From Bacteroidales bacterium (GTDB lineage Bacteria > Bacteroidota > Bacteroidia > Bacteroidales > 4484-276), in assembly GCA_029934065.1 (NCBI GenBank), contig JAOZMX010000004.1, forward strand, positions 1 to 52,535: a DNA stretch of 52,535 nt. Direction: 5' to 3'. The notes beneath the pieces are model-generated. The model ran no database searches, was not told the origin of the DNA, and saw only the letters and a list, made by a program, of their open reading frames with translations. The translations under genes were made by a program, and so were the position numbers. Below, in pieces: positions 1-52,535 of the stretch. Positions within the stretch are counted from its first letter, which is position 1; each line of letters begins with the position of its first letter.

Positions 1-54
1 GATGGAACGAAGGGACGATGCCCTTCTAACCCTTAACACATAACGCTTAACGAC
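1..54. repeat. two adjoining degenerate microsatellites (8-bp and 7-bp period)
   Basis: Positions 1 to about 20 read on the minus strand as about two and a half units of an 8-bp repeat of the form NNTCGTNC. Positions 27-54 contain TAAC at 27, 34, 41 and 48, an exact 7-bp period over four units. The 8-bp unit matches the longer array at 36384-36447. The stretch may continue left of the window. No gene is visible here. Confidence 0.6.
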
Positions 55-104
55 AAAAGGGAACGGAGAGAATACAAGAATATTTTTCGTGTAATGCAAA
101 AAAT

Positions 105-144
105 AACGCTGCCGTAAATCAACTTACGGCAGCGTTTTTATTTT
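105..144. terminator. bidirectional intrinsic terminator
   Basis: A perfect 13-bp stem (105-117 with 124-136) closes a 6-base loop. A T-rich run follows on the plus strand and, read in the other direction, a T-run follows on the minus strand. It lies about 30 bases past the stop codon of the minus-strand gene ending at 167, so it is the likely end of that transcription unit. Confidence 0.85.
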
Positions 145-166
145 CCATCAAATTATCCGATAAAAT

Positions 167-1072
167 CTAATGTTTTACAATTAATCTTCCAATGGCTGAT
201 CTTTCACCCGCTTTGACCTTGACAATATAAAGCCCGTTCGTTAAACCGCTTACATCAATGGTTACGGAAAACAATCCGGCAGGAGCATTTTCGGCATCCT
301 TTGTCAGCACCTCAATTCCGTCTTTATCAAATACCTGATAACCAATGTTTGATTCCTCCTCCAACTGTACCGAGAACTGCACCTCTCCGGATGCCGGATT
401 GGGATAAATGTTGAAGTTCATATTATCTTCCATGATATTCTGCCGGTTGAAAAACGGCAACGGCTCATCGGGATTCCAAAGCAGAAAAACATTGGGTACC
501 AACAATTTCCCGAACGGCATACCCTGTTTCCCATACATGCCTTTTTTACCGTGTTTATTTTTGCCGTTTTTCATCATCCCCGGGCGGGTATCGGCATTAG
601 GACAATTTCTGCTGACGATTTGTCTGATCTCCTTTCGCCATTGATCAACCTGCGGCCGCACCTCATCCAGCAAAGCCATGATGGTGGCATCGTGGTTTTC
701 TTCCATTTCAGCCACTTCGTTCATCAGTGAATGCAACTGATTCCGCGTTTGACGCATGGCTTTGCGCTGCTCAAGCGATGGTGTTCCTTCCTGGGCACGC
801 ATACTTTTCATCTCTTCACGACGTTGCTGGCGCAGCGTTTGCAGTTGGCTGCGGATCTCCGCAAGACGGTCTTTTTCCGTCTGCGAAAGTTCCTTGTCCA
901 GTTGCTGGCGTTGCACTTTCATCACGGGAAGGATGTTTTTTTCGACATAATTTTTAATTGCCGGGTTCTGGAAGCATCGCCCCTGCCCCATCATTGCCTG
1001 ATTCTGGGCATAGCTAAAAGTTGTCATTACAACCAATGCCATTAAAGCTACTATTGCAATCGTTTTTTTCAT
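167..1072 (-). CDS. Spy/CpxP-like secreted protein with T9SS C-terminal sorting domain
   Basis: This is a 301-residue protein. Residues 1-22 form a signal peptide. Residues about 30-160 are a charged helical region rich in Gln, Arg, Glu and Met, resembling the periplasmic Spy/CpxP stress chaperones, with single cysteines near both ends (about 33 and 157). A basic Gly/Lys/Met/His-rich linker follows at about 165-190. The last 80 or so residues are a type A T9SS sorting domain with the YPNPASG motif, an NGLYIVKV segment and a basic final stretch. By family knowledge the tail sends the protein through the T9SS to the cell surface or outside. It is the last gene of a minus-strand cluster led by an ECF sigma factor, 303 bases after the previous gene, so an envelope-stress role is likely but inferred. 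A T9SS tail on a Spy-like protein is unusual. A terminator follows at 105-144. Confidence 0.75.
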   Translation of the reverse strand: MKKTIAIVALMALVVMTTFSYAQNQAMMGQGRCFQNPAIKNYVEKNILPVMKVQRQQLDKELSQTEKDRLAEIRSQLQTLRQQRREEMKSMRAQEGTPSLEQRKAMRQTRNQLHSLMNEVAEMEENHDATIMALLDEVRPQVDQWRKEIRQIVSRNCPNADTRPGMMKNGKNKHGKKGMYGKQGMPFGKLLVPNVFLLWNPDEPLPFFNRQNIMEDNMNFNIYPNPASGEVQFSVQLEEESNIGYQVFDKDGIEVLTKDAENAPAGLFSVTIDVSGLTNGLYIVKVKAGERSAIGRLIVKH

Positions 1073-1375
1073 TTTGTTTAATTTTTAGTGTTTAACTTCG
1101 ATTTTCTGTGTTTTGCATATTTGACATCGTTGTGAGAAATTTTATTCCATGGAGAGAAAAAACAAATACCAATTCATCTAATGCTTCAGAGCGGGTCGCC
1201 TTCTTTGGTTATTTTTTTGGCGAGACAAGAAAGTAACAATAAATTGAATCCTTTCAGGGTTCTTCACCACACACAACTCATGTTTCCCGACGACGGAGGT
1301 AATTCATTTTAAACCACTTTGTGGTTTTTACGGCTTTTGTTTAAAATCAAAAAACCGTAACAAAACAAGAAAAGA
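1073..1375. other. 303-base intergenic stretch with repeat-like sequence
   Basis: No gene is visible. Positions 1311-1327 form a short palindrome (7-bp arms, 3-base loop). Positions 1328-1360 contain an imperfect inverted repeat with arms of about 12 bases and no T-run. Positions 1190-1240 resemble a dispersed intergenic repeat I recall from other Bacteroidota genomes; that resemblance is from memory and unverified. No TAnnTTTG promoter was found for the downstream minus-strand gene, so it may be read through from the sigma operon. Confidence 0.45.
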
Positions 1376-1807
1376 TCAATTTCCGGACGGAGGTCTTTTG
1401 TGCGCCGGTCGTTTCATTCTGTGTGGAGGCGGTTTCCGGTGGGGATTACCTTTCCATGAGCCTTCGAACCTTTTGAATGTATTTTCCATTCTTGTTATTT
1501 GCTCATCCGTCAGATAAGGTTTCAGCTCCTTCATCATTTCAATGTGAATGTCTCTGATCTCGGAGCGCGACCTTGCAACCGATTCATGAATTTCAACGGA
1601 ATACTTTTCAAGGATGGGATCAATGGCTTTGCGTTGTGCGGGATCGGGCCGCATGATATGATAGATACTGTTCTTAAATCCTGTGGACGTTCCCATCTTC
1701 ACAAAAGATTGTATTTTCTTTCTTGTCAGGTGTGCATTGGTCAGAAATCCGATGGCAAACCCGATGATAAGCGTTGCTATGATGACTATAACCGATCTTG
1801 ATCTCAT
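1376..1807 (-). CDS. membrane-anchored Spy/heavy-metal-sensor-like periplasmic protein
   Basis: This is a 143-residue protein with one N-terminal membrane segment (about residues 6-24) and a helical periplasmic part. The region at about 52-115 has the pattern of the Spy/CpxP/CnrX-like fold seen in bacterial metal and envelope-stress sensors: a segment on residues to be counted back as a helix-turn-helix pair around PDPAQRKAIDPIL and LTDEQITRME. The C-terminus is a low-complexity tail rich in Pro, Lys, Arg and His that could bind metal or interact with the envelope. It lies 20 bases downstream of the anti-sigma gene. By analogy with similar operons it may modulate the anti-sigma factor; this is inference. 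The function is not proven by sequence alone. Confidence 0.65.
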   Translation of the reverse strand: MRSRSVIVIIATLIIGFAIGFLTNAHLTRKKIQSFVKMGTSTGFKNSIYHIMRPDPAQRKAIDPILEKYSVEIHESVARSRSEIRDIHIEMMKELKPYLTDEQITRMENTFKRFEGSWKGNPHRKPPPHRMKRPAHKRPPSGN

Positions 1808-1827
1808 AATTTCAGATGATTAAATGA

Positions 1828-2229
1828 TTAGTAATTAAACAATAAAAACTCGGAAACATATTCCGGTTGAACGGCATCCACACCCAGTATTGAGTCCAGT
1901 GAAATGGTACCACTGCTGAACACTGTGAACAGAAAGAGGATGACGGCAGCCACCAGCCCCGGCAATGCAATCCTTTTGAAAGCATACAAAAACGGGTTTT
2001 CAGACGGATTCTTTTCATCTGTTGCGATGCGTTCCATCACCCTGTCTGCAAAATGGTCATCGAAAGCATACCGCTCATCTTCCAGCAACCCCCTTAATTT
2101 GTCCAGGTGTTTTTTTTCCTGTTGCAGTTCGATATCCGCTTCCAATGCCTTATCCAGTCGTTCTTTTTCACCGGGAGAGAGCGTAGCATCGTAAGACCTT
2201 CTTAATAATTCAAGCAAAGTATTATCCAT
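1828..2229 (-). CDS. anti-sigma factor, single-pass membrane protein
   Basis: This is a 133-residue protein. The N-terminal 70 or so residues are a cytoplasmic helical region (LLRRSYDATLSPGEKERLDKAL and following) like the sigma-binding part of Bacteroidota anti-sigma factors. One membrane segment lies at about residues 90-107, followed by a short external tail of about 25 residues. No zinc-binding HxxxCxxC motif is present. It begins 2 bases after the stop of the sigma factor gene, indicating translational coupling, which is the main support for the assignment. It probably holds the sigma factor at the membrane until an envelope signal arrives. Confidence 0.75.
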   Translation of the reverse strand: MDNTLLELLRRSYDATLSPGEKERLDKALEADIELQQEKKHLDKLRGLLEDERYAFDDHFADRVMERIATDEKNPSENPFLYAFKRIALPGLVAAVILFLFTVFSSGTISLDSILGVDAVQPEYVSEFLLFNY

Positions 2230-2231
2230 GA

Positions 2232-2789
2232 TTATTCAATGATATGTTTCAATAATATTTTCAATTTTTCCTGTGCGCGCGAAAGCCGTGAAAGCACAGT
2301 CCCCATGGGCAGTTTCAGAATCTTTGCGGTCTCTTTGGTTGAATATCCCTGCAACATCCGCAATACGACCACACTTCTGAACTCAGGATTCAGTTGCTGC
2401 AACGCCTGATGAACTGCCTGTTTGGTATCGTACGCATCCTGTCTGTTTTCCTCATCTTTGATTTCCGGGTTTTCGTTATCGTTATTTTTTACAAATAAAT
2501 AATTCCGCCGCTGACGCCTTTTCAACTCATTAAGGGACAAATTGATCGCAATCCGGGTCAAATACGTGGCAACACCGGCTTCGCCCCTGAAATCGTTCAA
2601 TGCCCTGTAAAACCGGATAAAGACCTCCTGTCCCACATCATCGGCCTCACTGCACCTGCCGAGCATGCCGATCACCACACCGGCCACAGTTTGCTCATAC
2701 CTGCGTACCAGTTGCGAAAAAGCAACTTTATCACCCTTTTTGACTTTTTCAATCAATTTCCTGTCGTCCGGTTCCAAAATGTTTCTCAA
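2232..2789 (-). CDS. ECF-type RNA polymerase sigma factor
   Basis: This is a 185-residue protein with the normal ECF sigma-70 layout. Region 2 (about residues 20-90) includes the DDVGQEVFIRFYRAL helix and the LTRIAINLSLNELKRR segment used for core binding and -10 melting. A short acidic linker follows, then region 4 (about 130-180), with an LNPEFRSVVVLRMLQGYSTKE pattern (shown as separate motifs LNPEFR and GYSTKETAKIL) and a helix-turn-helix ending GTVLSRLSRAQEKL. It is the first gene of a four-gene minus-strand cluster with an anti-sigma factor and two Spy-like proteins, so envelope or metal stress is the likely signal. It is divergent from the fucosidase gene. Confidence 0.95.
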   Translation of the reverse strand: MRNILEPDDRKLIEKVKKGDKVAFSQLVRRYEQTVAGVVIGMLGRCSEADDVGQEVFIRFYRALNDFRGEAGVATYLTRIAINLSLNELKRRQRRNYLFVKNNDNENPEIKDEENRQDAYDTKQAVHQALQQLNPEFRSVVVLRMLQGYSTKETAKILKLPMGTVLSRLSRAQEKLKILLKHIIE

Positions 2790-2969
2790 CAGATCTTTGT
2801 TTTTGCTATTTTGACATCCATGCGTCTTGTTTTATTCCCGGTAAAATTAATCACTATAACATTATTAACACTGTCGCGTGAAAAATTCTTTTTGATTCAA
2901 CCGTTTCGGTTTTCTTTTTTTTTACTTTTACAAAAAAAAATGAAGTCAATTCTTTATTTCATCGGTCAA

Positions 2970-4484
2970 ATGAATAAAAATAAAAGATCTTTACCCACTT
3001 TGCATTTACACCGGTTATTTTTCAAATCCATTTTTTCGTTGTTTATTTTCTTTTTTGCGATACCGGCAATCGCACAGGAGAGCGACAAATATGTTCCCGA
3101 AACGGATACCCTTGTTTTGGAGAAACTTGAACAATGGCAGGATTTAAAATTCGGTTTGCTGATGCACTGGGGGGCATACAGTCAGTGGGGCATTGTGGAA
3201 TCGTGGTCGATATGTCCCGAAGATTACGGCTGGTGCCAACGGAAAAAGGGAAACTATCAGGATTATTTCGAATATGTAAAAGATTATGAAAATCTGAAAA
3301 CAACTTTTAACCCGGTGGATTTCGATCCGGCAAAATGGGCCGCTGCAGCCAAGAAAGCAGGGATGAAATATGTGGTTTTCACCACCAAACACCACGACGG
3401 ATTTTGCATGTTCGATACCAAATATACCGATTACAAGATCACCGATCCGGAATGTCCTTTCAGTAAAAACCCGAAAGCCAATATCGCGAAGGAAATTTTC
3501 AACGCATTCAGAAACGAAGGATTATGGGCCGGTGCCTATTTTTCGAAACCCGACTGGCACAGCGATAATTACTGGGATCCTTATTTCCCGCCCATGGATC
3601 GAAATGTGAATTATGATCCCGACAAATATCCGGAGAAGTGGGAAAAATTTGTGGAATACACCCACAATCAACTTATGGAGTTGTGTACGGATTACGGCAA
3701 ATTGGACATCCTGTGGCTGGACGGCGGCTGGGTGCGTAAAAAGACCAAAGACGAGATCAGGAATACTTACATCAACCGATTGAAAAATGTAGGTTCAGGA
3801 TTTGTGATCACAGACATGATCAATCAGGATATCCGGATGAACGAACTGGTGGAACAGGTCAGAGCGGCACAACCGGGGATTATTGTTGTTGACCGGGCGG
3901 TACACGGCAAGAACCAGAATTACCTGACACCCGAAAACCGTGTTCCCGACAAGGCACTGCCCTACCCGTGGGAATCCTGTATCATTGCCGGCGGCGGATG
4001 GTCGTGGGTACCCAATGCCAAATACATGAGTCCCCGCAAACTGGTGCATCTGCTCGTGGATATCGTTGCCAAAGGAGGCAACCTCCTGCTCAACATTGCT
4101 CCCGGTCCCGACGGCACCTGGGATGACGGAGCCTATGCATTGCTTAACGAAATGGGTGACTGGATGGAAGTCAACAGCGAAGCGATCTACGACACAAGAA
4201 GTGTCAAACCGTACAAAGAAGGGCAAGTTTGTCTGACCCGGAAAAAAGACGGGACGGTATATGCCGTTTATCTTGCCGGAAAGGATGAAAACAATCCTCC
4301 GTCAAAGATATGGCTTTCGTCTCTGCAACCGTCGGAAAACGCAACGGTAACATTACTTGGGTGGAATAAGCCTCTGAAATGGGAAAAATCAGGAAACGGT
4401 TTTTACGCGGATATTCCCGAAAAGTTCAGAAAAATACCGCCTTGCAAATATGCGTGGACAATAAAAATATCAACTATTCAATAA
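2970..4484 (+). CDS. secreted alpha-L-fucosidase, GH29
   Basis: From the chosen start the protein has 504 residues. Residues 1-36 form a signal peptide ending in AIAQ. The GH29 TIM barrel starts at about residue 55 (FGLLMHWGAYSQWG). HHDGF is at about 141-145, and the LDILWLDGG strand places the catalytic nucleophile at about Asp251. A later GGNLLLNIAPGPDG segment is also typical of GH29. The acid/base residue is not conserved across the family and is not assigned. The reading frame is open upstream into the sigma gene; ATG at 2940 is an alternative start that would add 10 residues, but the signal peptide is complete from 2970. It releases terminal fucose from glycans in the periplasm or on the surface. 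There is no T9SS tail. The next gene starts 17 bases downstream. Confidence 0.9.
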   Translation: MNKNKRSLPTLHLHRLFFKSIFSLFIFFFAIPAIAQESDKYVPETDTLVLEKLEQWQDLKFGLLMHWGAYSQWGIVESWSICPEDYGWCQRKKGNYQDYFEYVKDYENLKTTFNPVDFDPAKWAAAAKKAGMKYVVFTTKHHDGFCMFDTKYTDYKITDPECPFSKNPKANIAKEIFNAFRNEGLWAGAYFSKPDWHSDNYWDPYFPPMDRNVNYDPDKYPEKWEKFVEYTHNQLMELCTDYGKLDILWLDGGWVRKKTKDEIRNTYINRLKNVGSGFVITDMINQDIRMNELVEQVRAAQPGIIVVDRAVHGKNQNYLTPENRVPDKALPYPWESCIIAGGGWSWVPNAKYMSPRKLVHLLVDIVAKGGNLLLNIAPGPDGTWDDGAYALLNEMGDWMEVNSEAIYDTRSVKPYKEGQVCLTRKKDGTVYAVYLAGKDENNPPSKIWLSSLQPSENATVTLLGWNKPLKWEKSGNGFYADIPEKFRKIPPCKYAWTIKISTIQ

Positions 4485-4501
4485 CCAATAAATTTATTCT
4501 G

Positions 4502-5038
4502 ATGAAAACAAAAAGAATTCTTTTCGCGGTATTGGTGTTGTTTTTAACAGTTAATGCAAATTCACAACAATTTACTCATGCTAACGGCGCCGGAGGAACT
4601 GGTTCCGATCGGGGATATGACATCGGAACGGATTCCAACGGGAACATGTACGTTTGCGGATGGTTTTCGGGAACGGCGCAGTTCGACACGGAGACCCTCG
4701 TCAGTGCCGGCGAAAATGATATTTTTATTGTCACCATTCCCGGTTCCTCACAGGGAATTTCCGGAAAATCACCCTACGGACAATTGACCGTTCACCCCAA
4801 TCCGGCATTCGATCATCTGACGGTACATACGGGAAACCTTTTTCAATCCTCCGGCATTTTGCAATATCAGATAACGGATATTTCGGGAAAAACCAGGCTT
4901 GCAGCCTCGCAAGAGTTACAAACCAACGGTGAAGGTATCATACAAATCGACATTTCATCACTCGGTGCAGGCATTTATCTTTTAAAGATTTTCAATAAAA
5001 ATGTCGCTTTTATGGGTAAATTTGTCGTCGGAAAATAA
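4502..5038 (+). CDS. short SBBP-repeat protein with T9SS sorting domain, probably internally deleted
   Basis: This is a 178-residue protein. Residues 1-21 form a signal peptide. Residues about 24-75 contain a single SBBP-type beta-propeller repeat (DRGYDIGTDSNGNMYVCGWF, then a GTAQFDT segment). This runs almost directly into a T9SS type A sorting domain (about 95-178) with HPNPAFD, a GAGIYLLKI segment and a basic end. SBBP proteins normally carry many repeats, so one blade joined straight to the sorting tail suggests an internal deletion that kept the frame. It lies 17 bases after the fucosidase gene and may be co-transcribed. Whether the product folds is unknown. Confidence 0.7.
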   Translation: MKTKRILFAVLVLFLTVNANSQQFTHANGAGGTGSDRGYDIGTDSNGNMYVCGWFSGTAQFDTETLVSAGENDIFIVTIPGSSQGISGKSPYGQLTVHPNPAFDHLTVHTGNLFQSSGILQYQITDISGKTRLAASQELQTNGEGIIQIDISSLGAGIYLLKIFNKNVAFMGKFVVGK

Positions 5039-5070
5039 AAGAAAACAAATCATCAAATCAAAAAAAAGAA

Positions 5071-5856
5071 ATGATAAAACCAACTGTCATTGTCACGGGA
5101 GGTACGGGAGCCATAGGGAAAGCCATTGCACGGCAACTGGCTGTCAAAGATTACAATGTTACGATCATTGCCCGTGATGTGATCAAAGCACGAGATACGG
5201 TCAAAGCGATAATTGACGTTTCGGGCAATCCCGACGTGGATTATCTTCTTGCCGATCTTTCGCAAAAACAGGAGATAGAGAAAGCCGCACAAAAATGGGG
5301 AGGCCCCCTGCATGTACTGATCAACAATGCCAGTACCACACCTCCCCGGCGGGAAGAGACCGCCGACGGCATCGAGATGCAGTTTGCCGTTAATGTGCTG
5401 GGATATTTCCGGATGATCAAGTCGTTCCTGCCGTTTTTAAAGATGGAACCTTCGTCACGTATCATCAATGTGGCAAGCTATTGGGCAGGTGATCTGGACC
5501 TCAATGATCCGGAATTTAAGCAGCGGCATTACGACAACAATACGGCTTATCGTCAGTCGAAGCAAATGGAAAGGATGCTTACGGTGGCTTTTGCCAAAAG
5601 ACTGAAAGAATTCGGTATCACGGTCAATGCGGCACATCCCGGTGAGGTCAGTTCCAGGCTGGCCAACAACCTTGGCTTCGGCGGACACGAAAGCCCCGAT
5701 CAGGGTGCCGATACTCCGGTTTGGTTAGCAACTGCCAAAGAGGTGGAAAATGTTACGGGGAAATATTTTGAACACGGGCGTGAAGCCATCTGCCGTTTCG
5801 GCCGCGACGAGGAAATGGTGGAGAAGGTTTATGCACTGTGTGAAAAGTACGGATAG
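5071..5856 (+). CDS. short-chain dehydrogenase/reductase (SDR)
   Basis: This is a 261-residue classical-size SDR. The cofactor motif TGGTGAIG is at residues 9-16, NNAS at 85-88, and the active-site set is Ser136, Tyr160 and Lys164 in a YRQSK context. The insertion between the Ser and Tyr strands (GDLDLNDPEFKQ and following) resembles the retinol dehydrogenase/protochlorophyllide-reductase-like SDRs. The substrate cannot be read from the sequence. It starts 32 bases after the SBBP gene, behind an A/G-rich stretch that can serve as ribosome binding site. A Crp/Fnr regulator follows on the same strand. Confidence 0.88.
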   Translation: MIKPTVIVTGGTGAIGKAIARQLAVKDYNVTIIARDVIKARDTVKAIIDVSGNPDVDYLLADLSQKQEIEKAAQKWGGPLHVLINNASTTPPRREETADGIEMQFAVNVLGYFRMIKSFLPFLKMEPSSRIINVASYWAGDLDLNDPEFKQRHYDNNTAYRQSKQMERMLTVAFAKRLKEFGITVNAAHPGEVSSRLANNLGFGGHESPDQGADTPVWLATAKEVENVTGKYFEHGREAICRFGRDEEMVEKVYALCEKYG

Positions 5857-5912
5857 CCGTTTTTTCAAATGCAACGACCATCTTTACTTTTTGGTTTTAT
5901 AACAACAAAGGT

Positions 5913-6632
5913 ATGACGACATCTGAAAGCAACATCAACACATCAGCAAACGAGTATCCTTTCGCAAGGATTATTCCTGCTGATATGATACCGCTTTTCA
6001 GGTCATTGTCGAAAAATGAAAAAGCAACACTTGCCAGAACCCGGATAGCATTGGAGTTCAAAAAGGGAGAGATCATCCACAAGCATGGTGCTCATGCGGC
6101 AAATGTGTTTTTCGTTGCCCGCGGAGTCGTTAAATCCTACATGGAAATATCAAACAAAAACCTGATCATCGGGATCGTCCCTGCAGGAAATTTTTTCGGT
6201 CTGACCTCGCTTTCGGTGGGAAATGTTTACCATTACGGCACCAAAGCACTGACGGACTCCACCATCTATTCCTACGACATCGGAGTGATGAAAGAGATGA
6301 TGAGGAAAAATCCGCTTCTGGCAACGGAAGTGACGGATATGCTCAACGCACAGCTTGTGTCGCTGTACGACCGTTTTTTCAGTTTAACACAAAAACAGTT
6401 GCCGGGACGAATGGCCGATATTCTTTTGTGTCTTTCCAGAGAAATCTATCACACTCACAACTTTGAGCTTTTCCTTTCGAGGAAAGACCTTGCCGAACTC
6501 ACCGGGATCTCTACGGAAAGTACCATCAGGATATTGAAAGATTTCAGGGAAGACGGGATCATTGACGTTTCGAACAAGCATTTGCAAATCCTGAAACCCG
6601 AAAAACTGGAAAAGATCAGCGCAACCGGATAA
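5913..6632 (+). CDS. Crp/Fnr family transcriptional regulator
   Basis: This is a 239-residue protein with an N-terminal cyclic-nucleotide-binding-type beta barrel (about residues 25-140; FKKGEIIHKHG, GNFFGLTSL) and a C-terminal winged helix (about 165-235) whose recognition part reads LAELTGISTESTIRIL. The N-terminal cysteine cluster of oxygen-sensing FNR is absent, so it is not an iron-sulfur sensor of the FNR type. The effector is not predictable. It sits between an SDR gene and pssA, each with its own gap; targets are unknown. Confidence 0.9.
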   Translation: MTTSESNINTSANEYPFARIIPADMIPLFRSLSKNEKATLARTRIALEFKKGEIIHKHGAHAANVFFVARGVVKSYMEISNKNLIIGIVPAGNFFGLTSLSVGNVYHYGTKALTDSTIYSYDIGVMKEMMRKNPLLATEVTDMLNAQLVSLYDRFFSLTQKQLPGRMADILLCLSREIYHTHNFELFLSRKDLAELTGISTESTIRILKDFREDGIIDVSNKHLQILKPEKLEKISATG

Positions 6633-6695
6633 AACCTGATTTCTTTTCGGACGAGAGCAATCAGATGTAAAACAAGTGAATATAATTATCAACTG

Positions 6696-7418
6696 ATGAA
6701 AAAGCACATTCCCAACTTAGTCACCTCGCTCAATTTATTTTCCGGAAGCATTTCGATAGTATTTGCCTTTGGCGGCAATCTGGAGTTGGCGGCATGGTTT
6801 ATCGGGCTTGCGGCCGTATTCGATTTTTTCGACGGGATGCTGGCCCGTTTGCTCAATGCCAGGTCAGCCATCGGGCTTCAGCTCGATTCGCTTGCCGATA
6901 TGATCTCCTTTGGCTTTGCCCCTGCCGTTATCGTTTTTCAGTTGATGGAAAAAACCCTGAACCAACCGTTTCTGATTTGGTACAACATTCATGTATTTTC
7001 TTTGTTGGCCTTTATCATCACAGTTTTTTCGGCGCTCCGGCTGGCGAAATTCAACATTGATGACGGGCAAACGGTCAACTTTATCGGCTTGCCCACCCCT
7101 GCCAACGCCCTGTTCTTTGCATCATTACCATTGGCACTCACACAAGCAGATACCACAGGAGCAGCGGAGATTCAAAATTTATTGTCAAATTACTGGATAC
7201 TTTTGGCTCTGGTAATCCTGTTTTCGGGTTTACTTGTTTCGAATATCCCGTTGTTTTCGATGAAGTTCAAAAATTTCAAATGGAGCGACAACAGTTTAAG
7301 GTATATCCTGTTATTCAGCTTTATCCTTCTTTTTGTACTTTTCAGCTTTTATTCGTTGCCGCTGATCATTATTCTCTATATACTGCTGTCCATACTCTTT
7401 TTCAGAAAAGAGCGATAA
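6696..7418 (+). CDS. pssA: CDP-diacylglycerol--serine O-phosphatidyltransferase
   Basis: This is a 240-residue integral membrane protein. The CDP-alcohol phosphatidyltransferase signature D-G-x2-A-R-x8-G-x3-D-x3-D is complete, with Asp46, Gly47, Ala50, Arg51, Gly60, Asp64 and Asp68. About seven to eight hydrophobic segments follow. The N-terminus (KHIPNLVTSLNLFSGSISI) is typical of the Gram-positive/Bacteroidota-type phosphatidylserine synthase. It makes phosphatidylserine from CDP-diacylglycerol and serine, the first step to phosphatidylethanolamine. The decarboxylase gene psd is not in this window. Other members of the family use glycerol phosphate or inositol phosphate, but length and the N-terminus favour PssA. 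Confidence 0.88.
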   Translation: MKKHIPNLVTSLNLFSGSISIVFAFGGNLELAAWFIGLAAVFDFFDGMLARLLNARSAIGLQLDSLADMISFGFAPAVIVFQLMEKTLNQPFLIWYNIHVFSLLAFIITVFSALRLAKFNIDDGQTVNFIGLPTPANALFFASLPLALTQADTTGAAEIQNLLSNYWILLALVILFSGLLVSNIPLFSMKFKNFKWSDNSLRYILLFSFILLFVLFSFYSLPLIIILYILLSILFFRKER

Positions 7419-7443
7419 AATACCACAGGAACGGGGAAATTTC

Positions 7444-7451
7444 TATATTTG
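7444..7451 (+). promoter_or_regulatory. Bacteroidota -7 promoter element of upp
   Basis: TATATTTG matches TAnnTTTG and lies 16 bases before the upp start codon. No clear -33 TTTG is seen at the usual spacing. Confidence 0.55.
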
Positions 7452-7467
7452 CAAAAAACCTATTGCC

Positions 7468-8118
7468 ATGGTCAAACAAATCGGAAAAGAGAATTCTTTG
7501 CTCAACCAGTTTATCGCCGAGTTAAGAGATGTTGAAATACAAAAAGACAGCCTTCGTTTCAGAAGGAACCTTGAAAGGGTAGGCGAAATATTTGCTTATG
7601 AGATCAGTAAGAAATTGCCTTACATCGAAAAGGAGATCATCACACCACTTGGTGCCGCACAGATGAAGGTTCTGGAGTCGTATCCGGTGCTGGCGGTCAT
7701 ATTGCGGGCAGGTGTACCGCTGCATCAGGGAATGCTGAATTTTTTCGACAAGTCGGAAAATGCCTTTATTTCGGCTTACCGCAAATACCATAAGGATGGT
7801 AATTTCGAGGTGCACATCGAATATGTTTCCAAACCAGACCTCGAAGACAAAACGCTGATCATCGTTGACCCGATGCTGGCATCTGGCGTTTCGATGGAGC
7901 TGGCCTATCGCGAACTCACCAACGAGCAAAAGCCAAAGCACACGCACATGGTTTCGGTACTCGCCAGTGTGGAAGGGGTCAATTTTATCAAAAGAAAGTT
8001 TTCGAGCACGGAAATCACTTTATGGGTTGGAGCCATTGACGATGAACTCACGGCACAGGCCTACATTGTTCCCGGGCTGGGAGATGCCGGTGATCTGGCC
8101 TACGGCAAAAAACTTTAA
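7468..8118 (+). CDS. upp: uracil phosphoribosyltransferase
   Basis: This is a 216-residue protein of normal length for the family. The PRPP-binding loop reads VDPMLASGVS (around residue 132), and the C-terminal uracil-binding segment reads AYIVPGLGDAGDLAYG, close to the family consensus. It converts uracil and PRPP to UMP for pyrimidine salvage in the cytoplasm. The ATG follows a TAnnTTTG promoter, so it seems to start its own transcript, which probably continues into the acyltransferase gene 9 bases downstream. Confidence 0.93.
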   Translation: MVKQIGKENSLLNQFIAELRDVEIQKDSLRFRRNLERVGEIFAYEISKKLPYIEKEIITPLGAAQMKVLESYPVLAVILRAGVPLHQGMLNFFDKSENAFISAYRKYHKDGNFEVHIEYVSKPDLEDKTLIIVDPMLASGVSMELAYRELTNEQKPKHTHMVSVLASVEGVNFIKRKFSSTEITLWVGAIDDELTAQAYIVPGLGDAGDLAYGKKL

Positions 8119-8127
8119 CCCAACAAA

Positions 8128-9018
8128 ATGAAACGTGCAGGTTTTTATTTGATTTATGGTTTGCTGTGGATCATTACCCTGCTGCCGCTTCCGGTTTTGT
8201 ATTGGTTTTCGGACCTCCTCTATCTTTTCATCTACCATATTTTCAGATATCGCCGGGGTGTGGTGGCCGAAAATCTGCGTTATGCTTTTCCCGAAAAATC
8301 TGACCACGAACGGCTAAAGATCGGAAAAGCTTTTTACCATTACTTCTGCGACTTTATTTTCGAAGCCTTCAAACCGCTACACTTTAGCAAATCCAACCTC
8401 AGCAAACGCTTTGTCTATCTCAACCCCGAAGTTTTGAACCGTTACCACGAAAAAAAACAGAGCGTCGTCCTCATCTCGGGACATTACGGAAACTGGGAAT
8501 GGCTTATCAACATCGAAAATTACATTCAACATAAATTTCTGGCCATTTACAAACCCCTGTCCGATAAAAATTTCGACCGGTTGATAAAAAATATCAGGGA
8601 GAAATACAGGAAAAATGGCAAGATGGTAGCCATGGACGACATTTACAGGGAGATTCTGAAAAATGAAAGAGAAGGCCAGCTCATCATCACATGGTTTTTA
8701 GGTGATCAGGCTCCCCCGAAAGATTACCCGTTATGGATTGAATTTATGAACCGCGAAACACCATTTTATGCAGGTCCCGAAAAAATTGCCAGAAAATTCG
8801 GCCATGCCGTTGTTTTTATGAACATCCAAAAAGTGAAGCGTGGTCATTATGAAGTGGAATTCATTCCCTTGTTTGACGATCCGAAAAAGACGCATGAGAA
8901 CGAAATTACCCAAAAGCACGTGAAAGTTCTGGAAAATATCATCCGGAAAGAACCGGCCTACTGGCTTTGGTCGCACCGCCGATGGAAACATCAGCGACAA
9001 AAAATGGGCAGTAATTGA
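8128..9018 (+). CDS. LpxL/HtrB-type lipid A acyltransferase
   Basis: This is a 296-residue protein with one N-terminal membrane segment (about residues 7-38), followed by the lysophospholipid acyltransferase fold. The HX4(D/E) catalytic motif is HYGNWE at residues 119-124, and a GDQAPP segment lies near residue 192. The end (PAYWLWSHRRWKH) is the conserved LpxL family tail. It adds a secondary acyl chain to lipid A precursors on the inner face of the inner membrane; the acyl donor and position are not predictable. The gene starts 9 bases after upp and is likely co-transcribed with it. Confidence 0.88.
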   Translation: MKRAGFYLIYGLLWIITLLPLPVLYWFSDLLYLFIYHIFRYRRGVVAENLRYAFPEKSDHERLKIGKAFYHYFCDFIFEAFKPLHFSKSNLSKRFVYLNPEVLNRYHEKKQSVVLISGHYGNWEWLINIENYIQHKFLAIYKPLSDKNFDRLIKNIREKYRKNGKMVAMDDIYREILKNEREGQLIITWFLGDQAPPKDYPLWIEFMNRETPFYAGPEKIARKFGHAVVFMNIQKVKRGHYEVEFIPLFDDPKKTHENEITQKHVKVLENIIRKEPAYWLWSHRRWKHQRQKMGSN

Positions 9019-9087
9019 AAACATTTTTTAGCTGCTATCATAATATTTTTTAATTTCACGGCTTAATCTTATTAAACATTGATATTG

Positions 9088-10332
9088 ATGAAAAGCCAGC
9101 TTATCTTTGAAAACATCCGGATATCATTCGAAGCCATCAGAAGTCACATGCTCAGGTCGGTGCTTACGGTGCTGATCATTGCTTTCGGCATCATGGCCAT
9201 TGTGGGTATTTTTACCGCCATCAGTGCCCTGGAACACAGCCTGGCGGAAAATCTGATGATGATGGGATCGAATACTTTTATGATCAAAAACAGAAGTTCC
9301 CGCATCCAGATCGGACATAAAGTAAAAAGGGCAAAATATTATCAACCCATTCGTTTCAAAGAGGCCATGGCTTTCAAAGAACAATTTGCATTTCCGTGCA
9401 AAGTGTCGGTGTTCACCTATGCCACCGGTACTGCCACGCTGAAATATAAATCTGAAAAAACCAATCCCAATATTTTGGTCATCGGCACAGATGAAAATTA
9501 CATTGAGACCTCGGGAAACGAGATCGCACAGGGGCGGAACTTTTCACCCAACGAGGTCTATTCCGGAGCACATGTTGCCGTTATCGGTAGCGAAATTGCC
9601 CGGAATCTTTTCAAAGGAAAAACCGACCCCATCGGAAAGATCATTTCCATCGGCGGCGGAAAATACCGGGTGATCGGTGTGATCAAAGAAAAAGGTGCCG
9701 GCATGGGGTTCACGCCCGACCGGCATTGCCTGTTGCCCATCAACAATGCCAGACAGTATTTTTCCTATCCCAACATGTCGTTCACCATCAATGTAATGCC
9801 CGATGATGTTTCGGCGGTGGATGCCGCCGTGGGCGAAGCAACGGGGCTGTTCAGGATCATCCGGAAAAACAAATTGTGGGAAGAAAATGATTTTGAGATT
9901 TCCAAAAGCGATCAACTTATCAAGATGATCTTTGAAAATACAGCCAAGATCAAATCGGCGGCCATGTGGATCGGCATCATCACTATCCTGGGAGCAGCCA
10001 TTGGATTGATGAACATCATGCTGGTGTCGGTGACGGAGCGTACGCGGGAAATCGGTATCCGGAAATCCATCGGTGCCACGCAACTCACCATCCGCAATCA
10101 GTTTTTGATCGAGTCCATAGTGATTGCACAAATCGGCGGCCTTTTCGGAATCGTCCTCGGCATTCTCATCGGAAACGTCGTTTCCATCCTGCTTCATTCC
10201 AATTTTATCATCCCGTGGCTGTGGGTGTTTGTGGGCATTGCAATTTGTTTTGTGGTAGCACTGCTTTCAGGTATCATCCCTGCACAAAAAGCCGCCAGAC
10301 TTGATCCCATCGAAGCCTTGCGATATGAGTAA
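9088..10332 (+). CDS. MacB/FtsX-type ABC transporter permease
   Basis: From ATG 9088 the protein has 414 residues. One membrane segment lies near residues 22-45, followed by a MacB-type periplasmic core domain (about 50-260) and three C-terminal membrane segments (about 290-405). The family ending [15 protein letters not shown] is present. Such permeases work with a separate ATPase (LolD/MacB-like) and often a membrane-fusion protein, moving lipoproteins, peptides or drugs. No partner gene is adjacent, so the substrate is unknown. An in-frame TTG at 9079 exists, but ATG 9088 fits the family N-terminus better. Confidence 0.9.
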
Positions 10333-10387
10333 AATAAAACAAGTCGTTTCTGAAATCAGGTAAAAATCGTAATTGACAACGGGAAAT

Positions 10388-11536
10388 ATGACGGGAATTA
10401 TTCTTGCCGGCGGAAAAAGTACACGGATGGGCAGCGAAAAGGGACTGATCCCCTTTCGCGGGAAACCGATGATCGAATATGCGGTAGATGTTTTAAGACC
10501 TTTTTGTGATGAAATACTCATTTCGGCCAATACTTCTTCCTTTGATTATCTGGGATTCGACGTTGTAAAAGATATCTTTCCTCACTCGGGCCCCATGGGA
10601 GGTATCTATACCGGATTGACGAAATCAATATCGGATAAAAATTTTGTGCTTTCCTGCGACATTCCCCTGATTGATCAAAATACCATCCGGCTGTTGATGG
10701 AGATGGCGGAAGGATGCGATGTCACCGTTCCCTGGCACGGAGACAATTTGTTTGAACCGCTTTGCGCAATCTATCACAAGAGCGTACTTCCGGTTATGGA
10801 ACAACAAATGCGGGCAGGCAACTTCAAACTGCCGGACATGTTCAAAAAGATCAATTTATGCAAGATCAAAACAGGAACCAATAACGGCATTAACGCGGAG
10901 CTTTTTTTTAATGTCAACTCGAAAGAAGATTTGATGCAACTGGAAAAGAAAGGGATTGCGGAACCGGATGCCCCGAGAGCCGGTACAATATCAACAGTGG
11001 AACATTTGCCGAATTTATTACTGATCGCCGGCGCAGGCCGCAATACGGGCAAAACCACCCTTGCCTGTGCAATCATCCGGCAAATATCACGGGGAAATAA
11101 AGTGGCAGCTATCAAAATTTCGCCGCACCCTCATCGTCAAAACCCACAACAAAAGATCATTGAAGAAACCTCCCGCTATATGATCATAGAAGAAACCGAC
11201 AAGCACACTGCGAAAGACAGCTCACGAATGTTGCGGGCCGGAGCCCACCGGGTGTATTACCTTCAAAGCACGGACCGCCATATCCGGATGCCGTTCAATA
11301 AAATAATGGAAATGATCCCGTCCGGCACTGCCGTTGTTTGCGAGTCGGGAGCATTGCTCAATGAGGTCAGGCCCGGCCTTTTCCTGATGCTGAACCGCAA
11401 AGGAGAAAGCACCGTCAGGAAAGGGATTGATCAACTCCCCTACCCGCCCGACCAAAGAATCGTTTTCGACGGGAAGGATTTTGATGCGGATATCACCAAA
11501 ATAAGTTTCCGCAACGATAAGTGGTATTACGAATGA
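10388..11536 (+). CDS. MobA-MobB fusion (molybdenum cofactor guanylyltransferase plus GTP-binding domain)
   Basis: From ATG 10388 the protein has 382 residues. Residues 1 to about 190 are a MobA nucleotidyltransferase with LAGGKSTRMGSEKG at 6-19 and an SCDIPLI segment near 89-95 holding the metal-binding Asp. Residues about 205-382 are a MobB-like P-loop domain with GAGRNTGKTT at 215-224 and an AKDSSRMLRAGA segment. MobA joins GMP to molybdopterin; MobB is an accessory GTP-binding protein that is usually separate. tatC follows on the same strand after 154 bases, which fits export of folded molybdoenzymes by Tat, but no molybdoenzyme gene is in the window. The ORF opens at a TTG at 10373; ATG 10388 aligns with the MobA start. 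Confidence 0.85.
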   Translation: MTGIILAGGKSTRMGSEKGLIPFRGKPMIEYAVDVLRPFCDEILISANTSSFDYLGFDVVKDIFPHSGPMGGIYTGLTKSISDKNFVLSCDIPLIDQNTIRLLMEMAEGCDVTVPWHGDNLFEPLCAIYHKSVLPVMEQQMRAGNFKLPDMFKKINLCKIKTGTNNGINAELFFNVNSKEDLMQLEKKGIAEPDAPRAGTISTVEHLPNLLLIAGAGRNTGKTTLACAIIRQISRGNKVAAIKISPHPHRQNPQQKIIEETSRYMIIEETDKHTAKDSSRMLRAGAHRVYYLQSTDRHIRMPFNKIMEMIPSGTAVVCESGALLNEVRPGLFLMLNRKGESTVRKGIDQLPYPPDQRIVFDGKDFDADITKISFRNDKWYYE

Positions 11537-11690
11537 TAAATTTCAACAAGCCGCACTCAAATCAGTGAATAATGCGGAAACAAGCCAAATTGCAACCGGA
11601 AGTAAAGATTTTTCGGGAAACACATCTTTGGAATCATTAATTTTGGCACCGGAAAATGATTCAAATAACACATGAACCAAGGTATCTGAC

Positions 11691-12542
11691 ATGCCGGAAG
11701 TGATTACAACCAAGCCTGCAAACAAGCCACCACCCAAGCGGAAGGAGCCGAAAATGCGCAATTTCTGGGAACACCTTGAAAAGTTGCGCCGGCACCTTAT
11801 CAGGGCACTGACGGCCATGGTACTGTTTTCCGTTCTCGCATTTCTGAACCGGCATTTTATTTTCGACACAATTCTCCTCTCGCCACGCAATCCCGGTTTT
11901 CCTACCAATGTCTTCCTGTGCAATATCGGCAAACTGCTAAATGTCGAATCCCTGTGTTTCAATACCGAAGCGCTCAAGATCATCAACGTCAGCATGTCGG
12001 GACAGTTTCTTACGCACCTTTATGTTTCGTTCATTGCCGGAACCATCGTGGCATTTCCCTATGTGCTTTATGAAATATGGAATTATGTAGCAGGTATATT
12101 GAAAGTCAGAACAACCAAAGCTGCCGTTCTTCCGGTAGTGGGTGGGACAGTACTGTTTGCCTCCGGTGTAGTGTTCAGTTATTTTTTAATTGTTCCGCTG
12201 ACGGTAAACTTTCTGGGGAGCTATCATGTGAGCGGCGAAGTGCAGAACAGTATCACATTGAGTTCCTACATCGGAACGGTATCTTCCCTTGTGCTCGGCG
12301 TGGGAATTGTCTTTGAGCTGCCCATCGTGATGTACCTTCTTGCCAGACAGGGGCTTGTAACACCGGAGTTTCTCAAAACCAAAAGAAAATATACCATCGT
12401 GATACTGCTCACCATCTCGGCCATCATTACACCGCCGGACATTATCAGTCAGATCATGGTATGTCTGCCTTTGATTTTGCTTTACGAGATCAGTATCATG
12501 GTTGCTTCGGTGGCAGGCAGAAAAAGCGAATCTTCCGTATAA
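11691..12542 (+). CDS. tatC: twin-arginine translocase subunit TatC
   Basis: This is a 283-residue integral membrane protein with about six membrane helices. The N-terminal FWEHLEKLRRHLIRAL segment is the conserved TatC cytoplasmic start, and FPYVLYEIWNYVAGIL matches the conserved region after the second helix. A Bacteroidota-type insertion of about 45 residues lies in the first periplasmic loop (NPGFPTNVFLCNIGKLL and following, with two Cys). TatC recognises twin-arginine signal peptides and forms the core receptor of the translocase. No tatA/tatB is adjacent. The gene ends 3 bases from a convergent minus-strand gene, with no room for a terminator between them. Confidence 0.95.
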   Translation: MPEVITTKPANKPPPKRKEPKMRNFWEHLEKLRRHLIRALTAMVLFSVLAFLNRHFIFDTILLSPRNPGFPTNVFLCNIGKLLNVESLCFNTEALKIINVSMSGQFLTHLYVSFIAGTIVAFPYVLYEIWNYVAGILKVRTTKAAVLPVVGGTVLFASGVVFSYFLIVPLTVNFLGSYHVSGEVQNSITLSSYIGTVSSLVLGVGIVFELPIVMYLLARQGLVTPEFLKTKRKYTIVILLTISAIITPPDIISQIMVCLPLILLYEISIMVASVAGRKSESSV

Positions 12543-12545
12543 ATA

Positions 12546-13094
12546 TCAAAGCAATCCGGCGTGGCGCAACAATTCTGCAAAATCGGGATCTTTGCTGGCT
12601 TGTTGCTTGCTGATCATTTCAAGTTTTGTTACACGTTCTTCGAGACTCATGGTTTTGGTTTGAACCGGATTGAGTGCGGTTCGTCTGTCCCACACGATAT
12701 ATCCGAACAGGAACAGCATGATGGCAATCAATATCCCAAATCCCCAGTAAAGGGTTTCGATCTTGGATTCAAGGGCTTCAAATCTTTGATCTATCGCTTC
12801 AAACCTTTGATCTATTGCAACAAATCTTTGATCTATTGCAACAAATCTTTGGTCAATAGCAACAAACCCTTGATCAACTGCCTCAAACCGTGCATTCATT
12901 TCATTCCGAAGCGATTCCATTTCATTCCGGAGAGAGCCTATTTTCGTTGACATTTCTTCCCTTAAAGCATCCACTTTTTCTTCGGTACGCATGATCCTGT
13001 CGCGATCCTCCAGTGTGAAAGGAACCTCGTGAGATTGTGCGAAAATTTGAACAATCAGCAAAGAAAAAATAATGATCAAAAAAAACTTTTTCAT
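12546..13094 (-). CDS. secreted or membrane coiled-coil protein with heptad repeats
   Basis: This is a 182-residue protein of unknown function. Residues 1-19 form a signal peptide, residues about 30-115 a long coiled coil, and a membrane segment lies at about 116-135 followed by a second short helical region. The coiled coil contains five near-identical 7-residue units of the type RFVAIDQ, encoded by a 21-bp tandem repeat at 12778-12882. The layout resembles small DUF1640-like coiled-coil proteins, but I cannot assign a family. It is transcribed alone from a TAnnTTTG promoter at 13118-13125. Confidence 0.7.
   Translation of the reverse strand: MKKFFLIIIFSLLIVQIFAQSHEVPFTLEDRDRIMRTEEKVDALREEMSTKIGSLRNEMESLRNEMNARFEAVDQGFVAIDQRFVAIDQRFVAIDQRFEAIDQRFEALESKIETLYWGFGILIAIMLFLFGYIVWDRRTALNPVQTKTMSLEERVTKLEMISKQQASKDPDFAELLRHAGLL
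12778..12882. repeat. 21-bp tandem repeat, five units, inside a coiled-coil gene
   Basis: Five consecutive 21-base units encode the heptad RFxAIDQ or variants. Units two to four are nearly identical at DNA level and the outer ones have diverged. Copy number could change by slippage without losing the frame. Confidence 0.85.
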
Positions 13095-13117
13095 TTTAGC
13101 GAAAGCTTATTACCCTG

Positions 13118-13125
13118 CAAAGGTA
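13118..13125 (-). promoter_or_regulatory. Bacteroidota -7 promoter element of the coiled-coil gene
   Basis: On the minus strand this reads TACCTTTG, matching TAnnTTTG, 23 bases before the start codon at 13094. Confidence 0.55.
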
Positions 13126-13145
13126 AAAAATATTTTAATCAAATC

Positions 13146-15227
13146 CTAATACGATCCGTTGTATTTTCTGATAAACCATTCGGTGGCAAGCAGTCCCAGT
13201 ATCAATAGCAGCACCCAGGGAATGTTGACAAGGTCTTTGTATCTTTTCTCGGTATAGGTGATTGTTTTGATATCCTCTCTCTTTTTCAGGATTTCGGGGA
13301 ATGCATCCATTTCCTGCAGCTGCAACATTTTTCCGTCGTGTTTTACCGCCAACTGATAAAGCAGCGTATGATCGGCAATCGTGTTCACCAGTTCGATATT
13401 CAAAGGTGAAACGGTAAATTCGCCGCTGACGGTATAGAGCATGTCACCCACTCTTACTTTGGCTTTGTAGGTATAATTGTCCACAGGCAACACCCCGGCA
13501 TTCAAATGGTAGGCATCGGCTGTTTTTGAGAAAACATAGTCGAAATTCTTTCCCTGACTGTTGGTGATCTTCATCTCAACTTCCGGTTCGTTGACCGGTT
13601 CGTAACTCTGATTATAGACCTCGGCATCAAACTCAACCGGCTGGTTCTCCATAAAATTGTTCTCACCCGTAATCCTGAAAAAACTCTTGTTCACCTTCAC
13701 CGACAGAAACTGCACCATTTTGGTGATCAATTCATTGAAAGCATCATGATTTCCGGTCTTAAGATAATCTTCCAGACGCCAGCGCCAGATGCCTTCACCT
13801 GCTATTACCCCGGATTTTTCGTTCAGGGTCTGACTGAACAGCACCAACGGATAATTGGTAACGAGAGATTGAATCTTTTGATAAAACAAGGCATTGGCCG
13901 AGGTCAGGACTTTATATTCACCGAAAGGAGCAATCAAAGGCGGAAAATTATCTGCTGCATTTCTGATCTTGTCATCAATGGTAAATAATGCAAAATCCTC
14001 GTTAAGCACAGGCACCGCTTCATTAAAGCTGTTCTCTTCGGCCATGATGCGTATCCCGGCTTCCTGGCGGTTGAACGCCGTAAAATCGGATTGCGAACCG
14101 AGAATGTAAAGCACCGGTATTTTATTTTTTTTGGCAGCGGCAATGACATTGGCCGCCATTTTTCCTTTGCCGGGCAACTGATGCAGGATCAAAAGATTGT
14201 ATTCTCCGACCTGACCGGTGAATTTGTTGACGGGGAAATAATCCACCTGATAATTGAAATTGCTTTCGATGGCCTCGCGTATGGCGGCAATGTCGGGATG
14301 AGGTGATAAAGAGAGCATCAAAACTTTTTGTTTCGAATCAAGCACATCAATAAAGATGTCCTGAACATTGTTGGCCGTGCTGATCTCATTTTCCAATGCA
14401 GCGATGCGGATGCGGTAGCGCTGCAGTCCTTCCTTTTTGGCATCAAGCCGAATGCGAATGGTTTGCGAAAAATTATCATCGGGGATGGAGAGATTTTGGG
14501 AAAAGACCGTTCCTTGCCCGTCGGTGACGGTCAATACGCTTTTCATCCCACCGCAAAGATGTGCTCCGATCTTCACTTCAACGGGGAACGAATTGCCCAG
14601 GTAAGCCATACGGTTGAAGTTCACCTTCCGGATAAAAATATCCTTTTGTACCGCCGTATCGCCAAGGGCCAAAGTATAAACCGGAAATTTTATCGCCGCG
14701 GAAGCATACAGCGGGTTAAGACCTTTGTTATACAATCCGTCGCTGGCCAGCAACATCGCTCCTACGTTACGGTTTGAATAGTTGGTGAGCAATTCGTCGA
14801 AAAGCGATGAAATGTCGGTTTGCCTTTCGGCAAACGAAAAATCAACATCCGGACGAACCTTATCACCGAATGAATAGATGCGTACCTGATAATCCTTCTC
14901 CAGTTGATTGGCCAATTTTCTGAAGCGCCCGGGATACTCCTTGCGGTAATAAGCCGAGTCCTTACCGATGAGCAACGACCGGGAGTTATCCTGTGCCAGA
15001 ATGATAACGGGCTTTTCGGTTGTGGTAAAGACACTCTTCAGCAAAGGATTCAACAGTAAAAAAGCGATCACAGCTATGGTTACCGCCCTGAACACCGCCA
15101 ACATCCGTTTCAGTGACAGCGGGAGGTCTCCCGACCTCTCCCGGTAATAAAGAATGGCGGCATAAGCAACACCAAGGAGGATGCAAACAATAACCCACCA
15201 GCCCGGATATTCTGTTACGATATTCAA
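13146..15227 (-). CDS. large membrane protein with VWA-like domain (uncharacterised)
   Basis: This is a 693-residue protein. Two N-terminal membrane segments (about residues 10-27 and 42-62) and one C-terminal segment (about 668-686) flank a large exposed region. Directly after the second segment, residues 80-84 read DNSRS, the D-x-S-x-S MIDAS metal site of von Willebrand A domains, followed by the rest of a VWA-like fold to about 260. A middle part (about 300-500) resembles the glutamine amidotransferase-like domain seen in such proteins, and a beta-rich region follows at about 510-640. Similar proteins occur near BatA-type genes in Bacteroidota, but no MoxR or Bat neighbours are seen here. 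The function is unknown; a scaffold or adhesion-like role in the envelope is a guess. Confidence 0.75.
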   Translation of the reverse strand: MNIVTEYPGWWVIVCILLGVAYAAILYYRERSGDLPLSLKRMLAVFRAVTIAVIAFLLLNPLLKSVFTTTEKPVIILAQDNSRSLLIGKDSAYYRKEYPGRFRKLANQLEKDYQVRIYSFGDKVRPDVDFSFAERQTDISSLFDELLTNYSNRNVGAMLLASDGLYNKGLNPLYASAAIKFPVYTLALGDTAVQKDIFIRKVNFNRMAYLGNSFPVEVKIGAHLCGGMKSVLTVTDGQGTVFSQNLSIPDDNFSQTIRIRLDAKKEGLQRYRIRIAALENEISTANNVQDIFIDVLDSKQKVLMLSLSPHPDIAAIREAIESNFNYQVDYFPVNKFTGQVGEYNLLILHQLPGKGKMAANVIAAAKKNKIPVLYILGSQSDFTAFNRQEAGIRIMAEENSFNEAVPVLNEDFALFTIDDKIRNAADNFPPLIAPFGEYKVLTSANALFYQKIQSLVTNYPLVLFSQTLNEKSGVIAGEGIWRWRLEDYLKTGNHDAFNELITKMVQFLSVKVNKSFFRITGENNFMENQPVEFDAEVYNQSYEPVNEPEVEMKITNSQGKNFDYVFSKTADAYHLNAGVLPVDNYTYKAKVRVGDMLYTVSGEFTVSPLNIELVNTIADHTLLYQLAVKHDGKMLQLQEMDAFPEILKKREDIKTITYTEKRYKDLVNIPWVLLLILGLLATEWFIRKYNGSY

Positions 15228-15342
15228 TTCACCACCTCCACTCTTATCTTACATTTTTAGTTTTTTCCAATTGTATTCACCATTTTCCCTGCCGTACCTT
15301 CTTCAAATCCCAACGCCATTCATCCTTTGATTGCAAAGTCTG

Positions 15343-16089
15343 TTAAGTGTTCATTCCTCCACAAACCTGAATTACCTGTCCGGTAACATAGGACGACAAA
15401 TCGGAGGCAAGAAAAACGGCCACATTGGCAACATCTTCAGGTTTTCCGGCTCGGCGCAAAGGAATATTTTTGATCCATTCTTCTCTTACATCTTCGGCCA
15501 GCTTGCTGGTCATGGCCGTTTCGATAAATCCCGGTGCAATGGCATTGCATCGAATGCTGCGTGAGCCAAGCTCCTGTGCGATGGACTTTGTAAATCCTAT
15601 CAAACCGGCTTTTGAGGCCGAGTAGTTGGATTGTCCGGCATTACCTGAAACGCCTACCACCGAGCTCATGTTGATGATCGAACCGCTGCGCTGCCGGAGC
15701 ATGCTGCGCTGAATGGCCTTTGTCATGTTGAAAACCGACTTCAGGTTCACTTTGATCACCAGATCCCAATCCTGTTCACTCATGCGCATCAACAACTGAT
15801 CCCGTGTGATGCCGGCATTGTTGACCAGGATATCCACTTTTCCAAAATCGTTCAGCACCTCTTCGACCAGTTTTTCGCTGCCTTCAAAGGAACTGGCATC
15901 CGAAGCATAGGCTTTCGCTTTAACTCCCATAGCTTTCAGCTCTTCCAGCAACGATTCGGCATCATCGTCAACTTTCAAATCGGTAAATGCAATATCCGCA
16001 CCCTGTGCTGCATACGCCAGAACGATGGATCTGCCAATGCCTCTTGCGGCACCGGTAACCAGTGCTGTTTTATTTTCCAATAATTTCAT
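15343..16089 (-). CDS. fabG: 3-oxoacyl-[acyl-carrier-protein] reductase
   Basis: This is a 248-residue SDR. The cofactor motif TGAARGIG is at 12-19, NNAG at 90-93, the catalytic serine at 142/143, Tyr156 and Lys160 in YSASK, and the family end GQVIQVCGGMNT is present. The length and the NYSASKAGLIGFTKS and RCNAIAPGFIETAMT segments are typical of FabG. It reduces beta-ketoacyl-ACP with NADPH in fatty acid elongation. It has its own TAnnTTTG promoter and is not in a fab cluster here, so a specialised paralogue cannot be excluded. Confidence 0.9.
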   Translation of the reverse strand: MKLLENKTALVTGAARGIGRSIVLAYAAQGADIAFTDLKVDDDAESLLEELKAMGVKAKAYASDASSFEGSEKLVEEVLNDFGKVDILVNNAGITRDQLLMRMSEQDWDLVIKVNLKSVFNMTKAIQRSMLRQRSGSIINMSSVVGVSGNAGQSNYSASKAGLIGFTKSIAQELGSRSIRCNAIAPGFIETAMTSKLAEDVREEWIKNIPLRRAGKPEDVANVAVFLASDLSSYVTGQVIQVCGGMNT

Positions 16090-16124
16090 ACGATATTCAA
16101 TATTTTATGTTTGTAAAATTTCGC

Positions 16125-16132
16125 CAAAGATA
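16125..16132 (-). promoter_or_regulatory. Bacteroidota -7 promoter element of fabG
   Basis: On the minus strand this reads TATCTTTG, matching TAnnTTTG, 35 bases before the fabG start codon. No clear -33 element is seen. Confidence 0.5.
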
Positions 16133-16220
16133 ATCAAATCGCCGTTGATACACGCAATTGCAACAACCCACAAGCCCTGCATCAAAACCGCCGGAATGCG
16201 GATAAGTTTATGCGCAAATG

Positions 16221-17843
16221 TTATTTCAGCCCCAACTCCTTGAATTTTTTCCCGTCGTTGATCAATTCAACCGCGCGATGCAAATCGTCGTCCAACTGAT
16301 TGATAACGATAAAATATGCATTTACGCCCCAGAGGTTTCTTGCCAGCAAAGCCTTGATTTGTACTTTGATATCTTCGTCCGGATAATAGTATTTATCGTC
16401 CTTTTTCCGCTCCACCTCTTTTTCTTTGGCAAAGGCCGTAAAGTCGTCATACATCTTGTCGTCAACCACAAAATCTTTTTTAAAACTTTCAACATCGGAG
16501 TATTGCTCATTCAGTGTCTGCCGGTTTTCGTCAAGATATCCCATCACGAACTGATTGAATACCCCTTTTCTCACCAGGTCGATGTAATAATCCGAGAAAC
16601 GTGTGGAGTCGATGGGGATGAACACATCGGGCATGATACCGCCGCCGCCGTAAACCACTCTTCCGTCGTGTGTGAAATATTTCAGGGAATCGGGAAAATG
16701 AATGCTGTCGGGATGGACCAATTCGCCGTGTTCGAGCCGTTTTTTAAAATCCTTGTAATACTCCTCTGCGCCTTCGTCATAAGGTTTTTGAATGCATCTT
16801 CCCGACGGAGTGTAGTACCTTGCCGTTGTCAGCCGTATGACCGATCCGTCAATCAGTCTGAAAGGCCTTTGCACCAAACCCTTACCAAACGATCTGCGAC
16901 CTACGATCAAGCCGCGATCCCAGTCCTGGACAGCTCCGGAAACAATCTCGCTGGCCGATGCCGAAGCTTCGTTGATCAAAACGATCAGTTTTCCGTCTTC
17001 GAAATCACCACTCGATGTTGCGTCAAACTCCTGTTTGGGACTGCGCAAGCCTTCTGTATAAACAATCAGCTTTCCGGAAGTCAAAAACTGATCCGCCAGG
17101 TCGGTGGCCACATTCAAATAGCCGCCCGAGTTTCCGCGCAGATCGAGGATCAGGTTTTTCATGCCCTGTTCACGCAGTTTTGCCATGGATTCGTGAAACT
17201 CCTTCATGGATGTCTTCGAAAATCTCGTCAGCTTAATATATCCTATCTTCGGATCGGCCATGTATGTGGCATCAATGCTGGTCAAAGGAATTTTGTCCCG
17301 TGTGATGGTAAAATCGATCAACTCTTTCATGTGATCACGTTTGATGGAAACGGTCACTTTGGTACCCTTTTTTCCACGCAGATGATCCATCACATATTTG
17401 TTGTTGATCTTTTTACCCGTGGCATCTTCACCGTCAATCTTTACGATTTTATCGCCCGCCATGATGCCGAGTTTTTCGGATGGGCCACCGATGATCGGCG
17501 CTATAACAAGGATGGTATCTTTGTATATCTGAAAGGAAACGCCGATCCCTTCGAAACTGCCAACCAGCGGTTCGTTCACTTTTTCCACTTCTTCTTTGGA
17601 GATGTATGCCGAGTGGGGATCAAGCTCCTTCAGCATCTCAACGATGGCCGATTCAACCAGCTTGGGCGGATCGGTACTGTCAACATAAGCATAGTCAATG
17701 ATCTGCAATGCATTGGCAAATTTCTGTATTGATTTTTGGGTTTCATCCTGGGCATTCAACTTCGGGAACAATGAGACCGAGAAAAAGAGGATCATGGCAC
17801 CCAGCACGAAATTATGCTTTGAAAGGAAGGGTTTAAAATTCAT
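16221..17843 (-). CDS. S41 family C-terminal processing peptidase
   Basis: This is a 540-residue protein with an N-terminal signal or anchor (about residues 10-31). A PDZ domain lies at about 95-180 (FEGIGVSF, LGIMAGDKIVKIDGE). The S41 catalytic core follows, with LDLRGNSGGYL at about 234-243, the catalytic serine within NEASASASE (about 291-299) and the catalytic lysine in SFGKG (Lys321). A C-terminal helical extension of about 150 residues follows. These periplasmic proteases cut proteins from their C-termini and help quality control and maturation of envelope proteins. It is transcribed alone on the minus strand. Confidence 0.93.
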   Translation of the reverse strand: MNFKPFLSKHNFVLGAMILFFSVSLFPKLNAQDETQKSIQKFANALQIIDYAYVDSTDPPKLVESAIVEMLKELDPHSAYISKEEVEKVNEPLVGSFEGIGVSFQIYKDTILVIAPIIGGPSEKLGIMAGDKIVKIDGEDATGKKINNKYVMDHLRGKKGTKVTVSIKRDHMKELIDFTITRDKIPLTSIDATYMADPKIGYIKLTRFSKTSMKEFHESMAKLREQGMKNLILDLRGNSGGYLNVATDLADQFLTSGKLIVYTEGLRSPKQEFDATSSGDFEDGKLIVLINEASASASEIVSGAVQDWDRGLIVGRRSFGKGLVQRPFRLIDGSVIRLTTARYYTPSGRCIQKPYDEGAEEYYKDFKKRLEHGELVHPDSIHFPDSLKYFTHDGRVVYGGGGIMPDVFIPIDSTRFSDYYIDLVRKGVFNQFVMGYLDENRQTLNEQYSDVESFKKDFVVDDKMYDDFTAFAKEKEVERKKDDKYYYPDEDIKVQIKALLARNLWGVNAYFIVINQLDDDLHRAVELINDGKKFKELGLK

Positions 17844-18009
17844 TTTGTACTTTTTACTTTTTTTGAAAATTTTAATAAAATTAAATTGTGAACGAAGGTA
17901 TCATTTTATTATTTCCCGGCTTGCAGAGCTTAACACTTTTTTAGAGAAAAGCAGCAAAGACGTTCGTCAACATAAAAACAAACGCTTTTGATGGCGGATA
18001 TCAACGGAC

Positions 18010-19590
18010 TCAACGTTTCCAATTTCCGTCTTCGAGACGCCATATCATCAGCGGATTGCTGTTGCGAAGCGCATCGGGCAGCAGATGTTCCGGGTAATTC
18101 TGAAAACTGACGGGTCGCACCCATCTTTTGATGGCCGCCGTTCCCACCGAAGTGAAACGGGCATCGGTAGTGGCCGGAAACGGACCGCCGTGGAACATGG
18201 AATGACACACCTCAACACCCGTCGGGAAATCGTTGATGATCAACCGGCCAGCCTTTTGCCTTAAAACGCCGGCAAGAGACGAATAAGCAGCAAGTTCCTC
18301 GCCGCCGGCACAATGGATGGTTGCCGTAAGATGACCGTGCAACTTACCGGCGATCCTCATCAGATCATCTTTACCATCAGCTTGAATAATAAGCGTTGAA
18401 GGGCCGAACACTTCCAGTTCAAGGGTATCGTCCTCCAAAAAACGTTCGGCAGTGGTTTTAAGCAAATAGGTCGTAGCTTCGCACGCTCCGGCAGCCTCAA
18501 AACCTTTCGTGATAAGTTCAACATGCTCCATCGTGGTCAGCCGGGAGATTCCTTGTTCAAAATTGGCTTTCATTCTTCGAGAGAGCATCACACCGGGAGT
18601 TTGTTCGTTGATCTTCTCTTTGAGATAATCCACAAAGGCGTCGCTATGCTGGCTTTTCGACAGGATGACCACGCCGGGATTGGTACAAAACTGCCCCACA
18701 CCAAGTGTGAACGAACCAAGCAATCCGTCGGCAATTTCCTTCGCACGGTGTTCAAGGGCACCGGGCAGGATGAACACCGGGTTGGTGCTTCCCATCTCGG
18801 CGTAAACGGGAATGGGTTCCGGTCGTCTGACGGCAGCATCAAAAAGCGCTTTACCTCCCGCATACGATCCGGTGAAGCCGACGGCTTTGATTTGCGGATG
18901 ATTCACCAGCGACATGCCCACATGCGACGAAACGCCGTGCAGCAACGAAAAAACCCCGTCGGGCATCCCGGCCTTACGGATAGCCTCCCGCATGGCATAG
19001 CCCAGCATTTCGGATGTTCCCGGATGACCGGGATGCGCTTTGTAAACCACCGGGCAACCCGCCGCCAGTGCCGATGCGGTGTCACCGCCGGCAACGGTGA
19101 ATGCCAGCGGAAAGTTTCCCGCTCCGAAAACGGCCACCGGCCCCATGGGAATCTGCATCTGACGAATATCCTTTTTGGGCAGAGGTTGCCTATCGGGGAT
19201 GGCATGGTCAATACGGGCTTCCACCCACGATCCTTCGCGTACCACTTCGGCAAACAGCCGCAACTGATTCACGGTTCTTGTCCGTTCGCCCGTCAGCCGT
19301 TCTTCGGTGAGTGCCGTCTCGGCCATGCAGCGGCGAATCAACTCATCACCCAGATGCAAAATTTCTTCGGCTATGGCCTCCAGAAAAACCGCCCTTTTTT
19401 CCGGCTCCGTGTTCCGGTAAACCTCAAAAGCTTTTGCCGCTTTTTCAACGGCCGTATTGATCTCTTCATCAACAGCATCCGCATAAGCGGGTTCGAGATT
19501 TTGTAGCGTTGTGGGATCGGTACCGTAAAAAAGGCTGTCTCCCCGTCGCGATGTTTCATTGCCGATAAAATGAATTCCCTGAAGTTGCAT
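18010..19590 (-). CDS. aldehyde dehydrogenase (NADP+), ketoglutarate-semialdehyde type
   Basis: From ATG at 19588-19590 the protein has 526 residues. The longer open frame adds 27 residues with no family support, and a TAnnTTTG promoter lies inside that extension. Visible motifs are FGAGNFPLAF near 155, GFTGSYAGG near 238, the catalytic Glu265 in AEMGSTNP and the catalytic Cys302 in GQFCTNPG. The length and the N-terminal GDSLFYGTDPTT segment match the alpha-ketoglutaric semialdehyde (2,5-dioxopentanoate) dehydrogenases used in sugar-acid and hydroxyproline breakdown. No partner dehydratase or racemase is nearby, so the true substrate is uncertain. Confidence 0.85.
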   Translation of the reverse strand: MQLQGIHFIGNETSRRGDSLFYGTDPTTLQNLEPAYADAVDEEINTAVEKAAKAFEVYRNTEPEKRAVFLEAIAEEILHLGDELIRRCMAETALTEERLTGERTRTVNQLRLFAEVVREGSWVEARIDHAIPDRQPLPKKDIRQMQIPMGPVAVFGAGNFPLAFTVAGGDTASALAAGCPVVYKAHPGHPGTSEMLGYAMREAIRKAGMPDGVFSLLHGVSSHVGMSLVNHPQIKAVGFTGSYAGGKALFDAAVRRPEPIPVYAEMGSTNPVFILPGALEHRAKEIADGLLGSFTLGVGQFCTNPGVVILSKSQHSDAFVDYLKEKINEQTPGVMLSRRMKANFEQGISRLTTMEHVELITKGFEAAGACEATTYLLKTTAERFLEDDTLELEVFGPSTLIIQADGKDDLMRIAGKLHGHLTATIHCAGGEELAAYSSLAGVLRQKAGRLIINDFPTGVEVCHSMFHGGPFPATTDARFTSVGTAAIKRWVRPVSFQNYPEHLLPDALRNSNPLMIWRLEDGNWKR

Positions 19591-19609
19591 AATCAAATCA
19601 TTTTTCAGG

Positions 19610-19617
19610 CAAAAATA
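19610..19617 (-). promoter_or_regulatory. Bacteroidota -7 promoter element of the aldehyde dehydrogenase gene
   Basis: On the minus strand this reads TATTTTTG, matching TAnnTTTG, 19 bases before the chosen start at 19590. Its position supports that start over the longer open frame. Confidence 0.6.
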
Positions 19618-19734
19618 CGATTTATCATGGTAACAGGATAAGGGTGGAAAATAAATTATCCGCAGTCGCATTGCGAATAAATCAGAATTATTCGCAATAG
19701 AATTATGAATAATATTATATTAAGTCAAATGCAG

Positions 19735-21393
19735 CTATGCCGAAGTCTTTTCCATGTATAAAAACCGCTTCACCTTTTTGGTGGCAGTTTTAATGAATTC
19801 GTCTTTCCAGGGTTTAACCATCTGTATCTTCGAAAATTTGTTCACCCTTGCATTGACATAATCATGCAACTCGTTGCTGAGCTGTTCGCATTTTTCTTCC
19901 ATATAATCCGACACTTCACCTTTCAGGTGGCGGTATTTATCTTCTATTTCATCGCGGTTGAACCGTACCATGGCCACCAGTTTTCCCTTTTGCTGAATGA
20001 CCAAAGATTCGAGAACATGTTTAAAATTGTTGATCACCGATTCGATGTCTTCCGGGAAAATATTTTCTCCTCCGGCACCAATGATCACATTTTTGCTCCG
20101 TCCGCGAATATAGAGATAGTTGGTGTCGTCCAGTATTCCGAGGTCGCCGGTCTTAAACCAGCCGTCTTCGGTAAAGACCTTTTTGGTGAGTTCCGGTTCT
20201 TTGTAATATCCCATCATCACGTTGGGTCCTTTGGCCAGTATCTCTCCCTCACCCGTCATCTTGCCCGGGTTGTCTATCTTTAATGTTACCCCCGTCAGCG
20301 GCGGGCCTGTGGATTGCAACTTGGTGTTCTGCGGATTGACACCGGCAAGCAACGGAGAGGTCTCCGTCAGTCCGTAACCGATGGCATACGGGAATTTTGC
20401 CTCACGGAGAAATTTCTCTACCGTTTTGTCCAGTTTGGCACCGCCAATACCGAAAAATTTCAGCTCTCCTCCGAAGGTGCGCATCAGTTTTTTGCCCGCC
20501 ATCCGGTTGAACCGTTTCCGTAAAGGTGGTACGGCATACAACGAACTAATGAGTTTGTTTTTATGGAATGCCGGAGAAATTTTACTCCGGTAAATTTTTT
20601 CAATGATCAAAGGAACAGTGAGCATCAGCGTGGGTCTGACGGCCTTGAGTGCCGGAAGAAGAACAGCCGGCGTGGGTAATTTTTGAAGGTAATAAATGCT
20701 GGAACCGCAAAGGATCGGCAGAATAAAGCCGATGGTATTTTCGTATGTATGCGACAATGGAAGCACCGACAAGAACCGATCGTATTCGTTGATCTCCTGT
20801 ATGTCTCTGCTTGCAATGGCATTGGAACAGATATTCTTGTGCGACAGCATCACTCCTTTTGATTTTCCGGTAGTTCCCGAGGTATAGATGATCACCGCAA
20901 GGTCGTCTTCCCGGACGGTATAAGTGCCGTTCGGTTTTTGGAGTTCCCTGAAACGGGCACCCCACCTGCTGCTATCCTGAACCGTAAAATCTTCGATCAT
21001 GATCCGGTAACGCAAGGATTCAAAATCCTGACCTTCGATCTTTTTCAAAAGTCCGTTCGAAACGAATATGGCTTTTGACTGCGAATGGGTCAGCACGTTT
21101 TTTATCTCGTTTTCGCTAAAATCCGGCAAAATGGGAACGACCACGGCACCCATGGAAACAATCGCAAAATAAGCGACACCCCAGTTGGGCATGTTGGAGC
21201 TCAACAATGCAACACGGTCTCCCGGCTGGATCTTCAGCTTTTCCAATAAAGCCGTAACCGCCTCCTTACGTTCGTTGAATTCGTTATAATTTAAGGGTAC
21301 TTCTCCGACATAAGCCACCAGTGGCCTTTTGCCGTATTTTTCAACCGACCTTTGAAGCAGTGCCGGTAATGTTAAAACAAAATCTTTTTGCAT
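19735..21393 (-). CDS. AMP-forming long-chain fatty acid--CoA ligase
   Basis: This is a 552-residue acyl-adenylate-forming enzyme. The P-loop-like motif YTSGTTGKSKG is at 170-180, GYGLTETSPLLA near 345 is the A5 motif, and GWFKTGDLG near 413 is A7. The GRSKNVII hinge and a C-terminal domain with catalytic-type lysines follow. It activates fatty acids to acyl-CoA for degradation or lipid synthesis. There is no membrane segment. It is divergent from the DUF5916 gene, with a TAnnTTTG promoter 18 bases upstream of its start. Confidence 0.9.
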   Translation of the reverse strand: MQKDFVLTLPALLQRSVEKYGKRPLVAYVGEVPLNYNEFNERKEAVTALLEKLKIQPGDRVALLSSNMPNWGVAYFAIVSMGAVVVPILPDFSENEIKNVLTHSQSKAIFVSNGLLKKIEGQDFESLRYRIMIEDFTVQDSSRWGARFRELQKPNGTYTVREDDLAVIIYTSGTTGKSKGVMLSHKNICSNAIASRDIQEINEYDRFLSVLPLSHTYENTIGFILPILCGSSIYYLQKLPTPAVLLPALKAVRPTLMLTVPLIIEKIYRSKISPAFHKNKLISSLYAVPPLRKRFNRMAGKKLMRTFGGELKFFGIGGAKLDKTVEKFLREAKFPYAIGYGLTETSPLLAGVNPQNTKLQSTGPPLTGVTLKIDNPGKMTGEGEILAKGPNVMMGYYKEPELTKKVFTEDGWFKTGDLGILDDTNYLYIRGRSKNVIIGAGGENIFPEDIESVINNFKHVLESLVIQQKGKLVAMVRFNRDEIEDKYRHLKGEVSDYMEEKCEQLSNELHDYVNARVNKFSKIQMVKPWKDEFIKTATKKVKRFLYMEKTSA

Positions 21394-21411
21394 AATGTAC
21401 TATTGTGGGTG

Positions 21412-21419
21412 CAAAAATA
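21412..21419 (-). promoter_or_regulatory. Bacteroidota -7 promoter element of the acyl-CoA ligase gene
   Basis: On the minus strand this reads TATTTTTG, matching TAnnTTTG, 18 bases before the start codon at 21391-21393. Confidence 0.6.
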
Positions 21420-21543
21420 CACATTATTTAGATATTTTTATTCGCAACATCGTAAATATACTTAAAATTCAAAACTTGCTGTAACAAAAGTTTCGTATTA
21501 TTGTCTTAAATAAAACAAATAAATTCTGTCAAAGCAATTCCGG

Positions 21544-24177
21544 TTGAAAAAATTTTATCTTCATATTATCCTGTTTTGGTTGCTTTCGGTGATGGTAATG
21601 CCCTCCTATGCGCAGGACAGCATCCGGAAATACCATACGAAACGCCTCATTGGGAAGCCCCCGGTTATTGACGGAAAAGCAGAGGAACAGGCTTGGGAAT
21701 CGGTGGAGTGGAGCGGCGATTTCATTCAGCGGGAACCTTACGACAACAAGCCACCGAGCCAGCAAACAGCCTTTAAACTGCTTTACGACGACAACAACCT
21801 GTACGTTATCATCCGGGCCTTCGACACGGAACCCGATCAAATCGAGAGACGGCTTTCGAGGCGCGATAGCTGGAGCGGCGACTGGGTCGCCATCGGCTTT
21901 GACAGCTATGACGACAAGCTGACGGGTTTTGTTTTTTCGGTTAATGCTGCCGGTGTGAAAAACGACGGAATAGCTACCAATGATACGGATTTCGATGATA
22001 CGTGGGACCCGGTATGGTACACCAAAGTGAGCACTGACGACCTGGGCTGGACGGCGGAAATGAAAATTCCTTTGACACAACTGCGCTTTTCAAAAAAAGA
22101 ACAATATGTTTGGGGATTAGAATTGGTGAGAACATTGTACCGGAAAGAGGAAATGTCGCTATGGCAGCCCATTCCGCAGGAAGCTTCCGGATGGGTCAGC
22201 CTGTGGGGCGAGCTGCACGGCATCGAAAATATCAAACCGCACAAAGAAGTCGAGTTGATTCCTTATGTGATGGGAGACGTAAAAACGTATGAAGAAGAAG
22301 AAGGCAATCCCTACATGAAGGGCACCGACCTGGGTGCAAATGCCGGCCTGGACGGCAAAATTGCCGTCACCAACAACATGACGCTCAATTTTACGATCAA
22401 TCCCGATTTCGGTCAGGTGGAGGCCGACCCCTCGGAAGTCAACCTTACGGCATTCGAATCGTTTTTCGAGGAGAAACGCCCGTTTTTTATTGAAGGAAGT
22501 AATATTTACGATTATCCTTTATCGCCCAGCGGCGGCTTTTTCGGTAACACCAATTTGTTTTATTCCAGACGCATCGGCCGCCGGCCTCATTATTACCCCG
22601 ACGTTGCAAGCGACGAATTTGTCAAAATACCTGAATTCACACGCATACTCGGTGCCATGAAGCTCTCCGGAAAAACACAAAACGGCTGGTCTGTCGGTGT
22701 GCTCGAAAGCCTGACCAACAACGAGAAAGCGAAAATTGACCACATGGGGACGGAGCGTAAAGAGGTGATCGAGCCGATGACCAACTATTTTAACACACGC
22801 ATTCAAAAAGACATCAATAAGGGAAATACCACGGTCGGCGGAATGGTAACGGCCACCAACAGGTTCATTAACGACAGCACGCTTGATTTTTTACCTTCAT
22901 CGGCTTATACACAAGGATTTGACTTTCAAAATTTCTGGAAAGACAAAGCCTATTACCTGAGTGCAAGGGCAGTGTTCAGCGAGATCAGCGGCTCCACCGA
23001 AGCCATCACACGTCTGCAGCAGGCCCCGCAGCGGTATTTTCAACGGCCTGATGTTTCGCATGTATCGGTGGATACAACAAAAACAAGTTTGTTGGGCAAC
23101 GGGGGAAACATTGAAGGAGGAAAAACAGGCGGACATCTGAATTTCGGCGGCAGGTTTACATGGAGCACTCCCGGTCTGGATTTGAACGATATGGGATTCC
23201 TGTCCTTGACCGATTATTATAACCAGTCGGTGTGGGGCGGATACCGGATATGGGAACCCTTCAGCATTTTCAGAAGCATGAGAATCAATGCCAGCGAATG
23301 GTCGGGTTGGGATTTTGCAAGCAGGCACCTCTATACAGGAATAAATCTTAATTTTAACAGCCAATTCAAAAATTACTGGTCTTTGGGGGTTGGCGTCAAC
23401 AGGGAATTTTTTGATATAGACCGGCATCAGTTGCGTGGTGGCCCTGCCTTGAGAGCTCCCGGAAACACTTTTAATTGGTTTTATATCGGTTCCGACACCA
23501 GAAAGAAACTTTCTTTTGATGTTTCGATATTTAACGGATGGGGTGATGATCAATATACCCGGAGTGTCGGTTTGAGTTTCGAAATTGCTTACCGCCCGCT
23601 GGATTTTTTGCAAATCTCACTGGAACCCGGATACAATAAGGAGAAACAGCAGGTTATTTATATCGGAACTTTTGAAACGGATGAAGGAAAAAGCTACGTG
23701 GTTTCGGAAATCAAACAGGAGTTTATGAGTGCCGATCTGCGGATCAATCTTTCCATTACACCGGATCTTTCCATTCAGTTTTGGGGACAACCGTTTTTGT
23801 TTTCAGGAGATTATGACGATTATAAAAAAGTCATTGACCCGATGGCCTCTGATTGGCAGGATCAGTATCATGATTTTACCGGTAACGAGATTATTTACAA
23901 TGAAGAAGATAACTATTATACTGTTGACGAAAACAGAGACGGTATTGCCGATTACAGTTTCGGAAATCCCGATTTCAGTTTTAATGAATTCCGTTCCAAT
24001 CTGGTCATTCGGTGGGAATACATCCCGGGTTCAACAGCATATCTTGTCTGGTCGCAGGGGCGTACGGGATATGCTCCTGACGGACGGTTCAGCTTTTCGG
24101 AAAATATGAACCGGTTGCTGAATGCTCCCCCTGAAAATGTTTTTTTACTCAAACTCTCCTACCGTTTCAGTTTTTAA
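21544..24177 (+). CDS. DUF5916 outer-membrane protein with CBM9-like N-terminal domain
   Basis: This is an 877-residue protein. Residues 1-23 form a signal peptide. Residues about 30-215 are a carbohydrate-binding family 9-like domain (PVIDGKAEEQAWESVEW, later WTAEMKIPLTQLRF). From about 230 to the end is the DUF5916 region, with FGQVEADPSEVNLTAFE and FFEEKRPFFIEG segments and beta strands ending in an aromatic LSYRFSF terminus typical of outer-membrane barrels. The only start matching the signal peptide is TTG at 21544; no in-frame ATG lies just upstream. The function of DUF5916 proteins is not established; binding or transport of a glycan-like ligand is a guess. Confidence 0.85.
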   Translation: MKKFYLHIILFWLLSVMVMPSYAQDSIRKYHTKRLIGKPPVIDGKAEEQAWESVEWSGDFIQREPYDNKPPSQQTAFKLLYDDNNLYVIIRAFDTEPDQIERRLSRRDSWSGDWVAIGFDSYDDKLTGFVFSVNAAGVKNDGIATNDTDFDDTWDPVWYTKVSTDDLGWTAEMKIPLTQLRFSKKEQYVWGLELVRTLYRKEEMSLWQPIPQEASGWVSLWGELHGIENIKPHKEVELIPYVMGDVKTYEEEEGNPYMKGTDLGANAGLDGKIAVTNNMTLNFTINPDFGQVEADPSEVNLTAFESFFEEKRPFFIEGSNIYDYPLSPSGGFFGNTNLFYSRRIGRRPHYYPDVASDEFVKIPEFTRILGAMKLSGKTQNGWSVGVLESLTNNEKAKIDHMGTERKEVIEPMTNYFNTRIQKDINKGNTTVGGMVTATNRFINDSTLDFLPSSAYTQGFDFQNFWKDKAYYLSARAVFSEISGSTEAITRLQQAPQRYFQRPDVSHVSVDTTKTSLLGNGGNIEGGKTGGHLNFGGRFTWSTPGLDLNDMGFLSLTDYYNQSVWGGYRIWEPFSIFRSMRINASEWSGWDFASRHLYTGINLNFNSQFKNYWSLGVGVNREFFDIDRHQLRGGPALRAPGNTFNWFYIGSDTRKKLSFDVSIFNGWGDDQYTRSVGLSFEIAYRPLDFLQISLEPGYNKEKQQVIYIGTFETDEGKSYVVSEIKQEFMSADLRINLSITPDLSIQFWGQPFLFSGDYDDYKKVIDPMASDWQDQYHDFTGNEIIYNEEDNYYTVDENRDGIADYSFGNPDFSFNEFRSNLVIRWEYIPGSTAYLVWSQGRTGYAPDGRFSFSENMNRLLNAPPENVFLLKLSYRFSF

Positions 24178-24250
24178 ATACAACCCAATCAATTCATTTC
24201 AATTTCCGTTAACAAGAATGATAAAACCTTTTCTTTTTATCTGAATTAAT

Positions 24251-24258
24251 TATTTTTG
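24251..24258 (+). promoter_or_regulatory. Bacteroidota -7 promoter element of the metallophosphoesterase gene
   Basis: TATTTTTG matches TAnnTTTG and lies 33 bases before the ATG at 24292. Confidence 0.5.
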
Positions 24259-24291
24259 CCATAAAGTGTTAAGCAAAAAAAATCATTAAGC

Positions 24292-26676
24292 ATGTCAAAA
24301 AGCAGCATTATCATTACGATATTATTATTTGCATTGAATCAGGTTTATTCGGCCAACGACAAATACAGGCTGATATTGAGGGATGACCCTGCCACCACCA
24401 TGACCATTGGGTGGAACCAGATCAGTGGAACAGACCCCGTTGTCTATTACGACACCATAGACCACGGCACGAATTACAGTTTATACGCTTTTCAGAAAAG
24501 TGTTGACCGTTCGGTTTATTACCGCGGGATGCAAAACAAATTTGCAAGGCTGACGGGACTGGAACCCGACAAAGCTTACTATTTTGTCATCCACGACAGC
24601 GAAGGAACAAGTGAGCGTTACTGGTTTAAAACATCGCCGGACGACATGAGCCGGTTATCAATCATTGCGGGAGGCGACTCACGTTCCAACCGTCCGCCGC
24701 GGCAGCGGGCAAATCTTCTGGTATCCAAACTCAAGCCCAATGCCGTGTTGTTCGGGGGCGACTTTACCAAAGACGATACCGATTATCAATGGAAGAACTG
24801 GATGGACGACTGGCAGTACACCATCGCGGGTGACGGCAGAATGTTCCCCATCGTTCCGACAATGGGAAATCACGAAAGCTACCAGGTGGTTTACAATCTG
24901 TTCGACACACCCACCGAAACTTATTATTACGCAACGACATTCGGCGACAATCTGTTCAGGGTTTATACTTTAAACACCGAGGTTTCGGTATCGGGCAACC
25001 AGCTCGACTGGCTGAAGGAAGACCTTGCAACACACACCGATGCCATCTGGAAGGGTGCACAATACCATCGTCCCATGCGGCCCCACACAGCCGACAAAGA
25101 TGAAAACGACGCAGCTTACGACGCCTGGGCCAATTTGTTTTTCGAAAACCAGGTGCGCGTTATTGTTGAATGCGATGCGCATGTGGTAAAATACACCTGG
25201 CCCATCCAGCCCTCGCAATGGCAGGGGAATGACGAAGGTTTCATCGTTAACGACACTCACGGATGCGTATTTATCGGTGAAGGCGGATGGGGAGCTCCGT
25301 TGTACGACAACGACGACGACAAATCGTGGACCCGCAACTCGGGAAAATTCTACCAGTTTAAACTGCTCTTTATCGACGAATCGAAAATTGAAATAAGAAC
25401 CGTAAAAACCGACAATGCCAACGACGTGGGTGAAGTATCCAACGAAGACCCCTTCACCCTGCCCGAGAATCTGGATGTCTGGAACCCGTCCAACGGTGCC
25501 GTAGTGGAGATATTACCCGCTCCGCAGGTGAATGAACCGGAAATACAGTTTACGGCATCCAATCCTTCGGTTTTTCTCAACGGCGAAAATATTTCGCTGA
25601 CGGTGGAGACTTTGAACACCGGAAACGGCATTGAAAACGTGGCATTTTATGTTAACGGCGAACTGACCGAGACCATCACCACACCTCCTTATACTTTCAC
25701 TCACACTTATCCCGACGGTCAATATTACATTGAGGCTGTTGCCACCGACAGTGAGGGGCTTTTCGGCACCGATGACCTGAATGTAAGCATCGGCATTTTT
25801 ACTGAAAACGATCAGGTGAAAATTAAAAACGGTCAGGATGATGTGGAAGAGACAGAAGCCGGGGCGGTCTATTTCAGCAGCAGCGATCTGGAAATGGTCT
25901 TTGACGATTATGCCTTCATCCCCGGTGTTCCCAACGGTTTTCAAAAGATCGGGTTAAGGTTTCAGAATGTAAACATCCCGCACGGAGCAGTCATCGAGGA
26001 AGCATATATTCAGTTCCGTTCGGACGAAACCAACAGCGAGCCCGCCGAATTTCTCATCTTTGCCGAAGACAGCGGAGATGCCGCTCCTTTTGACGACGGT
26101 GATGTTTACAGCGTTTCGGCACGGCCTACCTTCGACGAATCGGTCTATTGGGAACCGCCGGCATGGACCTCCACGGGACAAACGGGGCCTACCCAAAAAA
26201 CACCCGACGTGGGCAACCTGCTGCAACAGATCATCGACCGCGACGATTGGTTGCCGGGCAACGACATTGTTTTCAAGGTTGTCGGAACCGGCGTCAGCCT
26301 AACCAACGAAGATGCCATCAGGGTGGCCGATTCTTACGAAGGCAAACCTACGTTACCGGCAACATTGAAATTCACCTACAATTACGACGCAACTGTCACG
26401 AAAATAGAAGAAGAGAGAGCCGGCTGGGAGAATTACACCATTTATCCCAATCCTTTCGGTGATCACATTAACTTTTCCACCACAGAAAGCGGAAATAAAT
26501 CCGTAAACATTCTTATTACGGACGTTTTCGGAAAAATCGTATTCTCGGAAACCGCAAAAACAAACAACGGTACCTTTACGATCAATCCCAACATCAAACA
26601 AGGTGGGGTCTATCTGGTAAAGATCATTTCAGAGTCGGGAGCAACATTGACAACAAAGAAAATGGTAAAACTCTGA
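24292..26676 (+). CDS. secreted purple-acid-phosphatase-like metallophosphoesterase with T9SS tail
   Basis: This is a 794-residue protein. Residues 1-20 form a signal peptide. A fibronectin-III-like N-terminal domain like that of purple acid phosphatases covers about 25-115. The calcineurin-like core (about 122-390) shows GGDSR (Asp129), GGDF (Asp157), GNHE (Asn193, His194), YHRP (His259) and a later DAH (His297), consistent with a two-metal site. An Ig-like domain lies at about 415-495 and a DNRLRE/CBM96-like beta domain at about 505-700. The T9SS type A sorting domain (YPNPFGD, then GGVYLVKI) fills the last 80 residues. It probably releases phosphate from organic phosphates outside the cell; the exact substrate is unknown. 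A terminator follows at 26712-26764. Confidence 0.87.
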   Translation: MSKSSIIITILLFALNQVYSANDKYRLILRDDPATTMTIGWNQISGTDPVVYYDTIDHGTNYSLYAFQKSVDRSVYYRGMQNKFARLTGLEPDKAYYFVIHDSEGTSERYWFKTSPDDMSRLSIIAGGDSRSNRPPRQRANLLVSKLKPNAVLFGGDFTKDDTDYQWKNWMDDWQYTIAGDGRMFPIVPTMGNHESYQVVYNLFDTPTETYYYATTFGDNLFRVYTLNTEVSVSGNQLDWLKEDLATHTDAIWKGAQYHRPMRPHTADKDENDAAYDAWANLFFENQVRVIVECDAHVVKYTWPIQPSQWQGNDEGFIVNDTHGCVFIGEGGWGAPLYDNDDDKSWTRNSGKFYQFKLLFIDESKIEIRTVKTDNANDVGEVSNEDPFTLPENLDVWNPSNGAVVEILPAPQVNEPEIQFTASNPSVFLNGENISLTVETLNTGNGIENVAFYVNGELTETITTPPYTFTHTYPDGQYYIEAVATDSEGLFGTDDLNVSIGIFTENDQVKIKNGQDDVEETEAGAVYFSSSDLEMVFDDYAFIPGVPNGFQKIGLRFQNVNIPHGAVIEEAYIQFRSDETNSEPAEFLIFAEDSGDAAPFDDGDVYSVSARPTFDESVYWEPPAWTSTGQTGPTQKTPDVGNLLQQIIDRDDWLPGNDIVFKVVGTGVSLTNEDAIRVADSYEGKPTLPATLKFTYNYDATVTKIEEERAGWENYTIYPNPFGDHINFSTTESGNKSVNILITDVFGKIVFSETAKTNNGTFTINPNIKQGGVYLVKIISESGATLTTKKMVKL

Positions 26677-26710
26677 TTAAATTGTCATGATGTTATAAAA
26701 TACCATCTCA

Positions 26711-26804
26711 CGCAAAGCCGCCAATAATATAAAAAAATATTTTTGGCGGCTTTGCTTATTTTTTTCTTTGCGTCTTTGCGAGAAACTCCCCTTACGTCTT
26801 TGCG
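26711..26804. repeat. cluster of CTTTGCG/CGCAAAG heptamers
   Basis: CTTTGCG occurs at 26766-26772, 26774-26780 and 26798-26804, and its complement CGCAAAG at 26711-26717, where it forms part of the terminator stem. The heptamer resembles short intergenic repeats I recall from other Bacteroidota genomes; not verified here. Confidence 0.5.
26712..26764 (+). terminator. intrinsic terminator after the metallophosphoesterase gene
   Basis: A 13-bp perfect stem (26712-26724 with 26743-26755) encloses an A/T loop and is followed by a T-rich run (26756-26764). It lies 35 bases after the stop codon at 26676. The minus-strand flank has no T-run, so it acts for the plus strand only. Confidence 0.8.
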
Positions 26805-26842
26805 TGCAAAATTTTCACACCCTTGCCTGCAAAACTCTTATC

Positions 26843-26970
26843 TTACTTCGTCAAATCATTTAATCGTTGCAAGATCGCTTTGTTTTGGGCTTTTAGTGCT
26901 TCAATCATTTGTTGTTGCTGTTCGATCATGGCCTGCTGTTCCTGTATGGCTTTCACCAATGGCACCACAA
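26843..26970 (-). pseudogene. out-of-frame C-terminal tail of the S74 fibre gene
   Basis: Adding one base at about 26967-26968 restores the reading frame from RYAEL into VVPLVKAIQEQQAMIE, a Gln-rich coiled coil, then IEALKAQNKAILQRLND and a TAA stop at 26843-26845. This is the usual end of tail-fibre-like S74 proteins. As sequenced, the gene instead stops at 26953 after ELWCHW. The cause is either a true one-base deletion or a sequencing or assembly error. Confidence 0.8.
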
Positions 26971-28347
26971 CTCGGCATAGCGTAGCCCGTAAAAGTCGTT
27001 TTCATTTTTCGGCTTGTCAACGCCGTGGAAATCAAAGCCGATCTCATTGGCAACACGTTCCACTTCCTGGGCGATGAAACCCACCTGCAGTTCGGCAGCT
27101 TTGGCTTGTTCCGCCGTTTTGTCACGATATTCATCGGGCGTATGATTGAGCCGTGCGACGGCATCCATATCAAGATGGTAGGTCACCGGACGCAGTTTCA
27201 GGATAAAATCCAGCCCGGCTACATTTTCTTTAATATTTTTCTTGGCTCGTTTGTCTGAGATATTTGTCCAGTCGGCATAGCCGCCAATGGAAGTAACGGA
27301 AGAATTGCCGATGCGCACCTGATTGGAAGCGGTAATGGCTGTCCCGTTGCCAAGAGCCGTAGAATTGCTGTATGCCGTCCCCGAGGAAAATGCGTTTTCA
27401 CCCAATGCCGTATTGTTACTTCCCGTCGTATTGGAACTCAAAGCATTGTGCCCGACCGCCGTATTATTCCCTCCCGAAGTATTATCATCCAATACATGAA
27501 CCCCGACGCCGACATTATACTCACCGGATGTGTTATTATTCAACGCATAATAACCTGAAGCGACATTACTTTTTTCCGTATTCTGATTCAGTGCGTAATA
27601 TCCGATTGCCGTATTATAATTGCCGTCAACATTGCTGTAAAGCGATTTAAAACCGACGGCGGTATTATCATATCCTTTATAAGCAGTTCCCGCATTGCCG
27701 TTGCTGTACAAAGCCTGATAACCAACAGCAGTATTTCTCCAACCGACCTGATTTGAGTAAAGTGCCTGATATCCCGAAGCGGTATTGTATTTTCCTGTCG
27801 TATTTGCCGAAAGGGCTTCACTTCCTGTGGCCGTATTTTCATTACCCGAAGTGTTGGCTTTCAAAGCATTGTATCCAATGCCTGCATTTAATCCTCCGCT
27901 GGTCACAGAGCTGCCGGCGCCTTCACCCACATAAACAGATTTTCCGGTTCCCGTCTGCGATATACGGCCATAAACCTTCAGTGTGGGTTCGTCGGAAGCT
28001 ATTGCAACTAAAGTATCAGAACCATCAAAACGATAAATGGTATCCTGGGTTTGGGAATAGTTCCACGGTGAAACACCTTCCCCGACCCTTTTCCAGGCGG
28101 AACCGTCGTAAAAATAAAAGGCATCCTGATCGTTAACATACACCATTAGTCCCTCGACCGGATTGTCGATGTCGTCACGGTCGGTAGCCGACATCCGCGG
28201 GATCAGTATCCCCGCAGTATCGGATTTCACATCAAGCATTACCGATCCGCCGGTAGCAGAACTGCCATCGGTATTGATGGCCACCTGGGCGTACATCGTT
28301 ACCGATACAAGCCACATCATCAATAATAAAACAGCATTTCGTTTCAT
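26953..28347 (-). CDS. trimeric fibre/adhesin-like protein with S74 chaperone domain, frameshifted at the end
   Basis: From ATG 28347 the protein as read has 464 residues; the open frame extends upstream to 28437 but the signal peptide (MKRNAVLLLMMWLVSVTMYAQ, residues 1-21) begins at 28347. An N-terminal fibre region is followed by about ten YadA-head-like repeats of 14-15 residues with the pattern NTAxGxxAL (about 165-330). A peptidase S74 intramolecular chaperone domain follows (SDKRAKKNIKENVAG, then a VGFIAQEVE segment). By family knowledge, S74 domains trimerise the fibre and cut themselves off at the Ser of SD. The C-terminal coiled coil is lost by a one-base frameshift near 26967. No T9SS tail is present. 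Confidence 0.8.
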   Translation of the reverse strand: MKRNAVLLLMMWLVSVTMYAQVAINTDGSSATGGSVMLDVKSDTAGILIPRMSATDRDDIDNPVEGLMVYVNDQDAFYFYDGSAWKRVGEGVSPWNYSQTQDTIYRFDGSDTLVAIASDEPTLKVYGRISQTGTGKSVYVGEGAGSSVTSGGLNAGIGYNALKANTSGNENTATGSEALSANTTGKYNTASGYQALYSNQVGWRNTAVGYQALYSNGNAGTAYKGYDNTAVGFKSLYSNVDGNYNTAIGYYALNQNTEKSNVASGYYALNNNTSGEYNVGVGVHVLDDNTSGGNNTAVGHNALSSNTTGSNNTALGENAFSSGTAYSNSTALGNGTAITASNQVRIGNSSVTSIGGYADWTNISDKRAKKNIKENVAGLDFILKLRPVTYHLDMDAVARLNHTPDEYRDKTAEQAKAAELQVGFIAQEVERVANEIGFDFHGVDKPKNENDFYGLRYAELWCHW

Positions 28348-28504
28348 GTTTTTCAGTTTTTTAATAAAAAATAAATCTAAACCAATCAAAAAAGATATTC
28401 GATAGATGGTTTGTTTTCGGAATCGCTTATACTTCATAACACATTTTTTATTGAGTTGAAAATATTCAGGTTACCACTGTAATAATAACTTTTTTTGTAA
28501 CTAT

Positions 28505-29965
28505 TTAGCAGCTATTTTCGGCAAGGAAGTTACTACCCTCAAAAGTATTGAATAATTCTGAGAGTACATTCTTGTTTTGTTTCCTTGCAGTTGAAATAAA
28601 TCCTTCAATGCGTGCATAAATTTCAGCGCCGGTGAAAGTACGGAAACAATTGGATATTTTCAGTTTGACTTTTGCAGGTCTGATGTCCCTTTCAGCAAGA
28701 TTGTTGGTAAAGGGAACATCCTTGTTGAATGCAAAGGCGAGCATACTTTCTTTTTCTTTAATGAGCCTCTCAAGCAGGTTTCGTCCTTTGGTACGTTTAT
28801 ACCGTCCGCGTTTTCCAACTGTTTTCATGGGAAGTGGCTCGGACAAATTGCCAATTTTTAAGATGCGGTCGTATCTTGCTTCGATGAGTGGTCGCCTTTT
28901 TACCCTTTCTTCAAATGGAGTTCGATAGAGATTTAGTAAAAATGTTTTGAAGGTTCCGGCCCATTTGCTTTTACCGGTTTGTAATATTCCTTCGAGTTCT
29001 CTCAGGATATGTGCGCCACAAATGGCATGGTGCATTTGTGTAAACTTGAAATAGCTGCCCCAGCAATCATGTACAATCCAGGTGTTGATGTTGTTCAATA
29101 TCGATTTTTCACTTTCCAATGCTTTTGCCCCCCGGTTTTCATGTACGAACAAGTAAGTGTAAAGTTGAGTGGTTGCCGTATGCAGCCAATGCAACTTACC
29201 CTTTACCCTTATGCCTGTTTCGTCTGCATGTACCACTTTGCTGGTGGCAACGCTCGATTTTATTGTTTCTTCTGCACGTTGGAGTTTTTCATAACAATCT
29301 TTGGAGGCAGCATATACTGTTGATTCATTTATCGGATAGCCAAACAAGTCATTGAACAATAACTGTATCTTCTTAAACGGTAGCTTATAATGGACATTCA
29401 TCAAAACAGCTTCGGCTTTTGCCCTGGGGCCGTACTGAACAGGAGCATTGACGCCTTCGGGTACTTTGGCAAAGTTGATCGATCCACAAATCGGGCATTT
29501 GGCTTTGTGGATGCGATATTCTGTAACTTTCAGGCGTGGGACGGGAAGATCGAAAACTTGACGCTTTTCTGTATAAATCATTTCTTCCTCGCTAAATACA
29601 TGACCACATGTGCATTGGCCTGGCATACATGTAACAACTTCATCCGGTTTGTCTATTTGGTGCAAAGTATTGCCCTTATGGCCTCTTTGTCCTCCCTTGA
29701 TGCCTTTTGCTTTTTTGGGAAAAGCGGGCTGCTTTTTATAACCTTCACTTGAAGGTGGCATACTGCTATTGCTACTGTTTTTGTTCAAGCGTTGTTTGAG
29801 TTCTGCATTTTCTACTTTTAACTGTTGATTTTCAGCTCTTAGATGTCGAATTTCTTTCCGCATCCGTTTGTTTTCATGCTCAAATGCTTCTAATTGGGAT
29901 ACACGCCTTGTCAAGGCTTCAACCCTCTTTATCAAGTCTTGTATTATCCGGTCTTTTATGTCCAA
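28505..29965 (-). CDS. IS66 family transposase (TnpC)
   Basis: This is a 486-residue protein, full length. An N-terminal leucine-zipper-like coiled coil lies at about 10-65, followed by a SNSSMPPSSEGYKKQP linker and a zinc-binding region with two Cys pairs (CTCGHVF and KCPICG). The DDE core shows VVHADETGIRV, IVHDCWGSY and NNLAERDIRPAK, so the catalytic Asp-Asp-Glu set appears intact. The conserved IS66 C-terminal helix and an SELFNTFEG segment follow. The frame is open, so the element may be active. A promoter lies at 29980-30012. Confidence 0.95.
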   Translation of the reverse strand: MDIKDRIIQDLIKRVEALTRRVSQLEAFEHENKRMRKEIRHLRAENQQLKVENAELKQRLNKNSSNSSMPPSSEGYKKQPAFPKKAKGIKGGQRGHKGNTLHQIDKPDEVVTCMPGQCTCGHVFSEEEMIYTEKRQVFDLPVPRLKVTEYRIHKAKCPICGSINFAKVPEGVNAPVQYGPRAKAEAVLMNVHYKLPFKKIQLLFNDLFGYPINESTVYAASKDCYEKLQRAEETIKSSVATSKVVHADETGIRVKGKLHWLHTATTQLYTYLFVHENRGAKALESEKSILNNINTWIVHDCWGSYFKFTQMHHAICGAHILRELEGILQTGKSKWAGTFKTFLLNLYRTPFEERVKRRPLIEARYDRILKIGNLSEPLPMKTVGKRGRYKRTKGRNLLERLIKEKESMLAFAFNKDVPFTNNLAERDIRPAKVKLKISNCFRTFTGAEIYARIEGFISTARKQNKNVLSELFNTFEGSNFLAENSC

Positions 29966-30307
29966 AACTTTTGTTTTTGCAAAAGTAGTGGCAAAGATGT
30001 GGAAATATCAAATATCAGAGCAGGAAATTATCAACCATAAATCCCTGAATTTGTTAATATTAGTCGTTTTTCTAAATCACGTTCAAATACATAGCGTATA
30101 TAAAACCAAAACAAAATGAAAACCCGTACAGACAAATCTCAAAGACTTTAAAATTACCGAAATCAAGAAGTTATAAACACTACCGCACAATATCTGTTGA
30201 TAAACCCTTAACTTTCAACGTCGCTTTACAAATTTCTATATTTGACAAGCTAAATAGTTACATTTTAACAAAAATAAACTTCAGGAACAACAACAAAGTA
30301 TCGTTCG
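29966..30307. other. 342-base stretch without a gene, IS right end and flank
   Basis: It holds the transposase promoter, about 230 bases of A/T-rich element sequence, the right inverted repeat at 30249-30262 and 45 bases of flank before the exporter stop codon. A TAnnTTTG match on the plus strand at 30237-30244 points out of the element, towards the antisense side of the ABC exporter gene. Confidence 0.5.
29980..30012 (-). promoter_or_regulatory. Bacteroidota promoter of the IS66 transposase
   Basis: On the minus strand, TTTG (30009-30012) and TACTTTTG (29980-29987) are separated by 21 bases, matching the TTTG / TAnnTTTG promoter. The leader to the start codon at 29965 would be very short. 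Confidence 0.6.
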
Positions 30308-32128
30308 CTACCTGAAGGATTGCAAGTCGCAAAGCCTGCGGTAAACGCCTTTTAGTTCCATCAACTGGTGGTGTGAACCGCGTTCCACAATTTCGCCTTT
30401 GTCGAGGACGATGATCTCGTCGGCATGCTGGATGGTCGAAAGCCGGTGGGCAATAACGATGGAAGTACGGTTTTTCATCAGTTTGAAAAGAGCTTCCTGA
30501 ACAAGCCTTTCCGACTCGGTGTCCAATGCCGAGGTGGCTTCGTCGAGGATCATGATCGGCGGATTTTTCAGCACGGCGCGGGCAATGCTGATGCGTTGCC
30601 TTTGCCCGCCCGAAAGTTTGGTGCCCCGGTCGCCGATGTTGGTTTGGTATCCCTGCGGCATTTTTTCGATGAATTCATGCGCATTGGCGATTTTTGCCGC
30701 TTTGATCACCTCTTCGGGGTCAACCGGTTGCATGCCGAAAGCGATATTGTTGAAAACCGTGTCGTTAAACAAAATGGTCTCCTGCGTAACGATACCCATC
30801 AGCCCGCGCAAATGATCAATGCGGTAGTCGGTGATGGGATGACCGTCAAGATGTATTTCCCCCTCGGTACAATCGTAAAACCGCGGCAACAGATCTACCA
30901 AAGTTGATTTTCCTCCTCCCGAAGCCCCGACAATGGCAATCATTTTTCCCTTTTCAATGGTCAGGTTGATATTTTTCAGCACCGGTTCGTCGGCATAGCG
31001 GAATCCCACATTGATGTATCTGATCGAGTCGGTAAAATCCTTCTTGGGCAAGGCATCTTTCTTTTCCGTGATCACCTCCTCGGCATCCATAATTTCTCTG
31101 ATGCGGTCGGCCGAAGCTACTCCTTTCTGCACATTGTAATATGCTTCCGTAAACGATTTTGCCGGTACGATCAGTTGCGAAAAAACAACCACATAAAAGA
31201 TAAAAACCGTTGCGTCGAGCGACGACGACCCGTTGAGCACCAGCTTGCCGCCAAACCAAAGAATGACCACCAGCACCAATGTGCTTAAAAACTCGCTCAG
31301 GGGTGATGCCAGGTCGCGTTTTCTGAAAAGACGCGTCATAATTTTGGTCAGCATCCCGTTTTGTTCACGAAACTTATGGTCGGCCATATCAATGGCATTG
31401 AAACCTTTGATAATGCGCAGGCCCGAAATGGTCTCTTCGACCACCGAAAGGATTTCGCCCAGTTTTTTCTGGCTTTTGGCCGAAGTGCGTTTCAGGCTTT
31501 TTCCGATCTGTGCGATCAAAAAGCCCGTCACCGGCAGCAGGATCACAACAAACAAAGTGAGTGTCGGGCTGATGATGACCAGCGTGACCATAAAAACAAT
31601 TACCGTGAGCGGTTCGCGAAACAGCATCTCCAGCGATTGCATGATCGACCATTCGATGTTGCTCACATCGTTGGTCATGCGCGACATGATGTCGCCTTTG
31701 CGCTGCTCCGAAAAATAGGCCAGCGGCAAAACAAGTATCCGCCGGTAGATGTCGTTGCGGATGTCCTGAACCACTCCGTTTCGTAACGGCGCCAGAAAGA
31801 ACATTGCGAGATAACGGCTCATGTTCTTCAGAAAAAACAAGGCCACAACAAGCAGCGAGATGAACAACAGGGCATCAACCTGACCTTTTTCGATGATGAT
31901 CCGGCTGATGTAATAATTGAAATATCCCACCATGGCATCGGTGCTCCACGAAAACTCCGGCGCCTGATAGACCAGTTTTGTCTGATCGAAAAGCAGTTGC
32001 AAAAACGGAATGATCATCGTCAGTGAAAAAAGATTGAAGATCACCGAGAGTACATTGAAAATAACGTTCAATGCAGCGTACCCGAGATAATTCCGGATGT
32101 ATTTCAGAATTTGAAAGAGATTTTTCAT
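30308..32128 (-). CDS. MsbA-like ABC exporter (permease plus ATPase)
   Basis: This is a 606-residue half-transporter. Six membrane helices lie in residues 1 to about 330. The nucleotide-binding domain has Walker A GASGGGKST (401-409), the Q-loop near 450, the signature LSGGQ (505-509), Walker B MILDE (526-530) and the H-loop in IVIAHRLST. It forms a homodimer that exports lipid A or other lipids and drugs; MsbA is the closest familiar member but specificity cannot be told. The gene is alone on the minus strand, divergent from the DUF481 gene. Confidence 0.92.
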   Translation of the reverse strand: MKNLFQILKYIRNYLGYAALNVIFNVLSVIFNLFSLTMIIPFLQLLFDQTKLVYQAPEFSWSTDAMVGYFNYYISRIIIEKGQVDALLFISLLVVALFFLKNMSRYLAMFFLAPLRNGVVQDIRNDIYRRILVLPLAYFSEQRKGDIMSRMTNDVSNIEWSIMQSLEMLFREPLTVIVFMVTLVIISPTLTLFVVILLPVTGFLIAQIGKSLKRTSAKSQKKLGEILSVVEETISGLRIIKGFNAIDMADHKFREQNGMLTKIMTRLFRKRDLASPLSEFLSTLVLVVILWFGGKLVLNGSSSLDATVFIFYVVVFSQLIVPAKSFTEAYYNVQKGVASADRIREIMDAEEVITEKKDALPKKDFTDSIRYINVGFRYADEPVLKNINLTIEKGKMIAIVGASGGGKSTLVDLLPRFYDCTEGEIHLDGHPITDYRIDHLRGLMGIVTQETILFNDTVFNNIAFGMQPVDPEEVIKAAKIANAHEFIEKMPQGYQTNIGDRGTKLSGGQRQRISIARAVLKNPPIMILDEATSALDTESERLVQEALFKLMKNRTSIVIAHRLSTIQHADEIIVLDKGEIVERGSHHQLMELKGVYRRLCDLQSFR

Positions 32129-32297
32129 GTATCAGAGTTTCTTTCTGCGTGCAAGTTTAACGAATTTAACCCATATTTTGCCTGATTATTTTGTAATCTC
32201 CTGATTTTAAATCCGGTTGTTTTGTTATCGGCTGTTTCCCAACGGCACATAGACGGGAGAATAATTCTTTAGACACTCCAACCGTCTGAATTTTTTA

Positions 32298-32305
32298 TAC
32301 TTTTG
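32298..32305 (+). promoter_or_regulatory. Bacteroidota -7 promoter element of the DUF481 gene
   Basis: TACTTTTG matches TAnnTTTG and lies 29 bases before the ATG at 32335. Confidence 0.55.
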
Positions 32306-32334
32306 TTTCATAAACCAATTTTTACTTGAATGGA

Positions 32335-33363
32335 ATGATCTATTACAAACAATTTTTGATCTTGTTTTTTCTGGTGTTGACGGCTTTTGGGCCGGTGTCG
32401 GCCAAAAGTTATCCGGATTCGTTGATTTTTACCAACGGAAATATCATGGTTGGTGAAATAAAAGAGATGACCAAAGGGGTTCTAACCGTGAAAACGGCTT
32501 ACAGCGATAAGGATTTTAGAATTGACTGGAAACATGTTAGCGAGGTCTATTCCAACACCTATTTTTTAATCACTTTGCATGACGGAGGTCGTTACAATGG
32601 CAAACTGGAATCGGTGAGTTCGCAAGCGCTTTTGATCATCACCAATACAGAAACCATACAAACATATCTCGATGCCGTGGTTTTTCTGAAGCCGGTGAAT
32701 GCAAATTTTTGGAGCAGGTTGAGTGCAACCGTTGATGTGGGGTTCAATCTGGCAAAATCCAATAATCTGAGGCAGCTCAATACCGCTGCTTCGTTCACCT
32801 ATTGGGCCGACAGGTGGCTGGCCGGCCTGCAAACCAGTTCGTTGTTTTCGCGACAAACGGATGTGGAACCGACAAAACGTACCAGCGGATCACTCAATTT
32901 CAACTATTTTCTGCCGAAAGACTGGTACATCCCGGTAGCCGTTGATTTCTTGTCCAACAGCGAACAGCAACTCGATATCCGTATCAACGGGAAAGTCGGT
33001 TACGGTAAATATGTTATCCATACCAACAGAGCCTACTGGGGCTTTTCGGGAGGGATTGCATACAACAACGAAAAATTTTACAATGAAGATCATCACCAAA
33101 ATAGCATTGAAGGCTATCTGGGAAGCGAATTAAATCTTTTCGACACCGGTGATTTAAACTTGCTGACAAAAATCAATGCTTACCCGAGTTTTACCGACTG
33201 GGGAAGATGGCGTATGGATTTTAGCATTGATACAAAGTACGACCTTCCACTGGAGTTTTACATCAAATTCAGCAATACCATCAACTTCGACAGCAGACCT
33301 ACCGAGGGAGCCAGCAAATCGGACTATGTGTTCACGCTAGGCTTCGGCTGGGAATGGAATTAG
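32335..33363 (+). CDS. DUF481 outer-membrane protein (YdiY-like)
   Basis: From ATG 32335 the protein has 342 residues. An in-frame TTG at 32326 is less likely. Residues 1-23 form a signal peptide. A small beta-rich domain (about 28-115; DSLIFTNGNIMVGEIKEM, VLTVKTAYS, WKHVSEV) is followed by the DUF481 region (about 125-342). This is made of alternating aromatic strands and ends in FTLGFGWEWN, as expected of an outer-membrane barrel. E. coli YdiY of this family is acid- or salt-responsive; the role here is unknown. Confidence 0.8.
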   Translation: MIYYKQFLILFFLVLTAFGPVSAKSYPDSLIFTNGNIMVGEIKEMTKGVLTVKTAYSDKDFRIDWKHVSEVYSNTYFLITLHDGGRYNGKLESVSSQALLIITNTETIQTYLDAVVFLKPVNANFWSRLSATVDVGFNLAKSNNLRQLNTAASFTYWADRWLAGLQTSSLFSRQTDVEPTKRTSGSLNFNYFLPKDWYIPVAVDFLSNSEQQLDIRINGKVGYGKYVIHTNRAYWGFSGGIAYNNEKFYNEDHHQNSIEGYLGSELNLFDTGDLNLLTKINAYPSFTDWGRWRMDFSIDTKYDLPLEFYIKFSNTINFDSRPTEGASKSDYVFTLGFGWEWN

Positions 33364-33447
33364 GTACCGTCAATTTTTATTGTTCTTTTTTTATCCGGGA
33401 CAGGTTTTTTCGGGAAAGTATTTTTGAATGAGTAAAACATGTAAGTA

Positions 33448-34755
33448 ATGACACAGGAATTTAAAGCATTCAGGGGCCGGATTTTCGATTTCGACCGGGA
33501 TGCCGGAATGAACGATTTGGAGAAGCATTACCGGTATTTCCCCGACGGTCTTTTGATCCTGAAAGACGGAAAAGTGCTGGCTTGCGGTGACTTTGAAAAG
33601 TTGCATGCCGTTTTTCCCGGACTTGATGATGTGACAGATTACAGCCAATGTTATATTTTCCCGGGTTTCATTGATGCGCATGTTCATTCCGTACAAACGG
33701 GGGCCATTGCTTCCGACGGCAGCCAGTTGCTCGAATGGCTTGCAAATTATGTTTTTCCCGGTGAAAAACAATTTGATAACGATCAATATGCGTATGAACA
33801 TACGGCATTTTTCATCAACCAGTTGTTGAAAAACGGCACGACCACTGCGGCGGTTTTCGGATCGGTACATCCGGCATCGGCCGATGCGGTGTTTGAAATA
33901 TCAGCGCAAAAGAACATGCGGATGATCTGCGGGAATACGTGGATGGATACCAACGCCCCGGATTATTTGCTGCGCAGTGCCGGACGTTCCTACGATGAGT
34001 CGGTGAAGCTGATCGGGAAATGGCATGGAAAGCAACGGCTTCATTTTGCCGTCACACCGCGTTTTGCCGTCACATCATCACCCGAAGGTCTTGAAGCGGC
34101 GCATGCCCTTGTGGAGGCTTATCCCGGCATTTACATACAAACGCATATTGCCGAGAACAAAGCGGAAGTTCACGAGGCCGGACGCCTCCATCCATCCAGT
34201 CGCAATTACCTTGATATTTATGACCGGTACGGTTTGGTTAACAACCGGACACTTCTCGGACACGGCATTTATCTTTCGGAGGAAGAAATGGAAAGAATTG
34301 CCCAAACCGGAGCCTCCGTTGTTCATTGCCCCACCTCGAATCTTTTTCTCGGCAGCGGATTGTTCGATCAGACAAAAATGTTGCATCACGGAATAAAAAC
34401 GGCCGTGGGAAGCGATATCGGTGCCGGCACCAGTTTTTCGATGCTGCAAAACCTGAATGAAGCCTATAAGATATCCTCCCTGCGGGGCACTCCGCTCAAC
34501 CCGCTGCAATTGTTCTACTTTATCACGCTTGGCGGTGCAAAGGTGTTGAATCTCGACGACCGCATCGGGAATTTCGATCCGGGCAAAGAAGCCGATTTTG
34601 TCGTAATTGATCCTTCGGAAAATGATCTTTTGAATTACAGGATCGCCCGGGCGGATTCCATCGAAGACATTTTGTTTTCGACGGTCATCCTGGGTGACGA
34701 TCGGATCGTCCGTTCGGTTTATGTGATGGGAAAAAAGCTTATCGGCAAAGATTAA
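33448..34755 (+). CDS. guaD: guanine deaminase
   Basis: This is a 435-residue amidohydrolase. The metal motif [12 protein letters not shown] (His78, His80) with the [13 protein letters not shown] segment is specific to guanine deaminases. THIAEN with the following E, the [13 protein letters not shown] histidine segment, [12 protein letters not shown] and GSDIGAG (metal Asp) complete the zinc site. It converts guanine to xanthine and ammonia in purine salvage or nitrogen recovery. It stands alone; cysS follows 71 bases downstream with its own promoter element. Confidence 0.9.
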
Positions 34756-34791
34756 TTGACCGGTTGAGCGGAGGGAAGTATAAAAAAAGTA

Positions 34792-34799
34792 TAATTTTG
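34792..34799 (+). promoter_or_regulatory. Bacteroidota -7 promoter element of cysS
   Basis: TAATTTTG matches TAnnTTTG and lies 27 bases before the cysS ATG at 34827, which supports that start over the longer open frame from 34764. Confidence 0.6.
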
Positions 34800-34826
34800 C
34801 GCTCTCAATCAAAAAAACGAATCGAC

Positions 34827-36314
34827 ATGGAAAATAAAATTCAGCTTTACAATACCCTTACGCGGAAGAAAGAATTGTTTGAACCCATGAACCCGCCGCA
34901 TGTCGGGATGTATGTATGCGGGCCCACGGTTTACGGCGATGCACATCTGGGGCATGCCCGTCCGGCCATTACCTTCGACCTTGTGTTCAGGTATCTTCAG
35001 CATGTGGGATACAAAGTGCGGTATGTGCGCAACATCACCGATGTGGGCCATCTGGAAAATGACGCCGACACCGGGGAAGACAAAGTGGCCAAAAAAGCCA
35101 GGCTCGAACAACTGGAGCCCATGGAGATCGTACAATATTACACCAACCGTTACCACAAAAACATGGAGCAACTCAATGTGTTGCCTCCCAGCATCGAGCC
35201 CCATGCATCGGGACACATTATCGAGCAAATGGAGATGGTGCAAAAGATCCTCGATGCCGGTTATGCTTACGAAGTCAACGGATCGGTTTATTTCGACGTG
35301 ATAAAATACAACAAAGCACACAACTACGGTAAACTTTCGGGGCGTTCCATCGAAGAGACGCTGGAAAATACACGCGAGTTGGCGGGACAGGAAGAAAAAC
35401 ACAATCAGGTGGATTTTGCCCTGTGGAAGAAAGCCGCCCCCGAGCACATCATGCGCTGGAAATCCCCATGGAGCGTCGGTTTCCCGGGCTGGCACCTGGA
35501 GTGCACCGTGATGGGCTGCAAGTACCTCGGCGAGACCTTCGACATCCACGGCGGCGGAATGGACCTGATCTTCCCGCACCATGAATCGGAAATTGCACAG
35601 GCTGTTGCCGCCAACGGAAACGACCATGTGCGCTATTGGATGCACAACAACATGATCACCATCGAAGGGCAGAAGATGGGAAAATCCCTGAACAACTTCA
35701 TCACCCTCGACCAGTTTTTTACCGGCACTCATCCTGCCCTCGACCAGGCTTACAGCCCCATCACCATCCGGTTTTTTATCCTTCAGGCACATTACCGCAG
35801 TACGGTGGATTTCTCCAACGAGGCACTGCAGGCTGCCGAAAAAGGTTTGCAAAGATTGCTGACGGCTACCGAAACACTCGGTCAGTTGAAAGCATCCGAA
35901 AAATCGTCGGTAAATGTGGACGACCTGGTGCAAAAATGCTATGCAGCCATGAACGACGACTTCAACAGTCCCGTGGTCATTGCACATCTGTTCGACGGTG
36001 TCAAGATCATCAATTCGGTCAACGACGGCAAAGAAACCATTTCGGAAAATGACCTCGAAACCTTGAAAAAACTCTTTAACGATTTTGTCTTTGACATTTT
36101 GGGATTGAAATCCGAAGAAGAGGCATCCGAAGAAGGCGACGAACTGATCAACGAGTTGATGCAAACCATCCTGGAGATCAGAAAAGAAGCCAAACTGAAA
36201 AAAGACTGGGGTACGGCCGACAAGATCAGGGATGCCCTGAAAGCCATGAATATTGAAGTGAAAGATACCAAGGACGGCGCCGTGTGGAGCCTGTCGTCAA
36301 TGAAAAAAGGATGA
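34827..36314 (+). CDS. cysS: cysteinyl-tRNA synthetase
   Basis: From ATG 34827 the protein has 495 residues. Class I synthetase motifs are present: the HIGH-type HLGHARP near residue 38, the KMSKS-type KMGKS near 284, and the zinc-site CGPTVYGD near 27 with the later LECTVMG and HHESE residues. A C-terminal DALR-type helical domain ends in a GAVWSL segment. It charges tRNA-Cys. The open frame extends 21 residues further upstream, but a promoter element lies in that part. Confidence 0.96.
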
Positions 36315-36383
36315 TGATCCCGCTTGTTTTTAATGTGTGTAATTGGATGTCTGATTTTGATGATGAACCATTCGAACACCGGA

Positions 36384-36447
36384 ACTCGTTCCCTCGTTCT
36401 ATCGTTCTATCGTTCCGTCGTACCTTCGTACTTTCGTTCCCTCGTCC
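36384..36447. repeat. 8-bp degenerate tandem repeat, eight units
   Basis: Eight consecutive 8-base units of the form NNTCGTWC (last unit TCC) run without interruption of phase. The core TCGT is invariant and the first two bases vary. The same unit, in inverted orientation, occurs at the very start of the window. It lies between cysS and the first T9SS protease gene. Confidence 0.85.
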
Positions 36448-36519
36448 TGCCATCCCTCAACACCGTTCAAAAAATCAGCCCGTAAGTCAATCAAAAATCT
36501 GACACTAATTATTATTCAT

Positions 36520-36527
36520 TACTTTTG
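36520..36527 (+). promoter_or_regulatory. Bacteroidota -7 promoter element upstream of the M14 gene
   Basis: TACTTTTG matches TAnnTTTG. It lies 103 bases before the ATG at 36631, so the leader would be long. No clear -33 element is present. Confidence 0.45.
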
Positions 36528-36630
36528 CATACGAAAAACCGCATTATAAAAGTTATGTTTTTCTGTTAACATCGCACTAACATTGACAAACCGAAAACAT
36601 TCATTAACTAATTTAATTCAAAAAAAAACT

Positions 36631-39600
36631 ATGAAAAAACTTTTTTTTACTTTGATTGCAATCTTGTTTGTTGCGTTCACTTACGCTGAAGGATGGCGTC
36701 CCGGCGAGATGGAAATAAAAGTTGAGATTTCCTCGAAGCAGGATGCTGCCTTACTGTCATCACTCCGGCTAAACGGCGATTATTTTATAGATAACGCCAT
36801 ATTGTACGTTGTTCCGGCGGAGCTTGAGCAACTGAAAGCGGCCGGATTGACCTATGAAATTCTCAAAGAAGACCTGAATGCCTATTATGCCGATTTCTGG
36901 GAAACACGTGATGCTTATCACAGCTACCAGGAGATCATTGACCTGGCCGATAGCCTTGCAGAACATTTTCCAAATATCTGCACAAAGCATGTTTTCGGCA
37001 CTTCGCTTGGCGGACGGCAACTTGCAGCATTAAAGATCAGCGATAACCCGGAAACCGACGAAAACGAACCGGAAGTGATGTTCGATGCGGGCATCCACGG
37101 GGATGAAATCGGAGGGCCGGAGAATGTGATCCGCTTTGCACGCAAACTTTGTCTGGAATACGGCACCGATCCGGAGATCACCGATCTGATTGACAATCGT
37201 GAGATATGGCTTTACCTGATGGTGAATCCCGACGGACGTGTGAATATGGTACGAACCAACAACAACGGCGTTGACCTGAACCGCGACTGGGGTTACATGT
37301 GGGACGGCTGGGGCAGCAGCACGGGTGCCTTTTCGCAGCCCGAGTCCAAAGCGTTGCGTTCCTGTTCTTATTTCAACCAGTTTGTGGTACACACGACCTA
37401 TCACAGCGGAACGGAATACATCTCCTGCCCCTGGAGCTACCGTTCGAGTGCGCCTTACGACGCCAGCCGTATTTTGCAACTCGCAGGAGTTTATTCCAGC
37501 GTGTCGGGTTACTCCAATCTGGAATACGGGCAGGGCAATACGGGGATGTATGCCATCAACGGAAGCACCAAAGACTCCAACTACGGCGCCATGGGTTCCA
37601 TCAGTTGGTCGATGGAGATATCCTACAGCAAGCAACCGCCGGCCTCGCAGATCATGACCTATTTCAATTACAACGTCCCCTCAATGCTGGCCATGATCGA
37701 ATACAGCGGCTACGGCATTCAGGGAACCATTACGGATGCGGTTACCGGCGATCCGGTATCTGCGGCCATTTTCGTCAATAACTATTTGCCCTGCTTTACC
37801 GATCCCGAAGTGGGAGATTATCATAAATACCTGCTTCCCGGAACTTACAGCATCATGGTGAAAGCCAACGGATATGACGATAAGCTGGTGAATGATGTGG
37901 TAGTGGTTGAAAATAGTGCCACGACCATCAACATTGCACTCGATCCGCTGGATCAGACAAGCGTTTACCGTGTGATCAGTTGCCGGATTCCCGACAACAA
38001 CGAAGCCGACCCGGGCATCACCTGGAATGTTATCGGTCAGCCCGACAATTTATATTATTCAATTGGTAAAAACGGCTGGATCGTAGTGGATATGGGAGAA
38101 ATTATTTTTGACGGCGCAGGCCCCGACCTGATGGTTTTCGAGGGCGATGCCGGAGCCGAAGGTTATACTCTGTATGCCGGTGAAACCATGGACGGCCCGT
38201 TTTATGAGATGGGTCAGGGTAACGGTACTTCGGAGTTTGATCTGTCGATTTGTACGATTTCCGAAGCACGCTATTTCAAAATCAAAGACGACGGCGACGG
38301 CTCGGCCAACGTAAACGGAGCGGGATTCGATTTCGACGCCATGCAGGCATTGAGCTCTGTTACGGGACCTTATCTGATCATGGATGGTTATGTGATTGAC
38401 GATTCCAACGGCAACAACAACGGTCAGCTCGACCCGGGCGAAACGGTGGAATACACCATCACTTTGAAAAATGTCGGCTCGGAAGAAGCCCTTGATATCA
38501 TGGGAACATTGAGTTGCAACGACCAGTATGTGACGGTGATCACCACCGAACCGCAATCATACGGCAATATCGCGATCAATGCATCGGCGGAAGCAACTTA
38601 CACGGTCTCGGCAGCCGAATCGGCACCGGCAGGGTACAGCGCCATGCTGGAACTGGAATACGAAGGCTCCAATGTGAGTCCGGCCACCAAATACATCGAA
38701 GTGCTCTTCCCCGATTATTGTTATCCCACGGCCAACTGCTCGTATGGCGATGGTTTTACGGGGTTTGCCCTCGAAGACATCAGCAACATGAACAGTGGGT
38801 GCAGCAATAACGGTTACGGTGATTTTACCGATATGAGTACTGCTCTGGAAGCCGGGCAGCAATACACGGTCAGTTGGGAAACCGGTTACAGCAATCAGGA
38901 TGCCAGTTTGTGGATTGACCTGAATGCCGATATGATCTTCGACGAGAGTGAACGGTTGATTACCGATTATAATCTGGCCAATAGCGGTCAGGTTTACACG
39001 GTGGATTTCACCGTACCGGACAATGTTACACCCGGCGAGAAACGGTTAAGGATCAGGGCCAACTGGCAAAACTCATCCGCCGATCCCTGTGCCAACTTCA
39101 GCTACGGTGAAACGGAAGATTATACGGTGATCATCGGCGGCGGTGCTCCGAGCGCTGCTTTTACAGCCGACGTTACGGAACTTTGTCATGGAGATCAGGT
39201 GCAGTTTACGGATAACTCCACCGGAAACATTACCACATGGGAATGGACTTTCGAAGGCGGAACTCCTGCCACATCCACCGAACAAAATCCCGTGGTTACT
39301 TATGATACGCCAGGTACATGGGATGTTTCGCTGACCGTTGGCGACGGCACAACGACCAATACCGCCAGTACCGCAGATTATATCATGGTGTATGACGATC
39401 CGGCAACACCGGACATGCCCGACGGCGACACGGAACTTTGCAGCAACAGCCCCAACAGCACTTACACAACGAACAATATTTCCGGTGCTACGGATTGGAT
39501 TTGGGAAATCAACCCGGAAGATGCCGGAACCCTGACACCCAACGGCACCAGTGTCGTGGTTAACTGGAACGATGATTTTTCCGGTGATGTACAACTCACG

Positions 39601-40209
39601 GTGGCATGCGAAAACCTTTGCGGACAAAGCGACATGTCGGATCCGCTGGATATAACCGTTTTGCCCTTGCCCGATCAGGCAGGCTCCATTGGCGGCGACG
39701 ATGAAGTGTGTCAGGAACAAGTGGCCATTTACACCGTTGACCCCATTGCCAATGCCGACGATTACATTTGGACCCTCGATCCGGAGGAGGCCGGAACAAT
39801 GGCGGTGGATCAAAATGAATGTACCGTTACCTGGAGCGACAGCTACGAAGGCGACGCCACGCTGTTTGTTCAGGGTACAAACGAATGCGGCGAAGGCCCT
39901 TCATCTCCGGCTTTCGATGTGATTGTCTTTAATTGTACAGGTATCTTTCCCGGCCAAACAGCCGGAGATTTTACCGTTTATCCAAATCCCGGAAACGGTT
40001 TGTTTACCGTTGATTTCGGAAATACAGAACCTGAAACCTGTACCATTACGGTGGTGAATTTGCTGGGATCGGTCGTTTATACACGCGATATTAACGACAA
40101 CATTTCCTCTATGAAAATGGATTTGAGCAATCTGCCCGATGGCGTTTATTATATGCAGATCAGCAACAATGCTTTTACCGCAACGAAAAAAATCGTTATC
40201 AGAAAATAA
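36631..40209 (+). CDS. T9SS-secreted M14 zinc carboxypeptidase with GEVED and PKD modules
   Basis: From ATG 36631 the protein has 1192 residues. In order: signal peptide (1-19); a propeptide-like region (to about 90); the M14 domain (about 95-360) with HGDE zinc ligands His156 and Glu159, His258 in TYHSG, Arg218 in the DLNRDWG segment and catalytic Glu329; a carboxypeptidase regulatory-like fold (about 363-440); a jelly-roll-like region (about 445-575); a CARDB-like domain (about 583-692); a GEVED domain (about 697-835, named for its GETEDYTV end); a PKD domain (about 840-922); two PKD-like/Ig modules (about 925-1100); and a T9SS type A sorting domain (about 1112-1192). It should cut C-terminal residues from peptides outside the cell. 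It is first of three large cargo genes in tandem. The frame opens upstream at 36583, but the signal peptide starts at 36631. Confidence 0.9.
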   Translation: MKKLFFTLIAILFVAFTYAEGWRPGEMEIKVEISSKQDAALLSSLRLNGDYFIDNAILYVVPAELEQLKAAGLTYEILKEDLNAYYADFWETRDAYHSYQEIIDLADSLAEHFPNICTKHVFGTSLGGRQLAALKISDNPETDENEPEVMFDAGIHGDEIGGPENVIRFARKLCLEYGTDPEITDLIDNREIWLYLMVNPDGRVNMVRTNNNGVDLNRDWGYMWDGWGSSTGAFSQPESKALRSCSYFNQFVVHTTYHSGTEYISCPWSYRSSAPYDASRILQLAGVYSSVSGYSNLEYGQGNTGMYAINGSTKDSNYGAMGSISWSMEISYSKQPPASQIMTYFNYNVPSMLAMIEYSGYGIQGTITDAVTGDPVSAAIFVNNYLPCFTDPEVGDYHKYLLPGTYSIMVKANGYDDKLVNDVVVVENSATTINIALDPLDQTSVYRVISCRIPDNNEADPGITWNVIGQPDNLYYSIGKNGWIVVDMGEIIFDGAGPDLMVFEGDAGAEGYTLYAGETMDGPFYEMGQGNGTSEFDLSICTISEARYFKIKDDGDGSANVNGAGFDFDAMQALSSVTGPYLIMDGYVIDDSNGNNNGQLDPGETVEYTITLKNVGSEEALDIMGTLSCNDQYVTVITTEPQSYGNIAINASAEATYTVSAAESAPAGYSAMLELEYEGSNVSPATKYIEVLFPDYCYPTANCSYGDGFTGFALEDISNMNSGCSNNGYGDFTDMSTALEAGQQYTVSWETGYSNQDASLWIDLNADMIFDESERLITDYNLANSGQVYTVDFTVPDNVTPGEKRLRIRANWQNSSADPCANFSYGETEDYTVIIGGGAPSAAFTADVTELCHGDQVQFTDNSTGNITTWEWTFEGGTPATSTEQNPVVTYDTPGTWDVSLTVGDGTTTNTASTADYIMVYDDPATPDMPDGDTELCSNSPNSTYTTNNISGATDWIWEINPEDAGTLTPNGTSVVVNWNDDFSGDVQLTVACENLCGQSDMSDPLDITVLPLPDQAGSIGGDDEVCQEQVAIYTVDPIANADDYIWTLDPEEAGTMAVDQNECTVTWSDSYEGDATLFVQGTNECGEGPSSPAFDVIVFNCTGIFPGQTAGDFTVYPNPGNGLFTVDFGNTEPETCTITVVNLLGSVVYTRDINDNISSMKMDLSNLPDGVYYMQISNNAFTATKKIVIRK

Positions 40210-40229
40210 TTTTTTGTTTGAATAAAAAT

Positions 40230-40275
40230 CACAAGCAGAGCAACCTTTACCGAATTAAAGGTTGCTCTGCTTGTG
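40230..40275. terminator. perfect 19-bp hairpin between the two M14 genes
   Basis: The arms 40230-40248 and 40257-40275 are perfectly complementary, with an 8-base loop. It starts 20 bases after the stop codon at 40209. The plus-strand flank downstream is A/T-rich but lacks a proper T-run, while the T-rich flank lies on the minus strand side. It may be a terminator, a transcript-stabilising 3' hairpin, or a repeat remnant. Confidence 0.55.
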
Positions 40276-40489
40276 AATATAAATGTTAATCCGGTTTTCA
40301 TTGGGAAAAGAAACGAACCGGGAGCATGCCATAAATCAAAACCCTGCATTGACAATGTTCGAGGCCATTAAAAGAGAAAAAAATATCGGTTTTCAGTAAA
40401 CCTTTTCATTAATTGTAGTCTTTAGAAAGAACATTTAAAATGCTTTACATTTTTTAAAAGAAAAAAATCACCAATTAATATTTTATACA

Positions 40490-43441
40490 ATGAAAAGACA
40501 CCTACTATTACTGCTTGGAATTGCACTTACAATTACTATTGCAGCACAGGAAAAAGTGATCGTCAGATTTGACAATCCCGATCTTTCCACGATTAAAACA
40601 TTTACGACGCCGGATTATGATGTTGCGGCATTTAAGCCCGGCGAATACCTTGATATTGTTGTAGCAGAAGCTGATTACCAAAAGATCCTCTCGCAGGGAT
40701 ATCAGGTTGAGATCGTTCAGACCAATACACAGATGGCGCTTAACCTGGGCGATGTTGACGACATTAACGGATACAGAACCTATGACGAAGCACTGGAAGA
40801 ACTTCAGCAGATCGCTGCCGATCATCCGGACATTTGCATGTTGGTGGATATCGGCGACAGCCGGGGAAAGGAATATTTTGAATCCGGTTACGGAAACTAC
40901 AGCAATTACCAGCACGACATCTGGGCACTGAAACTTTCGGACAATGTGACCGAAGAAGAGGATGAACCTTCGGTTTTTTATTTCGGGGCGCATCATGCCC
41001 GCGAGCCCATCAGCACCGAGATGACATTTTACATTTTGAATTACCTTGTGGATAATTACGGAAGCGATCCGGAGGTAACCGAAAACGTCAACACAAAGCA
41101 GATTTGGTTTGTGCCCATGGTAAATCCGGACGGACATGAAGTGGTGCTGAACCAGATTGACCTGAACTGGAGAAAAAACATCAGGGACAACGATGGCAAC
41201 GGCAGCTTAACGCCGGGAAACTGGGACTATCCCGACGGGGTGGACCCCAACCGGAATTACGGCTGGCACTGGGGTGGAGAGGGAGCTTCTTCGGACCCGA
41301 GCAGCCAGACCTATCACGGGCCGTCTGCATTTTCCGAACCCGAGTTGCAGGCCATTCGCGACCTGATGGCGGCACACCATTTTGTGGCCGGGATCACTTA
41401 TCACTCTTACAGCGAGTTGGTGTTGTGGCCTTTTGGATACACTTCCAATGCTGTGACACCCGACGCAGCCGCCATCTCACAGCTTGGAACAGCGGTGGCC
41501 AATGCCATCCCGAGCCTGTATGGAGGACATTATACGCCGGAGATCAGCTCACAGCTCTATCCGGCAGCAGGAGTGACCGACGACTGGGCTTACGGCCATC
41601 ACGGCATTTTCTGCTATACTGTTGAACTCGGAACGGAATTTATCCCGCCGGCCAACCAGATGAACCAAATCGTTGAAGATAACCTGGACGGATCAATGAT
41701 CCTGCTTAACAGGATCAATAACTCAACACTTACGGGTCATGTTACCAATTCAGCTACCGGTGAACCGGTGGTTGCCGAAGTTTTTATCGAAGGTGTTGAC
41801 GACACGGGAATGCCCCGCGACCCCTATACCAGTGATGAAGATTTCGGAACTTATTACAGGATGCTTACCAACGGAACCTATACCGTTACTTTCTCCGCAT
41901 TCGGTTACATCTCACAAACTTTCGATAATGTGGTGATAACCGGTGAAACCCAAACAACATTGGATGTGGCTCTTGAACAAAGTGAGGTCATTTCGCTTTC
42001 GGGAACGGTTACCGATTCCGATTCGGGGCTTCCCATTGCCAATGCATTGATAGAGGTGTTGAATACACCGGTTGATCCTGTTTATACCAACGAGTTGGGA
42101 CAATATGAAATTCCCGAAATTTTCGAAAATACTTATACCTTCAAAGTGTGGGCGATGGATTATTCCACTTTGTTGCAGGTTGTTACCATCAGTCCGCAAA
42201 ATAATGTGATTGATTTTGAACTTACCATCAGTACTGCTTACAGTTTTGAATCCGGAACATTTGATCCGGAATGGGAATTTGCCGGCAATGCCGACTGGAC
42301 CATCACCGACAACACGGCATGGGACGGCACTTATTCGGCAAAATCCGGCAGCATTGGCGATAACCAGACTTCAACGTTAAAGATCACTGTGGAAACGGTA
42401 GAGAACGGTGTGATGTCTTTCTACCGGAAAGTTTCGTCAGAAGCAACTTACGACTTTTTACAGTTTTATATCGACGGTCAGATGAAAGATGAATGGTCGG
42501 GCGAGGAGGACTGGGAAGAAATTTCATATAATGTGACTGCCGGGACGCATACCTACAAATGGGTTTACGATAAGGATCAATCGGTATCGAATGGCGACGA
42601 CTGCGGATGGATTGATTACGTGAGTTTCCCGCCCACCTCAACATTGAATGCCAATGCGGGAAACGACGGGGAAATTTGTGAAAATGAAACTTTCCAATGT
42701 GGCGGCAATGCCTCCAACTACAATTCGCTGGAATGGACCACTTCGGGAACGGGAACTTTCTCCGATCCCACCATCCTCAATCCGGTTTACACGCCGGGAT
42801 ACGACGACATTTCCGCGGGTACGGTGGTTTTGACATTAACGGTTTTCGACGGATCGGGCAACTCCGACAGCGATAACCTTACTTTAACCATTGATGCCTT
42901 ACCTGCCACACCGTCAGCCATTGCAGGTTTGCCGGAAGTTTGCGCCGGATGGGAAGAATCTTATTCATGCGACCCCATTGCCAATGCCACCGAAACGGAG
43001 TGGATACTGACACCCGAAACGGCAGGAACCATTTCAGTTCAGTCCGATGATGAAATCAACATCCTTTGGTCGGATGCATTTTCAGGTACGGCAACGCTCA
43101 AAGTCAGGGGAATGAACGATTGCGGTTATGGCGATTTCTCGGAAGAATTTTCCGTTAATGTGATGGATTGTACCTCTGTCAGGGAGAATGAAACCTCGGA
43201 TATTGACGTTTATCCCAACCCCGCCGACAATTTGATCGTTATCGAATTCAACGGATTTAAAGAAACCGATATGGAGATCGGCGTTCTCAATATACTGGGA
43301 AATACCATTTATTCAGCCAACGGAATACCATCGGGTGAAAACTTTAAACTGCAAACCTCCGATTGGGCCGACGGCATTTATTTTTTAAGGATATCCGATC
43401 CGTCACATACCATCACAAAAAAGATCATTATTCAACATTAA
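40490..43441 (+). CDS. T9SS-secreted M14 zinc carboxypeptidase
   Basis: This is a 983-residue protein. In order: signal peptide (1-19); propeptide-like region (to about 90); the M14 domain (about 95-400) with HARE (His169, Glu172), Arg255 in the DPNRNYGW segment, His305 in TYHSYSE and catalytic Glu379 in YTVELGTEF; two carboxypeptidase regulatory-like domains (about 413-495 and 500-578); a jelly-roll domain (about 585-720); Ig/PKD-like modules (about 725-900); and a T9SS type A tail (about 903-983, with YPNPADN and DGIYFLRI). The TxGTxF-type M14 context resembles animal carboxypeptidase A/B more than the first enzyme, so the two probably differ in specificity. The gap to the upstream gene is 280 bases with a strong hairpin, so it may have its own transcript. 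Confidence 0.9.
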   Translation: MKRHLLLLLGIALTITIAAQEKVIVRFDNPDLSTIKTFTTPDYDVAAFKPGEYLDIVVAEADYQKILSQGYQVEIVQTNTQMALNLGDVDDINGYRTYDEALEELQQIAADHPDICMLVDIGDSRGKEYFESGYGNYSNYQHDIWALKLSDNVTEEEDEPSVFYFGAHHAREPISTEMTFYILNYLVDNYGSDPEVTENVNTKQIWFVPMVNPDGHEVVLNQIDLNWRKNIRDNDGNGSLTPGNWDYPDGVDPNRNYGWHWGGEGASSDPSSQTYHGPSAFSEPELQAIRDLMAAHHFVAGITYHSYSELVLWPFGYTSNAVTPDAAAISQLGTAVANAIPSLYGGHYTPEISSQLYPAAGVTDDWAYGHHGIFCYTVELGTEFIPPANQMNQIVEDNLDGSMILLNRINNSTLTGHVTNSATGEPVVAEVFIEGVDDTGMPRDPYTSDEDFGTYYRMLTNGTYTVTFSAFGYISQTFDNVVITGETQTTLDVALEQSEVISLSGTVTDSDSGLPIANALIEVLNTPVDPVYTNELGQYEIPEIFENTYTFKVWAMDYSTLLQVVTISPQNNVIDFELTISTAYSFESGTFDPEWEFAGNADWTITDNTAWDGTYSAKSGSIGDNQTSTLKITVETVENGVMSFYRKVSSEATYDFLQFYIDGQMKDEWSGEEDWEEISYNVTAGTHTYKWVYDKDQSVSNGDDCGWIDYVSFPPTSTLNANAGNDGEICENETFQCGGNASNYNSLEWTTSGTGTFSDPTILNPVYTPGYDDISAGTVVLTLTVFDGSGNSDSDNLTLTIDALPATPSAIAGLPEVCAGWEESYSCDPIANATETEWILTPETAGTISVQSDDEINILWSDAFSGTATLKVRGMNDCGYGDFSEEFSVNVMDCTSVRENETSDIDVYPNPADNLIVIEFNGFKETDMEIGVLNILGNTIYSANGIPSGENFKLQTSDWADGIYFLRISDPSHTITKKIIIQH

Positions 43442-43530
43442 ATCATTATTCATTGAACATAACGGATTGTTTACATGTTAACTATGCAAAAGTTATGTTT
43501 TAGTACCATTTTATTAAGGAGAAATAATTT

Positions 43531-46500
43531 ATGAAAAAAGTTACGTCATTTCTAATTTTATTTGGCATTTTGGCGGCATTCAACTTTGCCGTCGGTCAGG
43601 ACAGAAAAACCCGGGAAGAGAATTCGCCGTACATTGACGGAAAATACAGTCCGTATAAAGTATTGGATACCCGTGTTGACAACATGGGCTACTGGCTCAA
43701 AGCGGCCGAACTCGGTCTTACGGAGTACAATCCCGATGTAACCGTTCCTCTTGGGACATACAAATCAAGCAAAATCAAATCAACATCGGTGGTGCGCGAC
43801 GATTCTCCCGATGTTCCCGTAACGGAAGAAAATTCTACGCAAAGTGAAAACTCCATCTTTGTTGATCCCAGTGATCCCGATCATGTTTTGCAGTCGAACA
43901 ACTCTACGCAAAATCCGGTGGGTACCATTTACGGAGCCAATTATTTCTTTTCCGAAGATTTCGGGTTGACCTGGGGAGGTTCGATCTACGGCGCCGGCGG
44001 AAATAATTCGGGCGACCCCGCAACAGCCATCGGTTTAAGCGGACGTCAGTATGTGGGATTTATTCACAGCAATTACGGACAGGGAGTTGCTTATTCGGAC
44101 GACGGTGAAAACTGGACATCCGTCCTTTGCGGAAATCCCCCCGGAGGCAGTAATATCCTTGACAAAAATCATTTATGGATTGACAATAGCCCTTCCAGCC
44201 CGTACGAAGGATATGTTTATTCCGCATGGACTGCGTTCGGAAATGCCAACGACGGCGATATTGAAATTGTTCGTTCCGGTGATAACGGATTGAGCTATTC
44301 ACCACAAATGAACATCAGCTCTGCAGTCAATGCAGGCAGTCACAACCAGGGGGTGAACATCACCACCGGCCCCGACGGACAGGTTTATGCCATTTGGGCT
44401 ATTTACGACAGTTGGCCTTCCGATGAAAGTGCAATAGGTTTTGCAAGATCATTTGACGGGGGCAATACATTTGCTCCTGCGCAAAGAATCATTACAAATA
44501 TCAGGGGTATCCGCAACAGCGAAACATCCAAAAACCAACGTGTGAGTTCGTTTCCTTCCGCAACTTGCGACATTAGCGGCGACGGAACCATTTATGTGGT
44601 TTGGGCCAATATCGGTGTGCCGGGAATAAATTCCGGCAACGACATTGATATTTACATGATCAAGTCAAGCGACGAAGGTTCTTCCTGGTCGGAACCCATC
44701 CGTGTGAACCAGGATGAACAAGGTCAAGGCCATGAGCACTATTTTCCGTGGATCACCTGCGACCCCGAAACCGGAGCTTTGAGCGTGATCTTTTACGACG
44801 ACCGCAACGTGGGCGGCAACAAATGCGAAGTATTCTGTGCCAATTCGTTTGACGGTGGCGAAACATGGGAAGATTTCCGCGTCAGCGATGTGGACTTTAC
44901 TCCTGCTCCTATTCCCGGACTGGCAGGTGGATACATGGGTGATTACCTCGGCATTTCGGCACGCGGCGGTCAGGTTTATCCCGTATGGACCGACAATCGC
45001 TCCGGGGTTACCATGACCTATTGTTCTCCTTACGAGACCAACAGCCTGCCCCGGCCTACAGATCTGATAGGATCGGTTACTTTCGAAACCGGAGAAGTGC
45101 AACTCGACTGGTCGTTTGTTCAGGTTCCCGGATTTCAGTATTTCATCGTTTACCGCGATGAATTTCAGATCGGGACCACAACAGACACTACTTTTATTGA
45201 CAATCTTCCCGATTACGGGATTTACAAATACAAAGTCACGGCCATGCATCTCGAAGGGGAATCTTCCGGCCCGCGCACTACCGTTCAGTGGGGTGACGCT
45301 CATGTGGCCGTTGACCCGGCGGAGATCATCGAAAACATTGATCTGATGAGTACTTCAACCCGTTATTTGACCATTGAAAATACGGGTGAGCTTGACCTGG
45401 TCTTTGAGGTTTCTTCTTCTACCGAACCGGTTTCAAAGGACGGTAAAGATTATTGTATTCCAACGGCCAACTGTTCGTGGGGCGATGGGATCAATAGTTT
45501 TGAAATGGCGGACATCAGCAATATGAACAGCGGTTGCAGCCCGGACGGATATGGCGATTATACCAACATGAGCACCGAATTGCAGGTTGGAAATACGTAT
45601 GAAGTTTCACTCGGAACGCAATATGACAACCAGTATGTAACCATCTGGATTGACTGGGACAAAAACGAAACATTTGATCCGAATGAAATTATTTTGCAGG
45701 ATTTTGTCCTTGACAATGCCAATCAGATTTACACCACTGATGTTACCATACCCACTGACGCCCAAAGCGGTGAAACAAGAATGCGGGTAAAAGCCGTTTG
45801 GCAAAATCCCTCGTCGGGTGATCCGTGCGAAGATGCTTCATACGGCGAGACCGAAGATTATACCGTTAACATTTCAGGATGGATGTTTGTTGATCACATA
45901 CAGGACACCATTGCGCCGGGAAGTACCTATACGGTGGAAGTTTTATTTAATTCCGAAGACCTTACCGAAGGAACCTATTACGGGAATATTGCCATAGAGA
46001 CCAATGATCCCGATATGCCGCTGGTGGATGTGCCGGTAACGCTGAATGTGGGAAGCGGTTTTCCGCTTGCCGTTCAGGTTATTGCCGATCCGGCAGAGGT
46101 TTGCCCGGGTGGCAGCTCTCAACTGCAGGCCATGCCGACGGGCGGTACGGGCAACTATACTTACAACTGGACTTCCGATCCTCCGGGATTTACCTCCACC
46201 GAAGCCGAACCCGTGGTTTATCCCGAAGAAACAACCACCTATTTTGTTGAAGTGGATGACGGCGAAAATACCGTCTCGGGACAGGTGACCGTCACCTTAT
46301 TGACACTCCCCGAAACACCGGCAATGCCGGAAGGCGAAACGTCATTGTGCTTTGGCGAATACCAAACGGTTTACAGCACCAACGGATCGACGAATTCCGA
46401 TTCCTATTCATGGATGTTGGATCCGGCCGATGCAGGGACTATAGATGGCGACGGCCTTACGGCTACCGTTACATGGGATGAGGCCTTTACGGGAGATGCC

Positions 46501-47085
46501 GAAATCTCCGTTGCAGGAGTAAATGCATGCGGAGAGAGTGAATTTTCGGATGTTCTGGCGGTGACGATGAACGAATTGCCCGTTGTTGACCTTGGCGAAG
46601 ATATCACAACCTGCGCCAATCAAACCGTGATCCTCGACGCAGGTAATCCCGGGGCTGCTTATTTGTGGTCAACGGGTGAAACAACACAAACCATCGAAGT
46701 GGATACCACAGGCATCGGCATCGGCACAGCCGAATTTTGGGTTGAAGTCACCGACGCTGAAGCATGCTCCGATTCGGATACGATCAGCGTTCAGTTTGAC
46801 GACTGTACCGGAATATCAGAGGTTGACCAATCCTGGGCAGTGAACATTTCCCCCAATCCCTCCACCGGGATTTTTACAGTGGAGATCAATGCCAAAACCG
46901 GGTATCCGGTTGACTTGAGTGTCTTTAATGCAATGGGAAAGGTCGTTTATCAGGAAAATGAGGTTGGCATCAACAAAACAACCCGTATGACCCTCGACCT
47001 TCAGCAATATCCTGCTGGAATCTATTTTCTGAATCTGAAGGGCGACGGCGTGAATCTTATCAAAAAAATCGTGGTGCAGAAATAG
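43531..47085 (+). CDS. BNR/Asp-box (sialidase-like) protein with GEVED domain and T9SS tail
   Basis: This is an 1184-residue protein. A signal peptide (1-22) is followed by a beta-propeller (about 100-500) carrying at least five Asp-box/BNR motifs of the S-x-D-x-G-x-x-W type: SEDFGLTW (141), SDDGENW (189), SFDGGNTF (307), SSDEGSSW (379) and SFDGGETW (439). A fibronectin-III-like domain (about 505-585), a choice-of-anchor-like region, a GEVED domain (about 642-790, GETEDYTV), an Ig region, PKD-like modules (to about 1090) and a T9SS type A tail (about 1098-1184) follow. The Asp boxes fit sialidase or other propeller hydrolases, but the catalytic Arg triad and Tyr/Glu pair were not confirmed, so hydrolase activity is unproven. 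It ends at a terminator at 47113-47152. Confidence 0.82.
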   Translation: MKKVTSFLILFGILAAFNFAVGQDRKTREENSPYIDGKYSPYKVLDTRVDNMGYWLKAAELGLTEYNPDVTVPLGTYKSSKIKSTSVVRDDSPDVPVTEENSTQSENSIFVDPSDPDHVLQSNNSTQNPVGTIYGANYFFSEDFGLTWGGSIYGAGGNNSGDPATAIGLSGRQYVGFIHSNYGQGVAYSDDGENWTSVLCGNPPGGSNILDKNHLWIDNSPSSPYEGYVYSAWTAFGNANDGDIEIVRSGDNGLSYSPQMNISSAVNAGSHNQGVNITTGPDGQVYAIWAIYDSWPSDESAIGFARSFDGGNTFAPAQRIITNIRGIRNSETSKNQRVSSFPSATCDISGDGTIYVVWANIGVPGINSGNDIDIYMIKSSDEGSSWSEPIRVNQDEQGQGHEHYFPWITCDPETGALSVIFYDDRNVGGNKCEVFCANSFDGGETWEDFRVSDVDFTPAPIPGLAGGYMGDYLGISARGGQVYPVWTDNRSGVTMTYCSPYETNSLPRPTDLIGSVTFETGEVQLDWSFVQVPGFQYFIVYRDEFQIGTTTDTTFIDNLPDYGIYKYKVTAMHLEGESSGPRTTVQWGDAHVAVDPAEIIENIDLMSTSTRYLTIENTGELDLVFEVSSSTEPVSKDGKDYCIPTANCSWGDGINSFEMADISNMNSGCSPDGYGDYTNMSTELQVGNTYEVSLGTQYDNQYVTIWIDWDKNETFDPNEIILQDFVLDNANQIYTTDVTIPTDAQSGETRMRVKAVWQNPSSGDPCEDASYGETEDYTVNISGWMFVDHIQDTIAPGSTYTVEVLFNSEDLTEGTYYGNIAIETNDPDMPLVDVPVTLNVGSGFPLAVQVIADPAEVCPGGSSQLQAMPTGGTGNYTYNWTSDPPGFTSTEAEPVVYPEETTTYFVEVDDGENTVSGQVTVTLLTLPETPAMPEGETSLCFGEYQTVYSTNGSTNSDSYSWMLDPADAGTIDGDGLTATVTWDEAFTGDAEISVAGVNACGESEFSDVLAVTMNELPVVDLGEDITTCANQTVILDAGNPGAAYLWSTGETTQTIEVDTTGIGIGTAEFWVEVTDAEACSDSDTISVQFDDCTGISEVDQSWAVNISPNPSTGIFTVEINAKTGYPVDLSVFNAMGKVVYQENEVGINKTTRMTLDLQQYPAGIYFLNLKGDGVNLIKKIVVQK

Positions 47086-47112
47086 ACAACAAACAATTTG
47101 ATATGCTTATCG

Positions 47113-47152
47113 AAAAAAAACGGGAGATCGGATGAGTTCTCCCGTTTTTTTT
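47113..47152. terminator. bidirectional intrinsic terminator between convergent genes
   Basis: A 7-bp G/C-rich stem (47121-47127 with 47138-47144) and 10-base loop are extended by an A-run before and a T-run after. It serves the plus-strand gene ending at 47085 and the minus-strand carbonic anhydrase ending at 47183. Confidence 0.85.
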
Positions 47153-47182
47153 ATCCGCTTAGTTGAATTTCAGATGATGAGT

Positions 47183-47836
47183 TCAAAAAAAATGAACTTC
47201 CCCGGTTGAGTGGTCGTACATTGCTCCGGCGATCATGATTTTCTTTTCCTCTTCGAGTTTTCTTAAAACCGGACTTTGATTTCTGATATCGTTGATTGAT
47301 TGTTCCACGTTTTTTGTGGCCACCCTGTCAACGAATTTCAGGTTTTTGGCCGTCCGGTCGCTGTCATCATCCGTTTTCACACGTTCCATAGCCAGTTGAA
47401 TATAACGCAGCGATGGCGTAAGGTTATCTAAAACCACGTTATCAATGGCACCCTTTACAGCACCGCAGGAGGTATGGCCCAACACCAAAACCAATTTGGA
47501 ACCACTCACCACACAAGCATACTCCATACTTCCCAGAATATCCTGATTGATGATGTTTCCCGCGATGCGAACGATAAACAAATCGCCGATGCCCTGGTCG
47601 AACAGGATGGATGGCTCAACACGAGAGTCGATACACCCCAGCACAATGGCAAAAGGATGTTGTGAGTCGATGGTTTCGCGTATGTGCCAATGGTGCTCAC
47701 GTTCGATCATATCTTTCGATACAAAGCGCTTATTTCCATCTTTCAGCAACCGTAGGGCGATTTCCGGTGTGATGTTTTCAAGTATTGATTTATTTTTTAC
47801 CTGTTTGCTCAGGTCATCTGTATTTTCCATGGCCAA
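47183..47836 (-). CDS. beta-class carbonic anhydrase
   Basis: This is a 217-residue protein. The zinc site is complete: Cys68-x-Asp70-x-Arg72 in GCIDSRVEP, then His121 and Cys124 in GHTSCGAV. A VRIAGN segment (89-94) is also typical. The long N-terminal helix and the length fit the cytoplasmic beta class. It interconverts CO2 and bicarbonate. The gene starts 20 bases after the SulP transporter stop codon and is very probably co-transcribed with it; SulP and carbonic anhydrase pairs and fusions are known in bacteria, suggesting coupled bicarbonate import. Confidence 0.92.
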   Translation of the reverse strand: MAMENTDDLSKQVKNKSILENITPEIALRLLKDGNKRFVSKDMIEREHHWHIRETIDSQHPFAIVLGCIDSRVEPSILFDQGIGDLFIVRIAGNIINQDILGSMEYACVVSGSKLVLVLGHTSCGAVKGAIDNVVLDNLTPSLRYIQLAMERVKTDDDSDRTAKNLKFVDRVATKNVEQSINDIRNQSPVLRKLEEEKKIMIAGAMYDHSTGEVHFF

Positions 47837-47856
47837 ATTATTTTGTTTGTAAAAAA

Positions 47857-49575
47857 CTAATTCTCATTGGTGCGGCTTACTGACGGTTGAGCCGGTGAAG
47901 TTTCATTTTTCAAATAATCCTTCAGCCAGGCTTCACAGTCATTGATGGTGTCGAAACAATCCTCTTTTGCAACCAGGTCGGGGATAATGTCGATGTATTC
48001 AAACATATCCTTTGCCTGACCGTGAAGTCCGGTAAAGACAATGCGGACACCTTTTTTACGTAGTTGCAGAAGCGCCTCTTCCATGGCGTATAATCCGCTC
48101 TGATCAACATAAGGCACTTTGCACATGCGTATGATCAGCACTTTTACCTCGGGGATGGCCTTCATCATATCCTGAAACCCCGACGAAGCGCCAAAGAATA
48201 ACGGGCCATTGATGTGTTTGATGTAAACCTGATTGCCGACAAATTTGCTGATCCCCTTTTCGTCTTCCCATGGTTTTTCAGGTGTGTAATCTTTCAGGGG
48301 TTCTGCTTTGCTTCCCTCTTCCACAAGGTCCGATGCTTTTTTCATAAATAATAACGAGGAAAGTACCAGTCCGACGGCAACCGCTATCAGCAGGTCAACA
48401 AATACGGTAAGTGCCAAAACAATGACCATCACTGCCGCATCACTCACGGGAACATTGCGTATATGACTGATCCCTTTGTAATCGATGATGCTGATGCCAA
48501 CCGTGATTAAAATGCCCGCCAACACTGCATTGGGAATTTGCCCCACCAATTTGCCGATGCCAAGCAGTACAGCGGCGAGCAACAAGCCGGCAAATACACC
48601 CGAGAGCCGGGTTTTTCCGCCGGATTTGATGTTGATGACCGTGCGCATGGTGGCGCCTGCTCCCGGCAATCCTCCGATCAGGGCTGCGCCAATATTGCCG
48701 ATTCCCTGACCGATCAACTCCCTGTTGCTGTTGTGCTTTTCTTTGGTCATATTGTCGGCAATAACCGATGTAAGTAAGGAGTCGATTGCTCCGAGTATGG
48801 CAAGGGTTGCCGAATATTCAAAAATGTGAACCATGGTATTGAAATCGGCAAATACTTCAAGAAAATCCCATTGGATATGAGGCAGCCGGGTAGGAAGAGG
48901 TCCGTTTGAGTTGATACGCAAATACAGGCTCGGGTCAAAAGCGAAATAGGCAATGGCTGAAATGATGATCAATGCGACCAAAGTTGGAGGAACCTTTTTT
49001 GTAATTTGTGGGGTCAGATAAATGAGGGCAACGGTGGCCAGTGCAATGCCAAAGGAATAGTAATTGATAAATTCGGGTATTTTATGGATGCTTTTCAATG
49101 TTCCGAAAGCACCGCCGGAAGGTGCCGTAATGCCGAAAAACGGGAGCAGTTGCGTGATGATAATGATCACCCCGATACCACTCATAAATCCCGAAACAAC
49201 AGGGTAAGGGATGTATTTGATGTACTTCCCCACTTTGATCACTCCAAGCAAAACCTGAAGCATGCCGGCAAGTATGAATGTGGCGACAATGATTGGAAGG
49301 GCTTCGGCAAGACTACCGGTTTTGGAGATAGCATCGGTGATCAAAACGGCAGCCACCACCGTCATGGGAGCCGTAGGTCCGCTGATTTGGGTTTTGGTAC
49401 CGCCAAACAGGGCAGTCAAAATTCCTAATGCAATGGCACCGTAAAGTCCGGCAACGGCCCCCAATTCTGTTTGAGCACCAAAGGCCAATGCAAGCGGAAG
49501 GGCAACAATGCCTGCAGTGACGCCTCCGAAAAGATCACCTTTGATATTCGAAAAAATACCTGTTTTTATGCTCAT
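47857..49575 (-). CDS. SulP family anion transporter with STAS domain
   Basis: From ATG 49575 the protein has 572 residues; the open frame reaches 49632 but the extra 19 residues lack family support. Eleven to twelve membrane helices cover about 15-410, with the SulP-type ALPLALAFGAQTELG segment at the start and the GGLPGAGATMRTVINIKSGG motif (split here as GGLPGAGA and NIKSGG). The C-terminal cytoplasmic STAS domain (about 445-555) contains VPYVDQSGLYAMEE. The family moves sulfate, bicarbonate or other anions with sodium or protons. Its pairing with carbonic anhydrase favours bicarbonate, as in BicA, but the sequence does not prove the substrate. Confidence 0.9.
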   Translation of the reverse strand: MSIKTGIFSNIKGDLFGGVTAGIVALPLALAFGAQTELGAVAGLYGAIALGILTALFGGTKTQISGPTAPMTVVAAVLITDAISKTGSLAEALPIIVATFILAGMLQVLLGVIKVGKYIKYIPYPVVSGFMSGIGVIIIITQLLPFFGITAPSGGAFGTLKSIHKIPEFINYYSFGIALATVALIYLTPQITKKVPPTLVALIIISAIAYFAFDPSLYLRINSNGPLPTRLPHIQWDFLEVFADFNTMVHIFEYSATLAILGAIDSLLTSVIADNMTKEKHNSNRELIGQGIGNIGAALIGGLPGAGATMRTVINIKSGGKTRLSGVFAGLLLAAVLLGIGKLVGQIPNAVLAGILITVGISIIDYKGISHIRNVPVSDAAVMVIVLALTVFVDLLIAVAVGLVLSSLLFMKKASDLVEEGSKAEPLKDYTPEKPWEDEKGISKFVGNQVYIKHINGPLFFGASSGFQDMMKAIPEVKVLIIRMCKVPYVDQSGLYAMEEALLQLRKKGVRIVFTGLHGQAKDMFEYIDIIPDLVAKEDCFDTINDCEAWLKDYLKNETSPAQPSVSRTNEN

Positions 49576-49640
49576 TTCTGTTCTCTGTTGTTTTTGCCGT
49601 GAAAAGGCATAATTATTAAATGTAATTGTCAATCAGACTG

Positions 49641-49648
49641 CAAAAATA
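49641..49648 (-). promoter_or_regulatory. Bacteroidota -7 promoter element of the SulP-carbonic anhydrase operon
   Basis: On the minus strand this reads TATTTTTG, matching TAnnTTTG, 65 bases before the chosen start at 49575. No -33 TTTG is at the expected spacing. Confidence 0.5.
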
Positions 49649-49727
49649 ACTTTTTATCAAAGTGTTATTGCAGGGTGAGCTTTGCTGATGTGGTTTTCAA
49701 ATCTTTTCAAAACACATTTTCTTTTGG

Positions 49728-49820
49728 TCACCACACACTGCTATTGCCATTGGGCTCCAGACGATAACCGGAAATTGGATTTAACCCGCGTCCATTTATT
49801 TCTTCTTGTGGAAAAATCAT
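49728..49820 (-). CDS. candidate 30-residue small protein
   Basis: This short frame starts with ATG at 49818-49820 and stops with TGA at 49728-49730. The peptide reads MIFPQEEINGRG, then LNPISGYRLEPNG and NSSVW. An A-rich run lies just before the ATG. The composition looks protein-like rather than random, but no membrane segment or known domain is visible. It sits in the 367-base gap between the SulP operon and the last T9SS gene, upstream of the SulP promoter. It could be a genuine small protein or a relic of a larger gene. Confidence 0.35.
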   Translation of the reverse strand: MIFPQEEINGRGLNPISGYRLEPNGNSSVW

Positions 49821-49891
49821 TTTTTTATTTTAACAAATACGAATAAATCAGGTGCTTTCCATAAAAAAATGCCAAATTCAATAAACTGTAT

Positions 49892-49899
49892 TATATTTG
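49892..49899 (+). promoter_or_regulatory. Bacteroidota -7 promoter element of the last T9SS gene
   Basis: TATATTTG matches TAnnTTTG and lies 43 bases before the ATG at 49943. No clear -33 element is seen. Confidence 0.55.
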
Positions 49900-49942
49900 T
49901 GACGAAGTTAGGTTAAATATCGATTAGAAAAATATCTTTATC

Positions 49943-52156
49943 ATGAAATCAATTATTAGATTAATCAGAATAATTTTCATTGCTTTTTTGGCCCTTGGTT
50001 CGTTGGTTTCACAATCGGCAATACGCTCGTACAGACCGGATGATAACGGCGGAATATTGAAGAAAACACCTGATCCTGCGCCGCCACAGGTCATTTATTA
50101 TTCCATTGACGGCCATGTTTATAAAGAAGGCAGCAACGACAGGTTCGAGGGTGTGACCATCGAGTTTTCGGGTGGTGTGGGGAGTGTAGTTACCGACGAA
50201 ATGGGGTTTTATTCCATTGAGGTACCCCAGGGCTGGTCGGGTGTTGCCACGCCCTCTTATTGCGGTTATTATTCGTTTAATCCCGAACAAAGATTTTATA
50301 CCAACGTAAAAAAAGATTATTTCGATCAGGATTATACCGGAGGGCCCGCCCAGTTATTTACAATTTCAGGGAAGTTTACATATCACGATACGGGAGAACC
50401 CATCAGCAATACGGAAATAGATTTTGGCGATAATGTGGTGATCACTACCAATGATCTGGGAGAATATTCCATCGAGATGATCCCTTGCACCAGCGACACC
50501 CTTGTGCCTTATATCCTAAATTTCAACTTCGAACCTTCGTTTCGTATCTACAATAACATCACGGCAAATTACATCAATCAGGACTACATCGGCATACCCG
50601 ATTCCTTTGGGCTTCCGCCGGGCTGGGATTACGAAAACACGGGGCAGGTGCATATCATTTCGGTGTTTACCACTTCCAACCCGAATCTTTGCGGAGTGCC
50701 GCTCGGACAGGGTGATTACATCGGGGTTTTTTATGTGGGCGACGACGGTGAGTTGCATTGCGGTGGTGCCGGAATGTGGAACGGCGAAACCAACACGCCT
50801 GTCATTGCGCAGGGCGATGATGTGACAACTCCCGAAAAAGACGGTTTTGCCTATGGTGAAACCATGAACTGGAAAATCTTCAGATGGACCAAGGACGAAA
50901 AAGCTTATACAGCAATACCGCAGTTTCAAACCGGTGGATTTTTGGTCTCCAACAATAAATGGTACACTACGGGTCTTTCCATTGTTAATCAACTGGACGC
51001 TTATAATGAACATTTTATAAATATCCCGAAAGGCTGGAGCGGATTCTCCAGTTTTGTCGTTCCCAAGTCGCTGCTGGTAACCCATATAATGGCTCCCGTT
51101 GTTGACGAGCTGGTCATTATGCAAACTTTTACCAAGATGTATTATCCCAGCCAGGGCATCAATACCATTGGTTTGTGGAACAATGAAGACGGATACAAAA
51201 TAAAAGTAACTTCGGATGTTACCCTGCCCATCATGGGTTGCATTGACGAAGACAGGGAAATAAGTCTGGAACCTACATGGAACATCTTCCCGGTTTTATC
51301 AACCTGTAATGTCAGCATCGATTCTGTTTTTGCCCTGGTAACCGATCAGCTTATTGTGATCAAAGAGATCGGGGGCAACAACATTTACTGGCCCGAGATG
51401 GGCATTGCAACGCTGAAAACACTTCTGCCCGGAAGAGCTTACATTGCTGCGGTTACCGAAGAAATCCCGGTGGTATTTCCGGATTGCAGTGAAACCATGA
51501 AACTCACGAATGAAAACACGGCGGTGACCCAAAACCTTACTCCCTGGAACACGCCCGTTTTTACAGCATCCAGCCAAAATACCGCCATCAAACAGGAGGC
51601 TTTGAAAAACCTCAAACCGGGGGATTTTATCGGAGCATTTACTCCGGAGGGTTATTGTGCCGGGTTGATCCAAATCGGCAACAACGGACAAAATTGTGCC
51701 GTCACGATTTTCGGGGATGACAATACCACTGTTGAAAAAGACGGATTTTTGCAGGACGAGCCGGTACTTTTCAAACTTTACCGACCTGGTGAGAACAAAG
51801 AGTTCAACCTAAAGGTAACTTACGATCAGACCATGGCAAATGCCGACGGGCTTTTTACCGACAACGGTTTATCGGCCATCACCGAGATATCAGTGGATGT
51901 AACCGGAATCGGGAATCCCGGGGGAAAAAGTTTCGGGATCTTTCCAAACCCCAGTTCAGGTATTTTCAGGATTATTGCACCGGATGCCTATTCACGCTAT
52001 CAAGCCGACGTTATGGGAATTACGGGAAACAAACTGTACAGTGCCGTTTTTGAAGGAAATGCCAATCTCGATCTAACCGGCTTGCCTTCGGGTATCTACT
52101 TCATCAAAATCAAATCGGGAGGCAAAACACATTACGAAAAATTGGTGATCGAATAA
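49943..52156 (+). CDS. T9SS-secreted repeat protein with nested duplications (unknown function)
   Basis: This is a 737-residue protein. After a signal peptide (about 1-25) it has two carboxypeptidase-regulatory-like domains (about 52-132 and 139-217), both ending in a QDY(T/I)G segment. Then come module A (about 234-352), module B (363-422), B' (444-503) and A' (537-652), and a T9SS type A tail (about 658-737, FPNPSSG, then SGIYFIKI). A and A' share GD(Y/F)IG(V/A)F, a GDD-x-TT-x-EKDGF core and a final GLS segment. B and B' share an aromatic start, a D-x-L-(I/V)-I strand and a G-I-x-T-(I/L) strand. No catalytic motif is recognised. It is probably a surface or extracellular binding protein; function unknown. 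Confidence 0.82.
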   Translation: MKSIIRLIRIIFIAFLALGSLVSQSAIRSYRPDDNGGILKKTPDPAPPQVIYYSIDGHVYKEGSNDRFEGVTIEFSGGVGSVVTDEMGFYSIEVPQGWSGVATPSYCGYYSFNPEQRFYTNVKKDYFDQDYTGGPAQLFTISGKFTYHDTGEPISNTEIDFGDNVVITTNDLGEYSIEMIPCTSDTLVPYILNFNFEPSFRIYNNITANYINQDYIGIPDSFGLPPGWDYENTGQVHIISVFTTSNPNLCGVPLGQGDYIGVFYVGDDGELHCGGAGMWNGETNTPVIAQGDDVTTPEKDGFAYGETMNWKIFRWTKDEKAYTAIPQFQTGGFLVSNNKWYTTGLSIVNQLDAYNEHFINIPKGWSGFSSFVVPKSLLVTHIMAPVVDELVIMQTFTKMYYPSQGINTIGLWNNEDGYKIKVTSDVTLPIMGCIDEDREISLEPTWNIFPVLSTCNVSIDSVFALVTDQLIVIKEIGGNNIYWPEMGIATLKTLLPGRAYIAAVTEEIPVVFPDCSETMKLTNENTAVTQNLTPWNTPVFTASSQNTAIKQEALKNLKPGDFIGAFTPEGYCAGLIQIGNNGQNCAVTIFGDDNTTVEKDGFLQDEPVLFKLYRPGENKEFNLKVTYDQTMANADGLFTDNGLSAITEISVDVTGIGNPGGKSFGIFPNPSSGIFRIIAPDAYSRYQADVMGITGNKLYSAVFEGNANLDLTGLPSGIYFIKIKSGGKTHYEKLVIE

Positions 52157-52535
52157 AAAATCGTAAGAGCTTTATTGATAAGATACTACGTTTTATTAGT
52201 ACAAATTTGAAAAAATGCCGCTTTGCGGGAAGGCATGGGGGACTATTTCTTGTTTAGTCACGATTTTTACGATTTGGCAAAAATCCCGCCAGAACAGGAG
52301 TGGTGTTCTTTGTTTCCCGGGGTTGAAAACCCCGAGTTATTAACGTTTAACCCCGTTCGGGGTTAGTGCATTTGGCATGATAATGTTTGATATTCTGCCT
52401 GACTTTTGCCTCTTGCCATTTTACTTTAAACTTAAACGCCATGTTGGTTGGTCTTTCCTTTAAAGAGCCTAATTAAGTATCTCGAATTTGAAATCGGATA
52501 AGTTGACGCTTTTTCGATCATTAACGTAAACAAAA
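52157..52535. other. 379-base terminal stretch, no supported gene
   Basis: It contains the paired palindromes at 52318-52364 and a 9-bp inverted repeat (ATCGTAA type) near 52157 and 52266. Two short minus-strand frames (31 codons from 52442 and 12 codons within the palindromes) are not convincing genes. Confidence 0.45.
52318..52364. repeat. two adjacent GGGGTT/AACCCC palindromes, REP-like
   Basis: Hairpin one (52318-52334) has 7-bp arms CGGGGTT and AACCCCG with a 3-base loop. Hairpin two (52349-52364) has 6-bp arms AACCCC and GGGGTT with a 4-base loop. They share the same arm sequence in opposite order, 14 bases apart. The pattern resembles repetitive extragenic palindromes of Bacteroidota that are often mis-annotated as short ORFs. 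Confidence 0.65.

What the first reader, a model, noticed from the sequence alone, without database searches (positions are those of the whole stretch)
167..2789. ECF sigma/anti-sigma operon ending in a Spy-like protein with a T9SS sorting domain
The sequence shows a tightly linked sigma factor, membrane anti-sigma factor and membrane-anchored Spy-like protein, followed on the same strand by a second Spy-like protein whose C-terminus is a type A T9SS sorting domain. Spy/CpxP proteins are known as periplasmic chaperones or sensors. A T9SS tail would place this one outside the outer membrane. The inference is a stress circuit whose output protects or coats secreted or surface proteins rather than periplasmic ones. 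The Met/His/Lys/Gly-rich linker could also bind metal.
Basis: partly seen in the sequence, partly recalled or inferred. Interest (0 to 1): 0.7.

Follow-up and report, generated by a model that had tools for sequence, protein, structure and literature searches.

The report
Stress-sigma circuit driving an exported protein
A self-regulating stress-response switch, conserved across Bacteroidota, appears to turn on one main target besides itself, an uncharacterised helical protein that in this bacterium carries a tag sending it to the cell surface; the pairing looks real and new, but what the protein does there is still inferred.

Summary
On the minus strand lie an ECF sigma (2232-2789), a membrane anti-sigma (1828-2229), a membrane-anchored LTXXQ/Spy-superfamily protein (1376-1807) and, after 303 bp, a signal-peptide protein with a T9SS type A tail (167-1072). 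Order and tail recur in eight relatives of the same family. An ECF-type promoter, GGAATA-N16-TGTCAA, precedes both the sigma and the tailed gene: the only two copies in the window (0.03 expected), two of seven in the genome. It precedes the sigma in 29 of 34 related modules. In genomes with the module it also precedes unlinked homologues of the tailed gene; in 21 genomes without the module it never does.

Two corrections. The tailed protein's N-domain is not demonstrably Spy: it belongs to an unnamed helical family ending in an FLLW[ND] motif, sometimes fused to true LTXXQ domains, to the membrane sensor, or to T9SS tails. Metal binding by the linker is not conserved.

Best reading: an autoregulated CnrYXH-like envelope-stress circuit with one dedicated, T9SS-exported effector. 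The biochemical role (surface chaperone/coat, or feedback gauge of export) is inferred.

The parts
2811..2838 (-). ECF-type promoter of the sigma operon, GGAATAAAACAAGACGCATGGATGTCAA (-35 GGAATA, -10 TGTCAA)
   Evidence: 2 sites in the window, 0.03 expected; 29 of 34 modules carry the motif, mostly 40-49 bp before the estimated sigma start
2232..2789 (-). ECF sigma-70 factor (185 aa, TTG start)
1828..2229 (-). Membrane anti-sigma factor (133 aa, single transmembrane segment), 2 bp after the sigma gene
   Evidence: assigned mainly by position and conservation
1376..1807 (-). Membrane-anchored periplasmic LTXXQ-superfamily protein (143 aa), CnrX-like in position; likely sensor
1121..1148 (-). 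Second copy of the ECF-type promoter, GGAATAAAATTTCTCACAACGATGTCAA, in front of the T9SS gene
   Evidence: same element before gene 4 in most of the family
167..1072 (-). FLLW-family protein with T9SS type A tail (301 aa)
1007..1072 (-). Signal peptide (residues about 1-22)
   Evidence: Read directly from the sequence
605..979 (-). Predicted four-helix domain (residues about 32-156, pLDDT mostly 85-95)
473..487 (-). FLLWN motif, residues 196-200; overlaps a confidently placed short helix (residues 193-198) after the disordered linker; conserved in 41 of 46 family members
173..409 (-). T9SS type A C-terminal sorting domain (residues 222-300)
105..136 (.). Strong intrinsic terminator hairpin at the end of the unit

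Best explanation
This is an autoregulated envelope-stress circuit of CnrYXH-like layout with one dedicated, exported effector. Shown by sequence: an ECF sigma, a membrane anti-sigma and a membrane-anchored LTXXQ-superfamily protein form one conserved operon behind its own GGAATA-N16-TGTCAA promoter. The same promoter element precedes the gene of a secreted helical FLLW protein, next door here and elsewhere in the genome in other lineages. In this family the FLLW protein carries a signal peptide and a T9SS type A tail, in a genome with T9SS. Inferred: the membrane LTXXQ protein senses a periplasmic state and frees the sigma from the anti-sigma. The sigma then transcribes its own operon and the FLLW gene. 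The FLLW protein crosses the outer membrane by T9SS and acts at the surface or in the medium as a small helical binding or protective protein. The last step, its biochemical role, is the weakest.
For: Gene order and tail conserved in the window and 8 relatives. Promoter shared by both units: 2 in the window against 0.03 expected, 7 in the 3.64-Mb genome against 0 for the reversed pattern. Motif before the sigma in 29 of 34 modules. Motif before the FLLW gene in 7 of 9 module genomes outside the family, including three where the gene is unlinked, against 0 of 21 module-less genomes (Fisher 1.8e-5) and 1 of 183 control ORFs. Nine of ten genomes with a strong gene-3 homologue also hold an FLLW protein. 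Gene 3 matches the LTXXQ profile at 97.3%. In other lineages true LTXXQ domains occupy or join the gene-4 position (L039, L105), and gene 3 is fused to the FLLW domain (L106, L107, L109, L110).
Against: No expression, binding or localisation data exist here. Tail-less members exist in module genomes (f172), so export is not part of the core logic. Module-less members stand alone under a different element. Related genomes are not independent samples, so the P values overstate the evidence. The promoter patterns were defined after inspection. One family genome, G004, has the module without gene 4, and G005 lacks a clear promoter before gene 4. Other sites in the genome may be real targets, so 'dedicated' is provisional.
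Confidence: 0.68

Rival explanations
1. Feedback gauge: the FLLW protein, while still in the periplasm, acts on the membrane LTXXQ sensor (as CpxP acts on CpxA). With a T9SS tail its periplasmic level rises when export is blocked, so the circuit reads T9SS flux.
For: In four genomes the FLLW domain is fused directly to the membrane sensor, which suggests they work together in the periplasm. A T9SS-tailed protein, PorA, is reported to feed into PorXY-SigP signalling in Porphyromonas gingivalis (PMC7712824).
Against: The circuit also runs with tail-less FLLW proteins (L104, L105, L107). T9SS component genes were not seen among promoter hits, though targets were only partly checked. No homology between PorA and this protein beyond the T9SS tail was found or tested.
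Confidence: 0.22
2. Exported Spy chaperone: the N-domain is a diverged Spy/CpxP cradle moved to the surface by a T9SS tail.
For: A true LTXXQ domain plus FLLW domain plus T9SS tail occurs in one protein, L108 (28.9 and 27.5 bits, both over cut-off). A short LTXXQ-like stretch aligns at 69-80% probability over 17-18 columns. The model is four-helical.
Against: No Pfam LTXXQ or Metal_resist match in any of nine family members. Profile match to LTXXQ 29.9%. Foldseek best E 2.7. Where LTXXQ is present it is a separate N-terminal domain, not the FLLW domain.
Confidence: 0.15
3. Metal-responsive circuit: gene 3 is a CnrX-type metal sensor and the linker of gene 4 binds metal outside the cell.
For: Layout resembles cnrYXH. 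LTXXQ relatives score on Metal_resist. Linkers are His/Met-rich in some f121 genomes.
Against: His is 0-20% of the linker and often absent. The invariant His88 of gene 3 in the family is not kept in other modules. No metal-efflux genes were recognised beside the modules in the loci read, though neighbours were not searched systematically.
Confidence: 0.08
4. Incidental neighbour: a T9SS gene happens to lie beside an unrelated sigma operon.
For: T9SS tails are common in this genome (at least 150), and the gap is 303 bp.
Against: Conserved adjacency and tail in 9 genomes, and the shared promoter even when unlinked.
Confidence: 0.03

Closest known systems
CnrYXH of Cupriavidus metallidurans (sigma CnrH, anti-sigma CnrY, membrane-anchored periplasmic sensor CnrX)
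   Same: ECF sigma, membrane anti-sigma and a membrane-anchored helical periplasmic protein together in one operon; CnrX metal binding is thought to switch CnrY and release CnrH (PMC4598750)
   Different: Order is sigma, anti-sigma, sensor; main extra target is a secreted FLLW protein with a T9SS tail, not metal efflux; metal sensing not indicated
Spy/CpxP (LTXXQ, PF07813)
   Same: Gene 3 is in this superfamily by profile comparison; true LTXXQ proteins take the gene-4 place in L039-L041 and are fused to the FLLW domain in L105 and L108
   Different: Gene 4's own domain gives no LTXXQ match and no Spy-like fold match; Spy is periplasmic, gene 4 has an export tail
PorXY-SigP/PorA of Porphyromonas gingivalis
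   Same: An ECF sigma linked functionally to a T9SS-tailed protein (PMC7712824)
   Different: There the sigma regulates T9SS machinery and is activated by PorX; here the sigma has its own anti-sigma, scores below the PG0214 family cut-off (75.8 against 130), and the cargo gene is the apparent target
T9SS type A cargo (TIGR04183/PF18962)
   Same: Signal peptide plus C-terminal sorting domain over curated cut-offs
   Different: Small cargo with a helical domain of unknown function, under its own sigma-type promoter

Membership tests
T9SS type A cargo | C-terminal sorting domain above curated cut-off | tested here: met
   TIGR04183 40.8 bits (cut-off 23), PF18962 47.1 (27)
T9SS type A cargo | Host genome encodes the T9SS sortase PorU | tested here: met
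   NF033707 1376.6 and 1347.8 bits against cut-off 420
T9SS type A cargo | Export across the outer membrane observed | not testable with these tools
   Needs fractionation
Spy/CpxP LTXXQ family (gene 4 N-domain) | Match to PF07813 or PF13801 at the gathering score | tested here: not met
   No such match in nine family members
Spy/CpxP LTXXQ family (gene 4 N-domain) | Spy-like fold | tested here: inconclusive
   Confident four-helix model, no Foldseek match with E under 1; VIA-align second look covers only Foldseek's own picks
LTXXQ superfamily (gene 3) | Match to PF07813 at the gathering score | tested here: not met
   One of ten members reaches E 0.05
LTXXQ superfamily (gene 3) | Profile-profile similarity to confirmed LTXXQ domains | tested here: met
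   hhalign 97.3%, E 1.7e-11 over 66 columns, controls 0.1-2.7%. The gene-3 profile also retrieves secreted LTXXQ proteins
CnrYXH-type ECF circuit | ECF sigma, membrane anti-sigma and membrane-anchored periplasmic protein in one operon | tested here: met
CnrYXH-type ECF circuit | Promoter of ECF type in front of the sigma operon (autoregulation) | tested here: met
   29 of 34 modules; (sequence evidence only)
CnrYXH-type ECF circuit | Conserved metal-ligand residues in the sensor | not tested
   No residue-level comparison with CnrX was made
SigP (PG0214) sigma family | NF058625 above its cut-off | tested here: not met
   75.8 bits against 130

The most novel reading that the evidence does not exclude
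The T9SS-tailed FLLW protein is a built-in export gauge. Made under its own sigma, it normally leaves through T9SS; when T9SS or the outer membrane fails, it stays in the periplasm and acts on the membrane LTXXQ sensor to which the same domain is fused in some species, so the cell measures outer-membrane export by whether one small cargo gets out.
Probability: 0.17. Interest if true: 0.85.

Novelty: new variant of a known kind. Interest (0 to 1): 0.62.

Why it matters
Envelope-stress responses are well mapped in Proteobacteria but poorly in Bacteroidota, where T9SS moves many surface proteins. Here is a phylum-wide ECF circuit with a readable promoter and a target that, in this family and in family f121, carries a T9SS export tail. 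It names a testable protein family (FLLW) for which no Pfam or NCBIfam family matched here. It also gives a way to ask whether Bacteroidota sense or protect the outer face of the cell with a dedicated stress sigma.

Tried and rejected
Sequence search of the PDB with gene-3 and gene-4 profiles gave only chance helical hits such as apolipoprotein A-I. Foldseek and VIA-align gave no credible fold for either model; Spy, CpxP and CnrX did not appear, which neither shows nor excludes kinship. A first whole-family hhalign score of 83.6% to LTXXQ was an artefact: one sequence, L105, had kept its own LTXXQ domain; after removal it fell to 69-80% over 17-18 columns. The search for related loci with the gene-4 alignment failed for lack of conserved stretches, so gene 3 was used. 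The idea that the linker is a conserved metal site was rejected on composition. Promoter hits elsewhere in the genomes mostly lie inside genes or match control numbers. A first class-wide search missed the module in G588 (against 87), so absence was rechecked with all candidates scored. Literature searches found no paper joining LTXXQ or Spy with T9SS; the library is partial.

Full report
What is there. On the minus strand of the first 2.9 kb lie four genes: an ECF sigma (2232-2789), a membrane anti-sigma-like protein (1828-2229), a membrane-anchored helical protein (1376-1807) and a secreted protein with a T9SS type A tail (167-1072). The first three are packed 2-20 bp apart. The fourth follows a 303-bp gap, and a strong terminator hairpin closes the unit at 105-136. 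The genome holds PorU-type sortases and at least 150 T9SS tails, so a tail alone is unremarkable here; its conserved place beside the sigma is not.

Conservation in the family. Among the other genomes of the same family, eight carry the same four genes in the same order with the tail intact. G004 has the first three genes and no fourth; G011 and the incomplete G001 gave no match. Identity of the fourth protein's N-part to the window copy is only 25-40%, so the architecture is old and kept.

What gene 3 is. No Pfam family claims it. Profile comparison with LTXXQ domains gives 97.3%, E 1.7e-11 over 66 columns, while unrelated controls give 0.1-2.7%. The profile also pulls out secreted proteins, several of which pass the LTXXQ cut-off. 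It is therefore an anchored member of the Spy/CpxP superfamily, placed like CnrX.

What gene 4 is. Its N-domain matches no Spy, CpxP or Metal_resist model, no PDB sequence and no PDB fold. The model has four confident helices, a disordered linker and a well-placed short helix at the FLLW motif. Profile searches over 395 class and 395 phylum genomes found a wider family: 46 proteins read here, 41 with the FLLW[ND]-like motif just before the T9SS tail or the C-terminus; 28 have a T9SS tail and 18 do not. In some, the domain follows a true LTXXQ domain (L105 38.7 bits; L108 28.9 bits, which also carries a T9SS tail at 27.5 bits). In four genomes (L106, L107, L109, L110) it is fused to the gene-3 membrane protein.

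The promoter. Upstream of the sigma and upstream of gene 4 lies the same ECF-type element, GGAATA-N16-TGTCAA. The window has these two and no others, where 0.03 are expected. The genome has seven, and none for the reversed pattern. A sigma-associated copy at a near-constant distance, mostly 40-49 bp before the estimated start, is present in 29 of 34 modules from across Bacteroidota. In module genomes outside the family the element also precedes the FLLW gene in 7 of 9, including three large genomes where that gene is far from the sigma. In 21 genomes with an FLLW gene but no module it is absent from all; the absence of the module was checked with all candidates scored, and three positive-control genomes were found. 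One of 183 control ORFs has it. Within one family, f121, the three module genomes have the element and the two module-less genomes do not. Module-less FLLW genes instead carry TTAAAC within 100 bp in 17 of 22 cases, against 10 of 187 controls, often with an NTC[TA]A box 17-18 bp on. These counts are not phylogenetically independent, and the patterns were read from the same data; the controls were scored with the same patterns.

Mechanism. Shown by sequence: gene linkage, shared promoter element, co-occurrence (9 of 10 genomes with a strong gene-3 homologue also hold an FLLW protein), export signals. Inferred: gene 3 senses a periplasmic state and governs the anti-sigma, by analogy with CnrX; the sigma transcribes its own operon and the FLLW gene; the product leaves by T9SS. 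Whether it then acts as a surface chaperone, coat or something else is unknown. The gene-3/FLLW fusions leave room for a periplasmic feedback role, which with a T9SS tail would make it a gauge of export. PorA of Porphyromonas gingivalis is a known case of a T9SS-tailed protein feeding into sigma signalling (PMC7712824), though by another pathway.

Verdict. The finding is a new variant of a known kind: a CnrYXH-like ECF circuit with an exported, previously unnamed effector family.

Noticed in passing
L098, L099, L101, L103, L111, L113-L115, L118, L121, L125 (upstream of FLLW genes): FLLW genes in genomes without the sigma module share a different upstream element, TTAAAC-N17/18-NTC[TA]A, 17 of 22 with TTAAAC against 10 of 187 controls; the regulator is unknown.
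   Followed up: partly
L106, L107, L109, L110: Module order differs: an LTXXQ-plus-FLLW-like protein precedes the sigma, and gene 3 is fused to an FLLW domain.
   Followed up: partly
G000 contig C66:6242-9544 and 10173-13475: Two full-length PorU-type T9SS sortase genes in tandem in the window's genome.
   Followed up: no
window 2910-5038: Divergent GH29 alpha-L-fucosidase and a small T9SS-tailed SBBP-repeat protein next to the module; the fucosidase neighbour also recurs in relatives G002, G006 and G010.
   Followed up: no
G000 contig C84:9414-9441 (L159): A third well-formed promoter site about 70 bp before a secreted/outer-membrane-like protein; possible further target.
   Followed up: no
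L053 (Ignavibacteria record): Sigma, anti-sigma and gene-3 homologue present but without the GGAATA-N16-TGTC element.
   Followed up: no
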